Of a stretch of 64,000 bases of DNA, positions 1 to 64,000 are shown piece after piece. Made by a program: the position numbers and the translations under genes. Position 1 is the stretch's first letter; every line of letters starts with the position of its first letter. The stretch lies in assembly GCA_021817245.1 (NCBI GenBank), contig JAKAVQ010000005.1, positions 62,001-126,000 on the forward strand. Direction: 5' to 3'. Below the pieces are notes generated by a model. That model was not told where the DNA came from, ran no database searches, and saw only the letters and a list, made by a program, of their open reading frames with translations. Source of the stretch: Thermoplasmata archaeon (GTDB lineage: Archaea; Thermoplasmatota; Thermoplasmata; Lutacidiplasmatales; UBA184).

Positions 1-422
1 CCCCGGTCGTTCGCCAGCAGCCCTCGCAGACGCTCCCCCTCATAGCGACGGCGGTCCACGAGCGGAGGGCTCTCCACGTCGTAGCCACCGCGTTCGAAGA
101 GAAGGCGGGTCAACGGGTTGTTCGTGTAGACCCGGTCGAACACCGGCAGAAGGCCCTCCAGATAGCGCACCCAGATCGAGTGGCGCTGGATGTCGAGCAC
201 CGGCACGATCTCGACCCGCTCGAGCTCGGCCTCGTCAACGGCGCGGGCGATCATCTCGAACCGTTCGCCGGCGGTGAAGGGATTCCTCCAGGTGAACGAC
301 TCCTGGGCGCTTCCGATCCCGAGGAGAAGCGGCGCGTCGGGCCGGGCCCTTCGGATCTCGCGGACGACCGAAAGATGGCCGCGGTGGAACGGTTGGAACC
401 TCCCGATCAACAGGCCGCGCAC
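1..422 (-). CDS. nadM: Nicotinamide-nucleotide adenylyltransferase, archaeal NadM type (3' end beyond window)
   Basis: This enzyme joins NMN and ATP to make NAD+ in the cytoplasm. The N-terminus reads MRGLLIGRFQPFHRGHL; the GRFQPFHRGH stretch is the nucleotide-binding HxGH-type signature of the archaeal NadM family. About 140 residues are visible and the gene runs off the left edge, so most but not all of a roughly 170-residue protein is present. The start is GTG, 11 bases after the stop of the small Cys/His gene, which suggests one transcript lonB - small protein - nadM. The family call is strong from the motif. Confidence 0.9.
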   Translation of the reverse strand, partial: MRGLLIGRFQPFHRGHLSVVREIRRARPDAPLLLGIGSAQESFTWRNPFTAGERFEMIARAVDEAELERVEIVPVLDIQRHSIWVRYLEGLLPVFDRVYTNNPLTRLLFERGGYDVESPPLVDRRRYEGERLRGLLANDR

Positions 423-433
423 GGAACGGGGAG

Positions 434-673
434 TCAGTCGGGGCTCAAATCTTCCACGTCGTCCAGGAACTCGTCGATGTGGGGGCAACGCGCGGTGAGG
501 TAGTGTCGGCAGTGATCGCAATGGCGATCGTTCCACGCCGGACCGAGCAGGTGGTTGAACTCGTAGCAGGGACGGTTGACGAACCGCTCCTCATCGTCAC
601 CCTCCCCGCCACCGGGGCCGGGCGGAGGCGATGGCACGGGCGGGTGCACGGGAATGCGGAACGATCCTCTCAC
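434..673 (-). CDS. Small Cys/His-rich protein of unknown function
   Basis: A 79-residue protein I do not recognise. The first 25 residues are Pro/Gly-rich. The core carries Cys and His residues spaced like a metal site: a PC near residue 36, then HCDHC, then a CPH. This suggests a small zinc-binding fold. The tail is acidic. The GTG start overlaps the lonB stop as GTGA, so translation is probably coupled to LonB. Its fixed place between a membrane protease and NadM gives no clear function. Confidence 0.6.
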
Positions 674-2691
674 GACCCGGCCGGCCGTCCCGGGGGCGTC
701 GCCGGCGCGCCGGGAGCGGGGATCTCTTCAGGGGTGCGGCTCGTGGCCCGCACCATTGCGGACAGCCGCTCGAGGAGCGACTCCTTCTGCGAGCCCTGCC
801 CGACAAGGGCGTACTTGAGGACGTCCCGGAGGGTCCGCACCGGGATCACTTCGACCACGCCCCGGTACCGGGACTCGAGCACGAGGTCGTCCAGGTTGTC
901 TTCGGGAACCAGCACCCGCTTGATGCCGGAGTCGGCCGCAGCCTCGACCTTCGCGGTGACCCCGCCCACGGGCAACACCTGGCCACGCACGCTGAGGGAG
1001 CCGGTCATGGCGACCGACTGATCGACCGGGACGCCTTCGAGGGCGCTGATCACCGCTGTCGCAATCGAGACCGAGGCGCTGTCCCCCTCGACGCCGTCCG
1101 ACGTGCCGACGAACTGGATGTGGATATCGTAGCGAGAGACGTCCTCGCCGGTGTACTTCTTGATGAGCGCGCTGACGTTCTGCACCGCCTCGCGCGCGAT
1201 CTCGCCGAGCTTGCCCGTCGCGACCACGACCCCCCCGTCGCGGGTCTGCGCGGGGGTCACCTCCGCCACGATGGGAAGGACGATCCCCGAGAACTCGGCC
1301 ATGCCTGTCTGGGCGTTGATCGCCGCGAGGCCGTTAACGATCCCGACCGCCGCGCCCTCCGTGGAGAACATGCGGTACTCCTTGCGGCGTTCGATGTAGC
1401 GATCGGCGATCTGCTGCTCGAGCGACCGGCTGGCCCGCTTCGCCTTGACGACCTGCTCGGCGTGGACGATCGGGACCCCTTCGCTGAGCGCGATGTCGCC
1501 CGCGACCCGGACGAGCCCTCCGAGCTCCCGCAGGCGCAGGGTGAGCTGGCCCGAGCGGCCCGAGCGGCGCTGCGCCTCCCGGATCACCTCGGCGATCGCC
1601 CCGATGTCGAAGTGAGGGATCTTCTTGTCCTTCAGGACCTCCTGGGCGATGAAGCGGACGAGCTTCATCCGGTTGTCCACCGTGTCGGCCATCGTCGTCT
1701 TGACGTAGAGCTCGTAGCCGTAGCCGCGGATCCGGGACCGCAGCGCCGGATGCATCGTCTGGACGCTGTCGACGTTCCCCGCGGCGACCAGCACGAAGTC
1801 CGCCGGGACCGGCTCGGTCTTGACCATCGCACCGGCCGAGCGCTCCGACTGGCCGACGATCGGGAACTTCCGCTCCTGGAGGGCGGTAAGGAGCGAGTGC
1901 TGGCTCTCGATCTTCAGGAGGTTGATCTCGTCGACGAAGAGCACCCCGCCGTTCGCCTTGTGGATCGCTCCGACCTCGACCCGCTCGTGGGGCGGCGTCT
2001 CGAGCCCGCCCGACTGGAACGGGTCATGCTTCACGTCGCCGAGGAGCGCCCCCGCATGGGCGCCGGTCGCATCGATGAACGGAGGCTTGTCGTCAGGAGA
2101 ATGGGCGACGAGGAGCTTCGCCACACCCGCGCCGGCGTCGTTCCGGCCCCCGGAGAAGCGGACCAGAGCGTAGACGATGAAGACGATCAGGAGTCCCACG
2201 AGCAACGCCGTCAGGTCGTGCGTCGTCAGGACGATGTAGAGCGTGAACGCGAAGATCGCGAGCGAGAGCACCACGAAGAGGATCGTGCGCTGTTCCTTCT
2301 TCTGGGCCGCCTCGAGCTTCTGCGCCGCGACGATCTCCTTCCCCTTTCCGGAAGGGACCACGCGGATCTTCGGCTCGTTCGCGTCGTCGTTGTTGGGGTA
2401 GGCCAGGATGTCCTGGAGCTGCTCCTTCGGCAGGAAGTCGACCATCGCCCGGGCGAGCATGCTCTTCCCGGTCCCCGGCTCTCCGATCAGGATCATGTGG
2501 CGTTTCTGGGTGGCGGCCTTGCGCGCCACCTCGACCGCCTCGTCCTGGCCGATGACCTGGTCCAAAAGACGGGGCGGGACCTCGACCTGAGCGGTCGACG
2601 CGTACGGAAGGGCATGTGCCCAGCCGTCCAGCTCGCTCGCGGGGGCGGACGGCTCGGTCCCAGTGGGCGGTTTCTCCGCGCCTTCTGCCAT
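670..2691 (-). CDS. lonB: Archaeal membrane-anchored ATP-dependent Lon protease (LonB)
   Basis: Degrades misfolded or regulatory proteins at the membrane, using ATP. The 673-residue protein has an AAA+ module with Walker A GEPGTGKS (residues 70-77) and Walker B VLFVDEIN. Between them is the LonB-type insertion carrying two membrane segments (roughly residues 137-180). The C-terminal protease domain has the Ser-Lys dyad: Ser in GDSASVSIA and Lys in [10 protein letters not shown]. An upstream GTG would add 30 residues, but the ATG giving MAEGAEKPP fits the family better and lies 64 bases from a TATA-like box. It heads a likely operon with the small Cys/His gene and nadM. Confidence 0.95.
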
Positions 2692-2750
2692 GTCGGCGTC
2701 CCAACCCGATGCCACCGGGGTCGTGCGCCAAGTAAACGAAGCGGGGGAGT

Positions 2751-2758
2751 GTATAAAT
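2751..2758 (-). promoter_or_regulatory. TATA-like box for lonB
   Basis: Reads ATTTATAC on the minus strand, in an otherwise very GC-rich stretch. Initiation 26-28 bases downstream would leave a leader of roughly 37 bases before the lonB ATG. A weaker box (GTTTACTT, about 2731-2738) closer to the gene is an alternative. Confidence 0.5.
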
Positions 2759-2882
2759 CCCTTCGGGCCGCCGCGCTTCACTTCCGCGAGTTTCTACCGT
2801 TCGGCGTAACTCCCGCCCACCGGCTACGACGCGCGCGCCGTCGGGCGGGTCCGTTATCTAAACCACCGGGCTCCGGCCGCCG

Positions 2883-3785
2883 ATGGCGACCGCCCGCCTC
2901 TTCGGAAAGCCGATCGCCGACGCGCTGAACGCCGAGAGTCGCGCGACGGTGACCGGCGCCGGGCCCGGAATCCCTCCTCCGTCGCTCGTCAGCGTGCACC
3001 GGGGGGTCGATAGTCCGTTCCGGTTCTACCTCCGACGTCAAGAGCGGGCCGCCGCGGCGGTCGGCCTCCGGTTCCGGGACGAGGCACTGGCCCCGGGAGC
3101 CGGCCCGTCCGATCTCCTCGCGCGGCTCTCCGAGCTCGACCGGGACCCCTCGGTCCACGCGGTGCTTCTCGAGCACCCGCTGCCGGCCCCGTTCGATTTC
3201 TATCGGGCCGTCGGTGCCCTCCGCCCCGAAAAGGACGTCGACGGCGTCGGCACCCAGAACCTGGGCCGGCTCGTGGCCCAGCGCCCGATCCACGCCCCGG
3301 CCGTCGCGCGGGCCGCGCTCGCGATCGCACGGCACTACGGGCTCCCCGTGGAAGGGGAGCGGGTGGTCGTGGTCGGTCGTTCGGAGACGGTCGGCCTGCC
3401 GCTCTCCCTCTTGCTGGCGGGCAAGGCGGAGGGGATCCACGCGACCGTGACGGTCGCCCACTCGCGCACGAAGGACCTGCGGGCCGCGCTGGCCGGGTCC
3501 CGCACGATCTTCTCTTGCGTCGGCCACCCGGGCCTTCTCACGCGCGCCGTCGTCCCCGAGGGCGCGCACGTGATCGACGTCGGCCTCTCGAGCGTCCCGG
3601 ACCCGGCGCAGCCCGGCCGGTCGATCGCGGTCGGTGACGCCGACGCGGCCTCGCTCGACGGCTGGGCCGGCTCGTTGACGCCGGTGCCGGGAGGGGTGGG
3701 GCCCGTCACGGTCGCCGAGCTCATGGCGAGCTGCGTCCGCGCCTGGCAGCTGCTCACCGCCCGGGAGGCGACGGAGGCTCGATGA
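2883..3785 (+). CDS. folD: FolD-family methylenetetrahydrofolate dehydrogenase with altered cyclohydrolase residues
   Basis: FolD normally oxidises methylene-H4folate and hydrolyses methenyl-H4folate to 10-formyl-H4folate. The family marks are clear in this 300-residue protein: PEKDVDG (118-121), the dinucleotide-binding GRSETVGLP and the C-terminal TPVPGGVGP. Two active-site positions differ. The family motif Y-V-x-x-K reads YLRRQ (Tyr49, Gln53), so the catalytic Lys is Gln. The Gln before PLP is Glu97 (LLEHPLP). From work on human and E. coli enzymes, the Lys is needed for cyclohydrolase activity, so this protein may be mainly a dehydrogenase. Formate-tetrahydrofolate ligase is also encoded in the window. 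Overlaps the next gene by ATGA. Confidence 0.85.
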   Translation: MATARLFGKPIADALNAESRATVTGAGPGIPPPSLVSVHRGVDSPFRFYLRRQERAAAAVGLRFRDEALAPGAGPSDLLARLSELDRDPSVHAVLLEHPLPAPFDFYRAVGALRPEKDVDGVGTQNLGRLVAQRPIHAPAVARAALAIARHYGLPVEGERVVVVGRSETVGLPLSLLLAGKAEGIHATVTVAHSRTKDLRAALAGSRTIFSCVGHPGLLTRAVVPEGAHVIDVGLSSVPDPAQPGRSIAVGDADAASLDGWAGSLTPVPGGVGPVTVAELMASCVRAWQLLTAREATEAR

Positions 3786-4135
3786 CCGACCGCGCGCCGT
3801 CGTCGGGACCGCCGGACGGCCTTCGCTGCCGGGACTGCCCCATGTGGTACGGCGCCGAAGACGAGGGCTGGGGACCGTGCTCCATCAAGAACCGGCGGGG
3901 TGACACCCGCTACCTCACCTGGGGGGGCCACGCGTGCGACGAGGGCTACGTGCCCCCGCCGGCAACCCCGACCTTCGCACGGGCGGCCGGGTTGAGCGGG
4001 GCCCGTTCGACCTCGAGCGCATCGGCGGTCGGGTACACCTCGACCTCGAAGGCCGGCCAGGGCAAGCGCGGAGCCGAAGCGCGAAGCCGCCGCGGTCCCA
4101 GCTCGACCCGGCGGCGCTCGAGGTCGAGGCGATAG
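3782..4135 (+). CDS. Small Cys-rich protein coupled to folD, overlapping a convergent gene
   Basis: Starts inside the folD stop (ATGA), so it is probably co-translated with FolD. The first 56 residues look like a real small metal-binding fold: CRDCPMWYG, then a Cys, then GGHACDEGY. After residue 56 the sequence turns into low-complexity Ser/Arg, and this part overlaps the end of the convergent radical SAM gene by 190 bases. The true protein may therefore be shorter, with an error or natural shift near the C run at 3953-3957. Another frame would stop near 3993. Function unknown. Confidence 0.5.
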   Translation: MTDRAPSSGPPDGLRCRDCPMWYGAEDEGWGPCSIKNRRGDTRYLTWGGHACDEGYVPPPATPTFARAAGLSGARSTSSASAVGYTSTSKAGQGKRGAEARSRRGPSSTRRRSRSRR

Positions 4136-5085
4136 TCGTCCGGACCGACGCCCAGCCGCGTGGCGATCCGGGAGGCCCAACGGGCGAGGTCGCGCTCGGC
4201 GTCGGCCTCGATCACCCCGAGGACAATGGTACCGTCGTCGGTCCGGTCGGCGAACGAAGGAGCGGTCCGCTCGGCCCGGCGCAGGAGGCGCTGGCGCAAC
4301 TGGACGCTGTCCTTGAACCGCGACGAGCAGTAGTGGACCGGGACCGAGAGGCCGAGCCCCCGCACGATCCGCTCGGCGACCGCCCGGCTGCCCTGGACAC
4401 CCCAGCCGTTCGCCGGGTCGACGCGGTACCCCCGGCTCCGCAGCGGTCCCTCGTTGGTCTCGGAGAACTCGAGCTCGTTGAGGTTGACGAAGTCGACGCC
4501 GATCCGATCGAGGGCGCGCAGGAGCCGAACGAGCTCCTTCTCCTTGTCCGGCAGGACGGGGATCTCCACTCCCCGCCGGATCCCCCAGGAGGGCGCCTCC
4601 TCAAGCACGGCGCGGTACGCCCCGCCGTCGTGGGCGAGCGGCCCCCAGAGGTAGTACGGGATGTGCAGTCGGAACTCGTCGAGGCCCGCGGCGGCGAGCC
4701 GCCGGAGCTTCTCCGAGTTCGGTTCGTGCGTGTAGAGGTGGATGTGGTGCCCCGCGCCGAACTCCCGCTTCAGCAGGCGGACGTAATGTTCGACCCGGTC
4801 CGCCACGCCGAGCGGGTCCCCGCCGGTGATCCCGGTCCCCGCGGCCCCGATCGCCCGCGCCTCCTCGAGGACGTCCGCATCGGCGAGAACGCGTCGTTCG
4901 TTCGCGTAGGTGACGTCCTTCTGGTTGCGGGCGGGCGACACCGGGCAATAGAAGCACCGGAACCGGCAGACGCCGGTGACGAAGAGGACCATCTTCTTGC
5001 CGTCGGCGCACTGCACGCACGCCGGTGACAACGCCCCCCGGTGGCTCGAGGCCATCGGCAGGTGCGTGAGCCCTTCCGTGTCCAT
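3946..5085 (-). CDS. Radical SAM protein of the COG2108 type (pyruvate formate-lyase activase-related)
   Basis: A 379-residue radical SAM enzyme; the [4Fe-4S]/SAM motif is CRFRCFYC (CxxxCxxC). A further C-x-x-C pair (PACVQC) lies just upstream. The following ITGGDPL matches the GGE-like loop of the fold, and the barrel continues through HIHLYTHEPN and VNLNELEFSETNEG. The layout matches the uncharacterised archaeal family I know as COG2108; no substrate is known. The ATG giving MDTEGLTHL is chosen because a TATA-like box lies 29 bases before it. The C-terminal 60 residues overlap the convergent small gene. Confidence 0.8.
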   Translation of the reverse strand: MDTEGLTHLPMASSHRGALSPACVQCADGKKMVLFVTGVCRFRCFYCPVSPARNQKDVTYANERRVLADADVLEEARAIGAAGTGITGGDPLGVADRVEHYVRLLKREFGAGHHIHLYTHEPNSEKLRRLAAAGLDEFRLHIPYYLWGPLAHDGGAYRAVLEEAPSWGIRRGVEIPVLPDKEKELVRLLRALDRIGVDFVNLNELEFSETNEGPLRSRGYRVDPANGWGVQGSRAVAERIVRGLGLSVPVHYCSSRFKDSVQLRQRLLRRAERTAPSFADRTDDGTIVLGVIEADAERDLARWASRIATRLGVGPDDYRLDLERRRVELGPRRLRASAPRLPWPAFEVEVYPTADALEVERAPLNPAARAKVGVAGGGT

Positions 5086-5109
5086 CCCGTCGGAGGAAGG
5101 CGGGGGGCC

Positions 5110-5118
5110 GAGTAAAAG
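5110..5118 (-). promoter_or_regulatory. TATA-like box for the COG2108-type radical SAM gene
   Basis: Minus strand reads CTCTTTTACT around these positions. Its centre is about 29 bases before the chosen ATG, so transcription should start at or within a few bases of the start codon (leaderless). Confidence 0.5.
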
Positions 5119-5217
5119 AGTTTCCCGGCGGCCGGGCGCGCGGGCCGGCGGGCAGCGACGTCCGTGCCCGGTGGTGGCCCTTCGCCACCTAGTGGGGTGA
5201 AGGGGAAAGAGAGGCAG

Positions 5218-5226
5218 GGCTAAATC
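5218..5226 (+). promoter_or_regulatory. TATA-like box for psmA
   Basis: GGCTAAATC lies 47 bases before the psmA ATG. A leader of about 20 bases would include GGAGG at 5255-5259, a Shine-Dalgarno-like site 10 bases before the start. Confidence 0.45.
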
Positions 5227-5269
5227 CCCCTCCCTGTTCGGCGCCGGCACCTTCGGAGGCGCCACGTCG

Positions 5270-6028
5270 ATGGAGATGCAACCGGGCCAGATGGCGTACG
5301 ACCGGGCGAGCACCGTCTTCTCCCCCGACGGCCGACTGTTCCAGGTCGAGTACGCCCTGCAGGCGATCCAGATGGGCGGCACCGCGGTCGCGGTGACGTA
5401 CGATTCCGGCATCGTCTTCGTCGCGTACCGCAACCTCCCGGTGAGCTCGCTCGCGGAAGCGGGCTCGATCGAGAAGAGCTTCGCGATCGATGCGGGGCTC
5501 GGGTGCGTGACAGCCGGACTCATCGCCGACTCCCGCGTCTTGGTCGAGTTCCTGCGGGTCGAAGCCCAGCGACACCGCCTGACCTACGGCGAGCCGGCCC
5601 CGTACACGCTTCTCGGCCACGCCCTCGGCACGCTGCTCCAGCAGTACACGCAGTTCGGCGGGACCCGGCCGTTCGCGGTCTCGCTCCTCCTCGGCGGCTT
5701 CAACGGCGGCGTCCCCGGCCTGGTCGAGCTCGACCCGAGCGGCGCCACGATCGGCTGGAAGGCCTACGCGATCGGCCGCAACCGCCGCGCGGTCGCCGAC
5801 TACCTCGAGGAGAAGCTTCCCGACCACCTCAACGAGGAGTCCGCGTTCAAGCTCGCGGTCCAGGCGGTCGCGGAGGGCTCGCCGACGCCGTTTGCCCCCG
5901 AGGCGCTCGACGTCGCGATCCTCGAACCCGACAGCGAGCTCCGCCGACTTCCCACCCCGGAGGTCGCGCGCCGGGTCCAGGGGCTGCCGTTTATCGGGAG
6001 CCCCGAGCGTCGGCCGGCCAACCGCTAG
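5270..6028 (+). CDS. psmA: Proteasome alpha subunit
   Basis: Forms the outer heptameric rings of the 20S proteasome and gates entry. The N-terminus MQPGQMAYDRASTVFSPDGR is almost that of the Thermoplasma alpha subunit, including the H0 helix region and the YDR gate residues. The body continues with GRLFQVEYALQA and SIEKSFAIDAG, as expected. The C-terminus (ERRPANR) does not end in the HbYX form, which is normal for alpha subunits because they receive the regulator. 252 residues, typical length. The beta subunit is not in the window. Confidence 0.97.
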   Translation: MEMQPGQMAYDRASTVFSPDGRLFQVEYALQAIQMGGTAVAVTYDSGIVFVAYRNLPVSSLAEAGSIEKSFAIDAGLGCVTAGLIADSRVLVEFLRVEAQRHRLTYGEPAPYTLLGHALGTLLQQYTQFGGTRPFAVSLLLGGFNGGVPGLVELDPSGATIGWKAYAIGRNRRAVADYLEEKLPDHLNEESAFKLAVQAVAEGSPTPFAPEALDVAILEPDSELRRLPTPEVARRVQGLPFIGSPERRPANR

Positions 6029-6033
6029 CGGGG

Positions 6034-6475
6034 ATGCCGGCCGGGCTCGTTCGCCCGACCGACGACGCGCGCGAGCGCTTCGAGCACTACCCCCGGTCTT
6101 CGACCGGTTCGGCCGGAAGGTTCGTCGCCTCTCCGTCCGGCACGCGATGCGGAACCGGGAGATCGGCCACTGCTCGCTGTTCGGAACGCTCGTCCGCGTC
6201 CTGAACCTCCACGAGGCCGGGATCGTCGACCTCGGCCCCGGCCGCCGGCGAGAGCTTGCGCAACGCGTCGGGGGGCCCGACCGCCACCCGACGGACTGGA
6301 GCGGGTGCTCGACACACCCGTCCCGGGTCTGGGCGGGGGCCGAGGCGACGCTCGACGCCTTCCGACGACGCTCGAGCAGGCGCACCCCCTGGGCGAGATC
6401 CTCGGGGCGCGGCAGGACGACCGCCCCTCGACGGGGATGACCTGGGCCGAGGTCGCCCGCCGCGGGTCGCGCTAG
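6034..6475 (+). pseudogene. Small unrecognised gene interrupted by two single-base frameshifts at homopolymers
   Basis: Begins 5 bases after psmA. Reading from ATG 6034 gives MPAGLVRPTDDARERFEHY. The frame then breaks at the CCCCC run 6090-6094 and continues in the next frame as VFDRFGRKVRRLS...CSLFGTLVRVLNLHEAGIV. It breaks again at the GGGGGG run 6270-6275 and finishes as LERVLDTPVPGL...TWAEVARRGSR with stop 6473-6475. Adding one C and one G would restore a continuous protein of about 147 residues. The pattern fits assembly indels in homopolymers better than decay. I do not recognise the family. The end overlaps the uvrC end by a few bases. Confidence 0.55.
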
Positions 6476-8217
6476 GCGGCTGACGGCCGGCCCGGCCCCT
6501 CCCCGAACCCGTCGGACGGGGGGACCCGCGAGAACTCCTCGCGCAACCGCATCCGCCGCCGGGTCCGGTGGTACGTGACCGCAAACCGGTGCGCCTCGTC
6601 CCGCACCGCCCGCAGGAGCAGCATCGGCGGGGCGTTTCGATTGGGTCGGAGCGGCTCCGTACGGTCGGGCAGGTAGACCTCCTCTTCGCGCTTTGCGAGA
6701 CCGATGGCGGGCATCCGATCGGCGAGCCCCAGCGCCGCGAGCGAGGAGACCGCGGCCGACAACTGCCCGGCGCCGCCGTCGATCAACAGGAGGTCCGGAA
6801 GGACCTCGGACTCGGCGAGCCGGCGCAGGTAGCGCCGGCGCACGACCTCGGCGACCATCGCGAAATCGTTCGTGCCCGGGACGGTGCGGATCCGGTAGCG
6901 CCGGTACTCCGAGCGCTTCGCGATCCCCCGCTCGAAGACGACGAGCGAGCCCACGGCCTCCGACCCCTGGAAGATCGAGATGTCGACCCCTTCGATGCGG
7001 TTCGGGATCGTCGGCAACGTGAGGAGGCTCTGGAGCGCGAGGAGGACCGACCGGGGGGTCGGTCGGGCGACGACCTGGTCGACCGTCGCCCGGGCCAGCC
7101 GTTCGGCGAGCCGGGCGATCCCCGCGTACCGTCCGCTCGGTCGGAACTCAACCTCGATCCCGCGGTAGGTGAACAGCTCGTCGATCGTCGCGTCGATCCC
7201 CGCGGGGCGCGGTCCGGCGACGAGGAGGCGGGCCGGGAGGTCGAACTGGCCCCCGTAGTACTGGGTCAGGAACTGTCGCAGCACCTCGCCCGGTTCGGGA
7301 AGATCGTCCGGTGGGATCGCCACCAGGTGCGGTTCGGTCCCGCGCACTTCACCGTCCTCCACCCGGACGAGTCCGACCGCGACCCGCAGGGTCGAGGGGT
7401 CGCTCGGGTAAGCGGTCGCGAGGACGTCCACCCGGCCCGAGCCTCGGCCGATGACCGACTGACGCTCTCGGAGCGCGCCGAGCCCCGCCAGCGCGTCCCG
7501 CAGCATCGCCGCGCGCTCGAACTCCTCACGGCCGGCCGCCCGGCGCATCTCCTCCTCCACCGCCGGACGCACGAGCGCGGTACGCCCCCGGAGGATGTCG
7601 GTGGCCTGTTCGATGCGCGCCCGGTACGCGTCCCGGCCGATCGCGCCGACGCACGGGGCGCTGCAGACCTTGAGGTGGTAGTACAGGCATGCCACCTTCG
7701 GCAGCCGCACGCACCGCCGGAGCTGGAAGAGATCGCCGAGGAGCCGCTCGACCCCCCGGGCCTCGCGCGCGCTCGTGTACGGTCCGAACAAGAGCACCCC
7801 GGACCGGCGCCGGGGCCGCCGGACCAGGTAGACCCGCGGGACCTCCTCCCCGACGGTGACCGCGAGGTACGGGTAGCTCTTGTCGTCCTTCAGGAGGACG
7901 TTCATCGGAGGCTGGTACTGCTTGACGAGGCTCGCCTCGAGCAGCAGCGCCTCCCGCTCGCTCTCGGTCGGCACGAACTCCACGCTCGCGCTCTGCGCGA
8001 CGATCGACCCGTCCTTCTCGATCCGAGCCCGCAGATGGTCGAGCACGCGGCGGCGCAGGCTGCGCGCCTTCCCGACGTAGACGACCTCGCCGACCGCCGA
8101 CCGGAAGAGGTAGACCCCCGGGACGTCCGGCCCGGGCCGGAACCCTTCGCGGCTCGCGGCCGCGAGCTGGCTCGCGGGCACGAACGCCGGGAGCCCGGGG
8201 AGGCCGTCGTCGGTCAT
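6472..8217 (-). CDS. uvrC: Excinuclease ABC subunit C lacking the C-terminal HhH domain
   Basis: Makes the two incisions of nucleotide excision repair. The N-terminal GIY-YIG nuclease is visible (PGVYLFRSAVGEVVYVGKA, about residues 34-52). A Cys cluster follows (CVRLPKVACLYYHLKVCSAPC), then the UVR segment (EEFERAAMLRDAL) and the RNase H-like second nuclease (EGVDISIFQGSEAVGSLV and PDLLLIDGGAGQLSA). The protein ends at 581 residues soon after RDEAHRFAVTYHR. The usual tandem helix-hairpin-helix domain of about 60 residues is absent. Downstream DNA in no minus-strand frame supplies it. Overlaps uvrA by ATGA; uvrB is not in the window. Confidence 0.93.
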   Translation of the reverse strand: MTDDGLPGLPAFVPASQLAAASREGFRPGPDVPGVYLFRSAVGEVVYVGKARSLRRRVLDHLRARIEKDGSIVAQSASVEFVPTESEREALLLEASLVKQYQPPMNVLLKDDKSYPYLAVTVGEEVPRVYLVRRPRRRSGVLLFGPYTSAREARGVERLLGDLFQLRRCVRLPKVACLYYHLKVCSAPCVGAIGRDAYRARIEQATDILRGRTALVRPAVEEEMRRAAGREEFERAAMLRDALAGLGALRERQSVIGRGSGRVDVLATAYPSDPSTLRVAVGLVRVEDGEVRGTEPHLVAIPPDDLPEPGEVLRQFLTQYYGGQFDLPARLLVAGPRPAGIDATIDELFTYRGIEVEFRPSGRYAGIARLAERLARATVDQVVARPTPRSVLLALQSLLTLPTIPNRIEGVDISIFQGSEAVGSLVVFERGIAKRSEYRRYRIRTVPGTNDFAMVAEVVRRRYLRRLAESEVLPDLLLIDGGAGQLSAAVSSLAALGLADRMPAIGLAKREEEVYLPDRTEPLRPNRNAPPMLLLRAVRDEAHRFAVTYHRTRRRMRLREEFSRVPPSDGFGEGPGRPSAA

Positions 8218-11060
8218 CGGCGGGATCGAGAGGCGATCGGGGCGGCCCGGGGCAAAAGGGGCGCGAGGAAGCGGCCGGTGTGGGAGCGCGCGACCCGGCT
8301 CACCTCCTCGGGCGTCCCCTCCGCGATCACGTGACCGCCGGCGTCCCCGCCCTCGGGCCCGAGGTCGATCAGCCAGTCGGCCGACTTCAGGACGTCGAGG
8401 TTGTGCTCGATGACGACGACGGTGTTGCCGCCGGCCCGCAAGCGGAAGAGGACGGAGAGCAGCCGCTCGACGTCCGCGAAGTGGAGGCCGGTGGTCGGTT
8501 CGTCGAGGAGGTACAGCGTCTTCCCTGTCGGCGGCTTTGCGAGCTCGAAGGCGATCTTGATCCGTTGCGCCTCGCCGCCCGAGAGCGTGGTCGCGCTCTG
8601 GCCGAGGTGGATGTACCCGAGACCGACGTCCTGCAGGAGCTTCAGCCGGCTCGCGATGCGGCGCTGGAGGGAGAAGAACCCCAACGCCTCGTCGACCGTC
8701 ATGTCGAGGACGTCCGCGATCGTCTTCCCCTTGAACGTCACCTCGAGCGTCTCGGCGTTGAAGCGGCGGCCGTGGCACTCCTCGCACGTCACGTAGACGT
8801 CGGGGAGGAAGTGCATCTCGTAGCGGAGGACGCCGTCGCCCTCGCACGCCTCGCACCGCCCCCCCGCCACGTTGAAGCTGAACCGTCCGGGCGCGAAGCC
8901 GCGCGCTTTCGCCTCCGGAAGGCTCGCGAACAGCTCGCGGATCGGCGTCATGATGCCGGTGTACGTCGCCGGGTTCGACCGGGGAGTCCGGCCGATCGGC
9001 GACTGGTCGATGAAGAGCGCCCGGTCGATCTCGTCGATCCCCTCGATGTAATCGTGTCGGCCCGGGGTCGCGCGGCCGACCCCCAAGTGGCGCTGAACGG
9101 CCTTGAACAGGATCTCTTCGAGGATGGTCGACTTGCCGCTCCCCGACACCCCCGAGAGCGCCACGAACAGCCCGAGCGGGATCCGTACGTCGTCCCCCTT
9201 CAGGTTCCGCTCCCGCGGACCCCGGATCGTGAGCAGGCGTCCGGCAGGTCGCGCGCGCTGGTCGGGGACGAAGATCGCGCGGCGCCCGGAAAGGAAATCC
9301 GCCGTGATCGACCTCGGGGTTCCCGCGATGCGATCCGGCGGGCCCGAGTAGAGGACCTCCCCACCGTGGACGCCCGCCCCGGGTCCGAGATCGACGAGCC
9401 AGTCCGACTCCCGCATTGTCATCTCGTCATGCTCGACGACGAGCAGCGTGTTGCCGACGTCGCGCAGCGCCTTCAGGGTCGCGAGGAGTCGGGCATGGTC
9501 CCGGGGATGGAGACCGATCGACGGCTCGTCCAGGATGTAGAGGACGCCGACCAGGCCCGAGCCGATCTGGGTCGCGAGCGCGATCCGTTCCGACTCACCG
9601 CCCGAGAGCGTCCCCGACCCGCGGTCCAGGGTCAGGTAGGTGAGCCCGACGTTCTCGAGGAACCCGAGGCGGGCGCGGATCTCCTTCACGACCTGTCCGA
9701 CGATCTGTTGGTCCCGATCGGCGAGCGGCAGGTCGCGGAAGAACGCGACCGCGTCCAGCACGGTCATGCCGGCCGCGTCGGCGATCGACCGTCCCTGGAC
9801 GGTCACGGCGAGGCTCTCGGGCTTGAGTCGCCGGCCCCGGCACGACCGGCAGGGGACGAACGACATGAACCCGAGGTAGTACTCCTTCGCGCCCTCGCTC
9901 TTGGTCGCTTTCCAGCGGCGCTCGACCGCGTTGACGAGTCCCTCCCGCAGCCAGCCGGAGCCGTACCACCACTCGCCCGCTCCCCCGACCGACCCACCGA
10001 CCTCCCGGGTCGAGCCGTACATCATCGCCTTCCAGGCATCGGCCGAGAGCTCGCGCGCCGGCCGCCGCGGGTCGTAACCGAACGCCCGCCCGAACCGAGC
10101 GATCGAAGCGGCGCTCGGGGTCAGTCCCCAGACCACGATCGCCTTGCCGAGCGGCTTGTCCTTGTCCGGGACGATGCGCTCGGGGTCGGCGTGCAGCGTC
10201 GCCCCGATGCCGAGGCACTCGGGACAGGCTCCCTGGGGGTTGTTGAACGAGAACATCCGAGGTGTGAGCTCTTCGACCGAGAACCCGCAGACCGGACAGG
10301 CCCGTCGGCTCGAGAACGTCTCGCGAGCGCCGCCCGGTCGCCGGAGGACGACGAGCCCGTCGCCGAGCTCGCGCGCGAGGGCGAGGGACTCCGCGAGCCG
10401 GCTCGCTTCGGCGTCGGTGACCTCGAAGCCGTCGACCACCACCTCGATCGTGTGTTTCTTGTTCTTGCCGAGCCGCACCTCGGGCCCGGGCAGCCGCACT
10501 TCGACCCCGTCGATGACGAACCGTCGGTAGCCGGCCTTGCGCAGGCGCTCGAGGACATCGCGGTGCTCGCCCTTCTTGCCGCGCACGACGGGGGCGAGGA
10601 GGTCGATCCTCTCCCCCGCGGCCCGCGCGCGGATCGCCTCGGCGATACGATCGATCGACTGAGGGGCGATCTCCTCCCCGTCGTTCGGGCAGTGAGGGAC
10701 CCCGATGCGCGCGAAGAGCAGGCGAAGATAATCGTAGATCTCCGTGACGGTACCGACGGTCGAGCGGGGATTGCGGCTCCCGGACCGCTGCTCGATCGCG
10801 ATCGACGGCGAGAGCCCTTCGATCGCGTCGACGTCGGGCTTGTCGAGCTGCCCGAGGAACTGACGAGCGTAGGAGGAAAGGCTCTCGATGTACCGTCGCT
10901 GCCCCTCCGCGTAGAGGGTGTCGAAGGCGAGCGACGACTTGCCCGAGCCGCTCACCCCGGTGATCACGATGAACTGGCCGCGGGGCAGCTCGAGGGAGAC
11001 GTTCTTCAGGTTGTGCTGGCGCGCGCCGCGGATGCGGATCACGTCGGACGGCTCGGGCAT
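8214..11060 (-). CDS. uvrA: Excinuclease ABC subunit A
   Basis: The damage-sensing ATPase of bacterial-type nucleotide excision repair, here in an archaeon and so probably acquired long ago from bacteria. The 948 residues include two ABC modules. The first Walker A is GVSGSGKSS, near residue 35, and the second is GVSGSGKST, near residue 640; each has an LSGGE signature ([15 protein letters not shown] and [13 protein letters not shown]). Zinc-finger cysteines are present as CPVC...CPEC in the first half and CEAC...CEEC in the second. It lies between the creatininase-family gene upstream and uvrC downstream, all in one direction. Confidence 0.97.
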
Positions 11061-11079
11061 CGTTCGACCTCGGGTCGGC

Positions 11080-11805
11080 TCACCGCGGGAGGAGCGCCGC
11101 GACGGTCTCCGTCAAGCGGGCGAGGACGTGTTCCTGGACCCGTCGACCGAGCTCGGCCGACGCGCCGCGGGAATCGCCGATGACGCTCTCGGGCCAGTCG
11201 TCCGGCCGCGGGGCGCCGGGAACGAACGGGCTGTGCCGGTACCGGCCGACGGGCCGCTCTCGGCCCACCGACGCGGGGGCGATCGCGAGGACCCGGGAGG
11301 TCTCGAGAAGACCGGCGTGGCCGTCGTCGGCCGGTGACTCGCGCCCCCGCAGCTCGTAGACGAAGTCATAGTCGGAGAGGACGACCACGCGGACCGAAGG
11401 GTGTTCCCGCATCGTTCGGTCGCCCGCCTCGCGGAGCGCGGCCATGTGACCGCGTTCGGCATGGCCCGAAAGGACGAGGAGCCGGCGGACGCCGGTCCGT
11501 GCGAGCTCGCCGAGGACCGCGGCCGCGTGGTCCTCGAGCTCGGGGATCGAGAGCGACACGGTCCCGGGGAACCCGCGGGCGGAGGGGGCGGACCCGTACG
11601 GTAGGGTCGGCGCCACAAGGCCCTCGGTTCGCTCGGCAAGGGCGAGCGCGGTCGCCTCGGCCTGGATCTGGTCGGCGCCGAGGGGCAGGTGGGGACCATG
11701 GGCCTCGAGCGCGCCGACCGGCAGGATGACGAGGGGGTTCTCGGCGAGGCGGCGCTCGAAGCTCCGCGAGTCGAGCTCGAGCAACCGGATCGGGTGGGAG
11801 GACAT
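11080..11805 (-). CDS. Creatininase-family amidohydrolase, possibly FAPy-nucleotide deformylase (ArfB-like)
   Basis: A 241-residue metal-dependent amidohydrolase of the creatininase family. The metal ligands sit in [18 protein letters not shown] (Glu, His, Asp), SGHAERGH and [10 protein letters not shown]. In archaea, members of this family include ArfB, which removes formyl from an early intermediate of riboflavin and F420 synthesis, so that is one candidate; a creatinine-like substrate is another. The ATG giving MSSHPIRL is chosen because a TATA-like box is centred 26 bases upstream, making it leaderless. It is 19 bases upstream of uvrA and probably shares its transcript. Confidence 0.8.
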
Positions 11806-11826
11806 CGGGAAAATCACCGGTCGGGG

Positions 11827-11835
11827 CTATTTAAC
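11827..11835 (-). promoter_or_regulatory. TATA-like box for creatininase-family gene / uvrA / uvrC
   Basis: GTTAAATAG on the minus strand, centred 26 bases before the chosen ATG. It is the only clear A/T-rich element ahead of the three-gene minus-strand run, so it probably serves uvrA and uvrC too. Confidence 0.6.
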
Positions 11836-11933
11836 CCGGGCCGGGAGGCCGGGAAACGCCTTTCCGAGGGATTGACGAGAGCGCAGCTCTTAGGGCGACG
11901 ACGGCTCGGCCGCGGTTCGGCCGGCGCCGCGGA

Positions 11934-14396
11934 TTAGGGCGCGGTCGGTGCCGGACCCGGGGCGGTGGACGGCTCCGCGCCGGGTTCGGCCTTCGGACGA
12001 CGGCCACCGGCAGCGCGCGGGCGCGCGCGCTTCGCCGGCGGGGCCACCTTGCGTCGGGCTCGTTTCGTCCCGCCGGCCGCGCTTCGGGCCTTTGCGGTCT
12101 TAGGCTCCTTGGGCTCGGGCTTGGCCCGGGTCGGGCACGCGGGATTGATGCAGAGCGTCCAGGGGGGCCGACCGGCTTCGATCGCCGTGACGACCGGGGC
12201 GCGGCAGACCGGGCAGGGCGGCTGGTCCTTCTCGAGCTTGCCCCGTTGCGGCAAGGGGTAGGTCACCCGGCAGTTGGGGTACCCCGAGCAACCGACGAAC
12301 CGCTTGCCCGCGAACGAATAGCGGATGTGGAGCGGGCTCCCGCAGCTGGGGCAGACCCCGATCCGGAACGCCTTGTGGTGCTCGGCACACTCCGGGTTGA
12401 TGCAGTAGAGGTCCGGCCGCTGGCCACGGAAAGTGATCTTGACGCGCGGGACCTTACAGGTCCCGCAGAGGAACTCGGGCGCGGGCTCGACGAATCCCGC
12501 CGACGGCAGTGCGTACGTCGCGGTGCACGACGCCGGGTTGTTGACGCACTGGACCCAGCGGGCGCCGCGCGGGCTCCGGGCGAGCCGGAGCGCGCCCCCG
12601 CACTTCGCGCACGGGCCGACGAAATGCTGCCGGTCGAGCGCGCCCGTGAGGGTCTCCTTGACCCCCTCGGCATTCGCCGAGAGGAGCTGGTACGCATCGC
12701 GGAGCATTTCGCGGGACTCGGCGAGGACGTCCGACTTCTCCTTCTTCGACTCGGCGACGAGCTCCATGTCCTCCTCGAGCCGGTGCGTCATCTCCGGGCG
12801 CGTGATCACGGGAGCATGCGCGCGCAGCGCTTCGGTGACGGCGATCCCGGTCGAGGTCGGTTCGAGCTGCCGCTGGGCCACGTAGTGGCGGTCGAACAGC
12901 TTCTGGAGGACGTCGTGCCGCGTGCTCTTGGTGCCGAGCCCCAGGCGCTCCATCTCCTGGATGAGGGAGCCCTGGGTGAAGCGTCGCGGGGGCTTCGTCT
13001 GGTCCGACACGAGCCGGACGTCGCGGACCTCCACGGTCTCCCCTACGGCGAGCACCGGCAGGGCGACGTCGTCCGGGGTCGAGTAGGGATACACGCGATA
13101 CCAGCCCGGCTCCGTCACCCGGTGGCCCTTGCCTTCGAACCGCTCTCCGCGCACGTCGACCGCGGCGCGTCGAGACCAGCCCAGGGCGTCCGGCGAGACC
13201 GTGGCGAGGAAGCGGCGGACGACGAGCTCGTAGACCCGGGCATGGTCCGGTCGCAGCTTCTTCGGATCGACCGCGCCCGTCGGATAGATCGGGGGGTGGT
13301 CCGTCGTCTCGGTCCGGCCCCGCGTGGGCCGGAACGACGGCTGCTCGAGGACGTACGCGGCCGCCTCCGCGAATGGGCCCTCGCGGAACTTCTCGACCAG
13401 CGAGCGGAGCCCGAGGCCCCGGGGATAGACCGTGTTGTCCGTTCGGGGGTAGCTGATGAGGCCCTGCGTGTAGAGGTCCTCGGCGATCCGCATGACGGTC
13501 GCGGCGCCCAGGCCGAGTCGCGTCGCTTCGGCGACGAACAGGGTCGTGGAGAATGGCACCGGCGGGCGCCGGCGGGTCTCCTCCTCGGCGAACTCGCGGA
13601 CCACTCCGTCGGTCGCCCCCTCGACCCGCCGGAAGACCTGCTCCGCCTCCGCCTTCTCCTCCCAGATCCCGTGCCCGTGCGCGAGGCCGAACGTCTCCTC
13701 GCCCTTCGCCCCGGTCGCCCGCAGCTCCCAGAAGGGGGTCGGGGTGAACTCCTTGATCGCCTGGTCGCGCTCGACCAGGAGCGCCAGCGTCGGGGTTTGC
13801 ACCCGGCCCGCGGAGAGGAAGCTCCGCCCGCGCTGGCCCGACGTCAGGGAGAGGTACCGCGTCAACAGCGCCCCCCACACGAGGTCGATCTCCTGCCGCG
13901 CCTCGGCCGCCTCCGCGAGCGCCCGGTCGAGCTTTTCGAGGTGCGTGAAGCTCTGCTCGATCGCGTCCCGGGTGAGGGCGCTGTAGCGGGCCCGCGCGAC
14001 CTCGATCGTCGGGTGGACCTTCTGGAGCAGCTCGAGGCACTCGAGCCCGATCAGCTCCCCTTCCCGGTCGAAATCGGTCGCGATGATCACCCGGTCGAAG
14101 CTGCGGACCAGATGCTGGAGCGCGGTGACGATCCCGCGTTCGGTGACGCGTTTGTGCGGGACGGTCTCGAGCAGCCGAGGCAGGCCCGCGAGGGACCACT
14201 CCGCGAGTTCGGCGGGATAGTCGAGCTCGACGATATGCCCCCGCAGTCCGGTGACGGCGTACGGGCCCTCGGGCCGATCGAACTCGAAGACGGTCGTCCC
14301 TTCGATCCGGGTCCGTTTCATCCGTCCGTCGGAGAGAACCACCGCGATGCGGAGCGCGGTGTTGAACTTCTCGCTGATCACGAGGGTGCGGTTCAC
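11934..14396 (-). CDS. topA: DNA topoisomerase I (type IA) with C-terminal zinc fingers
   Basis: Relaxes negatively supercoiled DNA by single-strand passage. The 820-residue protein starts with the Toprim domain (LVISEKFNTALRIA, and FDREGELIG for the metal site). The active-site Tyr is in LISYPRTDNTVYP. The gate domains follow, then about four C-terminal Cys4 zinc-ribbon units (for example CAKCGG...CVNNPASC, CPSCGSPL, CPVCRAP...CINPAC). The last 60 residues are a Lys/Ala/Pro-rich basic tail. The GTG start (MNRTLVISEK) lies 31 bases after the centre of a TATA-like box, favouring it over longer readings. Confidence 0.95.
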   Translation of the reverse strand: MNRTLVISEKFNTALRIAVVLSDGRMKRTRIEGTTVFEFDRPEGPYAVTGLRGHIVELDYPAELAEWSLAGLPRLLETVPHKRVTERGIVTALQHLVRSFDRVIIATDFDREGELIGLECLELLQKVHPTIEVARARYSALTRDAIEQSFTHLEKLDRALAEAAEARQEIDLVWGALLTRYLSLTSGQRGRSFLSAGRVQTPTLALLVERDQAIKEFTPTPFWELRATGAKGEETFGLAHGHGIWEEKAEAEQVFRRVEGATDGVVREFAEEETRRRPPVPFSTTLFVAEATRLGLGAATVMRIAEDLYTQGLISYPRTDNTVYPRGLGLRSLVEKFREGPFAEAAAYVLEQPSFRPTRGRTETTDHPPIYPTGAVDPKKLRPDHARVYELVVRRFLATVSPDALGWSRRAAVDVRGERFEGKGHRVTEPGWYRVYPYSTPDDVALPVLAVGETVEVRDVRLVSDQTKPPRRFTQGSLIQEMERLGLGTKSTRHDVLQKLFDRHYVAQRQLEPTSTGIAVTEALRAHAPVITRPEMTHRLEEDMELVAESKKEKSDVLAESREMLRDAYQLLSANAEGVKETLTGALDRQHFVGPCAKCGGALRLARSPRGARWVQCVNNPASCTATYALPSAGFVEPAPEFLCGTCKVPRVKITFRGQRPDLYCINPECAEHHKAFRIGVCPSCGSPLHIRYSFAGKRFVGCSGYPNCRVTYPLPQRGKLEKDQPPCPVCRAPVVTAIEAGRPPWTLCINPACPTRAKPEPKEPKTAKARSAAGGTKRARRKVAPPAKRARPRAAGGRRPKAEPGAEPSTAPGPAPTAP

Positions 14397-14423
14397 GGCC
14401 CGGTCTTCAGGCGGCGGGCGGTA

Positions 14424-14430
14424 GATAAAC
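14424..14430 (-). promoter_or_regulatory. TATA-like box for topA
   Basis: GTTTATC on the minus strand, centred about 31 bases before the GTG start, so the topA mRNA is probably nearly leaderless. Confidence 0.55.
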
Positions 14431-14547
14431 TGAAGGGAGGGCCGGCGACGACCGGCCGCCCCGAACGCCGGCGCGCGCGTTCGAGAACGGGTCGGGGACG
14501 CGGTGCGGCCCGACGAGGCACCGCGGGCCAGGGCCCCGCCCGTCACT

Positions 14548-14555
14548 CTTTTTAC
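14548..14555 (+). promoter_or_regulatory. TATA-like box for tRNA-Phe
   Basis: CTTTTTAC stands in a GC-rich context about 30 bases before the first base of the tRNA, the normal distance for an archaeal promoter giving a short 5' leader. Confidence 0.55.
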
Positions 14556-14581
14556 GGTGGCGTCGGTCCGGTCCCTTCGGC

Positions 14582-14655
14582 GCCGCGGTAACTCAGTTTG
14601 GGAGAGTGCAAGACTGAAGATCTTGAAGCCGCCGGTTCAAGCCCGGCCCGCGGCA
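14582..14655 (+). tRNA. tRNA-Phe (anticodon GAA)
   Basis: A full cloverleaf can be folded. The acceptor stem pairs GCCGCGG (14582-14588) with CCGCGGC (14648-14654), followed by discriminator A. The anticodon stem pairs CAAGA with TCTTG around the loop CTGAAGA, with anticodon GAA at 14616-14618. The T arm is GCCGG-TTCAAGC-CCGGC. There is no intron, and CCA is not encoded. Confidence 0.97.
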
Positions 14656-14714
14656 CTCCCGCTCCCGCCCCGGGGGTCGTGCCCCGAACGGGGCGGGCAC
14701 CGACCTTCCGTCCC

Positions 14715-15260
14715 TTAGAGGACGGTCATCGTGCCGGTCATGTACCCCGGCACGCCCATCGGGGCGCCTTCGAAGCCGTTCGTCCCGCACGGGGCGTCGC
14801 AGAGCCATACGAACGCGCCGGTCTGGTTCAGCCAGAGCGTGAACGTCACGGTGCTCTCGCCGGGGCTCAGGACGTTGACTCCCAGCGTCGGGATGGAGAA
14901 GGTGTGCGCCACGTTGCCCCAGCCGATCTGCGAGGTCGGCGCGCTACCGTTTACCGACTCGACATTGCCCTGGGTGCCGGTCACGTTGCAGTCGCATCCG
15001 GGGAACGAAGCGGTGGCGTCCGTGTCGACGATCTTCACGCGGACCTCTCCCTTCGGGACGGAGAAGTTTGCGGGAGAGTACGCCGGGAAGCCGTTCGTCG
15101 GATTGACCCGGACCGTGAGGTTAATATAGCTGACGGTCACCGCGGCGTTCGCGGTCCCCGCCGAAGCCGGCGCCTCGGCCGCGATCGCGAACCCTCCGAC
15201 CACCACGACCAGGACCGCGGCGACCAGGGCCACCGTCCCGTACCACGTTGCATCTCGCAT
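14715..15260 (-). CDS. Secreted or membrane-anchored cupredoxin-like protein with a degenerate copper site
   Basis: A 181-residue exported protein: a hydrophobic N-terminal segment (about residues 8-30) serves as signal or anchor, and the rest is a beta-rich domain. It ends in a cupredoxin-like pattern: a His in NVAHTFSIP, then WLCDAPCGTNGFEGAPM, then PGYMTGTMTVL. The C-x3-C-G spacing recalls the CuA site of oxidase subunit II, but the His expected after the second Cys is missing. Another Cys pair (PGCDC) could form a disulfide. Copper binding is therefore uncertain. It is divergent from a Nudix-like gene with a shared promoter region. Confidence 0.65.
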   Translation of the reverse strand: MRDATWYGTVALVAAVLVVVVGGFAIAAEAPASAGTANAAVTVSYINLTVRVNPTNGFPAYSPANFSVPKGEVRVKIVDTDATASFPGCDCNVTGTQGNVESVNGSAPTSQIGWGNVAHTFSIPTLGVNVLSPGESTVTFTLWLNQTGAFVWLCDAPCGTNGFEGAPMGVPGYMTGTMTVL

Positions 15261-15307
15261 ACGTCGAAAAGGGGGCCGGGGAGGGGGATATTGGGGCCGT
15301 GAAGTGG

Positions 15308-15320
15308 AATTTACTAAAAC
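15308..15320. promoter_or_regulatory. Shared A/T-rich promoter element between two divergent genes
   Basis: AATTTACTAAAAC can act as a TATA-like box in both directions. It lies about 50 bases from the cupredoxin-like start on the minus strand and 60 bases from the Nudix-like start on the plus strand, leaving 25-35 base leaders each way. Confidence 0.4.
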
Positions 15321-15378
15321 GGGGACCGTACCGGTGGGGCCCCACCAGCCTCATCCGCCGCCCGCTCCTCGGTGTCCC

Positions 15379-15945
15379 ATGAACGATCCCCGTAGGTTCG
15401 CGCGGCTGCGTGGCGGTGACCGATCCGCCGGCCCAGGTTTCTCCGTGGTCCCGTCCGACGGCATGTGCCTGTCCGCGTACCTCGTCGTTCGTCCCCCTTC
15501 CGACGAGCGGAAGGTGCTGCTGGGGCGGCTCGATCCCTCGGCGGAGTGGCTCGAGGTGGGAGGGCTCACTCCGGACCGGGTCCGGTCGATCGGAGACCGC
15601 TGGATGCTCCCGTCGTGCCACCTGCTTCTGCTGGAGTCCCCCGACGACGCCGCCCGCCGTATCGCGCGGGAGCAGCTCGCCTCCGAGCTGCCCCGGGTCG
15701 AGGGCCTTTCCGTGCATTCGGAAGGTTACCGTCGGCCGGGGGAGACCGAGGGGGACCCGCACTGGGACCTCCAGTTCGTCTACCGAGTGCGCTGGTCCTC
15801 CGACCGCCCTCCGGTCGCCCCGGTCTGGCGGGAGCTCGCCTTCCGGGACCTTGACCGGCTCCCGCGCGAAGAGATCGCCCGGGCGCAGGGCGACGTGCTC
15901 GACCTCGTCGGCCTCTCGCCCGGGGCGGGCCGGGGTCGCGCCTAG
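15379..15945 (+). CDS. Nudix-like protein without a canonical Nudix box
   Basis: A 188-residue cytoplasmic protein. The fold order resembles Nudix hydrolases: a beta segment MCLSAYLVVRPP, then VLLGRLDPSAEWLEVGG, then a helix and strand pattern ending with WDLQFVYRVRW. The catalytic GX5EX7REUXEEXGU motif is not present; the expected place reads DDAARRIAREQLASELP with no Glu pair. It may be a divergent or inactive member. ATG 15379 is preferred over an upstream start because the extra 25 residues are Pro/His-rich and lie over the probable leader. It overlaps the convergent DUF35 gene by 4 bases. Confidence 0.55.
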   Translation: MNDPRRFARLRGGDRSAGPGFSVVPSDGMCLSAYLVVRPPSDERKVLLGRLDPSAEWLEVGGLTPDRVRSIGDRWMLPSCHLLLLESPDDAARRIAREQLASELPRVEGLSVHSEGYRRPGETEGDPHWDLQFVYRVRWSSDRPPVAPVWRELAFRDLDRLPREEIARAQGDVLDLVGLSPGAGRGRA

Positions 15946-16469
15946 CGCGCCGGCACGAACCAGACGTCGGTGATCGAGTACTTCGGGTTCGGATCGAAGC
16001 GGGCCTCGACCGGCATCCCCACGTAGAGGTCGGACTCGACGCAGTCCTTCAGACGGACGAGCAGCAGGCTGCCCACCCGGTCGAACTCCACCAGCGCGAG
16101 ATTGTACGGGGTCTCCTTCAGGAACGCTTCGCTGCCGAAGTGGCACGTCGTCCAGGAGTGGACCCGGCCCCGGGTCGGGAGGTCGATCCACTCGGTCGGC
16201 GCCCCGCACACCATGCAGTGGCTGCGCGGCGTCCCGTAGACGAAGCCACACTTCGGTTTCCGGCACTTCGAGCCCCGGAGCCGCCCCTCGGCCAGCCCGA
16301 GGAAGAACGGGGAGTCCTCCGCGTAACTGTGGATGTACGTGATTGAGTAGGGGTTGCGGATAATCAGGCTCTCGACGCCGTCGGCGTCCCGGAAGATTGC
16401 CGCCCCGCTCAGGTCGAGCTCCGCCTGAACGTCCCGGAACTTCGAGTACGCCGGGGGACGGGACGTCAT
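15942..16469 (-). CDS. DUF35 OB-fold/zinc-ribbon protein, partner of the adjacent thiolase
   Basis: DUF35 proteins bind thiolase-family enzymes and help hold acyl-CoA; in archaea they bridge acetoacetyl-CoA thiolase and HMG-CoA synthase. This 175-residue protein has the N-terminal helix, a rubredoxin-like ribbon with Cys at CRKPKC and CMVC, and the OB-fold with TRGRVHSWTTC. Its ATG overlaps the thiolase stop (ATGA), so the two are made together. There is no HMG-CoA synthase beside it. Confidence 0.88.
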   Translation of the reverse strand: MTSRPPAYSKFRDVQAELDLSGAAIFRDADGVESLIIRNPYSITYIHSYAEDSPFFLGLAEGRLRGSKCRKPKCGFVYGTPRSHCMVCGAPTEWIDLPTRGRVHSWTTCHFGSEAFLKETPYNLALVEFDRVGSLLLVRLKDCVESDLYVGMPVEARFDPNPKYSITDVWFVPAR

Positions 16470-17806
16470 CGGAACCCCCTCTCGAGGATCGAGACCGTCA
16501 CGCTCGAGCCGGTACCGGCGTGGCTGTGGATCGCACCGCGGCGGGGGCGGTCGAGCTGGAGCGCCGGGTCCCCGAAGTGCTTCGGGACCGTCCCCTGGAG
16601 CTGCCAAAAGGCAAAGACGCCCTGCATGAGGCCGGTCGCCCCGACCGGGTGACCGCACGCGATCAGGCCGCCCGACGGGTTCACGGGGATCGCGCCCGCC
16701 TGGGGGGTCGGGAACCCGTAGTCAATCCCCGAAAGGAACGGGTCGCCCCGCTCGACAAAGTCGTACCCCTCGCCGTACTTGCAGAGGCCAAGGTCTTCGT
16801 AGGTCTGGATCTCGCTCGAGGCGTAGGCGTCGTGGAGCTCGATGAAGTCGAGCTCCGTGTTCGGGTTCGAGATACCGGCCATACGGTACGCCTCGAGGCC
16901 GGCGGCCCGCCCGGCGCGGAACGAGTGCACCCCCGGATAGCGGAGCTCCTCGTAGTCCTTCGCCTTCTCGTGCGGCATCAGCGGGACCTTGCCGAACGGT
17001 CGGTCGGCGAGCCGCATGGTGTCGGTCCCGCAACCGACCCCGGTGACCCGGACGGGCCGGTCGGTGAACTCCTTCGCGCGCTGCTCGGTGCAGAGGACCG
17101 CGACCGCGGCGCCGTCGCTCATGGTGCAGATCTGCTCCCGTGTCAACGGGTAGCTGATCATCTCGGAACGCAGGACGTCGTCGACCGTGAGCCGCTTCGG
17201 GTACTGGGCGTACGGGTTGTGGAGCGCGTTCAGGTGGTTCTTCACCGAGACCTTGCTCATGATGCGCGAGCCCTCCGCGATCGCGAGCCGCTGTGCCTCC
17301 CGCTCGTCCGTCACGTGGCCGAACTTCCCGAGGCGCAGGTACTCGTAGATGTGACGGACGACCATCAGTGCGTAGTAGCCCGTGTAGAAGCCTCCCAACG
17401 GGAAGTCGAAGTTCGTGTCCGAGGCGAGGGCGATGAACTCGTTGCCCTTCCACGTCGGCACCCGGCTCATCGTCTCGTACCCCGCGGCGAGACAGACGTC
17501 CATCCGTCCGCTCGCGACCGCCTCGTAGGCGGCCTGGAAGCACTCGCCGCCCGTCGCCCCGCCCCACTCGATGCGGACGGACCCCTTCGGGTTGAGACCC
17601 AGGTAGTCCTGGACCATGCTCGCCGCCTTCAGCTGGCGGGAGAAGTGGTCGGAGAAGTACGAGATGCGGCTCCCGTCGATGCGATCGGCCGTGAGCCCGG
17701 GGATCCCCTTCAGCGCGTAGTCGTACGCCCGCTTCACCATCAGGCGGAAGTCCATCGCCGGGTGCGCCTTCGCGAACTTGGTGACGCCGCCGGTCACCAT
17801 GTACAC
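16466..17806 (-). CDS. Thiolase-family acyltransferase (acetyl-CoA acetyltransferase/SCP2 type)
   Basis: A 446-residue thiolase fold protein with VYMVTGGVTKFAK at the start, GGATGGECFQAA near the nucleophile position, HDAYASSEIQTYEDLG and GHPVGATGLMQG. The nucleophilic Cys would be the one in GGECF; the second catalytic pair (His in GHPVGA) is present, but the usual C-terminal CxG motif is not seen, as in SCP2-type thiolases. Substrate unknown: mevalonate entry or fatty acid breakdown are options. GTG at 17806 is chosen because the sequence upstream in frame is Arg-rich and uses A/T-ending codons unlike real genes here. Confidence 0.85.
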   Translation of the reverse strand: MYMVTGGVTKFAKAHPAMDFRLMVKRAYDYALKGIPGLTADRIDGSRISYFSDHFSRQLKAASMVQDYLGLNPKGSVRIEWGGATGGECFQAAYEAVASGRMDVCLAAGYETMSRVPTWKGNEFIALASDTNFDFPLGGFYTGYYALMVVRHIYEYLRLGKFGHVTDEREAQRLAIAEGSRIMSKVSVKNHLNALHNPYAQYPKRLTVDDVLRSEMISYPLTREQICTMSDGAAVAVLCTEQRAKEFTDRPVRVTGVGCGTDTMRLADRPFGKVPLMPHEKAKDYEELRYPGVHSFRAGRAAGLEAYRMAGISNPNTELDFIELHDAYASSEIQTYEDLGLCKYGEGYDFVERGDPFLSGIDYGFPTPQAGAIPVNPSGGLIACGHPVGATGLMQGVFAFWQLQGTVPKHFGDPALQLDRPRRGAIHSHAGTGSSVTVSILERGFR

Positions 17807-17931
17807 CCGTCGCCCCTTCGTGGTCGGGGTAAGCCGGCGGGCAGGTCGGGCGCGTCGGGCGGTGCGTCGGCGGGCTGGGCGAGTTCTTCGTGGTGGCACG
17901 CGGATCCCTCGCGAGCCCCAACGGGCCCCGG

Positions 17932-17940
17932 TTCATAACC
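17932..17940 (-). promoter_or_regulatory. TATA-like box for the thiolase/DUF35 pair
   Basis: GGTTATGAA on the minus strand. It implies initiation near 17908, giving a leader of about 100 bases to the preferred GTG, or about 10 bases to an alternative GTG at 17899. See the corresponding finding. Confidence 0.4.
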
Positions 17941-18007
17941 TTCGCACGCCGAGAGACCTCGGTGGGCGGGGGATACTGTTTTGCGCGGGGTCCGGCATCC
18001 ACGCCCC

Positions 18008-18970
18008 ATGCCGACCCGCGCCCCCCCTTCGGACCTCCTTTCGATCGCCGACGTCGCTCGGGAACTCCCCGATCTCTTGGCGCACGCGGCCCGGCTCAAG
18101 GCCGCCCGGCGTCGGGGGCGCACGGTCCCTTCGCTCCGCGGGAAGAACCTGGCACTGATTTTCGAGAAGCCCTCGACCCGCACCCGGACCTCGTTCGAGG
18201 TCGCGATGAACGACCTCGGCGGGCACGCGCTCTATCTCTCCTCGAAGGAGCTCCAGCTCGGGCGGGGCGAGACGATCGCCGACACCGCCCGCGTCCTCTC
18301 CCGGTACGTCGATGGGATCGCCTACCGAGCGTACCGACACACCGACGTCGTGGAGTTGGCCCGTGGCGCGAGCGTCCCCGTGATCAACGCGCTCGACGAC
18401 CTCGAACACCCCTGCCAGATCGTCGCGGACCTCCTGACGATGCACGAGCGCTGGCGGGGGCGGTTCCGAGGCCGTCGCCTCGCCTGGGTAGGGGACGGCA
18501 ACAACGTCCTTCACTCGCTCCTTCTCGGCGCGGCCGCGGTCGGACTCTCCCTCACCGCGGCGGTTCCGCCAGGGTACGAGCCCCGGCCGGACGTCGTGGA
18601 GGCGGCCCGCCGGCTCGCGGAGGGCACGGGAGCGGCGCTCGCTTTCACCCACGAGCCGCGCGAGGCGGTCCGGGACGCGGACGCGCTCTACACCGACGTC
18701 TGGGTCTCGATGGGCGACGAAGCGGAACGTGCGGCGCGCGAAGCGGCGTTCCACGGATTCCAGATCAACGACGAGCTCCTCTCCCGGGCCGGGGCCGACG
18801 CGTTCGTCCTCCACGACCTCCCCGCCCACCGGGGGGAGGAGATCACCGACTCGGTGATGGACGGATCGCGCGCCGCGGTCTGGGACCAGGCGGAGAACCG
18901 CCTGCACGCCCAGAAGGCGATCCTCGAGCGGCTCCTTCGGTCCCGCTCCGCGCCCCGGCGCCGGCCGTAG
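18008..18970 (+). CDS. argF: Ornithine carbamoyltransferase (unusual HDLP loop)
   Basis: Makes citrulline from ornithine and carbamoyl phosphate in arginine synthesis. The 320 residues show the carbamoyl-phosphate motif PSTRTRTSFE, HPCQ, and the ornithine loop DVWVSMGDE. The usual ornithine-side motif HCLPAHRGEE here reads HDLPAHRGEE: the conserved Cys is Asp270. Otherwise the length and order are normal. Start at ATG 18008, about 32 bases after a weak A/T element (GATACTGTT, 17972-17980). Confidence 0.92.
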   Translation: MPTRAPPSDLLSIADVARELPDLLAHAARLKAARRRGRTVPSLRGKNLALIFEKPSTRTRTSFEVAMNDLGGHALYLSSKELQLGRGETIADTARVLSRYVDGIAYRAYRHTDVVELARGASVPVINALDDLEHPCQIVADLLTMHERWRGRFRGRRLAWVGDGNNVLHSLLLGAAAVGLSLTAAVPPGYEPRPDVVEAARRLAEGTGAALAFTHEPREAVRDADALYTDVWVSMGDEAERAAREAAFHGFQINDELLSRAGADAFVLHDLPAHRGEEITDSVMDGSRAAVWDQAENRLHAQKAILERLLRSRSAPRRRP

Positions 18971-18992
18971 CACCCACCGCCGAGGGGATCCC

Positions 18993-19367
18993 GTGGCGCT
19001 CTCGCACCGGGACCAACGCGCGCATCGCTCGGTCCGTCGCGCGTTCCTGCTCTTCGGGGCCGCAGTCGTCGCCCTGACGGTCCTGGTCCTCTACGCTCCC
19101 CAGGCCGGGATCGGGTTCCTCGGGGTCCTGGCGCTCGGGGGCGCGGGACTCGGTCTCCTCGGCTGGTCGGAGCAGCTCCTCGAAGGGTACGCAGCGGACC
19201 TCCGCAGCTTTCGCGAAAGCACTCCGCTCGAGGGGTTCGTCCGCGCGGAACTCGCGAGCCGTCTCGATCTCGACCGCCCGGTCTCGGGGCCCGGCGGACG
19301 CTCCCCCCATACCCGAAGGCGGGGTCCCGAGGGCGACGACCCCGATCGGTCGCGCGGCCCCGACTAA
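18993..19367 (+). CDS. Small membrane protein, two transmembrane segments
   Basis: A 124-residue protein with a basic N-terminus, two hydrophobic helices (about residues 17-36 and 39-58) and a soluble, charged C-terminal tail. GTG start 22 bases after argF, so probably co-transcribed. It overlaps the mbf1 stop by 4 bases on the opposite strand. No family recognised. Confidence 0.55.
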   Translation: MALSHRDQRAHRSVRRAFLLFGAAVVALTVLVLYAPQAGIGFLGVLALGGAGLGLLGWSEQLLEGYAADLRSFRESTPLEGFVRAELASRLDLDRPVSGPGGRSPHTRRRGPEGDDPDRSRGPD

Positions 19368-19816
19368 CCCGAAGAGGCGGGCTCCGCCTCGGCGCGAAGA
19401 CGTACCTGGAGCAGCCGCTCGAGCTTGCGCACCAGATCGTCCGGCGGGCGGAAGCTGCCGGACTCGATCTTGAGGACGACCGACTTCTTCTCGTTCAGCT
19501 TCTTGCCGAGGTCCTCCGGCGTCCAGGTGCGCGCCTCGCGGGCGGTCCGCACGCGCTTCGGCCAGTCCGGAGCCAGCTCCATCTCGCCGATCTCCTGGTA
19601 CAGATCGCGTTCCTCGAGGCGCCGGCCACCGGCCGGCCGCACCGGTCCCACGCCGGGACGGGGGCGGAGCGCGGCGGTCGCGGCCCCTGACGGGCTCGGC
19701 GGGGGGTCGATCCGCTCACCGAAGCGGACGCACTCGGGCCCGACATTAAGGATCGTTCCCTCGATCCGGATTCGGCTCGTCAGGGGGGTCTCCTTCCCGC
19801 ACAGTTCGCAGAGCAT
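19364..19816 (-). CDS. mbf1: Archaeal multiprotein bridging factor 1 (MBF1)
   Basis: A 150-residue transcription-associated protein. The N-terminal zinc ribbon is MLCELCGKE followed by a Cys in VGPECVRFG. A Pro-rich linker (residues 37-65) follows. The C-terminal helix-turn-helix of the Cro type is visible as AREARTWTPEDLGKKLNEK and VVLKIESGSFRPPDD. This is the standard archaeal MBF1 layout. It lies 12 bases downstream of a thioesterase gene and is likely on its transcript. Confidence 0.93.
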   Translation of the reverse strand: MLCELCGKETPLTSRIRIEGTILNVGPECVRFGERIDPPPSPSGAATAALRPRPGVGPVRPAGGRRLEERDLYQEIGEMELAPDWPKRVRTAREARTWTPEDLGKKLNEKKSVVLKIESGSFRPPDDLVRKLERLLQVRLRAEAEPASSG

Positions 19817-19828
19817 GGTTCCGTTCTC

Positions 19829-20320
19829 CTACGCGGCGGTCCCTTGGCGCGTGCGCCGCCGCTCCTCCATCCGGCGCCGGCCCTCCTCGAACCGGCGTCG
19901 CTCCTCCTCCGTCTCGAGCTCGGCCGGGGGCACCGCCACGGGTCGACCGTGCGCGTCGACGGCCACCATGGTGACGTAGGCCTCGCCGACCAGACGGGGC
20001 GCGCCGCCGGCAAGAGCCTCGGAGCGGACGCGTACCCAGACCTCCATCGAGCTGTGACCGACATAGGTGAGCTGGGACTCGAAGTCGACGACCTCGCCGA
20101 CGTGCACCGGGAGGATGAAGTCGACCCGGTCGAAGGAGGCCGTGACGCAGTTCGCCTTGGCGTGACGGGTCGCGGTGATGTAGGCGACCCGGTCCACCTC
20201 GCTCAGAATCTGTCCGCCGAAGACGTTCCCCGTGAAGTTCGCGTCCGTCGGCACCATCAGCCGAACGACCGACGCGCGGCTCGCACGGATCGGCACTGGG
20301 GCCAACGACGGTTCGGTCAT
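19829..20320 (-). CDS. Acyl-CoA thioesterase, hot-dog fold (YciA/BACH-like)
   Basis: Hydrolyses acyl-CoA thioesters. The 163-residue protein has the family pattern PTDANFTGNVFGGQILSEVD, where Asn and the FGG loop lead into the central hot-dog helix, and a second conserved strand SMEVWVRVRSE. The C-terminal 30 residues are a highly charged helix. A TATA-like box (ATTTAG on the minus strand, 20358-20363) lies about 41 bases upstream. First gene of a pair with mbf1. Confidence 0.9.
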   Translation of the reverse strand: MTEPSLAPVPIRASRASVVRLMVPTDANFTGNVFGGQILSEVDRVAYITATRHAKANCVTASFDRVDFILPVHVGEVVDFESQLTYVGHSSMEVWVRVRSEALAGGAPRLVGEAYVTMVAVDAHGRPVAVPPAELETEEERRRFEEGRRRMEERRRTRQGTAA

Positions 20321-20493
20321 CTACGGAAACAACAAGGGACGCCGACCTGAACGCGCCCTAAATGGGTTTCGACGGCCCCGGCGGCCGGCCCGCAGGGTCT
20401 CCCGCAGAACCCCGAGTCCTCCGGGGGCGTTTCAGCGTCCCTCTCCGAGGGGGTTTATCGTCCCGCGACCTCGGGAGCACTGAGGAAACGTCG

Positions 20494-20892
20494 ATGCCAC
20501 CGAAACCCCCGAAAAAGGCGGCGCCCCGCGGACCCTACTTCGCCAGTGTCGCCGTCCTGGTCTCCGATCCGAAACGATCGCTCGCGTGGTACACGGAGAA
20601 GCTCGGGCTCGACGTGATCGACCACGAGAGCCACTGGATCACTGTCGGGCGGAAAGGCCAGCACGGCAAGCTCCACCTCTGTCAGTACTCGGAGGGGGGC
20701 GACAACGTCGGTCTCGAGCCCGGCAACTCCGGGATCCTGCTCCTCCTGCCGGGCCAGGATTTCACGGCGAGCTGCTCCGAACTGGAGCGCCGCGGGGTCG
20801 AGTTCACGCAACTCCCCAAGACCGAGTCGTGGGGCACCTACGCCACGGTGCGCGACCCGGACGGTAACGAACACGTGCTGATGCCCGAGTAG
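20494..20892 (+). CDS. Glyoxalase/VOC-superfamily protein
   Basis: A 132-residue single VOC domain: strand FASVAVLVSDPKRSLAWYTEKLGLDV, then WITVGR, and the closing VRDPDGNEHVLMPE, with Glu and His at typical metal positions. The N-terminus is a short Lys/Pro extension. Substrate cannot be told from sequence; lyase, dioxygenase or resistance roles exist in the family. The ATG is 37 bases after a TATA-like box GTTTATCG (20453-20460). Confidence 0.85.
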   Translation: MPPKPPKKAAPRGPYFASVAVLVSDPKRSLAWYTEKLGLDVIDHESHWITVGRKGQHGKLHLCQYSEGGDNVGLEPGNSGILLLLPGQDFTASCSELERRGVEFTQLPKTESWGTYATVRDPDGNEHVLMPE

Positions 20893-20994
20893 GGCGCTTC
20901 CGCGCGGACCGGACGGAAACCCCGGCGGCAACCCCTTCCACGCCCTTCCTGCCGGCGTCGTTCCCTCCTTCTCGGGGTTCCGGCGCGACAATGC

Positions 20995-21002
20995 CTATAT
21001 AG
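20995..21002 (+). promoter_or_regulatory. TATA box for EF-1alpha
   Basis: CTATATAG is the best TATA match in the window, 40 bases before the EF-1alpha ATG. That suits a strongly expressed translation gene and leaves a leader of about 15 bases. Confidence 0.7.
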
Positions 21003-21038
21003 GGGTACCTTTTGGCCGCGCCCGGAGTTCCGAACCGC

Positions 21039-22316
21039 ATGGCGCAGAAGCCCCACCTCAACATCGTCTTCATCGGTCACGTGGATCACGGCAAGTCGAC
21101 CACCGTCGGGCGGCTGCTGCTCGATACCGGCTACATCCGCCAGGAGGAGATCGACAAGTACCGCGCGGAGGCCGAGGCGAAGGGGAAGGCGACCTTCGAG
21201 TTCGCGTGGGTCATGGACGACCTCAAGGAGGAGCGGGAGCGCGGGGTCACGATCGACATCGCGCACCGGAGGTTTGACACTCAGAAGTACTACTTCACGA
21301 TCATCGATGCGCCGGGCCACCGCGACTTCGTGAAGAACATGATCACGGGAACGAGCCAGGCCGACGCGGCCGTGCTCGTCTGTTCCGCGGCCGAAGGGGT
21401 CCAGGAGCAGACGCGGGAGCACATCTTCCTGTCGCGCACCCTCGGCGTCACGCAGCTCATCTGCGCCATCAACAAGATGGACCGCCAGGAGGTCAACTAC
21501 TCCGAGGCGAAGTACAACGAGGTCAAGGAAGAGCTGACGAAGCTGCTCAAGAACGTCGGATTCAAGATCCAGGAGCAGGTCGTCTTCGTCCCGATCTCGG
21601 CGTTCAAGGACGACAACATCAACAAGGCGAGCCCCAACATGACCTGGTACAAGGGGCCCTCGCTCCTCCAGGCGCTCGACAACCTGAAGGTCCCCGAGAA
21701 GCCGACCGACAAGCCGCTCCGGCTCCCGGTGCAGGACGTCTACACCATCACGGGGATCGGCACCGTCCCCGTCGGACGCGTGGAGACCGGGAAGGTCAAG
21801 ATCGGCGACAAGATCATCTTCCTCCCCAGCGGGAAGTCCGGGGAAGTGAAGTCGATCGAGATGCACCATGAGTCGGTCCAGGAGGCGATCCCGGGCGACA
21901 ACATCGGCTTCAACGTTCGCGGGATCGACAAGAACGATATCCGCCGCGGCGACGTCGCCGGGCCGGTCGCGAGCCCCCCGACCGTGGTCGAGAGCTTCAC
22001 CGCGAACATCCAGGTGCTGAACCACCCGAGCGTCATCACCGTGGGATACACGCCGGTCTTCCACTGCCACACGGCCCAGGTCGCGTGCGAGTTCACCGAG
22101 CTGCTGAAGCGCCTCGACCCGAAGACGGGTCAGGTCGCGGAAGAGAACCCCCAGACCCTCAAGACCGGGGACGCCGCGGTCGTCAAGATCACGCCCAAGC
22201 GTCCGCTCGTCATCGAGAAGTACAAGGAGTTCCCTCAGCTCGGCCGCTTTGCGGTCCGGGACATGGGCCAGACGGTCGCGGCCGGCGTCGTCGTCGACGT
22301 CAAGAAGCGCGAGTAG
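21039..22316 (+). CDS. tuf: Elongation factor 1-alpha (aEF-1A)
   Basis: Brings aminoacyl-tRNA to the ribosome as a GTP complex. The 425-residue protein has G1 GHVDHGKST, the switch I/II parts [12 protein letters not shown] and [12 protein letters not shown], and SAF for guanine recognition. Domains 2 and 3 follow with no insertion. The ATG giving [10 protein letters not shown] is chosen over an upstream start that would add nine residues. Followed by uS10, the usual end of the archaeal str cluster. Confidence 0.98.
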
Positions 22317-22358
22317 GCCCGACGGGACGAGAGCGCCGGTCAGGGGGAGAGGCTATCG

Positions 22359-22670
22359 ATGGTCCAGAAGGCCCGTATCTCCCTCTCCGGCACCGACTCG
22401 CGGAAGGTCGACTCCATCTGCAAGCAGATCCGGGACATCTCGCAGAAGACCGGCGTCGCGATCGCCGGGCCGATCCCGCTGCCGACGAAGAAGCTCCGCG
22501 TTCCGGTCCGCAAGGGACCCGACGGCGGAGGGACGAGCACGATCGACCACTGGGAGATGCGGATCCACAAGCGGCTGATCGACATCGACGCCGACGAGCG
22601 GGCCCTCCGCCAGGTGATGCGCATCCAGGTCCCGGACGGCGTCAATATCGAGATCGTGCTGACCGGGTAG
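22359..22670 (+). CDS. rpsJ: 30S ribosomal protein uS10
   Basis: A small-subunit ribosomal protein, 103 residues. [21 protein letters not shown] and [20 protein letters not shown] are typical of archaeal/eukaryotic S10. It follows tuf by 42 bases, the conserved archaeal arrangement. Confidence 0.97.
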
Positions 22671-22674
22671 GCGC

Positions 22675-23301
22675 GTGTTCGCCCCGGGGGCCGGCCGCTT
22701 CCTCGGCCCGGTCGCCGTCGCGCTCGTCGTGGTCGTGCTCCTCGGGATCTCGGGGGCGTTCCCCGCGTCCGTCGCGCTCGTCGGCTTCGCGGCCGGGCTC
22801 GCCGCCCTGCTCGGGTTCCTCGCAGCGTTCTTCCGCGACCCGGACCGCGCCCCGGGGGCGGCGATCGTGTCGGCGGCCGATGGACGCGTCCGGTCGGTCG
22901 AGCGGATCGGGGACCGGTTGCGGATCTCGGTCTTCATGAACGTCACGAACGTGCACGTCAACCGCTTCCCGCTCGCCTCGACCGTCGCGGCCGTCTCCTC
23001 CGGGGGCCGCGGGTTCCGCCCCGCCTACGCTCCCGAGGCCGAGGCGAATGTCCAGCGTCGCTACCGGCTCGACACCGAACTCGGGCCGATCGAGGTCGTC
23101 CAGATCACCGGCATCGTCGCGCGCCGGCTCGTTTCGTTCGTCCGGCCGGGCGATCGCGCCGCCAAGGGGGACCGGCTCGGGATGATCGTCCTCGGTTCGA
23201 GGGTCGACGTTCACCTGCCGGCGGACCGTGTGGAGCCCCTCGTCGCTCCCGGGCAAGCGGTCCGCGCGGGCGTCACCTCGATCGCCCGGGAGCGGACGTG
23301 A
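22675..23301 (+). CDS. asd: Archaetidylserine/phosphatidylserine decarboxylase-type protein
   Basis: Converts archaetidylserine to archaetidylethanolamine. This 208-residue member has two N-terminal membrane segments (about residues 10-50), FFRDPDR, the conserved FMNVTNVHVNRFP, and the self-cleavage site LGS (in IVLGSRVDV), where the Ser becomes the pyruvoyl group. The GTG start is 4 bases after uS10. It overlaps the next gene, the matching synthase, by GTGA, so two successive head-group steps are encoded together. Confidence 0.9.
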   Translation: MFAPGAGRFLGPVAVALVVVVLLGISGAFPASVALVGFAAGLAALLGFLAAFFRDPDRAPGAAIVSAADGRVRSVERIGDRLRISVFMNVTNVHVNRFPLASTVAAVSSGGRGFRPAYAPEAEANVQRRYRLDTELGPIEVVQITGIVARRLVSFVRPGDRAAKGDRLGMIVLGSRVDVHLPADRVEPLVAPGQAVRAGVTSIARERT

Positions 23302-24062
23302 CGGACCGCTGGCGCGTCTCGGCGAACCTCGCGACGCTCGCGAACGGCCTCCTCGGGCTCGGAGCGATCCTCTACACGCTCGCGGGCAACAAGCTGTGGG
23401 CCATGCTCTTGATCGCGATCGCGATCGGGTTCGACGGACTCGACGGGATCTTCTCCCGGCGGAGCCCGAAGGGACCGAGTCGCTTCGGTCGCGTCGCCGA
23501 CTCGGTCGCCGACGCGCTGACGTTCGGAGTGGCCCCGGCGGTGCTGATCGCCGTGCACACGGGGAACCTCGGCCTCTGGGACCCGTGGACCACGGTCGCG
23601 ATCGGGGTCGCGGCGGCGTACCTCGCCGCGGCGCTCGCGCGGCTCGCCTACTTCACCACCCGGGCCTTCCGGCACCCGTACTTCCTCGGGGTGCCGACGC
23701 CGCAGAGCGCCCTCGGACTCATCGTCGCGCTCCTCTTTCACGACACCCCGGCGTTCGAAGGCGTCGCCCCGGTAGGGCTCTTCGTGGGGAGCCTCGTGAT
23801 CGCCGCCCTGATGGTCGTCCCGATCCCCTACCCGAAAGCGCGCCGGGGGACCCCGCTCGCGATCCCGATGGTCCTCACGGCCGTGGCCGCGGCGATCGCC
23901 TTGGTTCCCCTCCAGTTCCGGCCCCCGCCCGGCTCGTTCGGCTACCTCCTCGCCGAGGCCGCCTCCGTGGCCTTCCTCGTGGGAGTAGCGAGCTACTATC
24001 TGGTCGGGCCGTTCACCGTCCGTCGCGCCGGCGGGACGCGCTCCACGGGAGGATCTTCGTGA
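23298..24062 (+). CDS. pssA: CDP-alcohol phosphatidyltransferase, probable archaetidylserine synthase
   Basis: Joins CDP-archaeol with serine. The 254 residues contain several membrane helices and a CDP-alcohol transferase site: FDGLDGIFSRRS, then FGRVADSVADALTFG, which supplies the paired Asp residues of the DGx2AR...Gx3Dx3D motif. The Ala of the motif is replaced (DGIFSR). Placing it between the decarboxylase and mptD with start-stop overlaps on both sides supports the serine head group. Confidence 0.88.
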   Translation: MTDRWRVSANLATLANGLLGLGAILYTLAGNKLWAMLLIAIAIGFDGLDGIFSRRSPKGPSRFGRVADSVADALTFGVAPAVLIAVHTGNLGLWDPWTTVAIGVAAAYLAAALARLAYFTTRAFRHPYFLGVPTPQSALGLIVALLFHDTPAFEGVAPVGLFVGSLVIAALMVVPIPYPKARRGTPLAIPMVLTAVAAAIALVPLQFRPPPGSFGYLLAEAASVAFLVGVASYYLVGPFTVRRAGGTRSTGGSS

Positions 24063-24478
24063 GCCGCTCTCCGTCCATCCATGCGGCCCGGCTCACCCGG
24101 CGGGAGGCTCTCCTCTTCGAGGCGGGCATCAAACTCGGGGGGATCTTCCACCAGTACCTGGGCACCCCGGTCGCACCGGGGACGGCGCGGACGCTCGAAC
24201 GCGCGATCGAGTCGGCGGTCGGGCTGCAGCCGTTCGTCCGGCACGTGCGCGTGCGGATCCGGCCCGCTCGGGGCGGACCGGCCGGCCGTGGCCGGTTCGC
24301 CTATCGCTACCTCACCCCCGAAATGCTCGAGGTCCGGGTGGGACTCGCGGACGGCGACGAGGAGGTCGAGGCTCGGCTCGACCACCGCCCCGACCTGCGC
24401 TACCCGCTCATGAGCGTCCTCCGCGCCGGGCCGCGCGCGAAGGGCCGGGGCCGCACGATCCGGCGCTCTGTCCCCTGA
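24059..24478 (+). CDS. mptD: Archaeal dihydroneopterin aldolase MptD-like (DUF372)
   Basis: Makes 6-hydroxymethyl-7,8-dihydropterin for tetrahydrofolate or methanopterin cofactors. The 139-residue protein shows the family core EALLFEAGIKLGGIFHQYLG, then TPVAPGTARTLERAIE, and LQPFVRHVRVRI. GTG 24059 overlaps the pssA stop (GTGA). Its co-translation with two lipid head-group enzymes is unexpected for a pterin gene. With folD and fhs in the window, C1-pterin metabolism is plainly used by this organism. Confidence 0.82.
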   Translation: MSRSPSIHAARLTRREALLFEAGIKLGGIFHQYLGTPVAPGTARTLERAIESAVGLQPFVRHVRVRIRPARGGPAGRGRFAYRYLTPEMLEVRVGLADGDEEVEARLDHRPDLRYPLMSVLRAGPRAKGRGRTIRRSVP

Positions 24479-24644
24479 GCGGTTCCGTCGGGAGCCCCCG
24501 GTGATCGCACCGGACGCCCCCGCACCGTCCCTTTCGCCTCCGAAAGATCGGCGGGCGGGAGCCGTCGCTCCCTGGACGCTCCTCGCTGCGATCCGCCCCG
24601 CATCTTAAAGAGGCGGCGCCCTCCTCCGACCTCGCCGAGGGAAG

Positions 24645-25340
24645 ATGACCCGACGGGAGAACCTGTTCCGACCGATCCACAAGGGCATCCGGTCGATGCT
24701 TTACGAGCTCGGCCTCCAGATCGGCGTGACCGATTTCGCGAGCGTCCGGGAGTCGAACGAGGTGGTCGCACGGCTCGAACACGAGCTGTCCAGCGCGGCG
24801 TCGAACTGCATCCTCTGCCTGCTTCGGGTCCATTCCCAGCACGAGGAGCGGGACCTGTTCTCCCCCTTGCGCCGGCACGACCCGGACGTCATCGCGCTGA
24901 TGATGACCGAGCACCACGAGATCGCCCGGCGGATCGAGGCGCTCGGCCGGACCTGCAGTGAGCTCCTCCAGACCCACGAGGGGGCCCGGCGGATCGAGGT
25001 CGGAGACCGGCTGGTGCTGGAATCGAACGATCTCTTCGCGCTCTACCTCGCCCACCTCAACAACGAGGAGGCCACGCTCGTCCCGCTCATGTGGGAGCGG
25101 TTCACGGACGAGGAGCTGCGCGCGATGCGGGGCCGCTTCTACAACGTGCTCCCCCTCGAGCGCTTCGAGGGATGGATGCGGTGGGTGCTCCCGGCGCTGA
25201 ACCTCAACGAGCTCGAGGTCCTCGTCTCGGGGATGCGGACGGATCCGCCGCCGAACCGGTACGCGGACGTCGTCCGGCTGTGTCGGGAGCTTCTCCCGAC
25301 CGAGCGGTGGCAGCAGGTCGAGCCGCGCCTCGGAAGCTGA
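24645..25340 (+). CDS. Hemerythrin-like (HHE) cation-binding protein
   Basis: A 231-residue helical protein. Metal-ligand candidates are spread as in HHE domains: His in FRPIHKGIRS, HSQHEERDLF, EHHEIARRI, and the late HLNNEEATLVP helix. Roles in this family include O2, NO or iron sensing and repair of iron centres; nothing here decides between them. The C-terminal 60 residues (after residue 170) are a separate helical region. TATA-like CTTAAAG at 24604-24610, 37 bases before the ATG. Confidence 0.8.
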   Translation: MTRRENLFRPIHKGIRSMLYELGLQIGVTDFASVRESNEVVARLEHELSSAASNCILCLLRVHSQHEERDLFSPLRRHDPDVIALMMTEHHEIARRIEALGRTCSELLQTHEGARRIEVGDRLVLESNDLFALYLAHLNNEEATLVPLMWERFTDEELRAMRGRFYNVLPLERFEGWMRWVLPALNLNELEVLVSGMRTDPPPNRYADVVRLCRELLPTERWQQVEPRLGS

Positions 25341-25622
25341 CCGCGGGGAGGCGCTGCCCCCTCGGTCTCGGTCGACGAACGGGCAGCGGAGGGGTGGGAA
25401 AGGGTCCACGGTCGATCGAGAGAGGACCGGGAAGACCCCCCCTGGCGGCCCGGGCCCGTCGCGATCTCGACCGGGAGGGCGCCCCCGCACTCCCCGGAGC
25501 GGCACGCCCCCCAAAACGAGGGGAGCGGCGGCCGTTGGCGGGGCCCGGCCGGGGGCGGAAAGGGCTCGGCGCGACGGTCACCCCGGAGGCGCGGCTCGGC
25601 CCCGGGGCCCGCGGAACCCGCC
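25341..25622. other. 282-base intergenic region between convergent genes
   Basis: Separates the ends of the hemerythrin-like gene and citrate synthase. It is extremely G/C-rich with short G and C runs, no start codon with a coding-like reading, no T-rich terminator and no clear hairpin. I see no gene in it. Confidence 0.5.
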
Positions 25623-26753
25623 CTAGGACCGCTGACCGATCGGCACGTACGGAAGATCGACCGCGCCGACGTACTTCGCGGTCGGGCGGATCAGCCGAAG
25701 GTCCTGATACTCCTCGAGCACGTGCGCGGTCCATCCTGCGACCCGGCTCGCGGCGAAGATCGGGGTGAAGAGGTCCGCGGGGAAGCCCAGCAGCGAGTAG
25801 ACCGAACCGGAGTAGAGATCGACGTTCGGATAGAGCCCCTTCTCGCGGTGTACGACCTCCTCGACCCGCCGCAGGAGTTCGTAGTAGTGGAGGTCCCCTT
25901 TGTTCTCCCCCACCTTGCGGGACCACTCCCGGAGGATCGTGGCCCGGGGATCCTCGACCTTGTACACCCGGTGCCCGAAGCCCATGATCCGCTCGTGCCG
26001 GGAGAGCTTGCCGTGGACGATCTCCTCGACGCGCTCGGGGGTCCCGATCTCGTCGAGCAGCTCCATCACGCGCTCGTTCGCGCCGCCGTGGAGGGGGCCC
26101 TTCAGCGTGCCGACGGCGCTGGTCACCGCGCTGTACAGATCGCTCAACGTCGACGCGGTCACCCGAGCGGCGAAGGTGGAGGCGTTGAGCTCGTGGTCGG
26201 CGTGCAGGATCAACGCAACGTCCATCGCCCGAGTCTCGAGCTCTGTCGGCTCTCGGTCCAGGACCGCGTAGAGCAGGTAGGCCGCCTGGGAGAGCTCCGG
26301 CCGCGCTCGGACGAGCGGCAGCCCCTTTCGGCGGCGGTGGAACTGCGCGAGGATCGAGGGCAGCACCGCCGTCAACCGCTGAGCGCCCCCGATCGAGCTC
26401 GCCCCGGGCCGGGTCTCCTCCGGCTCGAAGCCGGCGAGCGCGCTGACGGCGGTGCGCAGGATGTCCATCGGGTGGGCCTCGATCGGCATCCGGTCGATCT
26501 GGTCGACGAGCGGCGGCGGTAGCGCCCGCACCGTGCCGAACCGTCCCTTGAGCTCCTCGAGCTGCGTGGCGTTCGGTAGCCGACCGTACCAGAGCAGGTA
26601 CGCGACCTCCTCGAACGTGGACCGGGCCGCGAGGTCGCGGATGTCGTACCCTTGGTAGATGAGACGTCCCTGCCGTCCATCGATGAAGCAGATCCGCGAC
26701 TCCAGCGCGACGACGTCCTGCAATCCCCTCTGGACCCCCTGCGGTTCGGCCAT
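25623..26753 (-). CDS. gltA: Citrate synthase
   Basis: Condenses acetyl-CoA and oxaloacetate. The 376 residues are the short archaeal/Gram-positive form: ILHADHELNASTF, GPLHGGANERVM (catalytic His), GFGHRVYK, and a closing Asp region with PNVDLYSGSVY. It begins GLQDVVALESRICFIDGRQG, as in Thermoplasma-type enzymes. A TATA-like CCATAACC (26788-26795) sits 39 bases upstream, inside the end of the neighbouring MFS gene. Confidence 0.97.
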   Translation of the reverse strand: MAEPQGVQRGLQDVVALESRICFIDGRQGRLIYQGYDIRDLAARSTFEEVAYLLWYGRLPNATQLEELKGRFGTVRALPPPLVDQIDRMPIEAHPMDILRTAVSALAGFEPEETRPGASSIGGAQRLTAVLPSILAQFHRRRKGLPLVRARPELSQAAYLLYAVLDREPTELETRAMDVALILHADHELNASTFAARVTASTLSDLYSAVTSAVGTLKGPLHGGANERVMELLDEIGTPERVEEIVHGKLSRHERIMGFGHRVYKVEDPRATILREWSRKVGENKGDLHYYELLRRVEEVVHREKGLYPNVDLYSGSVYSLLGFPADLFTPIFAASRVAGWTAHVLEEYQDLRLIRPTAKYVGAVDLPYVPIGQRS

Positions 26754-26789
26754 GTGAGGACACTTCCGACCCGCTCAGCCGAAGAGGGG

Positions 26790-28208
26790 TTATGGGGTTT
26801 TTGCGGCGGAGGACGGCTCCGCCGTCCGGGGGGCGTCGGGGGCCGGGTCGCTGAGCGCGGGGCCAACCACGAGCACCGGTCGGGCAAACCTCCGGCGGTT
26901 GTAGGCCAGCGATGCCGCCGTCCAGAGCGGGAGCGAGACCAGAAGGGAAGCGCCGGCGACCAGGAAGACCAAGCGGTAACTCCCGTAGACGGACAGCACG
27001 CCCGAGAGCGCCGCGCCGAGCACCGCGGCCGCGCCCCCGAAGGCGCTGTTGACGCCGAGGATGCTGCCCGCGTCGCGTCCCTCAAGGCCTCGGAAGAGCA
27101 TCAGCGCGCTCGCGGTCGAGTACACCGCGATCGCGCCTCCGAGGACGGCGTAGACCAGCAAGTTCGCGTCGAAGGCCGCGTGGCGCGCCAGGACCGCGAA
27201 CGTGAACCCCGCCGTGGCCAGGTACCCGACCGCGCGCAGGTACGTCGCCCGCTGCACGAGCTTGTCGGCCCCGATCCGGTTCGACAGGCTGCCGGTGAAG
27301 GGAAAGAGCAGGGTCTGGGTGAAGTTGTTGGAGAGATTGACGAGGAAGATCGACGCCGCCGTGAGGCCCACGGCGTAGAGGTACGGCGTGTAGGAGATGT
27401 TGTAGAGATTCGCGGCGAGGTTGAACAGGAACGAGGCGGCGATGATCAACGGCAGCTCATGATGGAGCTCCTCCCGGGCCCAGGCCCGGAACCGCCGGAG
27501 CGGGCTGCGCCCCAGACGGGGCCGGTGAGGGAAGAACGGGATCGGGATGCGCAGTGCGATCACCACCCGGATGCGCGAGAACAGGCTTTCGGGGTGCCCC
27601 GCGACCTGGGCGGTCGTGAGCGTGCGCGGTGCCTCGCGGATCCCGAACCAGATCGCCACCGCGCTCGCGAGCGCGAGAGCCCCGAGGAGGTAGAGGAGGG
27701 TCAACAGGGCGTCGTTCGCGAGGGTCCAGAAGTAGCCGACCAGGAGGCCCGCGATCGAGCCGAGCATGCTCATCTCCTGGAACGACGCATAGGCATTCGC
27801 GCGATCGCGCTCGCTGAACTTCTCGAGGATCAGGAGGTTCGACGCGCTCGCGCCCGCGGGCGCCATGATGCCGATGACCGTGTAGATCGCGAACAGCGTG
27901 GGGATCGAGTGGACGTGCGTCAGGAGCAGGTAGAGGCCCGCGTATCCTGCGTAGTTGATCACCAGGAAGAGTCGGCGACGGGGGTAGCGGTCGGAGAGGT
28001 GACCCCAGACGAACGACATCAGGATGACGGCACCGTTGAACATCGTCGCGGCCAGCGCAACGTCCGCCCAGGTCCCGTGGAGCGGAATGAGGATCAGGAG
28101 GGGGAGCGCGACGCCGAAGCCCGCGGTCGCCGCGTTGATCGGCACGAACGCAAGAAGCCACGGCTCCGCCAGCAGCCGCTTCGGCCACGTTCGGAGCGAG
28201 ACCGCCAT
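26790..28208 (-). CDS. Major facilitator superfamily transporter
   Basis: A 472-residue membrane protein with about 12 hydrophobic helices and a charged central loop (residues 205-235). The MFS loop 2-3 motif is seen as GHLSDRYPRRR, and a matching one in the second half as GSLSNRIGADK. Drug or metabolite export is possible; the substrate cannot be read from the sequence. The ATG lies 31 bases after a TATA-like element centred at 28239, so it is nearly leaderless. Confidence 0.85.
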   Translation of the reverse strand: MAVSLRTWPKRLLAEPWLLAFVPINAATAGFGVALPLLILIPLHGTWADVALAATMFNGAVILMSFVWGHLSDRYPRRRLFLVINYAGYAGLYLLLTHVHSIPTLFAIYTVIGIMAPAGASASNLLILEKFSERDRANAYASFQEMSMLGSIAGLLVGYFWTLANDALLTLLYLLGALALASAVAIWFGIREAPRTLTTAQVAGHPESLFSRIRVVIALRIPIPFFPHRPRLGRSPLRRFRAWAREELHHELPLIIAASFLFNLAANLYNISYTPYLYAVGLTAASIFLVNLSNNFTQTLLFPFTGSLSNRIGADKLVQRATYLRAVGYLATAGFTFAVLARHAAFDANLLVYAVLGGAIAVYSTASALMLFRGLEGRDAGSILGVNSAFGGAAAVLGAALSGVLSVYGSYRLVFLVAGASLLVSLPLWTAASLAYNRRRFARPVLVVGPALSDPAPDAPRTAEPSSAAKTP

Positions 28209-28234
28209 CGTCCGAACCGGCGGCTACGGCCACC

Positions 28235-28243
28235 CTAATTAAG
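28235..28243 (-). promoter_or_regulatory. TATA-like box for the MFS gene
   Basis: CTTAATTAG on the minus strand, centred 31 bases before the ATG. A separate element, CTTATTAAG at 28317-28325, serves the divergent Lrp-like gene. Confidence 0.55.
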
Positions 28244-28366
28244 CCGAGTCCACTCGAGTGGAGGAAAAGCGTCCCGGCCGCGACGCTCACGGAAGCGAGG
28301 GGTGTTCCTCGACACGCTTATTAAGCCGCCCACTTCTGGCCGCGCGTCGAAGAGGGGTTGCGCGAC

Positions 28367-28600
28367 GTGGCCATCGGTTTCGTACTGATCAGCACGGCCC
28401 CCGCGAAGGAGCACGAGGTCTACACCGAGCTCCTGCGCGTAAAGGGGATCGTCGAGCTCCATCCCCTCTTTGGGGAATACGACCTCATCGCCAAGGTGGA
28501 GGCGGAGGACTTCAACGCGCTCGGCCAGCTCGTCGTCGACAAGATCCGCTCGGTGCCGGGCGTCATCGACACCAAGACCCTTACGGGCATCAAGTTCTGA
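28367..28600 (+). CDS. Stand-alone Lrp/AsnC ligand-binding (RAM) domain protein
   Basis: A 77-residue protein made only of the amino-acid-sensing domain of Lrp regulators, with no DNA-binding part: AIGFVLISTAPAKEHEVYTEL, GEYDLIAKVEAED, and VIDTKTLTGIKF at the end. Such proteins form rings and may modulate full Lrp proteins or enzymes. GTG 28367 is preferred over TTG 28358, since AGAGGGG lies about 10 bases before it. A TATA-like CTTATTAAG is 46 bases upstream. Confidence 0.85.
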   Translation: MAIGFVLISTAPAKEHEVYTELLRVKGIVELHPLFGEYDLIAKVEAEDFNALGQLVVDKIRSVPGVIDTKTLTGIKF

Positions 28601-28610
28601 AGGTAGGACC

Positions 28611-28946
28611 ATGTTGAATCTCGTTGCAGACTCGGTATCGATCGGCGCTTGGCAGTTTCTGACGATCCTCCTGCTCGTCTTCGGGCTGTTCCTGATCCTG
28701 GCGGGGATCTTCACGGCGTACTTCGGCAGCGGCAAGAGCCGGACGATCGGTGTGGCCCTGCTCGTCGTCGGACTGGTGGTTGGCCTGCTGGTGGGGTATT
28801 TCTACAGCGTGGGTACGCTCGGACACCCCGGCGGTGCCCACCCGCTCAGCAACCTCCTTGTCGAGTCGATCCTCGTGATCGTCGCGGCGATCATCGGTGC
28901 CCTGATCGCGGTCGGGATCTTCCTCGTCGCGATCATGAAGTCGTAG
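28611..28946 (+). CDS. Small membrane protein, three transmembrane segments
   Basis: A 111-residue protein of three hydrophobic helices (about residues 11-34, 42-62 and 82-108), with short polar loops and almost no tail. GGTAGGA just ahead of the ATG can serve as ribosome binding site. It lies 10 bases after the Lrp-like gene and is probably co-transcribed with it. Family unknown. Confidence 0.6.
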   Translation: MLNLVADSVSIGAWQFLTILLLVFGLFLILAGIFTAYFGSGKSRTIGVALLVVGLVVGLLVGYFYSVGTLGHPGGAHPLSNLLVESILVIVAAIIGALIAVGIFLVAIMKS

Positions 28947-28971
28947 GCCGGCACCGCACCGGCCCGGGTCC

Positions 28972-29823
28972 GTGGTGCGGGGCCCCGGGCGCCGTCTCGT
29001 CACCCTCTCCACCGACATCGGGGTGGCCTACGCCGCCCAGATGAAGGCCGTGCTCCTGCGCAGCGTCGCGGCGGGCACGGTCGTCGACCTCGCCCATGAC
29101 ATCCCCGCCCATGCCGTCCGAGAGGCCGCGTTCCTGGTGCGCGCGATGGCCGAGGGGTTTCCGGCCGGGTCGGTCCACGTCGTCGTGGTCGACCCGGGCG
29201 TCGGGGGCCGTCGGGCCCCGATCGCGATCAGGTGCCGGGACGGTTCGTACCTCGTGGGACCCGACAACGGGGTCCTCCTCCCGCTCGCCGAGCGGCTCGG
29301 CCGGCGCAAGGCAGTGCGGCTCGAACCCGGCCGTCTCGGCGGACCCGACCGCGTGGGCACCACGTTCGACGGGCGGGACGTCTTTGCGCCGGCCGCGGCG
29401 GCGCTCGCGACCGGGGTCCCCTTGCAGCGCCTCGGGCGCCCGATCGAACCGCTCGGCCTCGACCTCCCGGCCCCGCTCCGCGAGCCCGGCGGGTCCCGCG
29501 GAGAGGTCGTCCACGTCGACCATTTCGGCAATCTGGTGACGAACGTACCGACCGATTGGGCGCCGCCCCCCGGATCGCTCGTGCGGGTCCGGCTCGGGCG
29601 GGGGCCCATGCGGACCTTACGCCGCACGGCGAGCTACGAGGCGCTCGGACCGGGTCGTGCGGGCGTGCTCGGCTCGAGCTTCGGTTCCCTCGAGGTCGCT
29701 GTCGCCGAAGGCCGGGCCGACCGGCGGTTCCGAGTCCGGAGCGGCGCGGCGGTCCGGTTCTCCTGGCCGGTCGCCCGGCCGCCCCGGGGAAGGGTAAATA
29801 GCACGCGACCTAGACGCCGCTAG
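28972..29823 (+). CDS. SAM hydroxide adenosyltransferase (chlorinase/fluorinase-like, DUF62)
   Basis: Members of this family with hydroxide specificity split S-adenosylmethionine into adenosine and methionine. The 283-residue protein shows [18 protein letters not shown] (SAM-site Asp), [28 protein letters not shown], and [11 protein letters not shown] near the start of the C-terminal domain. The Asp-Arg-His set of the hydrolase subgroup looks plausible. GTG start, 25 bases after the membrane gene. The last residues are basic and reach into the dnaJ promoter. Confidence 0.88.
29793..29802 (+). promoter_or_regulatory. TATA-like box for dnaJ
   Basis: GGTAAATAGC, 52 bases before the dnaJ ATG and inside the end of the upstream gene. 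It implies a leader of about 25 bases. Confidence 0.5.
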
Positions 29824-29848
29824 GGTCGGTGTTCCCACCATCGCACGC

Positions 29849-31000
29849 ATGCCGAAACGCGACTACTACGAGGTCTTGGGCGTACCGAAGGGTGCCTCGC
29901 CCGATGAGGTCAAGTCGGCGTACCGACGCCTCGCCCGCCAGTACCATCCGGACGTAGCGAAGGAGAACCCGAAGGTCGCCGAGGAGAAGTTCAAGGAGAT
30001 CTCCGAGGCCTACGAGGTCCTCGCCGACCCCCAGAAGCGGCAGCGCTACGACGCGATGGGGTTCTCCGGCGTGGAGACCGAGTTCGGCCCCGGAGGGTTC
30101 GGCTGGCAGAACTTCACCCATATGGGCGACCTCGAGGACCTGCTCGGGTCCTCCCCCCTCTTCCGACAGTTCTTCGGAGGGTTCGGAGGGCCGTTCGGGG
30201 GAATCGGTCGGACCCCAGCCCGTCGCGGCCACGACGTCGAGGTGACGGTCCGACTTCCTCTCTCCGCCGCGATCCGGGGTGCCCGTCCGACCGTAGAGGT
30301 CCCACGATCGACCCCCTGCGCCGACTGCCGCGGGACCGGTGCCCGCGACGGCACCGCCCTTGAGACGTGCCCGGACTGCCACGGCGAGGGCCAGGTACGG
30401 CGTGTCCAGTCGACCGGATTCGCGCAGTTGCTGACGATCGGAGAGTGTCCGCGCTGCCGCGGCACCGGCCGTCGCATCCTCGAGAAGTGCGCCACGTGCG
30501 GGGGAAACGGGCTCCGCACGTCGGTGGAACGGATCGAGATCACCGTGCCCCCGGGGATCGAGGATGGGGCCGTGCTGCGAGTGCCGGCGCACGGAATGGC
30601 CGGCCCCCGGGGCGGGCGGCCGGGAGATCTGTTCGTTCAGGTCGAGCTCGAACCGGTCGCGCACCTTCGCCGCGAAGGACGCGAAGTGTTCGCCGAGACG
30701 ACGATCCCGCTTGGGGTCGCGCTCCTCGGTGGGGAGGTGACGGTGCCGACGGTCGAGGGTCAGGCGAAGCTCTCGATCCCCGTCGGCACCCAACCCGAGA
30801 CGCCGTTCCGGCTGCGCGGGGAGGGTTTCCCCCGGATCGGCGGATCGAGCCGCGGCGATCTCATCGTGACGGTCCATGTCGAGATCCCCCGCTCCCTCTC
30901 GGGCCGAGAAAAGGACCTCGTGCGCGAGGTGTTCGGCACTGTAGGACGCCCGGCGGCCACGAAGCGGGAAACGCTGTGGCGACGCCGGAACGGCGGATGA
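29849..31000 (+). CDS. dnaJ: Chaperone protein DnaJ
   Basis: Co-chaperone that delivers substrates to DnaK. The 383-residue protein is a full type I DnaJ: J domain with the HPD motif in [10 protein letters not shown] (residues 33-35), a Gly/Phe-rich region (80-125), four CxxCxGxG zinc repeats ([32 protein letters not shown]), and the two C-terminal beta domains with GDLFV and GDLIV. DnaK and GrpE are not in the window. Overlaps the following methyltransferase by ATGA. Confidence 0.96.
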
Positions 31001-31692
31001 GCGAGGCGGAGCGGCCCGGTTCCGACGAGCCGTACTGGACGGAACGCCCCCGGTCGCGGTCGGCTCCGACCGAGCGCCGCTTCCTGTATCGGGGCGAACT
31101 CCTCTCCTTCGCGGTCGACGCCGGGGTGTTCTCCTCCCACGGTATCGACCCCGGGACCGCGCTCCTGATCGAGAACCTCGTGCTGGCCCCGACCGACCGG
31201 GTCCTCGATCTGGGGTGTGGCTGGGGGGCGGTCGGTGTCGCTGCGGCCAAGGCCTGTCCGCGGGGACAGGTGATCCTGACCGACGTGAACCGCCGCGCCG
31301 TCCGCCTCGCGCGCCAGAACCTCGCCCGGAACCGTGTCGCGAACGCCGAGGTGCGGGTCGGCCCGTTCTTCGAGCCGGTCGCCGGCGAGCGGTTCGACGT
31401 GATCGTGACGAACCCCCCGTACCGCATCGGGCGGGAACGGATCCTCCGCCTCCTCGAGGAGGCCCCCGCGCACCTCGCCCCGGGCGGGCGGCTGCTCCTT
31501 GTCGGGAAGGGGAGCGAGGGGATCCGGTTCTACCAGGCGTGGCTCCGAGAGCACTGGTCCGGTCCGGTCGAGGTCCTTGGCCGCGGCTCGGGCTACCGCG
31601 TGCTCGAGGCCGGGGCCCGATCCGAGCCTCCGGCGGCCCGGGCCGCCCTGCCCGGGCGGCGCCGCTCGTCCTCCGGCGGCCGAAGTGCTTAA
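30997..31692 (+). CDS. Class I SAM-dependent methyltransferase (RsmC-like)
   Basis: A 231-residue protein with the SAM motif [15 protein letters not shown] (about residues 69-83), acidic LTDVN after strand 2, and the N6/N2-type catalytic VTNPPYR. The upstream stretch [20 protein letters not shown] is typical of RsmC/RlmG-like rRNA guanine-N2 methyltransferases. The C-terminal 30 residues are a basic, Ser-rich tail. Co-translated with DnaJ through ATGA. Confidence 0.87.
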
Positions 31693-31695
31693 AAG
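31687..31695 (+). promoter_or_regulatory. TATA-like box for the uS13-uS4-uS11-Rpo3 cluster
   Basis: GCTTAAAAG, overlapping the end of the methyltransferase gene. Transcription would begin near 31716, 70-80 bases before the likely uS13 start region. Confidence 0.55.
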
Positions 31696-31792
31696 GAAAG
31701 GTCTGCTCGGCGGCCCCGCCCTCGGACCGAGGGTCGAACGGTGGGCCTTGGCTCGCCCTAGACCCGGGGTCGACGGCGTACGATCCAGGGGA

Positions 31793-32517
31793 GTGAGACC
31801 GCGCCCAAGGAAGCGAAGGAGGCTCCGACCTCCCAAAACCCGGCTCCGAGCGAAGCGGCCGCCGCGCCCGCCGAGAAAGCGGGGAAGCGCGCCCCGTCGG
31901 CGAAGGGGAAGGAAGGCAAGGAGCCTAAGGACGCGAAGGAGGCGAAAGGCAAGGGTCGCCCCGGCGCCCCGGGCAAGACGACCAAGGTCATCCCCGACAA
32001 TCCGAACTTCCGCTACATCGTTCGCGTCGCGAACACCGATCTCGACGGTACCCGTCCGACCGCTCTCGCACTCACCGGCGTCCGCGGCGTGGGCCTCCGG
32101 CTCGCCGAGGTCGCCTGCCGCCTCGCGAACGTCAAGGCGGGGGAGATGATCGGCAACCTCCCCGAGAGCACGGTCGAGGGCATCGAGTCAAGGCTCGGCC
32201 AGCTCTCCACCACCGTGCCGCGCTGGATGGTGAACCATCCGCTCGAGCCGATCGTCGGAGATTCGATCCATTACATCGGGCCAGACCTCGAGACGCGGCG
32301 GCGGGACGATGTCAATCAGATGCGGATGGTGCGCAGCTACCGGGGGGTCCGTCACGAACGGGGCCAGAAGGTCCGCGGCCAGCGGACCCGCTCGAACGGC
32401 CGGACCGGCATGGCGGCGGGCGTCCTGAAGAAGGCCGCGAAGGAAGCCGCGGCGTCGAAGGAAGGGGCGCCCGCGGCGGCGCCGGCCGCTGCGGCCCCCG
32501 CCCCGAAGAAGGAGTGA
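31793..32517 (+). CDS. rpsM: 30S ribosomal protein uS13 with long basic N-terminal extension; start codon unclear
   Basis: The uS13 core is certain: FRYIVRVANTDLDGTR, ALTGVRGVGLRLAE, and the basic end GVRHERGQKVRGQRTR. The frame stays open back to a stop at 31759-31761. From there to 32089 it holds no ATG, GTG or TTG, and a start at 32089 would cut off the essential N-terminus. A GTG at 31793 behind AGGGGA would be in frame if one base were missing between 31796 and 31798. It would give a Lys/Ala/Glu-rich extension of about 60 residues. The C-terminus also has an Ala/Pro-rich tail. The end coordinate is firm; the start is a best guess. Confidence 0.8.
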
Positions 32518-32524
32518 GCGGTCC

Positions 32525-33130
32525 GTGGGCGATCCGAAGTTCCTGCGCCGCAGGTACGAGACCCCGAAGCACCCCTGGGAGGCCGGCCGCATGGAGGAGG
32601 AGCGCAAGCTCCTGCAGAAGTACGGCCTGAAGAACAAGCGCGAGCTGTGGAAGGCCCAGTCGGTCCTCCGAGGGTTCCGCCGGCAAGCGCGGGAGCTCCA
32701 GGCCCGCCTCCGGGCCGGCGAGCCCCAGGCCCGTCGAGAGACCGACCAGCTGCTCGGGCGGCTCGCCCGTCTCGGAGTCCTACCGGTCGGCACCCCGACC
32801 ATCGATGACGTTCTGGCGCTCTCCACCGAGGACCTGCTTCGGCGGAGGTTCGAGTGGGTCGTCTTCACCCGCGGTCTCGCTCCGACCCCGTTCGGGGCCC
32901 GCCAGTGGATCGTGCACGGCCACCTCAGCATCGGCGACCACCGGGTCACGCGCCCCGGCTACCTGGTCCCCTCACGGGAGGAAGCCCAGATCGCCTACAC
33001 GCCGACCAGCCCGCTCGCGAGCGACGAGCACGCGGTCCGGCTCGAGCTCCGGGAGCGGCTCTCCGCGCGCGGCGCTCCCGGCGAGGCCGTCGCAGCGGTC
33101 CCCGCGACCGAGGGAGGGGACCGGCCGTGA
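32525..33130 (+). CDS. rpsD: 30S ribosomal protein uS4
   Basis: A 201-residue archaeal S4, which binds 16S rRNA early in assembly. It starts [19 protein letters not shown], the archaeal signature, and carries the S4 RNA-binding domain at [19 protein letters not shown] and [20 protein letters not shown] start 7 bases after uS13. Overlaps uS11 by GTGA. Confidence 0.97.
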
Positions 33131-33510
33131 CGAAGATCGGGATCGCCCACATTTTCGCGAGCTACAACAACATCCACATCACCGTCACTGACATCACCGG
33201 AGCGGAGACCCTCGCGAAGGCGACCGGTGGAATGGTCGTCAAGGCGGCGCGCGACGAATCGAGCCCGTACGCCGCAATGAAGGCCGCCGACCAGATCGCG
33301 GCGGCGATCAAGGAGAAGGGCTACGATACCCTCCACGTCCGCGTCCGTGCCCCCGGCGGCAACCGGTCGCGCTCGCCCGGTCCGGGCGCCCAGGCGGCGA
33401 TCCGCGCGCTGGCCCGGGCCGGGGTCAAGATCCAGCGGATCGAGGACGTCACCCCCGTTCCGCACGACGGCACGAAGCCGAAGGGCGGCCGTCGGGGTCG
33501 GAGGGTGTAA
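33127..33510 (+). CDS. rpsK: 30S ribosomal protein uS11
   Basis: A 127-residue platform protein of the small subunit. [33 protein letters not shown] and the Arg-rich end [11 protein letters not shown] are as expected for archaea. GTG start within the uS4 stop codon region (GTGA). Confidence 0.97.
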
Positions 33511-33513
33511 GCG

Positions 33514-34359
33514 ATGCCGGTCACGATCCAAGAGCTCTCCCCGCGGGCGACGCTCCTCGAGATGGAGGGCGTCACCGCCTCGCAGGTCAACGCGATCCGT
33601 CGGACGCTCCTCGCCGACCTCCCGAAGCTCGCGATCGAGGACGTGGAGTTCCACCTGGGCCCGATCCGCGACGAGGCGACCGGGAAGGACTACGACTCCT
33701 CGACCAGCATGTTCGACGAGGCCGTCGCCCTCCGCCTCGGACTCCTGCCGATCCCGACGGACCTCTCCCAGTTCCGCCGCAAGTCCGAGTGCACGTGCGA
33801 GGGGGCCGGCTGTCCCCACTGTCAGGTGATGTACTCGGTCGACAAGAAGGGGCCCTGCACGGTCTACGCGAAGGACGTCGTGCCGCTGGGGGACGCGTCG
33901 CTTGCGATCCTGGAGCCCGAGGTCCCGATCGTGCGGCTCGGCGCCCGCCAGGCGCTACTCGCCTACGCCACCGCGGTCGTGGGCACCGCGCGCGAGCACG
34001 CGAAGTGGCAGGTCGCGAACGGGGTCGGCGCGTTCCCGCGGCCCCACGTCCATATCGCCCGCAAGGAGGGCTGCTCGGAGGCCTGCCTGAAGCGCACCGC
34101 GGCGAGCTGCCCGGTCCGCATCCTCGAGTTCGCCGGCGGCAAGCTCTCGGTCACCGATGAACCCAAGTGCATCGACTGCGGCGCGTGCGAGGAGAGCTGC
34201 GAGCATGGGTCGGTCCGGGTCGAGCCGGACACCGAGCGCTTCTTCCTCCGCTTCGAGACCGATGGATCGCTCACAACGCGGGAAGCGCTTCGCTTCGCGC
34301 TGAAGGACCTCAAGCGGCGTCTCGAGGAGACCCGCGAGGCGATCCAGGCGATCCCCTAG
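33514..34359 (+). CDS. rpo3: RNA polymerase subunit Rpo3 (D) with zinc and iron-sulfur cysteine clusters
   Basis: Forms the assembly platform of archaeal RNA polymerase with Rpo11. The 281 residues include the alpha-like motif TASQVNAIRRTLLADLPKLAIEDV. A C-x-C-x4-C-x2-C group (ECTCEGAGCPHC) could bind zinc. A ferredoxin-like insertion follows: CSEACLKRTAASCP, then CIDCGACEESC, which retains a complete CxxCxxCxxxC set plus a more degenerate first set. So at least one [4Fe-4S] cluster is likely. Last gene of the cluster; its end overlaps pelota by 50 bases on the other strand. Confidence 0.96.
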   Translation: MPVTIQELSPRATLLEMEGVTASQVNAIRRTLLADLPKLAIEDVEFHLGPIRDEATGKDYDSSTSMFDEAVALRLGLLPIPTDLSQFRRKSECTCEGAGCPHCQVMYSVDKKGPCTVYAKDVVPLGDASLAILEPEVPIVRLGARQALLAYATAVVGTAREHAKWQVANGVGAFPRPHVHIARKEGCSEACLKRTAASCPVRILEFAGGKLSVTDEPKCIDCGACEESCEHGSVRVEPDTERFFLRFETDGSLTTREALRFALKDLKRRLEETREAIQAIP

Positions 34360-35422
34360 CCCGTTCGGGGCTCATCCAGTCGTAGCGAAGGATCGCACCG
34401 GTCCCCCCCAGCGCCGCCAACCGACGTCCCGCATCGCCGTCTTCCCGGACCACGAAGACCCGGGCCCGTGCCGTGCGGGCGCCGTCGAGGATCGGGGCGA
34501 ACTCGGGGTCGGTGAGGCGTCGATCGGAGACGAGCACGGTCTCCACGGCGCCGGCCTCGATCGCCTCGGCGACCTCCCGGGGTCCGACGGCGGCCCGCGT
34601 GCCGCCCGCAAGGGCGCGAATGAGCCGCTCGACGATCTCGGTCTCCTCGGCCGCCACGCTGCCGCGGAGCGCCTCGCTCGCTCGCCCGGACCGCAGGAGC
34701 TCGTCCACGCCGACCCGGCCGGATTCGGCCGTCGGGTAGACTCGGACCTTCTTCGCGAGGGCCGGGTCGACCTCGCCCAAACGGTGCAGGAGCTCCTCCT
34801 TCAGGAAACCGGGCCCGGCGAGGAGGATCGCCGACGCGGTCGGTCCCTCGCGGCGCAGGAGATCGGCGAGCTCGGCGACGTACGCCGAGCGGTCCTTCTC
34901 TGCCTGCTGGCCGCCCGCGTATCGCTTGCCGGCGAGCGTCCGTCGAACGTCCGCGACCGGCTCGATCGCCCGACCGCGCAGGCGAACGAGCGAGGAGTCG
35001 CCCCAGTCGACCGCGGCGAGAAGAAGGGTCGGATCCGCCCGTCCCGAGAGGCCTTCGTCGAGGACCGCCTGCTCTCCGCTCGAGAGGGCGGGCTTGTCCA
35101 GCGTCACCTCCTCGCCCTCGGCGAGGTCGAGCGTGTGGTGCCGGCCGATGTCGAAGGGGCCCTCCACGATCGGGCCGGTGATCCGCACGTGTTGGGAGAA
35201 ACCGTGGAACTCGACCTGCTCGGCTCGGACGGTGAGATATATCCTCCGGCGCGTGCGCTCCGCGCCCGAGACCTCCTCGGGCGCCTCGGGGTCGCGTCGC
35301 GTCGTCGACGCTCCGACCCGGTCGCCCGGCCGGACCAGTCGGGCCAGGCGCCAGAGATCGCTCGGCGTCTCCAGGCGCAGCCGCAGGCGGCCGGTCGTCG
35401 GATCGCGGTGAACGAGGCGCAT
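34310..35422 (-). CDS. pelA: Pelota (aPelota), ribosome rescue factor
   Basis: Rescues stalled ribosomes together with aEF-1A and ABCE1. The 370 residues match in order: N-terminal Sm-like domain (MRLVHRDPTTGRLRLRLETPSDLWRL region with RRRIYLTVRAEQVEF), central domain (LLLAAVDWGDSSLVRLRG) and C-terminal eL30-like domain (AVETVLVSDRRL). It lacks a GGQ motif, as pelota should. The C-terminus overlaps the rpo3 end by 50 bases; both reading frames look genuine up to their last few residues. Confidence 0.95.
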   Translation of the reverse strand: MRLVHRDPTTGRLRLRLETPSDLWRLARLVRPGDRVGASTTRRDPEAPEEVSGAERTRRRIYLTVRAEQVEFHGFSQHVRITGPIVEGPFDIGRHHTLDLAEGEEVTLDKPALSSGEQAVLDEGLSGRADPTLLLAAVDWGDSSLVRLRGRAIEPVADVRRTLAGKRYAGGQQAEKDRSAYVAELADLLRREGPTASAILLAGPGFLKEELLHRLGEVDPALAKKVRVYPTAESGRVGVDELLRSGRASEALRGSVAAEETEIVERLIRALAGGTRAAVGPREVAEAIEAGAVETVLVSDRRLTDPEFAPILDGARTARARVFVVREDGDAGRRLAALGGTGAILRYDWMSPERARGSPGSPRGSPRDAA

Positions 35423-35555
35423 CGCCCTCCCGTCCGTCGAGGACCCCGGCGGCTACAAGCGCGTTTCGGCGCGCGGGAAAGGACCCCGCCCTCGATTCGA
35501 TAGTCTTATCGCACATGCCGTGGGTCGGGAGGTCCATCCGGGGAGGAGGTAACCG

Positions 35556-36890
35556 CTGAGCCGGTACGGACGATTGTTCCGGCACCCGTCGTTCGCCTCG
35601 TTCCTCGCCGCGGGGGCACTGCAGCTTGCCGCCCCCTCGGCCGTGCTCGTCGTCCTCGCCTTCCGCGTCGCGTTCGCCTATCCGGGCGTCCCTCTGCCCG
35701 AACGGACGAGCTACGTCGCGCTCGCGCTCGCGTTCCTCGGCCTTTCCTCCGCGGTACCGACCCTTGCCAGCGCGTTCTTCTCGGGCGCGGTCGCCGACCG
35801 ACACGACCGAGGACGGTTGATGCGCGTCGTCAACCTGCTGTCGATCGTGGCGGTGGCCGGGCTGGCCGCGGACCTGCTCTTCGCGCCCTCCGCGCACGTC
35901 CCGGTCCCGGGGCCGACCGGGTTCTATCTCCCGATGTGGGTGCTGCTGGTGTATCCGTCCTGGGCCCTGGTCACCGCGACGTCCGCCTTCTTCCGGCCGG
36001 CGTTCAACACCTCGGTCCCCCGTGTCGTGGACACCACAGATCTCGGGACGGCGAACGGGGCGATCTACGCGGTGGCCGCCGTCACCAGCCTCGCCGCATC
36101 GGTGCTGGTGGGGGTCCTCCTCGACCTGGGCCCCACGGTCTACGCGCTCGGGGTCGCCTTCGCGCTCTACTTCGGGACGCAGGTCGCGCTCCTCCGGATC
36201 GACGCCGATCTCTCGGTGGCCCGACGGGCGCATCCCCGGTCGGTCCTCTCCGAGGCGCTCGAGGGGTTCTCCTTCCTCGGTCGACGGCGCGCGCTCCTCG
36301 AGCTGACGATCGTGGGGCTCGTCGTGAACTTCCTTTCCGCGCTCGCGCTCGTCGAGGTCGCCCTCTATCTTTCGAGCTGGCTCGGTCTCTCGAACGGGAT
36401 CTGGTACGGTCTATTGGTCGCCGTGCTGACCGCCGGCACCGCGACCGGTTTCATCGCGATCTCGCACGTGAAGTTCGAGGGCCGGGCCGGCTCCGCCATC
36501 ATCCTGCTCACGATCGCCATGGGCGTCTCGCTCCTCGCCTTCGGCCTGGTCCGGTCGATCTGGCTCGCGCTCCCGATCGCTTTCGTCTACGGCCTGATGC
36601 CCGGAATGATCACGACGGTGTTCTTGTCGACGATCCAGTCGACCGTCCCGGACCAGATGATGGGCCGTGTCTTCTCGGCCGACGAGGTCGGAAGCTACGC
36701 TCTCGTGCCGGTGGGCCAGCTGGCCGGGGGGATCCTCGTGGTCGCTGTGGGGGTCCAGGGGGCCTACCTCAGCGCGGGCAGCGCGATCGCGCTGTTCGGT
36801 CTCGTGATGATACCGGCGTTCGCCTCGCTGCGGCGACTCGGCTATCGCCCCCGAGACGCTCCCGAGAAGCTCCCCCCGACGGACGGTTAA
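35556..36890 (+). CDS. MFS transporter, probable CTG start
   Basis: A membrane carrier of 12 predicted helices with ADRHDRGRLMR as the loop 2-3 motif. The second half has DEVGSYALVPVGQLAGG, as in MFS_3-type exporters. No ATG or GTG lies near the N-terminus. GGAGGAGGT (35542-35550), the strongest Shine-Dalgarno in the window, is 5 bases before CTG 35556, which would read LSRYGRLFRHPSFASFL, a normal MFS start. The next option, TTG 35574, is 23 bases from that site. So CTG is the better start, giving 444 residues. Substrate unknown. Confidence 0.82.
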   Translation: MSRYGRLFRHPSFASFLAAGALQLAAPSAVLVVLAFRVAFAYPGVPLPERTSYVALALAFLGLSSAVPTLASAFFSGAVADRHDRGRLMRVVNLLSIVAVAGLAADLLFAPSAHVPVPGPTGFYLPMWVLLVYPSWALVTATSAFFRPAFNTSVPRVVDTTDLGTANGAIYAVAAVTSLAASVLVGVLLDLGPTVYALGVAFALYFGTQVALLRIDADLSVARRAHPRSVLSEALEGFSFLGRRRALLELTIVGLVVNFLSALALVEVALYLSSWLGLSNGIWYGLLVAVLTAGTATGFIAISHVKFEGRAGSAIILLTIAMGVSLLAFGLVRSIWLALPIAFVYGLMPGMITTVFLSTIQSTVPDQMMGRVFSADEVGSYALVPVGQLAGGILVVAVGVQGAYLSAGSAIALFGLVMIPAFASLRRLGYRPRDAPEKLPPTDG

Positions 36891-37879
36891 GGGAGCGGAC
36901 CGTCCCCCGGTCCCACCGGCACGAGGTCGGTCCGGTACCATTCCTCGGTCGGCCCGGCGTGCACGACGAAGCCGATGCGCTCGTACAACCTGCGCGCCCG
37001 ACGGTTCCCCTCCGTCACGGCGAGCCGGATCGGGGCTTGGCCTTCCGCGCGCAACGCGGAGAGCGTGGCCGAAAGCATGGCCGCGCCGATGCCCCGGCCC
37101 CCGTACGCCGGGTCCGTCACGACGTCGGCGATCAGAGCTCCCGGATCGGTCCCGATGACCACGGTGGCGCCGACCGGGCGGCCGGAGTCTTCGGCGACCG
37201 TCGAGTCCTGCGGGAGGAGCTCGCCCCAGCGCCCGTTCCTTAGGTCCTCGAAGAGAAGGGCCGCATCGCGCTCGGGATCGGGGTCGCGCAGGAAGAGGTA
37301 CTCATCGAACCGGCCGGAGTACGCCGCGCGGTGGACCCGGGCGACCCGCGGGAGATCGTCGGGACGGAGCGAACGGAGCCGGATCCCGGTCGGAGGATCG
37401 TGGCCGGGAACGCTTCGGCCGGCGGGGAACTCAAGCTCCGAGCGGCCGTACTTGGCGAAACCACGAGCCCGAAGAAGGCCCTCCTCGTCCTCGGACGAGA
37501 GCCCGGCAAGGCCGCCGGAAAGGAACGCGATCCGGGCTCCTTCCGACTCGAGCGCCCCAAGGAACCGACCGTACTCCGTCGCGCTGGCCTCGGGGAGATC
37601 CAGATGGAGGACCCGCACGACCGCACCGAGGGGACTCGGCTCCCCCCACAGCACGAGGCCGATGGGCCCGCCCGGTCCGGACCAGAGAAGTCCGGGGGCG
37701 CGGCGGGAGAGCAGGCGGGTTTCGAACGCGGCGGAGTGCTCGCTCGGGTCATCGCCGGGCTCCCGCCGGGCGAAGTACGCCTCTCGGGCGAGACGCACCG
37801 CTGCCGAGGGGTCGGTGGCGAGCGGTGTGAGCCCGCGGCGCACGGCTCCCCGCTCCTCCCACCCGGGACGCTTCCCCAT
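36887..37879 (-). CDS. Tandem GNAT-family N-acetyltransferase
   Basis: A 330-residue protein that looks like two GNAT folds. The C-terminal one (from about residue 170) is complete, with RSLRPDDLPRVARVHRAAY, and the acetyl-CoA motif VTDPAYGGRGIGAAML, then NRRARRLYERIGF. The N-terminal half keeps the fold order but no clear acetyl-CoA motif, so it is probably structural. Substrate unknown. The ATG (MGKRPGWEE) is 31 bases from a TATA-like box shared with fhs. Confidence 0.85.
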   Translation of the reverse strand: MGKRPGWEERGAVRRGLTPLATDPSAAVRLAREAYFARREPGDDPSEHSAAFETRLLSRRAPGLLWSGPGGPIGLVLWGEPSPLGAVVRVLHLDLPEASATEYGRFLGALESEGARIAFLSGGLAGLSSEDEEGLLRARGFAKYGRSELEFPAGRSVPGHDPPTGIRLRSLRPDDLPRVARVHRAAYSGRFDEYLFLRDPDPERDAALLFEDLRNGRWGELLPQDSTVAEDSGRPVGATVVIGTDPGALIADVVTDPAYGGRGIGAAMLSATLSALRAEGQAPIRLAVTEGNRRARRLYERIGFVVHAGPTEEWYRTDLVPVGPGDGPLP

Positions 37880-37905
37880 CAACCCCGGGAGAGCGAACCT
37901 TGATG

Positions 37906-37913
37906 TTCTAAAC
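37906..37913. promoter_or_regulatory. Shared TATA-like element between GNAT gene and fhs
   Basis: TTCTAAAC / GTTTAGAA lies 31 bases from the GNAT ATG on one side and 33 bases from the fhs ATG on the other. One A/T-rich element seems to serve two divergent, nearly leaderless genes. Confidence 0.5.
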
Positions 37914-37942
37914 TCCGCCCGTTTCCCTTGGGAAGGGTTTCC

Positions 37943-39577
37943 ATGCGCACGCTGACGGAATTGGCGGGGCTCCTCGGTCTCGGTCCGGAGGAGGTCCATG
38001 CGGCCGGTCCTCACGCCGGAAAGGTGTCGGTCGCGGCGGTCCGTAGCCGCGTCGAGCGCGGCCGTCGCGGGAAGCTGATCTTAGTCACCGGGATGACCCC
38101 GACCAAGCATGGAGAGGGAAAGACCGTGACCACGATCGGTCTCGCCGACGGCTTCGTGAAGATCGGACGCTCCGCGGTACCCTGCCTGCGGCAGCCGTCG
38201 CTCGGGCCGGTCTTCGGGGTCAAGGGCGGGGCGACCGGTGGCGGACGCTCGACGGTGGAGCCCTCCGACGAGATCAACCTCGGCTTCACCGGGGACATCC
38301 ACGCCGTGACCGCCGCCCACGACCTGCTGGCCGCGCTCGTCGACAATCACCTCTTCCACGGCAACTCCCTCGGCATCGACCCCGCGCGCATCGTCTGGCC
38401 ACGGGCGCTCGACATGGAGGACCGCGCGCTCCGCCACATCGTTCTCGGGAAGGGGCCGGACCCTCGCTTCGTCGCGCACGACGGGTCGTTCCTCATCAGC
38501 GCGGCGAGCGAAGTGATGGTGATCCTGGCGCTCGCGCGGGACTACGCCGACCTGAAAGAGCGGCTCGGGCGGATCCTCGTCGCGTACACGCGCGACGGGA
38601 GGGCGGTACGCGCGTCCGACCTCCGCGCGCAGGGGGCGATGGGCGCGCTGCTCCGCGACGCGCTCGAACCGAACCTCGTCCAGACGGGCGAAGGGGTTCC
38701 CGCGATCGTCCACGCCGGCCCGTTCGGCAACCTCGCGCACGGCACCTGCAGCCGTCTCGCGATCGAGCTCGCCCTCACGACGGCCGAGTACGCGGTCGTG
38801 GAGGCGGGATTCGCGACCGAGCTCGGGGGAGAGAAGTTCGTCGACATCGTCACACCGACCCTCGGCGTCGGGGTCGATGCCGCGGTCCTCGTCGCGACCC
38901 AGCGGAGCCTCCGCTACCAGGGCGGGGCGAGCGACGAGGAGTCCCTGCACCCGCAGCCGGAGGCGCTCGCCCGGGGGCTCGACAATCTGGGCCAGCACCT
39001 CGACAACCTCGAGACGCTCGGCCTCGCGGCGACGGTCGCGCTGAACTGCTTCCCCGGTGACAGCGCGGAGGAGGCCGACCAGGTCCGCCGGTACTGCGCC
39101 GAGCGCGGGGTGGATGTGGTGGAGTCCCGGGCGTTCGAAGAGGGGGGAAGCGGGTCGGCCGATCTCGCGCGCGCCGTCGAGCGGTCCGTGGGCCGAGGGC
39201 GCGTCAGCCATCCCCTCGTTCCCGCGGGAACGCCGATGCTCGAGCAGCTCTCGGCGATCGCCCGGCAGCTCTACGGGGCGTCGGAGGTCGCCGAGTCCGC
39301 CGAGGCCCGAGACGATCGGGCCCATCTCGAGGCGGTCGGCGAGCTCTCGGGCCCGGTCTGCGTCGCGAAGACGCCGCTCTCGCTCTCGGACGACCCCCAC
39401 CGGCGGAACCGGCCGCAAGGGTTCACGGTGACCGTGCATCGCTGGATCCGTTCCGCCGGCGCGGGGTTCACCGTCGCGCTTCTCGGCACGATCGAGACGA
39501 TGCCGGGTCTCCCCACCCATCCGGTCGCGGAGTCGATCGACCTGACCGACAAGGGCGAGGTCGTCGGCGTGCACTGA
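37943..39577 (+). CDS. fhs: Formate-tetrahydrofolate ligase
   Basis: Activates formate with ATP onto tetrahydrofolate, giving 10-formyl-H4folate. The 544 residues contain the P-loop-like VTGMTPTKHGEGKTVTTIGL, LRQPSLGPVFGVKGGA, and the conserved DIHAVTAAHDLLAALVDNH. C-terminal SLSDDPHRRNRPQGFTV is also typical. This indicates folate-type C1 chemistry in the cell, alongside folD and mptD. Rare in archaea, so bacterial origin by transfer is possible, but its codon use looks like that of its neighbours. Confidence 0.96.
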   Translation: MRTLTELAGLLGLGPEEVHAAGPHAGKVSVAAVRSRVERGRRGKLILVTGMTPTKHGEGKTVTTIGLADGFVKIGRSAVPCLRQPSLGPVFGVKGGATGGGRSTVEPSDEINLGFTGDIHAVTAAHDLLAALVDNHLFHGNSLGIDPARIVWPRALDMEDRALRHIVLGKGPDPRFVAHDGSFLISAASEVMVILALARDYADLKERLGRILVAYTRDGRAVRASDLRAQGAMGALLRDALEPNLVQTGEGVPAIVHAGPFGNLAHGTCSRLAIELALTTAEYAVVEAGFATELGGEKFVDIVTPTLGVGVDAAVLVATQRSLRYQGGASDEESLHPQPEALARGLDNLGQHLDNLETLGLAATVALNCFPGDSAEEADQVRRYCAERGVDVVESRAFEEGGSGSADLARAVERSVGRGRVSHPLVPAGTPMLEQLSAIARQLYGASEVAESAEARDDRAHLEAVGELSGPVCVAKTPLSLSDDPHRRNRPQGFTVTVHRWIRSAGAGFTVALLGTIETMPGLPTHPVAESIDLTDKGEVVGVH

Positions 39578-39762
39578 CCGGGGATCGGGTGCGGCGTGCG
39601 GGGGACCCCCGATCGCACCGGACCGCGGCGTTCGACGGCGGCTGCGCGGGGGCCGTTTTCTCGCTGAACCCGCTCTCTCGACTCGGGGGAAACCGGCGGA
39701 CCGCGGCCGTGCGGGGCGACTACTTCCCGTGTTCTTGAGGTTCGTCTCGGCGGCCTTGAAGT

Positions 39763-39770
39763 TCATATAC
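39763..39770 (+). promoter_or_regulatory. TATA-like box for the RHH-ftsZ locus
   Basis: TCATATAC, about 58 bases before the RHH ATG. The predicted initiation site, near 39793, lies inside the left arm of the inverted repeat at 39791-39821. Confidence 0.55.
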
Positions 39771-39790
39771 CAGAATGACGATATGTCAAT

Positions 39791-39821
39791 CGTCAGACAA
39801 AGAAAGGGGTGTTGTCTGACG
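39791..39821. promoter_or_regulatory. Perfect 10-bp inverted repeat, candidate operator for the RHH regulator
   Basis: CGTCAGACAA (39791-39800) and TTGTCTGACG (39812-39821) are exact inverse complements with 11 bases between. Half-site centres are 21 bp apart, two helical turns. The repeat overlaps the predicted transcription start and ends 3 bases before the RHH ATG, so binding would block transcription. As RNA it could also form a hairpin with AAAGGGGTG in the loop. Confidence 0.6.
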
Positions 39822-39824
39822 GGC

Positions 39825-40190
39825 ATGGTCGACACTTCGGAGCGGGTGACGGTGCGCATCCCGCAGGACCTGCTGGAGAAGCTGAAGCAGATCCAGCAGT
39901 CGCAAGGTACGCCCACGATCTCCGACACGATCCGGGAAGGGCTGGAGCAGTACATCGAGCTCCATCTGCCTCCGCAGCACATCCGCAAGGTCGTCGTGGA
40001 ACTCTCGCGACAGGACAACCGGCAGCTCGAGGAGTTCGTGCGCGAGGGCAACTCGGTCAGCGTCGACGATGCCGTGCGCTCGGCGGTGCGGGAGTACATC
40101 CGCAGCCGCCTCGAGCAGTTCGGATCCGCGGGACGCGCTCCCCGAAGGGACGGCGAGCCGGTCGCGGCCGAGGGCTCCCCTCCGCCCTAG
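39825..40190 (+). CDS. Tandem ribbon-helix-helix transcription regulator (CdrS/CdrL-like context)
   Basis: A 121-residue protein with two ribbon-helix-helix units in one chain: ERVTVRIPQDLLEKLKQI...SDTIREGLEQYI (residues 6-43) and RKVVVELSRQDNRQLEEFV...DDAVRSAVREYIRS (residues 52-92), then a short Pro-rich tail. Each unit has the beta strand for the DNA groove and the two helices. A tandem chain fits a two-half-site operator such as the repeat at its own promoter. In haloarchaea the RHH regulators CdrS/CdrL are encoded next to ftsZ2; this protein lies 15 bases before an ftsZ-family gene, so a division-control role is a reasonable inference. Confidence 0.8.
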   Translation: MVDTSERVTVRIPQDLLEKLKQIQQSQGTPTISDTIREGLEQYIELHLPPQHIRKVVVELSRQDNRQLEEFVREGNSVSVDDAVRSAVREYIRSRLEQFGSAGRAPRRDGEPVAAEGSPPP

Positions 40191-40205
40191 GCGGTGGGGC
40201 ACCGA

Positions 40206-41243
40206 ATGACCGCCGGTAGGGGCAGCTCGGATTCCTGGTCCGCTCTCGCGCTGACGCCCGGGATCGCGATCGTCGGCCTCGGCGGCGCGGGCAGCGAGGC
40301 GGTCCACGACCTCGTCGGCCTCGGCATACCGGGGGTCCGCTCGCTGGTGGTCAACACCGACGCGAAGCACCTCGTCCGGATGGGCGCGGAGGAGAAGATC
40401 CTCCTCGGCCAGCGGGAGCTCCGGGGTCGGGGGAGCGGCGGCGACCGGGCGGCGGTGCTCCGGGCCGCGGAGGACGCGAAGGAGGAGCTCCTGCGTCGCC
40501 TGGCCCCCTTCGAGATCGTCTTCTTGCTCGCCGGTCTCGGGGGCGGCACCGGCAGCGCGTTGCTTCCGTTCCTGGCCCGGGCCCTCCGCGCGACGGAGAC
40601 GCTGCCGATACCGGTCGTCTTCCTCCCGTTCCAGGTGGAACTCGAGGCGAACCCGAACCGCCGCGAGAACGTCGACGCGACGATCGAGGAGCTCGAGGCG
40701 ATGGGAGGCCTGCTGATCGCGATCGCGAACGAGAAGCTCCGTCGGTTCGAGCGCCTGCCGATCTACCGCGTCTTCCAGGTCCGGAACGCCTACCTGCACT
40801 CCCTGGTCGTGAGCCTGGTCGACATGGTGGAGAACCCGAGCCAGTTGAACGTCGACCTCGCGAGCCTGAAGAACCATCTCCGCGAAGCCGGCCTCTCCAC
40901 GCTCGTCGTCGGGGAGCACCACATCTCCGAGCCGGAACGGCTCGTCCAGCAGGCGCTCTCCGAGTCGCTGCTCGACTACCGGCTCGCCGAACGATCCTCG
41001 GCCCTCGTCCACCTGGACGGAGGGTCGAACCTCACGCTCCGCACGCTCGACCGGGTGATCCGGACGATGCGTCACGCGCTAGGGCAGCCCGAGCGACTCG
41101 TCTTCGGGACCCGCGTCCGGCCGGAGCCTCGGGAGGTCGTCCATCTGACGGCGGTCGTGGGCGGCCTCCGGCTCGGCGCGGTACGGGACGCGGTCGGCGC
41201 GCCGGCGCGGTCGGAAGAGCCGCTCGCGACCCCGCTCCTCTAG
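40206..41243 (+). CDS. ftsZ: FtsZ/tubulin-family GTPase with altered T7 loop
   Basis: FtsZ polymerises into the division ring. The 345 residues show VGLGGAGSEAVHDL near the start, VVNTDAKHLV, RGRGSGGDRAA and the tubulin signature GLGGGTGSA (about residues 112-120). The T7 catalytic loop, normally NxDxxD, reads NVDLAS (residues 215-220): the second Asp is Ser220. In E. coli FtsZ that Asp takes part in GTP hydrolysis across the subunit interface, so polymers may turn over slowly or need a partner. There is no conserved C-terminal tail peptide. ATG 40206 follows GGTGGGG by 6 bases. Confidence 0.9.
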   Translation: MTAGRGSSDSWSALALTPGIAIVGLGGAGSEAVHDLVGLGIPGVRSLVVNTDAKHLVRMGAEEKILLGQRELRGRGSGGDRAAVLRAAEDAKEELLRRLAPFEIVFLLAGLGGGTGSALLPFLARALRATETLPIPVVFLPFQVELEANPNRRENVDATIEELEAMGGLLIAIANEKLRRFERLPIYRVFQVRNAYLHSLVVSLVDMVENPSQLNVDLASLKNHLREAGLSTLVVGEHHISEPERLVQQALSESLLDYRLAERSSALVHLDGGSNLTLRTLDRVIRTMRHALGQPERLVFGTRVRPEPREVVHLTAVVGGLRLGAVRDAVGAPARSEEPLATPLL

Positions 41244-41851
41244 GGAGGGACGGCCCGCAGATCGAGCTCGCGGTGCACCGCGTCGACGACCTGGCTCGTC
41301 CGCAGGGAGCGCGGGCCGACCGAGAGGCGCGGGACCCCGCTCCCCGAGAGCTCGGCGACCTCATCGGCCGTGGGATCGTACGGATCGGAGATGACGGCCG
41401 CGATCTCGTTCGGGGGAGCGGACCGGATCCACTCAGCGATCGGACCTCCGTCCTCCGTCATCCAGACGGCGGCCGGCAGCGCGAGGAATTGGCCGAGCGC
41501 CTCGCGCGGATCGACCGGCGCGACCGTGAGACCCGGCGAGGACTCGAACGGGCGGACGAACCCCGCCGAGCGGACCAGTGCGTTCTTCAGCAGCGCCGCG
41601 GTCGAGCGTTCGTCCGGATTGAGAAACCGGAGGCGCTCGCCGACGAGGTCGATACGTCGCGCGAGGGGAGGAGGATCGTGCACGAACAGCACCGTCACCT
41701 CGGTGTCCCGGCGCAGGTCGTTCGAGAGCGTGAACGCGGTCGACACGGCCCGCGCGACCTCGTCCATCCGGCCGGCGCCTCCCGCGAGGTCGTTGAGCGT
41801 GAACGCTCCCGCGGGAGGGACCCGGTGGGCGAGAAAGAGGAAACGCCGCAT
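41240..41851 (-). CDS. trmY: tRNA (pseudouridine-54-N1)-methyltransferase TrmY
   Basis: Methylates pseudouridine 54 in archaeal tRNAs. The 203-residue SPOUT-type protein has FLFLAHRVPPAGAFTLNDLAG at the start, AVSTAFTLSNDLRRDT and VTVLFVHDPP, all family features, and the knotted C-terminal part with LSVGPRSLRTSQVVDAVHRELD. The ATG lies 29 bases after the centre of CCTATAGT on the minus strand, so it is leaderless. Convergent with ftsZ, overlapping by 4 bases. Confidence 0.93.
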   Translation of the reverse strand: MRRFLFLAHRVPPAGAFTLNDLAGGAGRMDEVARAVSTAFTLSNDLRRDTEVTVLFVHDPPPLARRIDLVGERLRFLNPDERSTAALLKNALVRSAGFVRPFESSPGLTVAPVDPREALGQFLALPAAVWMTEDGGPIAEWIRSAPPNEIAAVISDPYDPTADEVAELSGSGVPRLSVGPRSLRTSQVVDAVHRELDLRAVPP

Positions 41852-41876
41852 CCCGGGCGCGGACGGCCATCCCGCA

Positions 41877-41883
41877 CTATAGG
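41877..41883 (-). promoter_or_regulatory. TATA-like box for trmY
   Basis: CCTATAG on the minus strand, centred 29 bases before the trmY ATG; predicts a leaderless mRNA. Confidence 0.6.
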
Positions 41884-41919
41884 TCTGTGCCGAGGCGGAT
41901 CCTCGCGGCGCGGGGCCCG

Positions 41920-42585
41920 CTACGGCTCGATCGACGGGCCGGGCTTGCGACCCCGGGCGGGCGGTGCCGGCACCACCGGGTTCTGGCGGCGTTCCAGCCA
42001 GACCTCGTCGCCGAGCTCGTGGTAGACGGCGTGCGCGGGCAGTCCGGTGCCGTGCTCCCCGTGCGGGAGGCGGAAGCCGCCCGAACGGTTCTGGTTCGAT
42101 GAGTAGACGAACTCCTGCTCGCCGGCGGCCACCATCGCCGCGGTCTCCTCCCGCGCCAGGTCGAAGATGCGGTCCTTGCGGAACATCCAGTAATGGATCC
42201 GCCACTCGCGACCGTCGTACAGCGTCGTCTCGTCCCGCTCGGTCTCGAGGATGCCCGTGTCCTCGAGCATGTAGAACGTGTCGCGGTCGTCGGGCTCGAG
42301 GACGTTGTCGATGATCCGCTCGTTGAACCCAAAGAAGTTGAGCACGTGCGCGGCGATCGACCGGGCATCCTCCGGCCGCATCCCCTCGTGACCGACGGAG
42401 CGACGGATCGCCTTCGCGAGGGAGTCAAAGTCCACCGGGCCCGCCGCGGCCGCCAGCGTGGCGTCCGAGGGGAGCCCCGCCCGCGTGGTGGTCACGTCCT
42501 CCTCGGTCCGCAGGGGGACCGGATTGCGCAGCGTGAACCGCTTCGACGACCCACCCTTTGCGGCGGCATGGTCCGAGGCCCGCAT
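41920..42585 (-). CDS. DUF6015-like protein, Thermoplasmata-type unknown
   Basis: A 221-residue protein of unknown function that I associate with DUF6015 in Thermoplasmata. The conserved block is FDSLAKAIRRSVGHEGMRPED, then HVLNFFGFNERIIDNVLEPDD, RDTFYMLEDTGILETERDETT and GREWRIHYWMF (about residues 52-140). It is helical, then beta, like a winged-helix fold, so nucleic acid binding is possible but unproven. Poorly conserved tails flank it. The ATG is 29 bases after a good TATA-like box. Confidence 0.75.
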   Translation of the reverse strand: MRASDHAAAKGGSSKRFTLRNPVPLRTEEDVTTTRAGLPSDATLAAAAGPVDFDSLAKAIRRSVGHEGMRPEDARSIAAHVLNFFGFNERIIDNVLEPDDRDTFYMLEDTGILETERDETTLYDGREWRIHYWMFRKDRIFDLAREETAAMVAAGEQEFVYSSNQNRSGGFRLPHGEHGTGLPAHAVYHELGDEVWLERRQNPVVPAPPARGRKPGPSIEP

Positions 42586-42587
42586 AC

Positions 42588-42618
42588 ACCAAATCTATCC
42601 TTTGGTTGCGTATAAATA
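42588..42618 (-). promoter_or_regulatory. TATA-like box and small inverted repeat ahead of the DUF6015-like gene
   Basis: TATTTATAC (42610-42618, minus strand) is centred 29 bases before the ATG. Between them ACCAAA (42588-42593) and TTTGGT (42601-42606) form a 6-bp inverted repeat covering the initiation site, a possible small operator. Confidence 0.5.
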
Positions 42619-42662
42619 ACTTCGGAAAGTCGCCAGCAGAACCTCCCTAACGCTACCGGCGC

Positions 42663-43244
42663 TCACAGCACGACCCTCCGCCCCCGGCCGACCCGCTGGA
42701 GGGCCTCGACGGCGGGACTCCACTCCTCCTGTTCGATGCGAAACTCGAGCTCGGCGAGCTGACCGAACTCTCGGGAGAACGGCAGGAGCGACTTTGCGAG
42801 GTAGACGTGCGCGAACGGAGCCCCGGTCGGACGGCTCCAGCTCTTCCCAGCCTCCAGGACGGCGCGGTACTCGTAGTACTCGGGCGCGGGAACGAACCAG
42901 AGTACCGTATCGTCGGTCCCCCGCAAGCGGGGTCCGCGCGAGTAGGCCTGCAGGCCGAGATGCTGCACGACGGGGGACGGCAGGGTGAACAGATGCCGGT
43001 CGCCCGGACGGGCCGACGCGATGAGCCGGTTGCGGACGGTCTCGACGGCGAGCGCCTCCCGAGCGGGATGCGCCGCGATCACCCGCAGGAACCCCGAGCC
43101 CCGCGCGAGGAACGAGATCGTCCGGCTCGCCTCCCGGTGGGGCCCGGACTCCTCGGGCTTGAAGGCCAGGAGGTCGGCGACCTCCCCGGGGAGCTGCATC
43201 GTGAGCCAGCTCGGATGCGTCGCCCGGACGACGACGTACTCCAT
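42663..43244 (-). CDS. Unrecognised 193-residue protein
   Basis: Starts MEYVVVRATHPSWLTMQLPGE, then a part with SRTISFLARGSGFLRVIAAH, and a late beta-rich half LWFVPAPEYYEYRAVLEAGKSW and FAHVYLAKSLLPF. It ends with acidic-basic helices. No catalytic motif, cysteine cluster or membrane segment is seen. The ATG is 32 bases after a TATA-like CTTATAG (43273-43279), so the gene is likely real and leaderless. Codon use (G/C at third positions) agrees. Confidence 0.6.
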   Translation of the reverse strand: MEYVVVRATHPSWLTMQLPGEVADLLAFKPEESGPHREASRTISFLARGSGFLRVIAAHPAREALAVETVRNRLIASARPGDRHLFTLPSPVVQHLGLQAYSRGPRLRGTDDTVLWFVPAPEYYEYRAVLEAGKSWSRPTGAPFAHVYLAKSLLPFSREFGQLAELEFRIEQEEWSPAVEALQRVGRGRRVVL

Positions 43245-43306
43245 CGACCGCGTACGGCCGAGCGAACGGAGGCTATAAGAATCCTCTTCGGCGAGGGGCC
43301 CAGCGT

Positions 43307-43957
43307 TCACCCGCGGGGCTCGAGCGCCCTCAAGACCCGGACGACCTCCCGAAGGTCGTCGGTCCGGACCGCACGGTCGGCGGCCCGGTCCACCTCCGCG
43401 AGCGGTGAGTTCAAGGAGATCCCGCCCCCGACCTGACGGAAGACGCGCGCGTCGGCCCATCCGTCCCCCACGTGGGCGACCTCCCGGGGCCGCACGCCCG
43501 TCCTCCGGAGGAGCTCGGCGAGCCCAGCGACCTTGTCGGCCCGCACCGCGCGGACGGGAGCGAGGAGGCCGGTCGGGTCGACCGGCACGGAGAACCCATC
43601 ACCGTCGTCGAACCCGAACGTCCGTCGGTAGTAGTCGATCACGTAGCCGGGATTGTGCGAGAGGATCGCTGCCCGGGCCCCGAGCGTGTGGAGCTCGCCG
43701 ACCGCCTCGGAGACCCCACGGATCTTCGGCGTCCCGGCCACCACCTCCAGGACCTCGGCGATCGTGTGACCCCGGGCGAGGTTCACCAGCCGGGCCAAAT
43801 GCTCGTCCTCACCGATCTCCCGGGCGTAGAACCGGGCCATCTCGTCTCCGAACTCGATCTCCCTCCCGAACGCCGTCGCGATCGGCTTCCAGCCATGGAC
43901 CCGGGTCAGGGTGCCGTCGATGTCGACCGTGACGAGGCGCCAGGGGAATCCGGCCAT
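43307..43957 (-). CDS. HAD-superfamily phosphatase (phosphoserine phosphatase-like)
   Basis: A 216-residue HAD hydrolase: motif I VDIDGTLTRVHGW (both Asp residues), motif II ILSHNP, the Lys in RADKVAGL and motif IV HVGDGWADA. A helical cap lies between motif I and II (residues 20-85), as in phosphoserine phosphatases. Substrate uncertain: phosphoserine and other small phosphates are possible. It begins 9 bases after the small membrane gene, probably on the same transcript. Confidence 0.88.
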   Translation of the reverse strand: MAGFPWRLVTVDIDGTLTRVHGWKPIATAFGREIEFGDEMARFYAREIGEDEHLARLVNLARGHTIAEVLEVVAGTPKIRGVSEAVGELHTLGARAAILSHNPGYVIDYYRRTFGFDDGDGFSVPVDPTGLLAPVRAVRADKVAGLAELLRRTGVRPREVAHVGDGWADARVFRQVGGGISLNSPLAEVDRAADRAVRTDDLREVVRVLRALEPRG

Positions 43958-43966
43958 CGACCGGCC

Positions 43967-44212
43967 TCAGGACCGGCTCCCGATCCCCATCAGGATGCCA
44001 CCGACCCAGAGCGCCAGGATCCCCACTGCCCCGACCGGCAGCGCCACTTCGAGGGCCGCCGGCGAGGAGGGGAACAAAACCGCCACCAGGAACAATCCGA
44101 GGAGCGTGAGCAGGAGGCCCAGCCCGATCTTCGCGGTCCGGGAGAGTCGGGGGCGGCGCCTCCCGCGGTCGGGAGGAGCGGCTTCGCCTGTCGGGGGTGC
44201 CGACCCTTCCAT
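43967..44212 (-). CDS. Small membrane protein, two transmembrane segments
   Basis: An 81-residue protein: a Pro/Arg-rich soluble N-terminus, then two hydrophobic helices (about residues 27-48 and 54-76) with a very short tail. The ATG is 27 bases after TATA-like GGTTATCT (44235-44242, minus strand), so it is leaderless. It precedes the HAD phosphatase. Function unknown. Confidence 0.6.
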   Translation of the reverse strand: MEGSAPPTGEAAPPDRGRRRPRLSRTAKIGLGLLLTLLGLFLVAVLFPSSPAALEVALPVGAVGILALWVGGILMGIGSRS

Positions 44213-44446
44213 CGCCCTTGAGTCGGACGGGGGAAGATAACCCTGCCGAGCCCGGGCGTCCGGGCCTCCGTCGCGACCGCGCTCTCCTGAGCGGGGAGGG
44301 AAGGGAGGCCGGGCACGCTCCGCCCTCTCCGCCGTTGGGGGCCCCCGGCTCCCGGCGCGTCACCGCGAGACCGGACCCCCCCGTCCCGGGGGGTCCCTCG
44401 ATCCGCCCCGACCGAGCGTAAGTACGACCCCGAGCTGCGTGCGGGG
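44213..44446. other. Divergent promoter region
   Basis: Holds a TATA-like box for the minus-strand membrane gene (44235-44242) and one for the plus-strand SWIM gene (CGTAAGTA, 44417-44424, centred 26 bases before its ATG). The 170 bases between show no coding signs. Confidence 0.5.
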
Positions 44447-44911
44447 ATGCGCAAGGAAGCGCGCGCCGGGCCCGATCGGAACCCTCGGAGCGAGCGGAAC
44501 CGAGCCGTCGACGAGCGTCGAATGCGCGCGGTGGAAGAACCGCTCGACGTGCGCCTCCGCCGGGCGGACGTCTATCCCGTGCTCGAAGTGAGGAACCCGC
44601 TGCACGGGACCGCGTACGAGGTGCTCCTGCCCGAGTACCCCGCGACCGGAGCTGCACTGTGTACCTGCACCGACTTCGCGCGGCGCGGGCTCGGGACCTG
44701 CAAGCACATCGAGGCGGCGCTCCGCTGGGTCGCCGACCACCCGGTGACGGACATCCCCCGCGGAGGCGGGCGACCAACCCCGGTCGGAAACCGTGTCTGG
44801 AAGGAGATCGACCGGCGCCTTCGGGAGCTCCCGCGGGCTCCCGGGCCGGCCAGCCTGCGACTCCGCCGGCCGGGAGCCGCGCTCTACGAACGGGCCGGCG
44901 TCTTTGGCTGA
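44447..44911 (+). CDS. SWIM zinc-finger protein
   Basis: A 154-residue protein with one SWIM finger, CxCx(n)CxH: LCTCTDFARRGLGTCKHIEAAL (about residues 72-92). SWIM fingers bind nucleic acid or proteins, and in archaea often accompany helicases or recombination factors, but none is adjacent here. The N-terminus is charged. A VxEVRNPLHGTAYEVLL strand pair precedes the finger, giving the usual SWIM layout. Likely leaderless. Confidence 0.8.
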   Translation: MRKEARAGPDRNPRSERNRAVDERRMRAVEEPLDVRLRRADVYPVLEVRNPLHGTAYEVLLPEYPATGAALCTCTDFARRGLGTCKHIEAALRWVADHPVTDIPRGGGRPTPVGNRVWKEIDRRLRELPRAPGPASLRLRRPGAALYERAGVFG

Positions 44912-44992
44912 ACTACGAAGGGCCCGACACCGGGCGTACCGCCCGGCGGGTCCGGAAGAGGTTGCGACCGAGGGCGGGTCCTACTCCCGACC

Positions 44993-46702
44993 TTAGGTCG
45001 ACATCCCCGGAGCGCCCTTCAGCGCCCGGATCTTGTAGTACTCGGGGTCGACGATGACCTCGCCGTTGATCCCCATCGTCTCGATCGTCTTGAGGGTCGC
45101 GCCGACCGACTTCTTCGCAGCCTGCCAGTCGGGGATCGGGATCGAGAACTTCTTCTCGACCTCGGTCCGGTAGATCGGGCCCGAGTTGTACGAGCAGAAG
45201 GGGATGATCCGCCCGTCCGGGACCGCGTAGTGGATGTCGCAGCGCATCAGGCGCTGGATATCGTAGTCGTACGCGTCCTGGAAGTGCATGTTGCCGATGT
45301 AGAGCGTGCGCCACGTGAACTTCGCGAGCGCCTCCTTGTTCCCCTCGGTGAAGATCGCCGCGATGACCCGAACGCTGTTCTTCTCGTTCAGCCCCTCCGG
45401 GGCCCGGGAGAAGTCGAAGTACTTCGCGACATCGTGGAGCAGCCGGGCGCCCGCGACCGCGGAGCGTACCCGCGCAAACCGCGCGTCCCGGTACTTCTCG
45501 ATCATCGACTCGACGTTCTCGAAGAAGCCGTCGACGTCCATGAACCGGGGCAGCGGCGTGATCTTCTGCCCGTCCTTGGAGACGAACGCGAAGGTCGCGC
45601 ACCCACAGCCCGGGTGGGTCGTCAGGGTCATCTTCTCTTCCCCGTGGATGATCGAGACCAGCTCGGAGATCGGGGCGACGGACGGCACCGGGAAGAAGTC
45701 CGACTTCTCGAACGGACCTTCCGTGCAGAGGATGCGGACGAGGTCCGACTGCGTGAACCGCATCTGGAAGCGATCCTTGTCCGGAATGCGCGCCGTCAGG
45801 GCAACGGGCTGGAAGTTGACGCCGCGGACGACGTCGATGTTGTCGATCGCGAACTTCACCGTCGGCCAGATCTCCTTCTCGTTGAACCCGCCGACTAGGG
45901 TCGGGACGAGCACGACCGAGAGCGGCTTGTCCGGCTTCCCCGCCGCGAGCTCCGCGGCCGAAGAGTGCGTCTCCCGGGCCGCCTGGATCGCCTTCTGCTT
46001 CACCTTGAGCAGCGGAACGCCCCGGACCTTTCGGTAGATCTCGTCGTCCAGTCCATCGAACTGAAGGTACAGAGTGTGGAGCCCCGCGTCCCGGCAGGCC
46101 TGGGCGAAGCCGGGCTCGTTGGCGACTCGGATCCCGTTCGTCGCGACCTGGACCTGTTTGAAGCCGAGGTCCCGGGCCATGGAGACCGCGTCGACGAAGA
46201 GCGGGCTCAGGGTCGGCTCGCCCCCCGAGAACTGCACCGCGACCGTCCCGACCGGCTTCTGCTCGCGGAGCGACTTCAGCATGAAGTGGATCTGCTCCCG
46301 GGTCGGCTCGAAAACGTATCCGGCGGCGTTGGCGTTCGCGAAACAGACCGGGCACTTCAGATTGCACCGGTTCGTGAGATCGACCAGGGCGAGCCCCGTG
46401 TGGGACTTGTGGTGGCTGCACATCCCGCAGGTCGTCGGGCAGCCACGGAACTTGTCGTAGTACGGGTTCTCGTACCCGACCCCGTCGTGGGCGTAGACTT
46501 CCATCCGCAGGTAGAAGTCGACGTCGTTCGAGATGATGTCCCAGAAGTAACCGTGGGCCCGGCAGGTCTTCTCCATGATGACCCGACCGTCCTTTTCCCG
46601 GACGATCGCGGGGATGACCTTGATGCATTCGGGGCAGACCGAGGCCGTCTTCCTGGGCAGACCCCGGGGGGCCTGGAACTCCTTCATTACGCGCGCCGGC
46701 AT
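44993..46702 (-). CDS. tes: Tetraether lipid synthase Tes (GDGT-forming radical SAM enzyme)
   Basis: Joins two archaeol chains into membrane-spanning tetraether lipids by radical C-C coupling. The 569-residue protein has an N-terminal Cys site (SVCPECIKVIPA, then KTCRAHGYFW), the extra Cys group GCPTTCGMC, and the radical SAM motif CNLKCPVC (CxxxCxxC). These are followed by QFSGGEPTLSP and ATNGIRVA. This order matches the Tes family (MJ0619-like). A late THPGCGCATF and C-terminal FCSYNSGPIYR are also family features. ATG 46702 (MPARVMKEF) has GAGGT ahead and lies 69 bases from a TATA-like box, GGATTATGTATCC (46765-46777), which is itself an imperfect palindrome. Confidence 0.9.
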   Translation of the reverse strand: MPARVMKEFQAPRGLPRKTASVCPECIKVIPAIVREKDGRVIMEKTCRAHGYFWDIISNDVDFYLRMEVYAHDGVGYENPYYDKFRGCPTTCGMCSHHKSHTGLALVDLTNRCNLKCPVCFANANAAGYVFEPTREQIHFMLKSLREQKPVGTVAVQFSGGEPTLSPLFVDAVSMARDLGFKQVQVATNGIRVANEPGFAQACRDAGLHTLYLQFDGLDDEIYRKVRGVPLLKVKQKAIQAARETHSSAAELAAGKPDKPLSVVLVPTLVGGFNEKEIWPTVKFAIDNIDVVRGVNFQPVALTARIPDKDRFQMRFTQSDLVRILCTEGPFEKSDFFPVPSVAPISELVSIIHGEEKMTLTTHPGCGCATFAFVSKDGQKITPLPRFMDVDGFFENVESMIEKYRDARFARVRSAVAGARLLHDVAKYFDFSRAPEGLNEKNSVRVIAAIFTEGNKEALAKFTWRTLYIGNMHFQDAYDYDIQRLMRCDIHYAVPDGRIIPFCSYNSGPIYRTEVEKKFSIPIPDWQAAKKSVGATLKTIETMGINGEVIVDPEYYKIRALKGAPGMST

Positions 46703-46951
46703 CCTTCTGACCTCTCCTTCGGACCCTCGTGTTCGCGCGGGTCTACCTCGCCCACCATTTACGGGATACATAATCCATCTGTCGTCGGGGCCGCGACAAA
46801 TCCCGCTCCCCATGAGGGAGACTCGCACGGTCGCTCTCGCTACAAAATCCCTCGACCCGCGGGGACGTCCCCCTACGCGCGTGCGTAGAGGCCGGTCGGG
46901 GGCCGATGGGGACGACTCCTTATCCCGCGGCCGGCCTCCAGTTCCGGGGCC

Positions 46952-47530
46952 ATGCCGAAGTCACGCTCCCGCCGGCCGGCGCCCTCGCGGAGGAACCGCT
47001 CGCGACGCCGCGGAGCCCTGAGGCCGCCGGCCCACTTCGTCGGACGCGACGCTTCGCCAGTGCTCGAACGGTACCCTCCGAAGGACCCCCAGCTGGCGCC
47101 CCGGGCGCCGCGGCCGGTCGTGGTGGCCGCCCCTTCACCCGTGGGGTCGGAGGCCGTGCATCCCTCGACCCCGGCTGCGACCACCCCCGAGCCGTCCTCG
47201 GAGCCCGCCGGGCCCCCGCCGGTCCCGCTGATCACGCTCGACCGCGGGTTCGATCTGGACGAGTTCGCTTCGTTGCTCGGAGAGACCTCGATCCGCGTGA
47301 CCGTCCCCCGCGCCGACCTCCCTGAGGTCCTGCGTCGCGTGACCGACTTCATGGGCTTCGGGATCTACGTGTACGCGATCTCCGTCCGCCCCTCGTCGGC
47401 GGAACTGCTGAAGAGCTTCGTCGTGGAGCTCCAGCGCGTCGACTACTCTGCGGAGAAAGGGGCCTGGCTCCCGTTCGTGGAGAAGGGTGTCGGGAGTTCT
47501 CCGTACGAGGCGGGAGATCGGCCCGGTTGA
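46952..47530 (+). CDS. Unrecognised protein with Arg/Pro-rich N-terminus and a compact C-terminal domain
   Basis: 192 residues in two parts. Residues 1-90 are low complexity: strongly basic (Arg/Ser) at first, then Pro/Ala/Thr. Residues 93-185 look folded: LITLDRGFDLDEFASLLGE, IRVTVPRADLPEVLRRVTDF, FGIYVYAISVRPS and LKSFVVELQRVDYS. A basic tail plus a small domain suggests nucleic-acid or membrane association, but no family is recognised. A TATA-like CCTTATCC (46918-46925) is centred 31 bases before the ATG. Confidence 0.6.
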   Translation: MPKSRSRRPAPSRRNRSRRRGALRPPAHFVGRDASPVLERYPPKDPQLAPRAPRPVVVAAPSPVGSEAVHPSTPAATTPEPSSEPAGPPPVPLITLDRGFDLDEFASLLGETSIRVTVPRADLPEVLRRVTDFMGFGIYVYAISVRPSSAELLKSFVVELQRVDYSAEKGAWLPFVEKGVGSSPYEAGDRPG

Positions 47531-47623
47531 GCGGTCACTCGCATCGCGCGCGTCCGGTCGGGAGTGGCGGTAGTGCCACCTGCTGGCTCCCCCTGGAAGT
47601 ACCCTACCTTCGAGCAACGCCCG

Positions 47624-47644
47624 GATTATATTCGCCCGGGCGAA
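47624..47644 (+). promoter_or_regulatory. TATA-like box followed by a perfect 14-bp palindrome
   Basis: GATTATA (47624-47630) is followed at once by TTCGCCCGGGCGAA (47631-47644), a perfect palindrome lying between the TATA box and the predicted start of transcription at the FMN reductase ATG. A repressor bound there would exclude polymerase. Confidence 0.55.
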
Positions 47645-47660
47645 GGTGGACCGAAGGACC

Positions 47661-48239
47661 ATGATCCGCATCGGAATCATCCTCGGCAGCACGAGACCCG
47701 GTCGACTGGGCGAGCAGGTCGCGCGATGGACGTACGAGCACGCGATCGCCCGGAAGGACGCCGAGTTCGAGCTCGTCGACCTCAAGGATTTCGCGCTTCC
47801 CCACCTGGACGAGACGAACCTGCCCTCGTCGGGACGGTATACGCAGCCCCACACCCGAGCCTGGTCGGAGAAGATCGCGTCGTTCGACGGCTTCGTCTTT
47901 GTTACACCGGAGTACAACCACAGCACCTCGGGCGCCCTCAAAAACGCGATCGACTTCCTCTATCGGGAGTGGAACAACAAGGCCGCGGGGTTCGTGAGCT
48001 ACGGGAGCGCGGGCGGCATTCGGGCGGTCGAGCACCTGCGCCTTATCATGGCCGAGCTTCAGGTCGCGGACGTCCGCGCGCAGGTCTCGTTCTCGCTCTT
48101 CACCGAGTTCGAGAGCTTCCAGAAGTTCCGGCCGGAGGCCTCCAAGGTGGCCGCTCTCGGGACGATGCTCGATCAGCTCGTTGCCTGGAGTAGGGCCCTT
48201 CAGACCGTTCGCACACCGTTGACCCCACTCGCCCCGTAG
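47661..48239 (+). CDS. NADPH-dependent FMN reductase (flavodoxin-like)
   Basis: A 192-residue flavodoxin-fold reductase. The FMN phosphate loop is ILGSTRPGRLGEQVARW, and the second conserved loop is FVTPEYNHSTSGALKNAIDFL, both signatures of the azoreductase/ArsH-like FMN reductases. GFVSYGSAGGIRAVEHLR is also typical. Probable roles are quinone or metal reduction and oxidative stress defence. The ATG is 33 bases from the TATA-like box and 16 bases after the palindrome, so regulation by a small-molecule-responsive repressor is likely. Confidence 0.92.
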   Translation: MIRIGIILGSTRPGRLGEQVARWTYEHAIARKDAEFELVDLKDFALPHLDETNLPSSGRYTQPHTRAWSEKIASFDGFVFVTPEYNHSTSGALKNAIDFLYREWNNKAAGFVSYGSAGGIRAVEHLRLIMAELQVADVRAQVSFSLFTEFESFQKFRPEASKVAALGTMLDQLVAWSRALQTVRTPLTPLAP

Positions 48240-48470
48240 GCAGCGACGCGTCGGCCACCGCACCCCGCGATCGGGCACGATCGACGGGTCGACCCCGAAG
48301 GCGGACGTCGCAGGGGGGGAAAGCCGGTGGAGGCCCGCCGCTACGCACTCGCCCACCTCAGACGGCCCCGGAACCCCGAGGGGAGCCCGGGACCGGCCCA
48401 CGCGTCCGATTGGCGCCGGGCCGTCTCCCCCGGACCCGTTCCCTTGGCGGGTCGAACCCATCCCGTCCCC

Positions 48471-49307
48471 TTAGCGTCGCGGGGAGAGCGCCCGTCGGGC
48501 CAGCAGCGTCGCGATGAAGAACATCGCGACCGCCCAGCCGAACAGGCCGAGGAGGTAGACCGCGGCATCGTACGGATAGTAGGCCGCGGCGCCGAGAAAC
48601 AGGTTCTCCCGGAGGACGTCGACCGCGAGCGTGATCGGGTTGACGGAAGCGACGTTCTGGAACCAGGCGGGCATCGTCCCCCACGGGTAGAGCGCCGCCG
48701 ACGTGAGCAGCACCGGTAGGTTGATCGCGTTCACGACCGCGAAGTAGGTCTGGGGCTGCTCGATGCTGAAGCCGATCGCGAGGAAGAGCGAGGCGAACAT
48801 CGCGCTGAGCATGACGACCGCGAGGACGATCTCGGCGGCCCCCACGGCCGTCACCGAGGCCGTGACGTCGAGGCCGCTCAGCCCCGAGCGGCCGAGCAGG
48901 ATCGACAGCCCGAGGACGAGGAAGGCGAGTCCGATCGGCTGAAGGCAGCCGGCGATGAGTCGCGAACCGAAGATCGAGGTCGCCGTCGCCGGCGACGCGG
49001 CGGTCCGCTTCAGTACCCCGAAGAGACGATCGAAGATCACGTTCGCCCCGATGAACAGCGTGGCGGTAACGGCGACGAACCCCGCCATCCCGGCCGAGAA
49101 GTAGGAGAAGTAGTTGGGGGCGCCCCGGTAGAGGAGGAGGAAGTAGCCCGGCGGGACGTGGCCCGCCCCGATGCTGTTGAGGTTGAACGCCTGACCGAAC
49201 AGGACGAGGTAGAGGATCGGCAGCAGGAGCGACGTCGCGATCGCCTGCGGGTTGCGCGCAAGCCGAAGCAGCTCCCGCCGGGTCAGCGCCGAGAGCTCCC
49301 GGATCAT
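48471..49307 (-). CDS. ABC-2 type transporter permease
   Basis: A 278-residue membrane protein with six hydrophobic helices. It has the ABC-2 features ELLRLARNPQAIATSLLLPILYLVLFG at the N-terminus (amphipathic helix plus first TM) and NPITLAVDVLRENL before the last helix. It pairs with the ATPase just upstream through ATGA overlap. DrrB/NodJ-like exporters for drugs or lipids have this layout. Confidence 0.92.
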   Translation of the reverse strand: MIRELSALTRRELLRLARNPQAIATSLLLPILYLVLFGQAFNLNSIGAGHVPPGYFLLLYRGAPNYFSYFSAGMAGFVAVTATLFIGANVIFDRLFGVLKRTAASPATATSIFGSRLIAGCLQPIGLAFLVLGLSILLGRSGLSGLDVTASVTAVGAAEIVLAVVMLSAMFASLFLAIGFSIEQPQTYFAVVNAINLPVLLTSAALYPWGTMPAWFQNVASVNPITLAVDVLRENLFLGAAAYYPYDAAVYLLGLFGWAVAMFFIATLLARRALSPRR

Positions 49308-50326
49308 CGCCGCCCGCCTCGACCGAACGCCTGTTGGACCTGCCCGACCCGCACCGCCCGATCGGTCGCGGTCATCCCCTCGTCCTCGCGGAACTCGCGG
49401 CCGGTGAACTCGAGGAAGACCTCGTCGAGGCTGGGGCGCTTCAGCGAGACGCTCGCAAGGTCGATCCCGGAGCGGGCGCAGGCGTCGACCAGCAGGGGGA
49501 TCAACGCCTCTCCCCGCGGCGCCTTGACCCGGTACGACCCGTCCTGCACGGCGACCGAGAGGACACCGGGCACTGCCCGGAGCACTCCCTCCATGATCGG
49601 GCTCGGCGTCACGGGCCGGACGGTGACGAGGTCAGCGCCCAGACGATCCTTGAGCTCGGACGGAGAACCCGTGGCCACCAGGTGACCGTGGTCGATGATC
49701 GCGATCCGGTCGCAGATCGTATCGGCCTCATCGAGGTAGTGCGTGGTGACGAACACCGTCATGCCGTGCTCCTTTCTTAGCTCCAGGACGAACCGCCAGA
49801 ACCCCGCACGCCCCTGGGGGTCCAGTCCGAGCGTCGGCTCGTCGAGGAACAGGACTCGGGGCGCGTGGATGATCCCGACGGCGAGCTCGAGCCGTCGGCG
49901 CATGCCGCCGGAGTACGTCTTCGTCAGCCGGTCGGCCGCGTCGCCGATCTGCATGCGATCGAGCAGGGAGTCGATCGTCGTAGCGGTGGAGCGGCGGGGT
50001 ACGCCGAAAAGGGCCGCGGCGAGCTCGAGGTTCTCCCGGCCGGTGAGATCCGAGTCGGCGGTCGACTCCTGGAACACGAGCCCGATCTTCCGCTTGACGA
50101 GCTCGGGATGGCGGAAGACGTCGACCCCGTCCACGGTCGCCTGGCCGGCCGTCGGCGCCAGGTTTCCGGTCAGCATCGCGACCGTGGTCGTCTTCCCGGC
50201 GCCGTTCGGGCCGAGGAACCCGAAGATGCGCCCCGGATCGACCCCAAAGGAGACGTTCTCGACCGCCCGGACCTTTCCCTTGTACGTCTTCACGAGGCCG
50301 GCGGCCTCGATCGCGAGCCCACTCAC
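49304..50326 (-). CDS. ABC transporter ATP-binding protein (DrrA-like)
   Basis: A 340-residue ATPase: Walker A GPNGAGKTTTVAML, Q-loop FQEST, signature YSGGMRRRLELAVG, Walker B VLFLDEPTLGLD and the H-loop VTTHYLDEAD. The C-terminal 100 residues form the DrrA-type accessory domain, ending with PSLDEVFLEFTGREFRED. Start overlaps the PadR stop by 4 bases. Powers the adjacent permease. Confidence 0.95.
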   Translation of the reverse strand: MSGLAIEAAGLVKTYKGKVRAVENVSFGVDPGRIFGFLGPNGAGKTTTVAMLTGNLAPTAGQATVDGVDVFRHPELVKRKIGLVFQESTADSDLTGRENLELAAALFGVPRRSTATTIDSLLDRMQIGDAADRLTKTYSGGMRRRLELAVGIIHAPRVLFLDEPTLGLDPQGRAGFWRFVLELRKEHGMTVFVTTHYLDEADTICDRIAIIDHGHLVATGSPSELKDRLGADLVTVRPVTPSPIMEGVLRAVPGVLSVAVQDGSYRVKAPRGEALIPLLVDACARSGIDLASVSLKRPSLDEVFLEFTGREFREDEGMTATDRAVRVGQVQQAFGRGGRR

Positions 50327-50757
50327 GGACGCCCCCTGCGGGAGAGGGTTTCGATCCGAGCCGGGAGCTCCCTCAACTGGTCCCAGACCGGATCGGGTCG
50401 TTCCGTGCCCTCGCGCACGTGGTCCTCGAGGAAAGAGGTCACGGACCGCAGCTCGTCGATGGCCGCGTCCGGGGTCCGTACTCCCGGGAGAGGGTAGGCC
50501 CAGCTACGGTGCTCCCGGGCGGCGCGGGTCAGCTCGTACCGGCCCCCCGGTCGACGAGGCAGATGTCCTTCGGCCGCGAGATCCTCGAGCAGCGGGTAGA
50601 TCGATCCGGGGGAGGGTCGCCACCGGTCCCGGGAGAGGTGCTCCGTCTCGTCCATCCGTTCCGCCCCGTTCGGGGGAGATCGACCGATCGACAGGAGGAC
50701 CCAGGGCCTCAGGCCCCGCTTCTTTGACGAGATCCAAGGCGCATCCCAGGGTTCCAT
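50323..50757 (-). CDS. PadR-family transcription regulator of the ABC exporter
   Basis: A 144-residue winged-helix repressor. RPSPGSIYPLLEDLAAEGHL is the PadR recognition helix and wing start; GRYELTRAAREH gives the wing. A helical dimerisation part follows. It is first in the operon and its ATG is 28 bases after a TATA-like box that overlaps CGAT/ATCG repeats, so it probably represses its own operon until a ligand such as a toxic compound binds. Confidence 0.88.
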   Translation of the reverse strand: MEPWDAPWISSKKRGLRPWVLLSIGRSPPNGAERMDETEHLSRDRWRPSPGSIYPLLEDLAAEGHLPRRPGGRYELTRAAREHRSWAYPLPGVRTPDAAIDELRSVTSFLEDHVREGTERPDPVWDQLRELPARIETLSRRGRP

Positions 50758-51059
50758 CGTTTATCCGATATCGAAAATACGATTTAACCAGATGACGGTT
50801 CGGGCCGATCGCGCGAGCCGCGCGCCCGAGGAGCACGGGCCGGAGCGGGGGTTCGAGAGGCCGCCGCGCGACGATAGCCGGGGGTGATCGAACGGTACTC
50901 GGTCCCCCGCTCGGCCCGAGGAGCATGGACCTCGCGGAACCATCCTCGGAACGTCACGAGCTCCCCCGGCGGGCCGTGGGGAGAGCGCCCGGAACCCGAA
51001 GGAACGGCTCCGGGCGAAGCTAATCAAGCGACCGTGGTTCCGGAGCACCCGGTGCATCG
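50758..51059. other. 302-base region with the PadR promoter/operator and the promoter of a small coiled-coil gene
   Basis: At the left, GGTTAAATC (50781-50789, minus strand) is the PadR-gene TATA box. Next to it ATCG, CGAT and the palindrome CGATATCG (50766-50773) form a cluster of related half-sites covering the initiation region. At the right, CTAATCAAG (51020-51028) is a possible TATA-like box for the gene at 51060. The middle 220 bases are G/C-rich with no coding-like frame. Confidence 0.5.
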
Positions 51060-51278
51060 ATGTCGCTCGGGACCGGTCCGGATCGCTGGGAAGCAGAGCT
51101 GAGGTCGCTCCGGCAGGAGCTTCAGGAGCTCCGACAGGAGCAACGAGAGATGGCAAAGGCGATCGGGGAATTGGTGACGACCTTCCGATCGCTCGCGGTG
51201 CACCTCGGCATCGCGTCCGAGCCGTACGCCCGCCGACAAGGCCGTGCGGAGTCCCGGGACGTCCCGGGTTTCGGATAG
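51060..51278 (+). CDS. Small coiled-coil protein
   Basis: 72 residues, mostly one amphipathic helix with heptad-like Leu spacing (about residues 9-48: ELRSLRQELQELRQEQREM and following). It then loses helical character. It is 9 bases before the M61 peptidase gene and probably co-transcribed. No family recognised. Confidence 0.5.
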   Translation: MSLGTGPDRWEAELRSLRQELQELRQEQREMAKAIGELVTTFRSLAVHLGIASEPYARRQGRAESRDVPGFG

Positions 51279-51287
51279 GCCCGGCGC

Positions 51288-53057
51288 ATGCGGATCCTGT
51301 ACACGATCCGGACGGGGGAGCGACAGGAGCACGAGGGACATTTCGAGATCGACCTTACCGGGGTCACCGGATCGTCGATCGACCTGGTCCTTCCGTCCTG
51401 GGTCCCGGGGTCGTACCACATCATCGACTACGTCCGGACGTTTCGCGGGATGGTCGCCCGAGCCGGTTCCGACGGCCCGCCCCTCGCGGTCGAGCGGATC
51501 GACAAGGCCCGCTGGAGGGTCCGGACCGAGGGCCAGCCAACCGTCCACCTCGAGTACGGGGTCTACGGTCACCAGATGGTGACCGAGGCGTTCGACCTCT
51601 CGCCCGAGCATCTGTTCGTGAACGCCGCTCTCTGCCTCCCCTACGTGGACGGCCACCTCACTGAGCCGGTCGAAGTGGCGCTCGACGTTCCCGCGGAATG
51701 GCGCGTGTACACCGAGCTCGAGCCGGTCGGCGACCGGCCTCCGCGATTCCGTGCGCCGAACTACGACACCCTGGTCGACGAACCGATCGACTCCGGCCGG
51801 CCCTTGGTACTGGCGATACGCCCGGCCGGCATCCCCCACCGCATCGTCCTCTGCGGAGAGGGGGGGAACTACGACGCCCGCCGGATCACCGAGGACCTGT
51901 CGAAGATCGTCGAGGCGACGGTCGCGCTCGTGGGGGAGTCCCCCCTCCGCAGCTACACGTTCTTCTACCACCTCACGGAGACTCCGGACGGCGGGCTCGA
52001 GCACGCGAACTCCAACTCCTGCGTGATCCGGCGCACGGTCTTCGAGCCGAAGGAGGACTACCAGCGGTTCCTCTCCTTGACGAGCCACGAGTACTTCCAC
52101 CTCTACAACGTGAAGCGGATCCGGCCGAAGGTTCTCGGTCCGTTCGACTACACCCGCGAGAACTACACCCGGCTCCTCTGGTGGATGGAGGGGGGAACGG
52201 ACTACTTCGCCGACCTCATCCTCCGGCGGGCCGGCCTGTTCTCCGTCAAGAAGTACCTCGAGCTTGTGGCCAAGGACGCCAAGACCTTCCTCGAGACGCC
52301 CGGCCGACGGCGGCTGAGCCTCGAGGACGCGTCGTTCCTCTCGTGGGTCGACCTGTACCAGCCGTACGAGGAGACCCCGAACCGGTCGATCTCGTACTAC
52401 CTCAAGGGGACGCTCGTCTCGATGTGCCTCGATCTCGAGATCCGGCAGGCCACGGAGACCCGGGCGTCGCTCGAGACCGTCCTCCGCACCCTGTGGCAGG
52501 AGTACGGCAAACCGGGGCGCGGTCTCGACGAGGAGGAGCTCTGCACGATCGCGAGTCGATCCGCGGGAGTGGACCTCCGGGACTTCTTCCACCGGTACGT
52601 GGAGGGAACGGACGAGGTCGATCTCGCGGCGTTCGCCCGCTACGCGGGCCTCTCCTTCGGGCCGAAACCGCGGGAGGAGGACGCCCCGGTCCCGGGCTAT
52701 CTCGGGCTCCGGGTCGAGAACAACGCCGGCTGGGTACGGGTCCGGACCGTGCTCGCCGAGACTCCGGGCCGCCGGGCGGGGATGACCGCGGGCGACGAGC
52801 TCGTCGCGATCAACGGCGGGAAGGTGACCTACGAGAACTTCGAGAAGTCGCTCAAGCTTTACCCACCGGGCACGGCGGTGGACATCGCCCTCTTCCGGCG
52901 TGGCTACCTACGTCACGTGTCGCTCACCATGGGGGACCCCCCGCCGGAGGCGTACGTCTTCACACCGGTCGATGCGCCCACCGACCGCGAGCGGATGGTC
53001 CACGAGAACTGGCTGGGAGCGAAGTGGACCCCGCCGGCGAAAGGCGGTGAGACCTAG
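51288..53057 (+). CDS. M61-family glycyl aminopeptidase with C-terminal PDZ domain
   Basis: A 589-residue zinc peptidase. The N-terminal beta domain (1-170) leads to the catalytic domain with the HExxH motif as SHEYFHLYNVKRIRP (about residue 267). The third zinc ligand Glu is in WWMEGGTDYFADL. A C-terminal PDZ domain follows (GYLGLRVENNAGWVRV, and GRRAGMTAGDELVAINGGK). No signal peptide is seen, so it probably acts in the cytoplasm on peptides with small N-terminal residues. The end overlaps the convergent DUF35 gene by 4 bases. Confidence 0.92.
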   Translation: MRILYTIRTGERQEHEGHFEIDLTGVTGSSIDLVLPSWVPGSYHIIDYVRTFRGMVARAGSDGPPLAVERIDKARWRVRTEGQPTVHLEYGVYGHQMVTEAFDLSPEHLFVNAALCLPYVDGHLTEPVEVALDVPAEWRVYTELEPVGDRPPRFRAPNYDTLVDEPIDSGRPLVLAIRPAGIPHRIVLCGEGGNYDARRITEDLSKIVEATVALVGESPLRSYTFFYHLTETPDGGLEHANSNSCVIRRTVFEPKEDYQRFLSLTSHEYFHLYNVKRIRPKVLGPFDYTRENYTRLLWWMEGGTDYFADLILRRAGLFSVKKYLELVAKDAKTFLETPGRRRLSLEDASFLSWVDLYQPYEETPNRSISYYLKGTLVSMCLDLEIRQATETRASLETVLRTLWQEYGKPGRGLDEEELCTIASRSAGVDLRDFFHRYVEGTDEVDLAAFARYAGLSFGPKPREEDAPVPGYLGLRVENNAGWVRVRTVLAETPGRRAGMTAGDELVAINGGKVTYENFEKSLKLYPPGTAVDIALFRRGYLRHVSLTMGDPPPEAYVFTPVDAPTDRERMVHENWLGAKWTPPAKGGET

Positions 53058-54076
53058 GCCGCGGGGGGGAATCCGGCGATCGGGACCGCCTTGCGGCCGT
53101 ACCGCCACTCGCCCTCCATCGGGTAGAGACGGCGCAGCCGGGTGTCGACCCGATCCCCGATGCGAACGGCCCCGGGAGAGGCCTCGGTGACCTGCAGCGT
53201 GACCCGGATCTCCGGGGCGACCTCGGCGAGCACGACCTCGTACGGCCCGTGGGCCGCCACTTGAGCATCGAACTCGGTGGGTTGGCCACCGCGGCCGATC
53301 ACGGTCGTCGCGACGACCCGGACGCCTTCCCGGGGGAGAGCGAGGGCGGTAAGCCCATCGTATCGGCCGCATCGGCGGCACCGGCCTCGTGCCGGAAAGC
53401 TGGTGGTTCCGCAGGCCCCGCACCGCTCCCCCTCGAAACGCCAGCGGCTTCCCAGATTCTCGAGATAGCGGGGGCGCGGCACGTACGCTCCCTCCGACAC
53501 CGCGTCGAGCCGCTCGGCATCGACCGCGGTCGGGGCCCGGCCCGGTCCCGACATCGGACGCGCGGGGTCGGTCTGCGTGACGCAGGAGACCCGGCCCGTC
53601 ACCTCGGCGGCGAAACGATCGGCCGCCGCGAGCAACCCGAGGGACTCCTCCACCACCGGAATCTCCGCGCGGGCCAGCCCCGACCCCGAGGGGCCAAAGA
53701 GGAAGGCGAGCGCCCCGTCGTCGTCGCGCGCGGGGTCGGAAGACCGACGGGCGGCCACCACCAGCGCGGGGCCCTCTCCCCCGGTCGAGGCGGCCTCGAA
53801 CGCCCTCGCGAGCGCACGCGGCCCGGGCGGCAGCGGATGCAGCGAGACAGGCCTTCCGAGCCAGTGCGGCCAGGCCCACTCCGGCCCCACCGGGCCGATC
53901 GTCAGGAGGTCGATGGGGACCCTCGGGGCGCCGGAGGGCGCGAAGACGGCGAGCCGCTCGACCGCCGTGGCCGCGAGGGTGAACTCGTCCTCATCCGCCT
54001 CGGCCGTCCGACGGCCCTCGACCGTGCGCGACGGGCGGTGGACGACCAGCGCGTTCAGGTCTCTCACGCTTTTCAC
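53054..54076 (-). CDS. DUF35 protein with an N-terminal shrunken HMG-CoA-synthase/ketosynthase-like region
   Basis: The last 140 residues are a normal DUF35 module: YLENLGSRWRFEGERCGACG, CRRCGRYDG for the zinc ribbon, then the OB-fold with AHGPYEVVLAEVAPEIRV. The first 190 residues are unusual. EADEDEFTLAATAVERL resembles the start of archaeal HMG-CoA synthase, and DDGALAFLFGPSGSGLARAE resembles its later GAAAF-type strand. But the region is half the usual length and has one Cys (VSCVTQTD), not in a nucleophile-like context. So it may be a reduced, non-catalytic ketosynthase-like domain fused to DUF35. GTG start overlaps the thiolase stop (GTGA). Confidence 0.7.
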   Translation of the reverse strand: MKSVRDLNALVVHRPSRTVEGRRTAEADEDEFTLAATAVERLAVFAPSGAPRVPIDLLTIGPVGPEWAWPHWLGRPVSLHPLPPGPRALARAFEAASTGGEGPALVVAARRSSDPARDDDGALAFLFGPSGSGLARAEIPVVEESLGLLAAADRFAAEVTGRVSCVTQTDPARPMSGPGRAPTAVDAERLDAVSEGAYVPRPRYLENLGSRWRFEGERCGACGTTSFPARGRCRRCGRYDGLTALALPREGVRVVATTVIGRGGQPTEFDAQVAAHGPYEVVLAEVAPEIRVTLQVTEASPGAVRIGDRVDTRLRRLYPMEGEWRYGRKAVPIAGFPPAA

Positions 54077-55236
54077 CCTGCCCGGAAGATTGAGACCGTT
54101 GCGGTGGCGCCGGCCCCCCCCACGTTGTGCGTCAGCGCGCGATCGACTTCCGGCAGCTGGCGGGCGCCGGCCTGGCCGCGCAGCTGGAGGAAGACCTCGT
54201 AGACCTGGGAGATCCCGGTCGCCCCGATCGGATGGCCTTTCGCCTTCAGTCCCCCGTCGGGGTTCACCGGGAGGCGCCCCGTCGGTCGGGTCGCTCCGCT
54301 GAGCGTGAGGGCGGCCGCTTCCCCCGGCCCGGCGAACCCCAGGTCCTCGATGGCCAGAAGTTCGGCGATGGTGAAGCAGTCGTGGACCTCAAGGAACGAG
54401 ACCGCCGAACGATCGCACCCCGCCTCGCGGAACGCCGCATCGGCCGCGGCCCGTGTCGCGTCGAAACCGGTGAGGCGGGGGCGCTCCTGTACCGCAAGGA
54501 AGTCGGAGGAGGCGCCGAGTCCCTCCACGTACACGGGCGTGTCGGTGTACCGGCGGGCGACGTCCTCCCGGGCCACCAAGACGGCGGCAGCCCCGTCGCT
54601 CACCGGGCAGCAATCGTACAGGCCGAGAGGGTCGGCGACGCGAGGGGCCCGGACCACGTCCTCGGAACGGATCTGCTTTTGGAAGTGCGCGTTCGGGTTC
54701 TGGGCCCCGTTCGCATGGTTTTTGACGGCGACCTCGGCGAGCGCCTCGGGGCCGAGCCGGTGCACCTTCAGGTACGCGGACGCCAGGAGGCCATAGACCC
54801 CGGCGAAGGTGAGCCCCGCCAGTCGTTCCCACTCCGTGTCGCCCGAGACCCCGAGCCAGTAGCGGCGCCGGGCGTTCGACACGTCGGTCATCTTCTCGAC
54901 CCCGGCGACCAGTACCAGCTCCGCGGCTCCGGCCGCCACGGCGCGGACCGCGGCGCGGAGCGCCGAGCCGCCCGAGGCGCACGCGTTCTCGACGCGGGTG
55001 GTCGGCAGCCCCGGCCGACCGGCCTCCTCGGCGAGGATCGCCGATGCGTTACCGATCTGCCAGCCTCCGAAGCCGAGCGTCGCGAGGAACGCTTCGTCGA
55101 GAGCGTGCGGGTCGACACCGTGGTCCACGCTGGCGAGCGCGTTCCCGACCGCGGCGCGGAGCAACGGCCGCGGTCCGTCCGTCAGGACCCCGAACCGGGT
55201 GTGCCCCGCACCAACGATCGCTGCCCGGTGACCCAC
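54073..55236 (-). CDS. Thiolase (acetyl-CoA acetyltransferase family)
   Basis: A 387-residue archaeal thiolase: GHRAAIVGAGHTRFG at the start, the nucleophile in VENACASGGSAL (Cys near residue 86), EVHDCFTIAELLAIEDLG, and GHPIGATGISQVYE with the catalytic His. LTHNVGGAGATATVSIF closes the fold. It is translated with the fused DUF35 protein. Acetoacetyl-CoA formation for the mevalonate pathway is the leading candidate, since archaeal thiolase and DUF35 form one complex with HMG-CoA synthase. Confidence 0.92.
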   Translation of the reverse strand: MGHRAAIVGAGHTRFGVLTDGPRPLLRAAVGNALASVDHGVDPHALDEAFLATLGFGGWQIGNASAILAEEAGRPGLPTTRVENACASGGSALRAAVRAVAAGAAELVLVAGVEKMTDVSNARRRYWLGVSGDTEWERLAGLTFAGVYGLLASAYLKVHRLGPEALAEVAVKNHANGAQNPNAHFQKQIRSEDVVRAPRVADPLGLYDCCPVSDGAAAVLVAREDVARRYTDTPVYVEGLGASSDFLAVQERPRLTGFDATRAAADAAFREAGCDRSAVSFLEVHDCFTIAELLAIEDLGFAGPGEAAALTLSGATRPTGRLPVNPDGGLKAKGHPIGATGISQVYEVFLQLRGQAGARQLPEVDRALTHNVGGAGATATVSIFRAG

Positions 55237-55267
55237 CTTGACCCCCGCGAACCGTCTTATCGGCGGC

Positions 55268-55276
55268 TCTTTTAAG
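55268..55276. promoter_or_regulatory. Shared TATA-like element between the thiolase and ubiX genes
   Basis: TCTTTTAAG is centred 26 bases before the ubiX GTG and, read in reverse (CTTAAAAGA), 36 bases before the thiolase ATG. A single element can serve both divergent operons. Confidence 0.5.
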
Positions 55277-55297
55277 CGGTTTCAGTCAGGGTCTGCC

Positions 55298-55879
55298 GTG
55301 CCGAAGGTAGCGCCGGTCGTAGTGGGGGTCTCGGGCGCGAGCGGAGCCCCGATCGCGCTGCGGGTGCTTCGGGCGCTCCAGGAGGCACGGCGGCCTACGG
55401 CCCTGGTCGTCTCGGCCGGGGCCGCCAACGTGCTCCGCGAGGAGTGCGCAATGAGCCCCGCGGACCTCGCGCCGCTCGCCACCGAGGTCTACGAGGACAC
55501 CGACCTCGCCGCGCCGATCGCGAGCGGATCGGTGCCGACGGCCGGAATGGCCGTCGTTCCCTGCTCCTCCAACACCGCCGCAAAGATCGCGTTGGGCCTC
55601 GGCGACACGCTCCTCACGAGAGCCGCGCACGTCCACTTGAAGGAGCGGCGGCGCCTGGTCCTCGTGCCCCGGGAGACCCCCCTGTCGACCCTGCTCCTGC
55701 GCCACCTGACCAGCCTGAGCGAGGTGGGCGCCGTGGTCCTCGTCGCGGCCCCCGCCTACTATCTTCGCCCGAGGACGATCGACGACGTCACCGACTACCT
55801 CGCGGGGAAGGTCCTCGACCATCTCGGCGTGGCGCACCGGCTCTATCGGGGTTGGCGTCCCGGGGAGAAGCCGGGATGA
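55298..55879 (+). CDS. ubiX: UbiX-type flavin prenyltransferase
   Basis: Attaches a dimethylallyl group to FMN to make prenylated FMN, the cofactor of UbiD decarboxylases. The 193 residues include VVVGVSGASGAPIALRVLR, the FMN loop, then VVPCSSNTAAKIALGLGDTLLTRAA and LVLVPRETPLSTLLLRHL, all strongly conserved in UbiX. GTG start, leaderless by the TATA distance. No ubiD in the window. It is first in an ATGA/GTGA-coupled run with two membrane proteins and guaAA. Confidence 0.95.
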   Translation: MPKVAPVVVGVSGASGAPIALRVLRALQEARRPTALVVSAGAANVLREECAMSPADLAPLATEVYEDTDLAAPIASGSVPTAGMAVVPCSSNTAAKIALGLGDTLLTRAAHVHLKERRRLVLVPRETPLSTLLLRHLTSLSEVGAVVLVAAPAYYLRPRTIDDVTDYLAGKVLDHLGVAHRLYRGWRPGEKPG

Positions 55880-56451
55880 AGCGTCGGTGGGGCGAGTACG
55901 CTCCCTGGCCGCTCGTGGGGGTCGTCGCGCTGCTGGTCGTCCTGATCGTGCTGACCCCGGTCCTGATCTCGGACGGACAGCCCGCGCCGGGGGTGTTGAC
56001 CCAAGCCGAGCTGATCGTCGACCGGGTGAGCGGGATCAACGTCACGCACTTCTACGTCCGAGGTCTCGCCACGACGGTGCGCTACGCGAGTCTCCTCGTC
56101 GGGGTGGCCGGCAACTTCTCCTGGGGCGGCACCGGCACCCCTCCCTGGCCAGGCCTCCACTATTCCCTGAGGTACAACGACACGATGGTCCTCTCGCTCG
56201 GGTTCTCCTCCTACCTCAACCCGGTCGCGCTGAACATCTCCGCCAGCTACGCGAGCCCGCAGGGCACCGCGCTCTACGTGGCGGAGGTGGCGTTCTACGT
56301 GGGCCCCGCCGCGAGCGGGACCGGAGAGCTGCTGTACGTGGCGAGCGCGTTCCCGACCGTGGCGGTGCCGTCGACCCCGACCCCGGTCGACAATGCGAGC
56401 CTGCCGCTACCGATCCTGCTTGAGCTGGCGTCGTCGGGAGGCGCACCGTGA
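55876..56451 (+). CDS. Membrane-anchored extracytoplasmic protein of unknown function
   Basis: 191 residues: one N-terminal membrane helix (about 12-32) after a basic start, then an outside domain rich in Ser, Thr, Tyr and Asn with several N-glycosylation-type sites (NVT, NFS, NDT, NIS, NAS). The beta-rich domain has no Cys. Coupled to ubiX by ATGA and to the next membrane gene by GTGA. Possibly an envelope protein. Not recognised. Confidence 0.6.
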   Translation: MKRRWGEYAPWPLVGVVALLVVLIVLTPVLISDGQPAPGVLTQAELIVDRVSGINVTHFYVRGLATTVRYASLLVGVAGNFSWGGTGTPPWPGLHYSLRYNDTMVLSLGFSSYLNPVALNISASYASPQGTALYVAEVAFYVGPAASGTGELLYVASAFPTVAVPSTPTPVDNASLPLPILLELASSGGAP

Positions 56452-56807
56452 GGCCGTCCCGGTTCGTCGTCCTTCTCTGGGTCACCCTCATCGTCGTGCT
56501 CCTCGTCGTGGAGCTGGCCGAGATCACCCGCACGTTCACGCTCCCGATCCAGTCGGCAATCGGCGATCCTCTCGCGTTCGTCTTCGCGCTCGTCTTCACG
56601 ACGATCCTCGCGCTCGTCGGCGCCATCTTCATCGGGATCTACATCTCGAACCGGATGCTGAGCGCCTCCGGCTTCACGCCGTTCGAGGAGGAGATGCTCA
56701 AGATGCGCAAGGAGGTCTCGGACCTCAAACACTCGGTCGACGCGCTCGCGGCGGCGTCCCGGGGCACGGACACGACGGCGCCCGACCGGCCGAAGGAGGC
56801 GCCGTGA
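56448..56807 (+). CDS. Membrane protein with two helices and a C-terminal coiled coil
   Basis: 119 residues. Two membrane helices (about 6-24 and 42-68), then a cytoplasmic amphipathic helix FEEEMLKMRKEVSDLKHSVDAL that could be a coiled coil, and a polar tail. Overlaps genes on both sides by GTGA. It probably works with the upstream extracytoplasmic protein. Family unknown. Confidence 0.6.
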   Translation: MRPSRFVVLLWVTLIVVLLVVELAEITRTFTLPIQSAIGDPLAFVFALVFTTILALVGAIFIGIYISNRMLSASGFTPFEEEMLKMRKEVSDLKHSVDALAAASRGTDTTAPDRPKEAP

Positions 56808-57370
56808 AGGTCCCGGTGATCGACAACGGGGGCCAGTGGACGCACCGGGAGTGGCGCGTGCTGCGGGACCTCGGCGCCGAGACCCGGATCGTGGCGAACT
56901 CCACCCCCTTCGCGGAACTGGACGCCGACGGCATCGTGCTCTCGGGCGGAGCGCTGAGCCTCGAAGGCACGGCCGCCCCCCTCGGGGTCGTTGGGGAGTG
57001 GATCGACCGCGTCACGGTCCCCGTGCTCGCGATCTGTGTCGGCCATCAGTTCCTGGGCCGACACTTCGGGGGCCGGGTCGTCCGGGCGGAATCTCCCGAG
57101 TTCGGCTCCGTCGATCTCACGGTCGACCGCCCCGACCATCCGCTCTTCGCCACCCTCCCACCGCACCTCCGGGTGTGGGCGAGCCACAGCGACCAGGTCG
57201 TCGCCCCGCCTCCGGGCTGGGCCGTGCTGGCCCACTCGTCCGCCTGCCCGGTCGAGGCGATGGCCCATCCCGAGCGGGCGCTCTGGGGCGTCCAGTTCCA
57301 CCCGGAGGTCGAGCACACGGAGGGGGGCCGGGAGATCTTCCGCAACTTCCTCGCGGCGTGCCGACGGTAG
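56804..57370 (+). CDS. guaAA: GMP synthase glutaminase subunit (GuaA subunit A)
   Basis: Provides ammonia from glutamine to the separate archaeal GMP synthase ATP-pyrophosphatase subunit. The 188-residue class I glutamine amidotransferase has VIDNGGQWTHREWRVLRDLG, the oxyanion GIVLSGGALS, the nucleophile in LAICVGHQFLGRHFGG (Cys), and the His/Glu pair in WGVQFHPEVEHTEGG. The partner subunit is not in the window. Coupled by GTGA to the membrane genes. Confidence 0.93.
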   Translation: MKVPVIDNGGQWTHREWRVLRDLGAETRIVANSTPFAELDADGIVLSGGALSLEGTAAPLGVVGEWIDRVTVPVLAICVGHQFLGRHFGGRVVRAESPEFGSVDLTVDRPDHPLFATLPPHLRVWASHSDQVVAPPPGWAVLAHSSACPVEAMAHPERALWGVQFHPEVEHTEGGREIFRNFLAACRR

Positions 57371-57418
57371 AGGCCGATAGAATAAGTACGGGCCTCCCCT
57401 CGTCGTCCGAGGCACATC

Positions 57419-58969
57419 GTGCCGAGGATGCACAAGGGGTCGGGAGTTCGCGAGCAGGACCTCGTCGCTCGGGCCCGGGCGCTCTCCCACTCGGTCGACC
57501 CGCTTTTGCCCCGGCTCGCGCCGTCGTGCCCCCCGGAGCGGTTCGAGCGGCGCCGGGCTGAGCTGGACGAGGTGCGCGAGGCCCACGAGGATTCCCGCCG
57601 CCTCGAGCGGCTTGCCCGTCGGGGCGATCCGCTCGCCCGGGCCTACGCGGGTCTCTTGCGATTTGCGCTCGAGCCCGAAGCGCCCGTGGTGGCGACGTTC
57701 GCCCTCCCCGACGGGGAGGTCTCCTACGCCCCGCTCGCGCGTACCGACCGGGAAGCAGAGGTCGCCGTCCAGCAGTACGACGACCCCGCGCGGCTCCTCC
57801 TCGGCTACATCGACTGGGCCCGCAAGGGCTACCATTTCTTCGCGGGCCGCCGCACCCTCTGGTGCACCGGCCCGGAGAACCGGCCGCCGCCCGAGTTTCG
57901 CGCCGAGAAGATCGCCGCGCTCCCGTACCGGCTCGGCGAGGACCCGGCCCACCACCGCTTCGACTGTCCGCACCTCGGGAGCGGAGAGACGCGGCCGTTC
58001 CTCGAGGTCGACTGGGCCGGCGCCGAGACCGCCTTCCGGATCTGTCGCCGCTGCGCCAAGGACGACCGCCACCTACTCTCGAGCCTCTCGGACGGGACGG
58101 CGAGCCCCGATCCGAGCTCCGAGTTCGCGGTGCGGGTCGATCTCAACGTCCGCTGCGGGGGGGGCCGCGACTGCGTCCACGCGGACCTCCCGGAACTGCC
58201 GCGTTCCCTGCGCCGCGACTACGAGCTCGGGCGCCTTTCCGACGCCCGCCTCATCGACGCCTACCTCTCCGAGATCCGTCCCCGGATCGAGCGCGCGCCC
58301 CGCCCGACCTTCGTCGCACGAGGAGTGTGCTACGGCGCGGACCTCGAGAAGTTCCTCGACGCCCTCGGTCCGTCGCCCGCCGAGCGGAGAGCGCTGCACG
58401 CGGTCCTCTCCGAGCGCCCGGGCTACTTCGAGGTCGACGAGCCGAGCGCGAGCCGGGCCCTCGAGCGGCTGTGGGCCGATCACGCCGAAGCGATCCTTCG
58501 CTCGATCCTCGACGACCCAGAGACGGTGCGCCGATGGATCGACGAGACCCGCGCCGCGCCCGGTCGGGTCGCCGAGGTCCTCAAACGAGCCCAGCGTCTC
58601 AGCGACGAGCGCGAGACCCTGGGGGCCTTGCCGCGGTACTCTCGACTCGCACGGGAGGCGGCGTGGGTCGACCACGTCGCCCGCGAGTTCCGCACCCACC
58701 GCGAGGCGGGGGCGGAGCGGGCGATCCTTCAGTCCCTGCCCCGTGAAGGAAAGGAGCGGGGGCTCGCGTTCGGCTTCCTGGTCGCCCTGGGGCGCGGCCA
58801 CGCCCACGCCTGGCAGTTCTCTCCGACCGAGCAGGAGTTCGGCCAATCGCTCTCCGAGCGGGCCCACCTCCTCCTCGCGGCGCCGGCCGCGGAGTACCAC
58901 CGGGCGTTGGACCGGCTCCTCCAGCTCGCCGGCGTCGTGGACTGGGGGGCGCCGGCCGAATCGACGTAA
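57419..58969 (+). CDS. Large Cys-cluster protein of unknown function
   Basis: 516 residues I cannot assign. The first 95 residues are helical and charged. The region 130-245 holds possible metal sites: a Cys in LWCTGPEN, then FDCPHLGSGE with ICRRCAKDD, and RCGGGRDCVH. The rest (260-516) is mostly helical. KGYHFFAGRRTLWC and TFVARGVCYGADLEKFLDAL are distinctive. It could be zinc-binding and enzyme-like, but no catalytic signature is visible. A TATA-like AGAATAAGTA (57379-57388) is 35 bases before the GTG. Confidence 0.7.
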   Translation: MPRMHKGSGVREQDLVARARALSHSVDPLLPRLAPSCPPERFERRRAELDEVREAHEDSRRLERLARRGDPLARAYAGLLRFALEPEAPVVATFALPDGEVSYAPLARTDREAEVAVQQYDDPARLLLGYIDWARKGYHFFAGRRTLWCTGPENRPPPEFRAEKIAALPYRLGEDPAHHRFDCPHLGSGETRPFLEVDWAGAETAFRICRRCAKDDRHLLSSLSDGTASPDPSSEFAVRVDLNVRCGGGRDCVHADLPELPRSLRRDYELGRLSDARLIDAYLSEIRPRIERAPRPTFVARGVCYGADLEKFLDALGPSPAERRALHAVLSERPGYFEVDEPSASRALERLWADHAEAILRSILDDPETVRRWIDETRAAPGRVAEVLKRAQRLSDERETLGALPRYSRLAREAAWVDHVAREFRTHREAGAERAILQSLPREGKERGLAFGFLVALGRGHAHAWQFSPTEQEFGQSLSERAHLLLAAPAAEYHRALDRLLQLAGVVDWGAPAEST

Positions 58970-59095
58970 CACCGGTAGGGGTCCGGCAGGCGCCCGACCG
59001 TCCGGGTACGAAGACTAAGGCAAAATACACCGACGACCTAGTTCCTACGTCTCTGAAGGGACCCGGCCGGCGGTCCCTTTCCGGGAACAGGGACA

Positions 59096-59500
59096 GTGAG
59101 CGCCTCCGACGCGGGCACAGCGACCGCCATCGTGGCGGCGGGGGACGAGGAGACGCGGGTGCTCCTGCGGGGGCTTTTGCGACTGCACCACTTCCGCGTG
59201 GAAGGGGAGGCCGAGGGCGCGACGCACGCGCTCGAGCTCGTCCGAGACCGACACCCCTCGCTCCTGGTCGCCGACGTGAACCTCGCCGAAGGCAGTCCGA
59301 CCACCCTCGTCGCGGAAGCCCGTGCGATCCGGCCCGGCCTCCGGGTGATCCTCGTGGCTCCGGCCTCGCGCCCCCCGTCGACCGCAGCGGATCCGGAGCA
59401 GCGGCCGGACGTCGTCCTCCTCCGCCCGTTCCGCATCCACCAATTCGCCGAGGCGCTCCTCCCGCGATCCGGCGGTGGGGGACTCGCCCGGCCCTGCTAG
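59096..59500 (+). CDS. Orphan receiver (CheY-like) domain protein, Lys replaced by Arg
   Basis: A 134-residue stand-alone receiver. The acidic pair is GDEET (Asp17, Glu18) and the phospho-acceptor is Asp60 in LLVADVNLAEG. The Thr/Ser position reads VAPAS and the normally invariant Lys of KPF is Arg in LLRPFRIHQF. No histidine kinase or output domain is near. Signalling may be altered, or the protein may act without phosphorylation. GTG start, about 70 bases from a TATA-like GCAAAATAC (59020-59028). Confidence 0.75.
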   Translation: MSASDAGTATAIVAAGDEETRVLLRGLLRLHHFRVEGEAEGATHALELVRDRHPSLLVADVNLAEGSPTTLVAEARAIRPGLRVILVAPASRPPSTAADPEQRPDVVLLRPFRIHQFAEALLPRSGGGGLARPC

Positions 59501-60282
59501 GGAGCGACGGCCGGACCGAGCCGGAACCGTTCGATCGCCGCCGCCTCCTCGAAGTGGAGCTCCGCGGCCGGGACGACGATCGCGTGCAACGGCGGTCCGA
59601 AGTCCTCCGAACACATCCGGGCGAAGGGCCCGCAGAAGCCGGCCGCATCGTCCCGGCCGACGCGGGCGGCGACCGCGACGAGCGCCGCGTCCTCGAGGAC
59701 CTCGCGGCCGGCGTCGAGCTCGCGGAGCTGACGGAGCGCCTCATCGGCGAGAAGGTAGCGCCCGTCCTCGGGCCGGAGGTCGAGGAGGAGGAGCGTGTGA
59801 AGGCCGCGGCGCCGGTTCCCGTCGAGCTGCTCGAGCGGGGAGCGGGGGCGGAACCCGGGCTGAGGGATCGGGAGCGAGACGGTCCGGCCGAAGCGGTAGT
59901 GCTGAAGCCCGAGGTAGCCGGCCGCGGCCGTGAGGATCGACGCGTTCGGGTAGTATCGCCAGCCGTGGCCGGCCCTCTCGGCGGCGAGCCGCAGGGCGAC
60001 GTGCGTCGTCGCGGCGAACGGGTCCCCCACCACCAATAACGCGACCGTGCCCGACCGCTCGAGCGCGTCGATCAGCGCGTGCTCCGCCTCGACCGCGGGA
60101 CGGTCGAGCCTTCGGACGGGCCGGCCGAGCTCGGAAGAGAGCCGTTCGAGGGTGTCGGGAGGAGCGACCGCGGTGTACTCCTCCGCGTACACCTCGGAGG
60201 CCGATCGGAGGGCGTCGAGCGCCCGGCGGGAGAGCCCCCGTTCGTCGCCGAGCCCGAGCCCCACGAAGCGAAGTTCGCCCAT
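59497..60282 (-). CDS. dph5: Diphthine synthase
   Basis: Methylates the modified His of elongation factor 2 during diphthamide formation. The 261 residues show MGELRFVGLGLGDERGLS, VYAEEYTAV, VVGDPFAATTHV, ASILTAAAGYLGLQHYRFG and LHTLLLLDL, in the order of the tetrapyrrole-methylase-like Dph5 family. It overlaps the end of the convergent receiver gene by 4 bases. Confidence 0.95.
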   Translation of the reverse strand: MGELRFVGLGLGDERGLSRRALDALRSASEVYAEEYTAVAPPDTLERLSSELGRPVRRLDRPAVEAEHALIDALERSGTVALLVVGDPFAATTHVALRLAAERAGHGWRYYPNASILTAAAGYLGLQHYRFGRTVSLPIPQPGFRPRSPLEQLDGNRRRGLHTLLLLDLRPEDGRYLLADEALRQLRELDAGREVLEDAALVAVAARVGRDDAAGFCGPFARMCSEDFGPPLHAIVVPAAELHFEEAAAIERFRLGPAVAP

Positions 60283-60303
60283 CGCGACCGTCCGACCGTC
60301 GGA

Positions 60304-61110
60304 CTACCCGCGCACGGCCATCACCGGGCACGGCGCGGCTCGGAATAATTCCTCGAGGAACCGCCGGGTGAGGAGGGGCCCCCCCGCGCTGTCCGGCTCT
60401 TCGCCCATCACCACCAGGCCGAACCGCTCGCGGGCGGCGGCCTGCAGGATCAGCTCGGGCAGCTGATGACGACGCCGGAGGAGCGCGCTGGGGAAGAACG
60501 AGCGCTTGAGGCGGATCGGGGTGCCCCGGGGGCCGAGTCCATCGACCCCCGACGGTTCCTCTCCGCCCTCGCGCGGTCCGATCGCGAGGGCGATCACCGG
60601 TACATCCCCGTTGTGGACGGAGAGCTCCTCGGCGACCTTCACGACGGTCGGCGACGGGGTACCGCCCAACGTCGGCAGCAGGATCCGGGGGAACCGATCC
60701 GCCGCGAGCCCCAGTCGGTTGAGGACGAGCACGTCCGAGCGGGCGTGATGGAGGATGCCCGTGGCGGTACGGCCAACGAACGGGTTGCGGCTCCTCCGGT
60801 CGCCTCGGAGGGTGAGGAGGATCGCGTCGACCCCGTGGGCATCGGCGCTCTCGAGGATCTCGCCGGGCACGTCCGTCGCGGCGCGGACCTCGGGGTCGAC
60901 CTTCACATCGAGGGAGGCGCCGGCCTCGTGCGCCGGCACGACCAGATGGACCGACGCCCGCCACTCTCGGGTGACCTCGGGGAGCGTGGTCGTGGGGATG
61001 ACGTGGAGCACGCGGATCTCCCCGTCCGCGTCGAGGAGCATCGACGCGAAGCGGATCAGCGGCTCGACCTCCGCCGGCTCCTGCACGGGGACGAGGATCT
61101 GCCGGTACAT
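60304..61110 (-). CDS. Tandem universal stress protein (Usp) in the kdp operon
   Basis: A 268-residue protein of two Usp folds. The first begins MYRQILVPVQEPAEVEPLIRF and has VDAILLTLRGDRRSRNPFVGRTATGIL, where the G-x2-G-x9-G-S/T type loop appears as GDRRSRNPFVGRTATG. The second (from about residue 145) ends FGLVVMGEEPDS and APCPVMAVRG. Its start overlaps the kdpC stop (ATGA). KdpD sensor kinases contain a Usp domain, so this protein may sense or tune the Kdp pump in an organism lacking KdpD/E here. Confidence 0.82.
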   Translation of the reverse strand: MYRQILVPVQEPAEVEPLIRFASMLLDADGEIRVLHVIPTTTLPEVTREWRASVHLVVPAHEAGASLDVKVDPEVRAATDVPGEILESADAHGVDAILLTLRGDRRSRNPFVGRTATGILHHARSDVLVLNRLGLAADRFPRILLPTLGGTPSPTVVKVAEELSVHNGDVPVIALAIGPREGGEEPSGVDGLGPRGTPIRLKRSFFPSALLRRRHQLPELILQAAARERFGLVVMGEEPDSAGGPLLTRRFLEELFRAAPCPVMAVRG

Positions 61111-61739
61111 CAGCGCGGTCCGTACTGGTCGATCAGCGCGAGGTCCAGACTCAGCACGTCCACGTACGGCACCCCCACGTACGGGAGCCACGGATTGACA
61201 ATATGGTTGTTGACGAGCGCGGTCACCACGGCGATTGAGAGGTTCCGCGCTTCGGCGACCCGCGGCACCTGGACGAGCACCGCCTGCGGAGCGAGGTCGG
61301 GGTCGATCGAAGAGGCCGACGGCGCGGCCCACGCGAACGGGACCGTCACATTGACCGTGGCCAACCCGTACTTCTGGATGTAGCGGATCGTCTCGTTCAG
61401 CAGGGCCCGCAGCCCGGGGTCCGACGGGCCCGGCGGGCTCGGTGCGCCCAGCGTCATGTTGTAGTCCGTCGGGCTCGGTCGCTCCCAGAACAGCCACGGG
61501 GCGCTCAGGTTCTGGGCGACCAGCGTGGAGCCGACGAGCGTCCCGTTCGATCCGTAGATCAGGGAGCCGTGCGCGGCCCCGGGGTCCAGCACGTCGGCGA
61601 TCCCCGTCACGACCAGTGGATAACCGAAACCGGCGACCAGGACCATGAGGACGAGGAAGAGCCCCGCGGCGCGCAGGTGGCCGGTGATCGAGTGGGCCCG
61701 GGACAGCGGCGGAGGAGCGGCGGGCGCGCTCATCGTCAC
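61110..61739 (-). CDS. kdpC: Potassium-transporting ATPase subunit C
   Basis: A 209-residue subunit with one N-terminal membrane helix (about 24-46, with GFGYPLVVTGIADVL) and an extracytoplasmic domain. GSTLVAQNLSAPWLFWERPSPTDYN is the family signature, and later HIVNPWLPYVGVPYVDVLSLDLAL is present. It helps the KdpFABC pump bind K+ with high affinity. GTG 61739 overlaps the kdpB stop; an in-frame ATG lies two codons later. Confidence 0.95.
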   Translation of the reverse strand: MTMSAPAAPPPLSRAHSITGHLRAAGLFLVLMVLVAGFGYPLVVTGIADVLDPGAAHGSLIYGSNGTLVGSTLVAQNLSAPWLFWERPSPTDYNMTLGAPSPPGPSDPGLRALLNETIRYIQKYGLATVNVTVPFAWAAPSASSIDPDLAPQAVLVQVPRVAEARNLSIAVVTALVNNHIVNPWLPYVGVPYVDVLSLDLALIDQYGPR

Positions 61740-63856
61740 AGCCCCCCGAGCGGCAGGTAGTGGGCGACCACAACGCCGAGCGAGTGGTAGATCGGCAGGG
61801 TCGAGACCCAGGCGAGGAGCAGGTAGATGAGCTTGATCCCGACGAAGGCGCTCACGAGCCCGCCGAACCCGTAGGTGACGAGGTTGCGGCGCAATAGGTC
61901 GATGGCGGTCCGGGGACGGAAGGGGACGCCCACGAGCGCGAGCGGGATGAGGAGGGGAATGATGAACCCGTTGAACAGGAGCGCCGAAAGGACCGCGAGC
62001 TGGGGGTTGTCGAGCCCCAGCACGTTCATGACCCCAATCCCGGGAAGCGCGGCGGCCCCGGACGCGATGAAGATCGCCGGGATGATCGCGAAGTACTTCG
62101 CGACGTCGTTCGTGATGGAAAACGTGGTCAATGCCCCGCGCGTGATCAGGAGCTGCTTACCAATCGACACGACCTCGATCAGCTTGGTCGGGTCGTTGTC
62201 GAGGTCAACCATGTTGCCGGCCTCCTTCGCGGCCCCGGTGCCGCTGTTCATGGCGAGGCCCACGTCGGCACGGGCGAGCGCCGGGGCATCGTTGGTCCCG
62301 TCGCCGGTCATCGCGACCAGCCGGCCCCGCGCCTTCTCCCGCTCGATCAGCGTCAGCTTCGACTCGGGCTTCGCCTCCGCGATGAACTCGTCGACCCCGC
62401 TCTCGCGCGCGATCGCGGCCGCGGTCAGACGGTTGTCGCCGGTGCACATGATCGTGCGGATCCCCATCGTCTTCAGCTCGCGCAACCGGTCGCGGATCCC
62501 GGGCTTGACCACGTCCTTGAGGAGGACCAGTCCGAGGACCCGCCGGTTCATCGAGATCGCGAGCGGCGTCATTCCCTGCCGCGCGGCGTCGGCGGCCGCG
62601 GCGCGCAGCTCGGGCGGTACGAATGCGCCGATCCCCTCCATCGTCTTCACGGCGCCTTTGTAGACCTCGGTACCGTCGGCGAGGACGATCCCGCTCATCG
62701 GCCGCTCCACGGAGAAGGGGAGCACCTTGTACTTCCCGGGCTCGAGACGACGCGCCGGCGCGCTCCGGCGGGCGGCGAGCCGGACGATCGACCGGCCTTC
62801 GGGCGTATCGTCGAGGCTCGAGGAGAGGAGAGCCGCCTCGAGGAGGTCGCTCGACGCCACTCCGGGGCCCTCGACGAACTGGACCGCGAGCCGGTTGCCG
62901 ACCGTGATCGTCCCGGTCTTGTCGAGGATCAGCACGTCCAGGTCGCCGGCAGCCTCCACCGCCTTTCCCGACTTCGCGATGACGTTCGCGCGGGCCGTGC
63001 GATTGATCCCCGAGATCCCGATCGCGGGCAGCAATGCCCCGATCGTCGTGGGCATCAGGCAGACGAAGAGGGCGACGATCGTCGCGAGGTCGATCTTGAC
63101 GATGTCGGTGAAGTCGGCGAGGAAGATGAACGTCACGACGACCGTGAACAACGCGACCGTGAGGGCCGAGAGAAGGACGAGGAGCGCGAGCTCGTTCGGA
63201 GTCGGTTCCCGGCCCTGACCCTCCACGAGGCGGATCAGGCGGTCGAGGAACGACTGGCCCCGCACGGCCGTGACCCGCAGACGGGCCGTCCCCTGGAGCA
63301 CGCGGGTCCCGCCGAGCACGCTGGTCTTGTCGCCGCCGCTCTCGCGCATGACCGGCTCGGACTCCCCGGTCATCATCGACTCATCGATCAGGGCTGCGCC
63401 CGAGATGACGTCGCCGTCCATCGGGACCGGCTCGCCGGCCCGGATCTCGAGGGTATCGCCGACGTGCAGGACGTCCGAGAGGACCCACTGCTCGGTCCCG
63501 TCCGGGAGAATCTGGCGCGCTCGGATCCCGCTGCGGATCTCCCGAAGGGCATCGGCCCGGGCCCGGCCCTGCGCTTCCGCGATCGCCGTGGCGATGTTCG
63601 CGAACCAGAGGGTCAGGAACAGGATGACCGTGACCCAGACGAAATAATTGGGATCGTACGTCCCCACGATGTCCGGGAACGCCCTCGGGAACAGCGTCAG
63701 GACGATCAGGAAGAGGAAGAGGACGTACACGCAGAACATCACCGGATAGCGAACCTGGTTGCTCGGGCGGAACAGCTTGACCGAGTCCACGAGCACGCGC
63801 GTCACGGACGTGTGGGGGACCTTCCGGACGGACACGCGCGCGCCGGGCTCCGCCAT
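61736..63856 (-). CDS. kdpB: Potassium-transporting ATPase subunit B (P-type ATPase)
   Basis: The ATP-hydrolysing subunit of the Kdp pump. The 706 residues include MMTGESEPV (actuator TGES), DKTGTITVGN (phosphorylated Asp), the nucleotide-domain FSVERPMSGI and KGAVKTMEG, and MTGDGTNDAPALARADVG. The helix motif VCLMPTTIGALLPAIGISG is Kdp-specific. Coupled to kdpA upstream with 1 base between stop and start, and to kdpC downstream by GTGA. Confidence 0.97.
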   Translation of the reverse strand: MAEPGARVSVRKVPHTSVTRVLVDSVKLFRPSNQVRYPVMFCVYVLFLFLIVLTLFPRAFPDIVGTYDPNYFVWVTVILFLTLWFANIATAIAEAQGRARADALREIRSGIRARQILPDGTEQWVLSDVLHVGDTLEIRAGEPVPMDGDVISGAALIDESMMTGESEPVMRESGGDKTSVLGGTRVLQGTARLRVTAVRGQSFLDRLIRLVEGQGREPTPNELALLVLLSALTVALFTVVVTFIFLADFTDIVKIDLATIVALFVCLMPTTIGALLPAIGISGINRTARANVIAKSGKAVEAAGDLDVLILDKTGTITVGNRLAVQFVEGPGVASSDLLEAALLSSSLDDTPEGRSIVRLAARRSAPARRLEPGKYKVLPFSVERPMSGIVLADGTEVYKGAVKTMEGIGAFVPPELRAAAADAARQGMTPLAISMNRRVLGLVLLKDVVKPGIRDRLRELKTMGIRTIMCTGDNRLTAAAIARESGVDEFIAEAKPESKLTLIEREKARGRLVAMTGDGTNDAPALARADVGLAMNSGTGAAKEAGNMVDLDNDPTKLIEVVSIGKQLLITRGALTTFSITNDVAKYFAIIPAIFIASGAAALPGIGVMNVLGLDNPQLAVLSALLFNGFIIPLLIPLALVGVPFRPRTAIDLLRRNLVTYGFGGLVSAFVGIKLIYLLLAWVSTLPIYHSLGVVVAHYLPLGGL

Positions 63857-63857
63857 C

Positions 63858-64000
63858 TCACGGACCTCCCACGATCTGCGCGAGCGGGCCGAGGGCGATC
63901 ACGGGAAGGAACAGGAGGACCGAGACGATGATCAAAAAGAGCGTGATGTAGATCGTGAACGTCGTGCTCGCGGTCTGCAGCGTGCCGGGGCCCGGCGGAA
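63858..64000 (-). CDS. kdpA: Potassium-transporting ATPase subunit A, C-terminal end (gene continues beyond window)
   Basis: The last 46 residues read TASTTFTIYITLFLIIVSVLLF in part, then LPVIALGPLAQIVGGP and a stop at 63858-63860, matching the final membrane helix and tail of KdpA, the K+ channel-like subunit. Only this end is visible, so the filter residues cannot be checked. Confidence 0.88.
   Translation of the reverse strand, partial: PPGPGTLQTASTTFTIYITLFLIIVSVLLFLPVIALGPLAQIVGGP

Follow-up and report, generated by a model that had tools for sequence, protein, structure and literature searches.

A tandem ribbon-helix-helix gene linked to a divergent ftsZ in Thermoplasmata: its conserved predicted operator and a predicted division regulon

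For few model species is it understood how archaea set the amounts of their division proteins, and a locus found in a 64,000-nucleotide stretch of a Thermoplasmata archaeon genome (hereafter the window) raises the question of whether a small ribbon-helix-helix (RHH) protein there controls the ftsZ-family gene that directly follows it, and through which DNA sites. Genes for RHH proteins adjoining ftsZ2 across archaea were described in 2020 and 2023 (PMC7439475, PMC9871819), so the linkage itself is already published. In Haloferax, cdrS lies together with ftsZ2, and CdrS binds before ftsZ1 (PMC8406309).

The gene pair and its linkage in the class

The coding features of the locus were as follows.

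39825–40190, + strand, stop included: tandem RHH regulator, 121 aa (PF01402)
39840–39959, + strand: RHH unit 1, residues 6–45 (PF01402, relatives' alignment)
39981–40109, + strand: RHH unit 2, residues 53–95 (second RHH_1 stretch; predicted helices)
40206–41243, + strand: divergent FtsZ, probably of FtsZ2 type, 345 aa (PF00091, PF12327, model, trees)

In the profile search, PF01402 (RHH_1) matched the 121-aa protein with E=5.5e-10 over two stretches, at a limit of E=1, so that the second stretch may be weak when taken alone. The AlphaFold model of the protein was poor (mean pLDDT 53), and the helices predicted in this low-confidence model (residues 14–27/32–47 and 62–73/80–100) follow an RHH–RHH order. 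The initial annotation had placed two RHH units in this one chain, and both that claim and its coordinates proved right, with the regulator ATG at 39825, 15 nt between its stop codon and ftsZ, and the ftsZ ATG at 40206. Together with its 36 relatives, at 69–91% identity, the protein has an invariant unit 1 strand, RVTVRI (37/37 sequences), and the strand of unit 2 is KVVV[ED]L. The CdrS profile was matched separately by both units in class homologues, with E-values of 8.9e-10 and 1.2e-9 in genome G045. The RHH protein was matched in 52 of 61 genomes; within the genus this held for 31 of 37, the six without a match having a completeness of 57–79%, and among the 24 genomes searched outside the genus three gave no match (G048, G055 and G056) and one a weak match (G060).

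With the FtsZ protein as query we retrieved 52 loci; of these, 41 (L036–L076) were close homologues carrying the record titles Thermoplasmata (39), 'bacterium' (one) and Euryarchaeota (one); the Mycobacterium and Segniliparus loci (L077–L087; 28–30% identity) were left out. An RHH gene lay directly upstream of ftsZ at all 41 loci, and the estimated gap was 4–49 nt at 40 of them, which makes the shared transcript that had been proposed for the two genes likely. At L040 (3673–5169), no stop codon ends the RHH frame ahead of ftsZ, which may reflect a frameshift or a sequencing error. For the class as a whole we used the best tandem-RHH homologue and its flanks from 20 genomes of 16 other families, i.e. 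the 24 non-genus genomes minus the four with no match or a weak match, and with weaker second matches excluded. The next ORF on the same strand encoded an FtsZ in 18 of these 20 loci; at L092 the nearest detected FtsZ was more than 900 nt from the RHH gene, and at L099 none was found beside the RHH gene within the flanks. The neighbourhood comparison suggested by the initial annotation thus gave linkage at 41/41 close homologues and 18/20 class loci. A wider RHH–FtsZ linkage is seen in the class, but as a novelty it had been preceded by the published reports (PMC7439475, PMC9871819). Elsewhere in the window's genome and outside the window (G000:C7, ≈148109–149090; L005), a second RHH gene lies directly before a short divergent FtsZ-like gene, and such pairs occur also in class genomes (L186, L188, L189, L191 and L193); as judged from these sequences, RHH plus FtsZ-like gene is a repeated module.

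The linked FtsZ matched PF00091 (E=2.7e-24) and PF12327 (E=8.9e-11) in the profile search and scored 185 bits with TIGR00065, under the cut-off of 295. Its model (pLDDT 85) had the predicted fold of a complete FtsZ and resembled S. aureus FtsZ in Foldseek with a TM of 0.92 by target and 0.82 by query. For its type we relied on two trees, with comparators among the PF00091 matches listed and hence not every FtsZ of those genomes. The first, of 103 listed FtsZs, was midpoint rooted, with the bootstrap not settled; the canonical FtsZs there formed a well supported group (100/100, 68 rows) with the RHH-linked FtsZs apart, and one canonical-labelled row, L185, fell outside it. The second included FtsZ1 of M. 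jannaschii and Odinarchaeota, one bacterial reference and no FtsZ2 reference. Here the two canonical types, A and B, were joined in a class-specific group (97/92), B nesting within A; the RHH-linked FtsZs stood across a 99/95 branch from A/B that the bacterial reference did not cross. From the first tree we had considered a lineage of FtsZ distinct from both FtsZ1 and FtsZ2, an idea that was dropped once the M. jannaschii and Odinarchaeota FtsZ1 sequences were added. With regard to gene context, ftsZ1 has been reported beside protein-synthesis genes and ftsZ2 beside RHH_1 (PMC9871819). An A-type gene of G039 lies near ribosomal L11 (over cut-off) and a SecE-like ORF (18.4 bits, cut-off 22.7), and one of G051 near a SecE-like ORF of 22.1 bits, also under cut-off; the A-type context is drawn from these two genomes, leaving aside L271 (the A locus of the window's own genome), L273 and L274. 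The best assignment for types A and B alike is FtsZ1-type, the context giving this partial support. The linked FtsZ is most likely an FtsZ2, because it falls outside FtsZ1 in the tree and because of the gene contexts, and its exact place in the tree is unsure because of long branches.

The predicted operator at the regulator's own promoter

Upstream of the regulator gene, we noted these features.

39762–39769, + strand: TATA-box-like TTCATATA of the operon (from the sequence; a partly conserved A/T-rich block)
39781–39787, + strand: degenerate third site ATATGTC, one turn (11 bp) before site 1 (conserved columns)
39792–39798, + strand: predicted operator site 1, GTCAGAC, in repeat arm 39791–39800 (GTCNGAC in 56/56)
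39814–39820, + strand: predicted operator site 2, GTCTGAC, in repeat arm 39812–39821 (22-bp spacing in 56/56)

The 10-bp inverted repeat that had been described here is indeed perfect, and each of its arms holds a palindrome of its own, GTCNGAC; an element shared with other promoters, TATGTCAATCGTCAGACA, spans 39782–39799, beginning in the third site. Judging from the position of TTCATATA, transcription would start near the left site. As evidence, the bare 10-bp inverted repeat was insufficient, the window holding seven perfect 10-bp arm pairs with loops of 3–30, the operator repeat included. The phased pair GTCNGAC-N15-GTCNGAC occurred once in the window versus 0.06 expected, with at least one in 6 of 100 shuffles, and 200,000 shuffles of the upstream 100 nt produced it once.

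We then assembled 72 upstream regions of close relatives from the FtsZ- and RHH-based searches, leaving out L020 and L058 (less than 70 nt upstream), which gave 56 distinct sequences. The GTCNGAC pair was found at exactly 22 bp in all 56, with the six fixed letters of each site invariant, and because of this conservation the operator pair is beyond chance. The flanking AAA and TT were also conserved (1.1–2.0 bits), as were the third-site columns −11 to −4 (0.9–1.9 bits), the A/T-rich block at −30 to −23 from the left site reached 0.3–1.05 bits per column, and the nine inner spacer columns were unconserved (0.16–0.73 bits). The initial annotation had predicted an operator of the regulator's own and had named loss of the repeat in close relatives as an observation that would speak against it; the pair was instead kept throughout.

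Of the 20 class loci, 14 likewise had phased pairs upstream of their tandem RHH gene. This included exact pairs at 22 bp in seven (L090, L091, L093, L096, L097, L104 and G053), exact pairs at 21 bp in two (L088 and L089), 22-bp pairs with one base off in three (L100, L101 and L102), and one exact pair each with a spacing of 12 bp (L095) and 33 bp (L105). Five loci had one exact site only (L092, L098, L099, L103 and L106), with a further GTCAG-led near-site, found by eye, 22 bp from the exact site in L092 and L098, and no exact GTCNGAC site was found upstream in L107. The half-site spacing of two helical turns noted at first was thereby recovered in the class at 21–22 bp, with 12 and 33 bp at one locus each, and spacings close to one, two and three helical turns suggest proteins placed on one face of the helix. 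Among known RHH proteins, the Arc repressor binds subsites 11 bp apart and TraY of F has two RHH units in one chain, these being phage and plasmid proteins with no link to division.

Further promoters with the element and the predicted mode of control

The full repeat was found once only in the 2.31-Mb genome, allowing up to 3 mismatches. Its left part, TAYGWCNNNCGTCNGACA, occurred three times: at this operon, before an FtsZ1-type gene and before an operon of small ORFs. The initial annotation had proposed such a genome-wide search for further copies near division genes. Matches to TAYGWCNNNCGTCNGACA were present in 37 of 61 genomes, among them 35 of the 37 genomes of the genus, and the reversed TAYGWCNNNCGTCNGACA used as a control gave 0 matches in the 61 genomes. 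Of the 73 matches listed, 71 were in the genus and could be assigned by sequence to this operon (17), to ftsZ1B (27) or to the small-ORF operon (27). The strict form of the shared element fitted 28 of the 56 distinct upstream regions of the RHH operon, the pair being present in all 56. At the strict matches outside the genus (G044 and G054) no ftsZ or other division target was identified, and among the 14 loci read for one-mismatch matches L227–L231 were without an identified division target.

The gene ftsZ1B (L003 type) is one of two other canonical ftsZ genes in the genus. In all 11 genomes read, GAGCGTATGACGCTCGTCTGACAAAC or a variant of it was found 16–20 nt before the ftsZ1B ATG, with a TATA-like box 30–33 nt before the element, and the counterpart of the third site was GTATGAC, or its one-base variant GTAGGAC in 2 of the 11; at ftsZ1B and at the small-ORF operon the site takes the form of a pair, GTANGAC–11 bp–GTCNGAC. 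For FtsZ1A (L002 type), GTCNGAC was found upstream of the start in 0 of 11 genes read, with one GTCNGAC inside the coding region at L210. Outside the genus and among the FtsZs listed, GTCNGAC within 500 nt upstream of the T1 motif was seen for 6 of 20 FtsZ1B-type and for 2 of 35 FtsZ1A-type genes, one of the latter being intragenic, and exact pairs were present at the non-genus FtsZ1B-type loci L150 and L155. In G051, a 22-bp GTCNGAC pair (C1:1187452–1187480; L185) lies directly before a second, divergent FtsZ gene, and the RHH-linked ftsZ operon of that genome has one exact site only.

The small-ORF operon (in the window's genome at G000:C1:45218–45620, outside the window; L245) consists of an ORF of about 50 aa followed by another small ORF whose end is a form of AAAAFATYVDTARARAAIEGRTLVYTVRW; its proteins had no Pfam match over cut-off. 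Its TATA-like box at L245 is TTTATGTA, and the element sits on the TATA box here and downstream of the TATA box at ftsZ1B. The third-site counterpart was GTATGAC or GTACGAC, in 12 of 15 sequences a further GTCNGAC followed after 23–24 bp, at the first small ORF's start codon, and the second ORF lay downstream of the match in 26 of 27 cases, the 27th (G011) being at a contig end. At the small-ORF operon of G001, G002, G013, G019 and G004 the element was absent. In G060, two exact 22-bp GTCNGAC pairs lie 101 bp apart (C8:56156–56285; L197 and L232), with no clear target gene found for them. The shared element predicts a small division regulon, whose promoters would be repressed because the sites overlap the TATA box or the start, and the small-ORF operon is a candidate for a new division factor.

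Our main reading, to which we give a probability of roughly 0.75, is that the tandem RHH protein binds GTCNGAC and, by covering the start or TATA box, represses its own operon and ftsZ1B, as well as the small-ORF operon in much of the genus. Beyond the observed genes and the observed conservation, spacing and genome-wide placing of the sites, we infer that the RHH protein is the site binder, that it acts as a repressor and that ftsZ is on the same transcript. A CdrS-like two-unit RHH repressor would be transcribed together with the divergent FtsZ2-type gene, and the palindromic GTCNGAC sites that it would bind lie roughly whole helical turns apart; with the sites covering the predicted start at its own promoter it would limit its own operon by negative feedback, and expression of ftsZ1B and the small-ORF operon would follow that of the ftsZ2 operon via the same site. 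Since GTCNGAC is symmetric and the two RHH strands are unlike (RxTxR versus KxVx[ED]), the probable readers of each site are the ribbons of unit 1 from two chains, and unit 2 would hold the chains together.

Repression is here predicted from the position of the sites, because Haloferax CdrS binds mostly 41–110 nt upstream of starts and may activate (PMC8406309). An activating role of the RHH protein, of the kind that CdrS seems to have in haloarchaea, we consider unlikely; in Haloferax, repression of cdrS makes ftsZ1 fall (PMC8406309). In some class genomes, sites at L150, L155, L173 and L177 do lie upstream of the ftsZ1B TATA-like box, as read by eye, but the genus sites overlap or follow the TATA-like box at the RHH operon, at ftsZ1B and at the small-ORF operon. 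Archaeal regulators bound over or after the TATA box usually block the polymerase or TBP.

We give still less credence to the sites being operators of another, unlinked regulator, such as a different RHH protein, with the tandem RHH protein acting elsewhere. The window's genome does have two other RHH_1 loci and the further CdrS-like gene at C7; against this, phased pairs stand before the tandem RHH gene itself in 14/20 class loci and 56/56 close relatives, the usual sign of autoregulation, and at the C7 RHH locus (L005) GTCNGAC was not seen in 3.3 kb.

Finally, it is very improbable that the repeat acts in the mRNA, as a hairpin ahead of the start codon that controls translation or RNA stability. 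The 73 nt around the start do fold, at −25.2 kcal/mol (z −2.2), and the repeat then forms a stem immediately upstream of the AUG; 6 of 200 shuffles gave a fold as good. Against a hairpin, complementarity of the central pair was seen in 49 of 56 upstream regions, where independent sides would give 46.75, and 7 of the 9 departures from A–T at that pair have no compensating change. The inner A–T stem pairs are broken in 9 and 11 of the 56, the class spacings are 12, 21, 22 and 33 bp, and at the ftsZ1B promoters the element is present with the partner arm missing. The mostly uncompensated changes at the central base favour a DNA operator and led us to reject an RNA hairpin as the main function, and the palindromic half-sites, together with GTCAGAC occurring twice in the same sense at L088, fit a site for an RHH dimer better than a stem.

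The degenerate T7 loop and relation to known systems

The RHH-linked FtsZ of the genus carries a change in a catalytic motif.

40848–40871, + strand: T7 loop NVDLASLK, with Ser at 40863–40865 in place of the expected second catalytic Asp (42/42 without Asp)

In all 42 genus-type linked FtsZs, the second T7 Asp was replaced by S, T, N or G and the first was kept. Among the FtsZs listed, the second Asp was lost in 0 of 101 comparators, being kept in 18/18 class RHH-linked FtsZs, 61/61 other class FtsZs, 11/11 FtsZ1A and 11/11 FtsZ1B. This count leaves out L005 and keeps apart from the comparators nine rows of less than 330 aa, 8 of which had no second Asp. Of the 18 class RHH-linked FtsZs, 3 had another residue in place of the first T7 Asp. 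The T4 motif GGGTGTG had likewise become GGGTGSA in 42/42 genus-type linked FtsZs; in the 18 class RHH-linked FtsZs its T was kept in all and its last G in 16. In S. aureus FtsZ, where the catalytic T7 aspartates have also been altered (D210N/D213N), D213N stops assembly, and D213 is, by the motif N-x-D-x-x-D, the residue lost here (PMC8936486). Those forms are laboratory mutants that fail to assemble (PMC8936486), whereas the change found here is natural, fixed and present alongside two canonical FtsZs.

The loss suggests that GTP hydrolysis is reduced or absent at the T7-loop interface of the linked FtsZ, which may serve as a modifier of FtsZ1 filaments. More speculatively, and in our view doubtful as a whole, the FtsZ2-type protein could be non-hydrolysing and tune FtsZ1 filaments, with the RHH protein matching the dose of this FtsZ to that of FtsZ1B by way of one shared operator, and with the small-ORF operon, which has this operator too, supplying a new division factor. 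If this were true, the FtsZ2-type protein of the genus would no longer drive division alone. The locus shows an FtsZ that lacks a residue considered essential, with both the gene and its control remaining fixed.

The locus has in common with the haloarchaeal CdrS–FtsZ2 system an RHH_1 gene directly before an FtsZ2-type gene (PMC7439475, PMC8406309), as well as a site before an ftsZ1 gene and a small regulon, both the binding and the regulon being predictions here (PMC8406309). Haloarchaeal CdrS is a 55-aa protein of a single unit, compared with 121 aa and two units here (PMC7439475). With the CdrS equivalog profile NF058555 our protein scored 29.5 bits (E=5.5e-7), below the 100-bit cut-off, which was exceeded in 0 of 61 genomes in the profile search. 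The overlap of the sites with the predicted start and the loss of the second T7 Asp are features here that are unlike that system, and the circuit thus resembles the Haloferax one with another protein architecture and probably the other sign too. Another archaeal RHH cell-cycle regulator is aCcr1 of Sulfolobales, with CdvA and not FtsZ as its reported division target (PMC7617429, PMC12284271). The NCBIfam profile of aCcr1 covers 38 positions, i.e. one unit, and it matched the tandem RHH protein weakly, with 23 bits versus a cut-off of 60.

In the open-licence literature we found neither a tandem RHH protein of Thermoplasmata with its operator, regulon and T7 loss nor the combination of RHH, ftsZ2 and Thermoplasmata; as far as searched, the tandem RHH protein, the operator with its regulon and the loss of the second T7 Asp are new. 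The CdrS–FtsZ2 circuit would thereby be extended to a class where a tandem RHH protein builds it. We know of no cultured member of the group; the exact predicted operator and the predicted regulon lend themselves to in vitro tests, for which no culture is needed.

As to the neighbouring genes, a formate-THF ligase gene lies upstream of the RHH gene here, where haloarchaeal CdrS–FtsZ2 loci have cdrL. On the minus strand of the window, a TrmY-like ORF (PF04013) occupies 41243–42205 and a DUF6015 ORF (PF19479) 41923–42585; the frame of the former continues upstream over the latter, and the true start of the TrmY-like ORF probably lies inside its frame.
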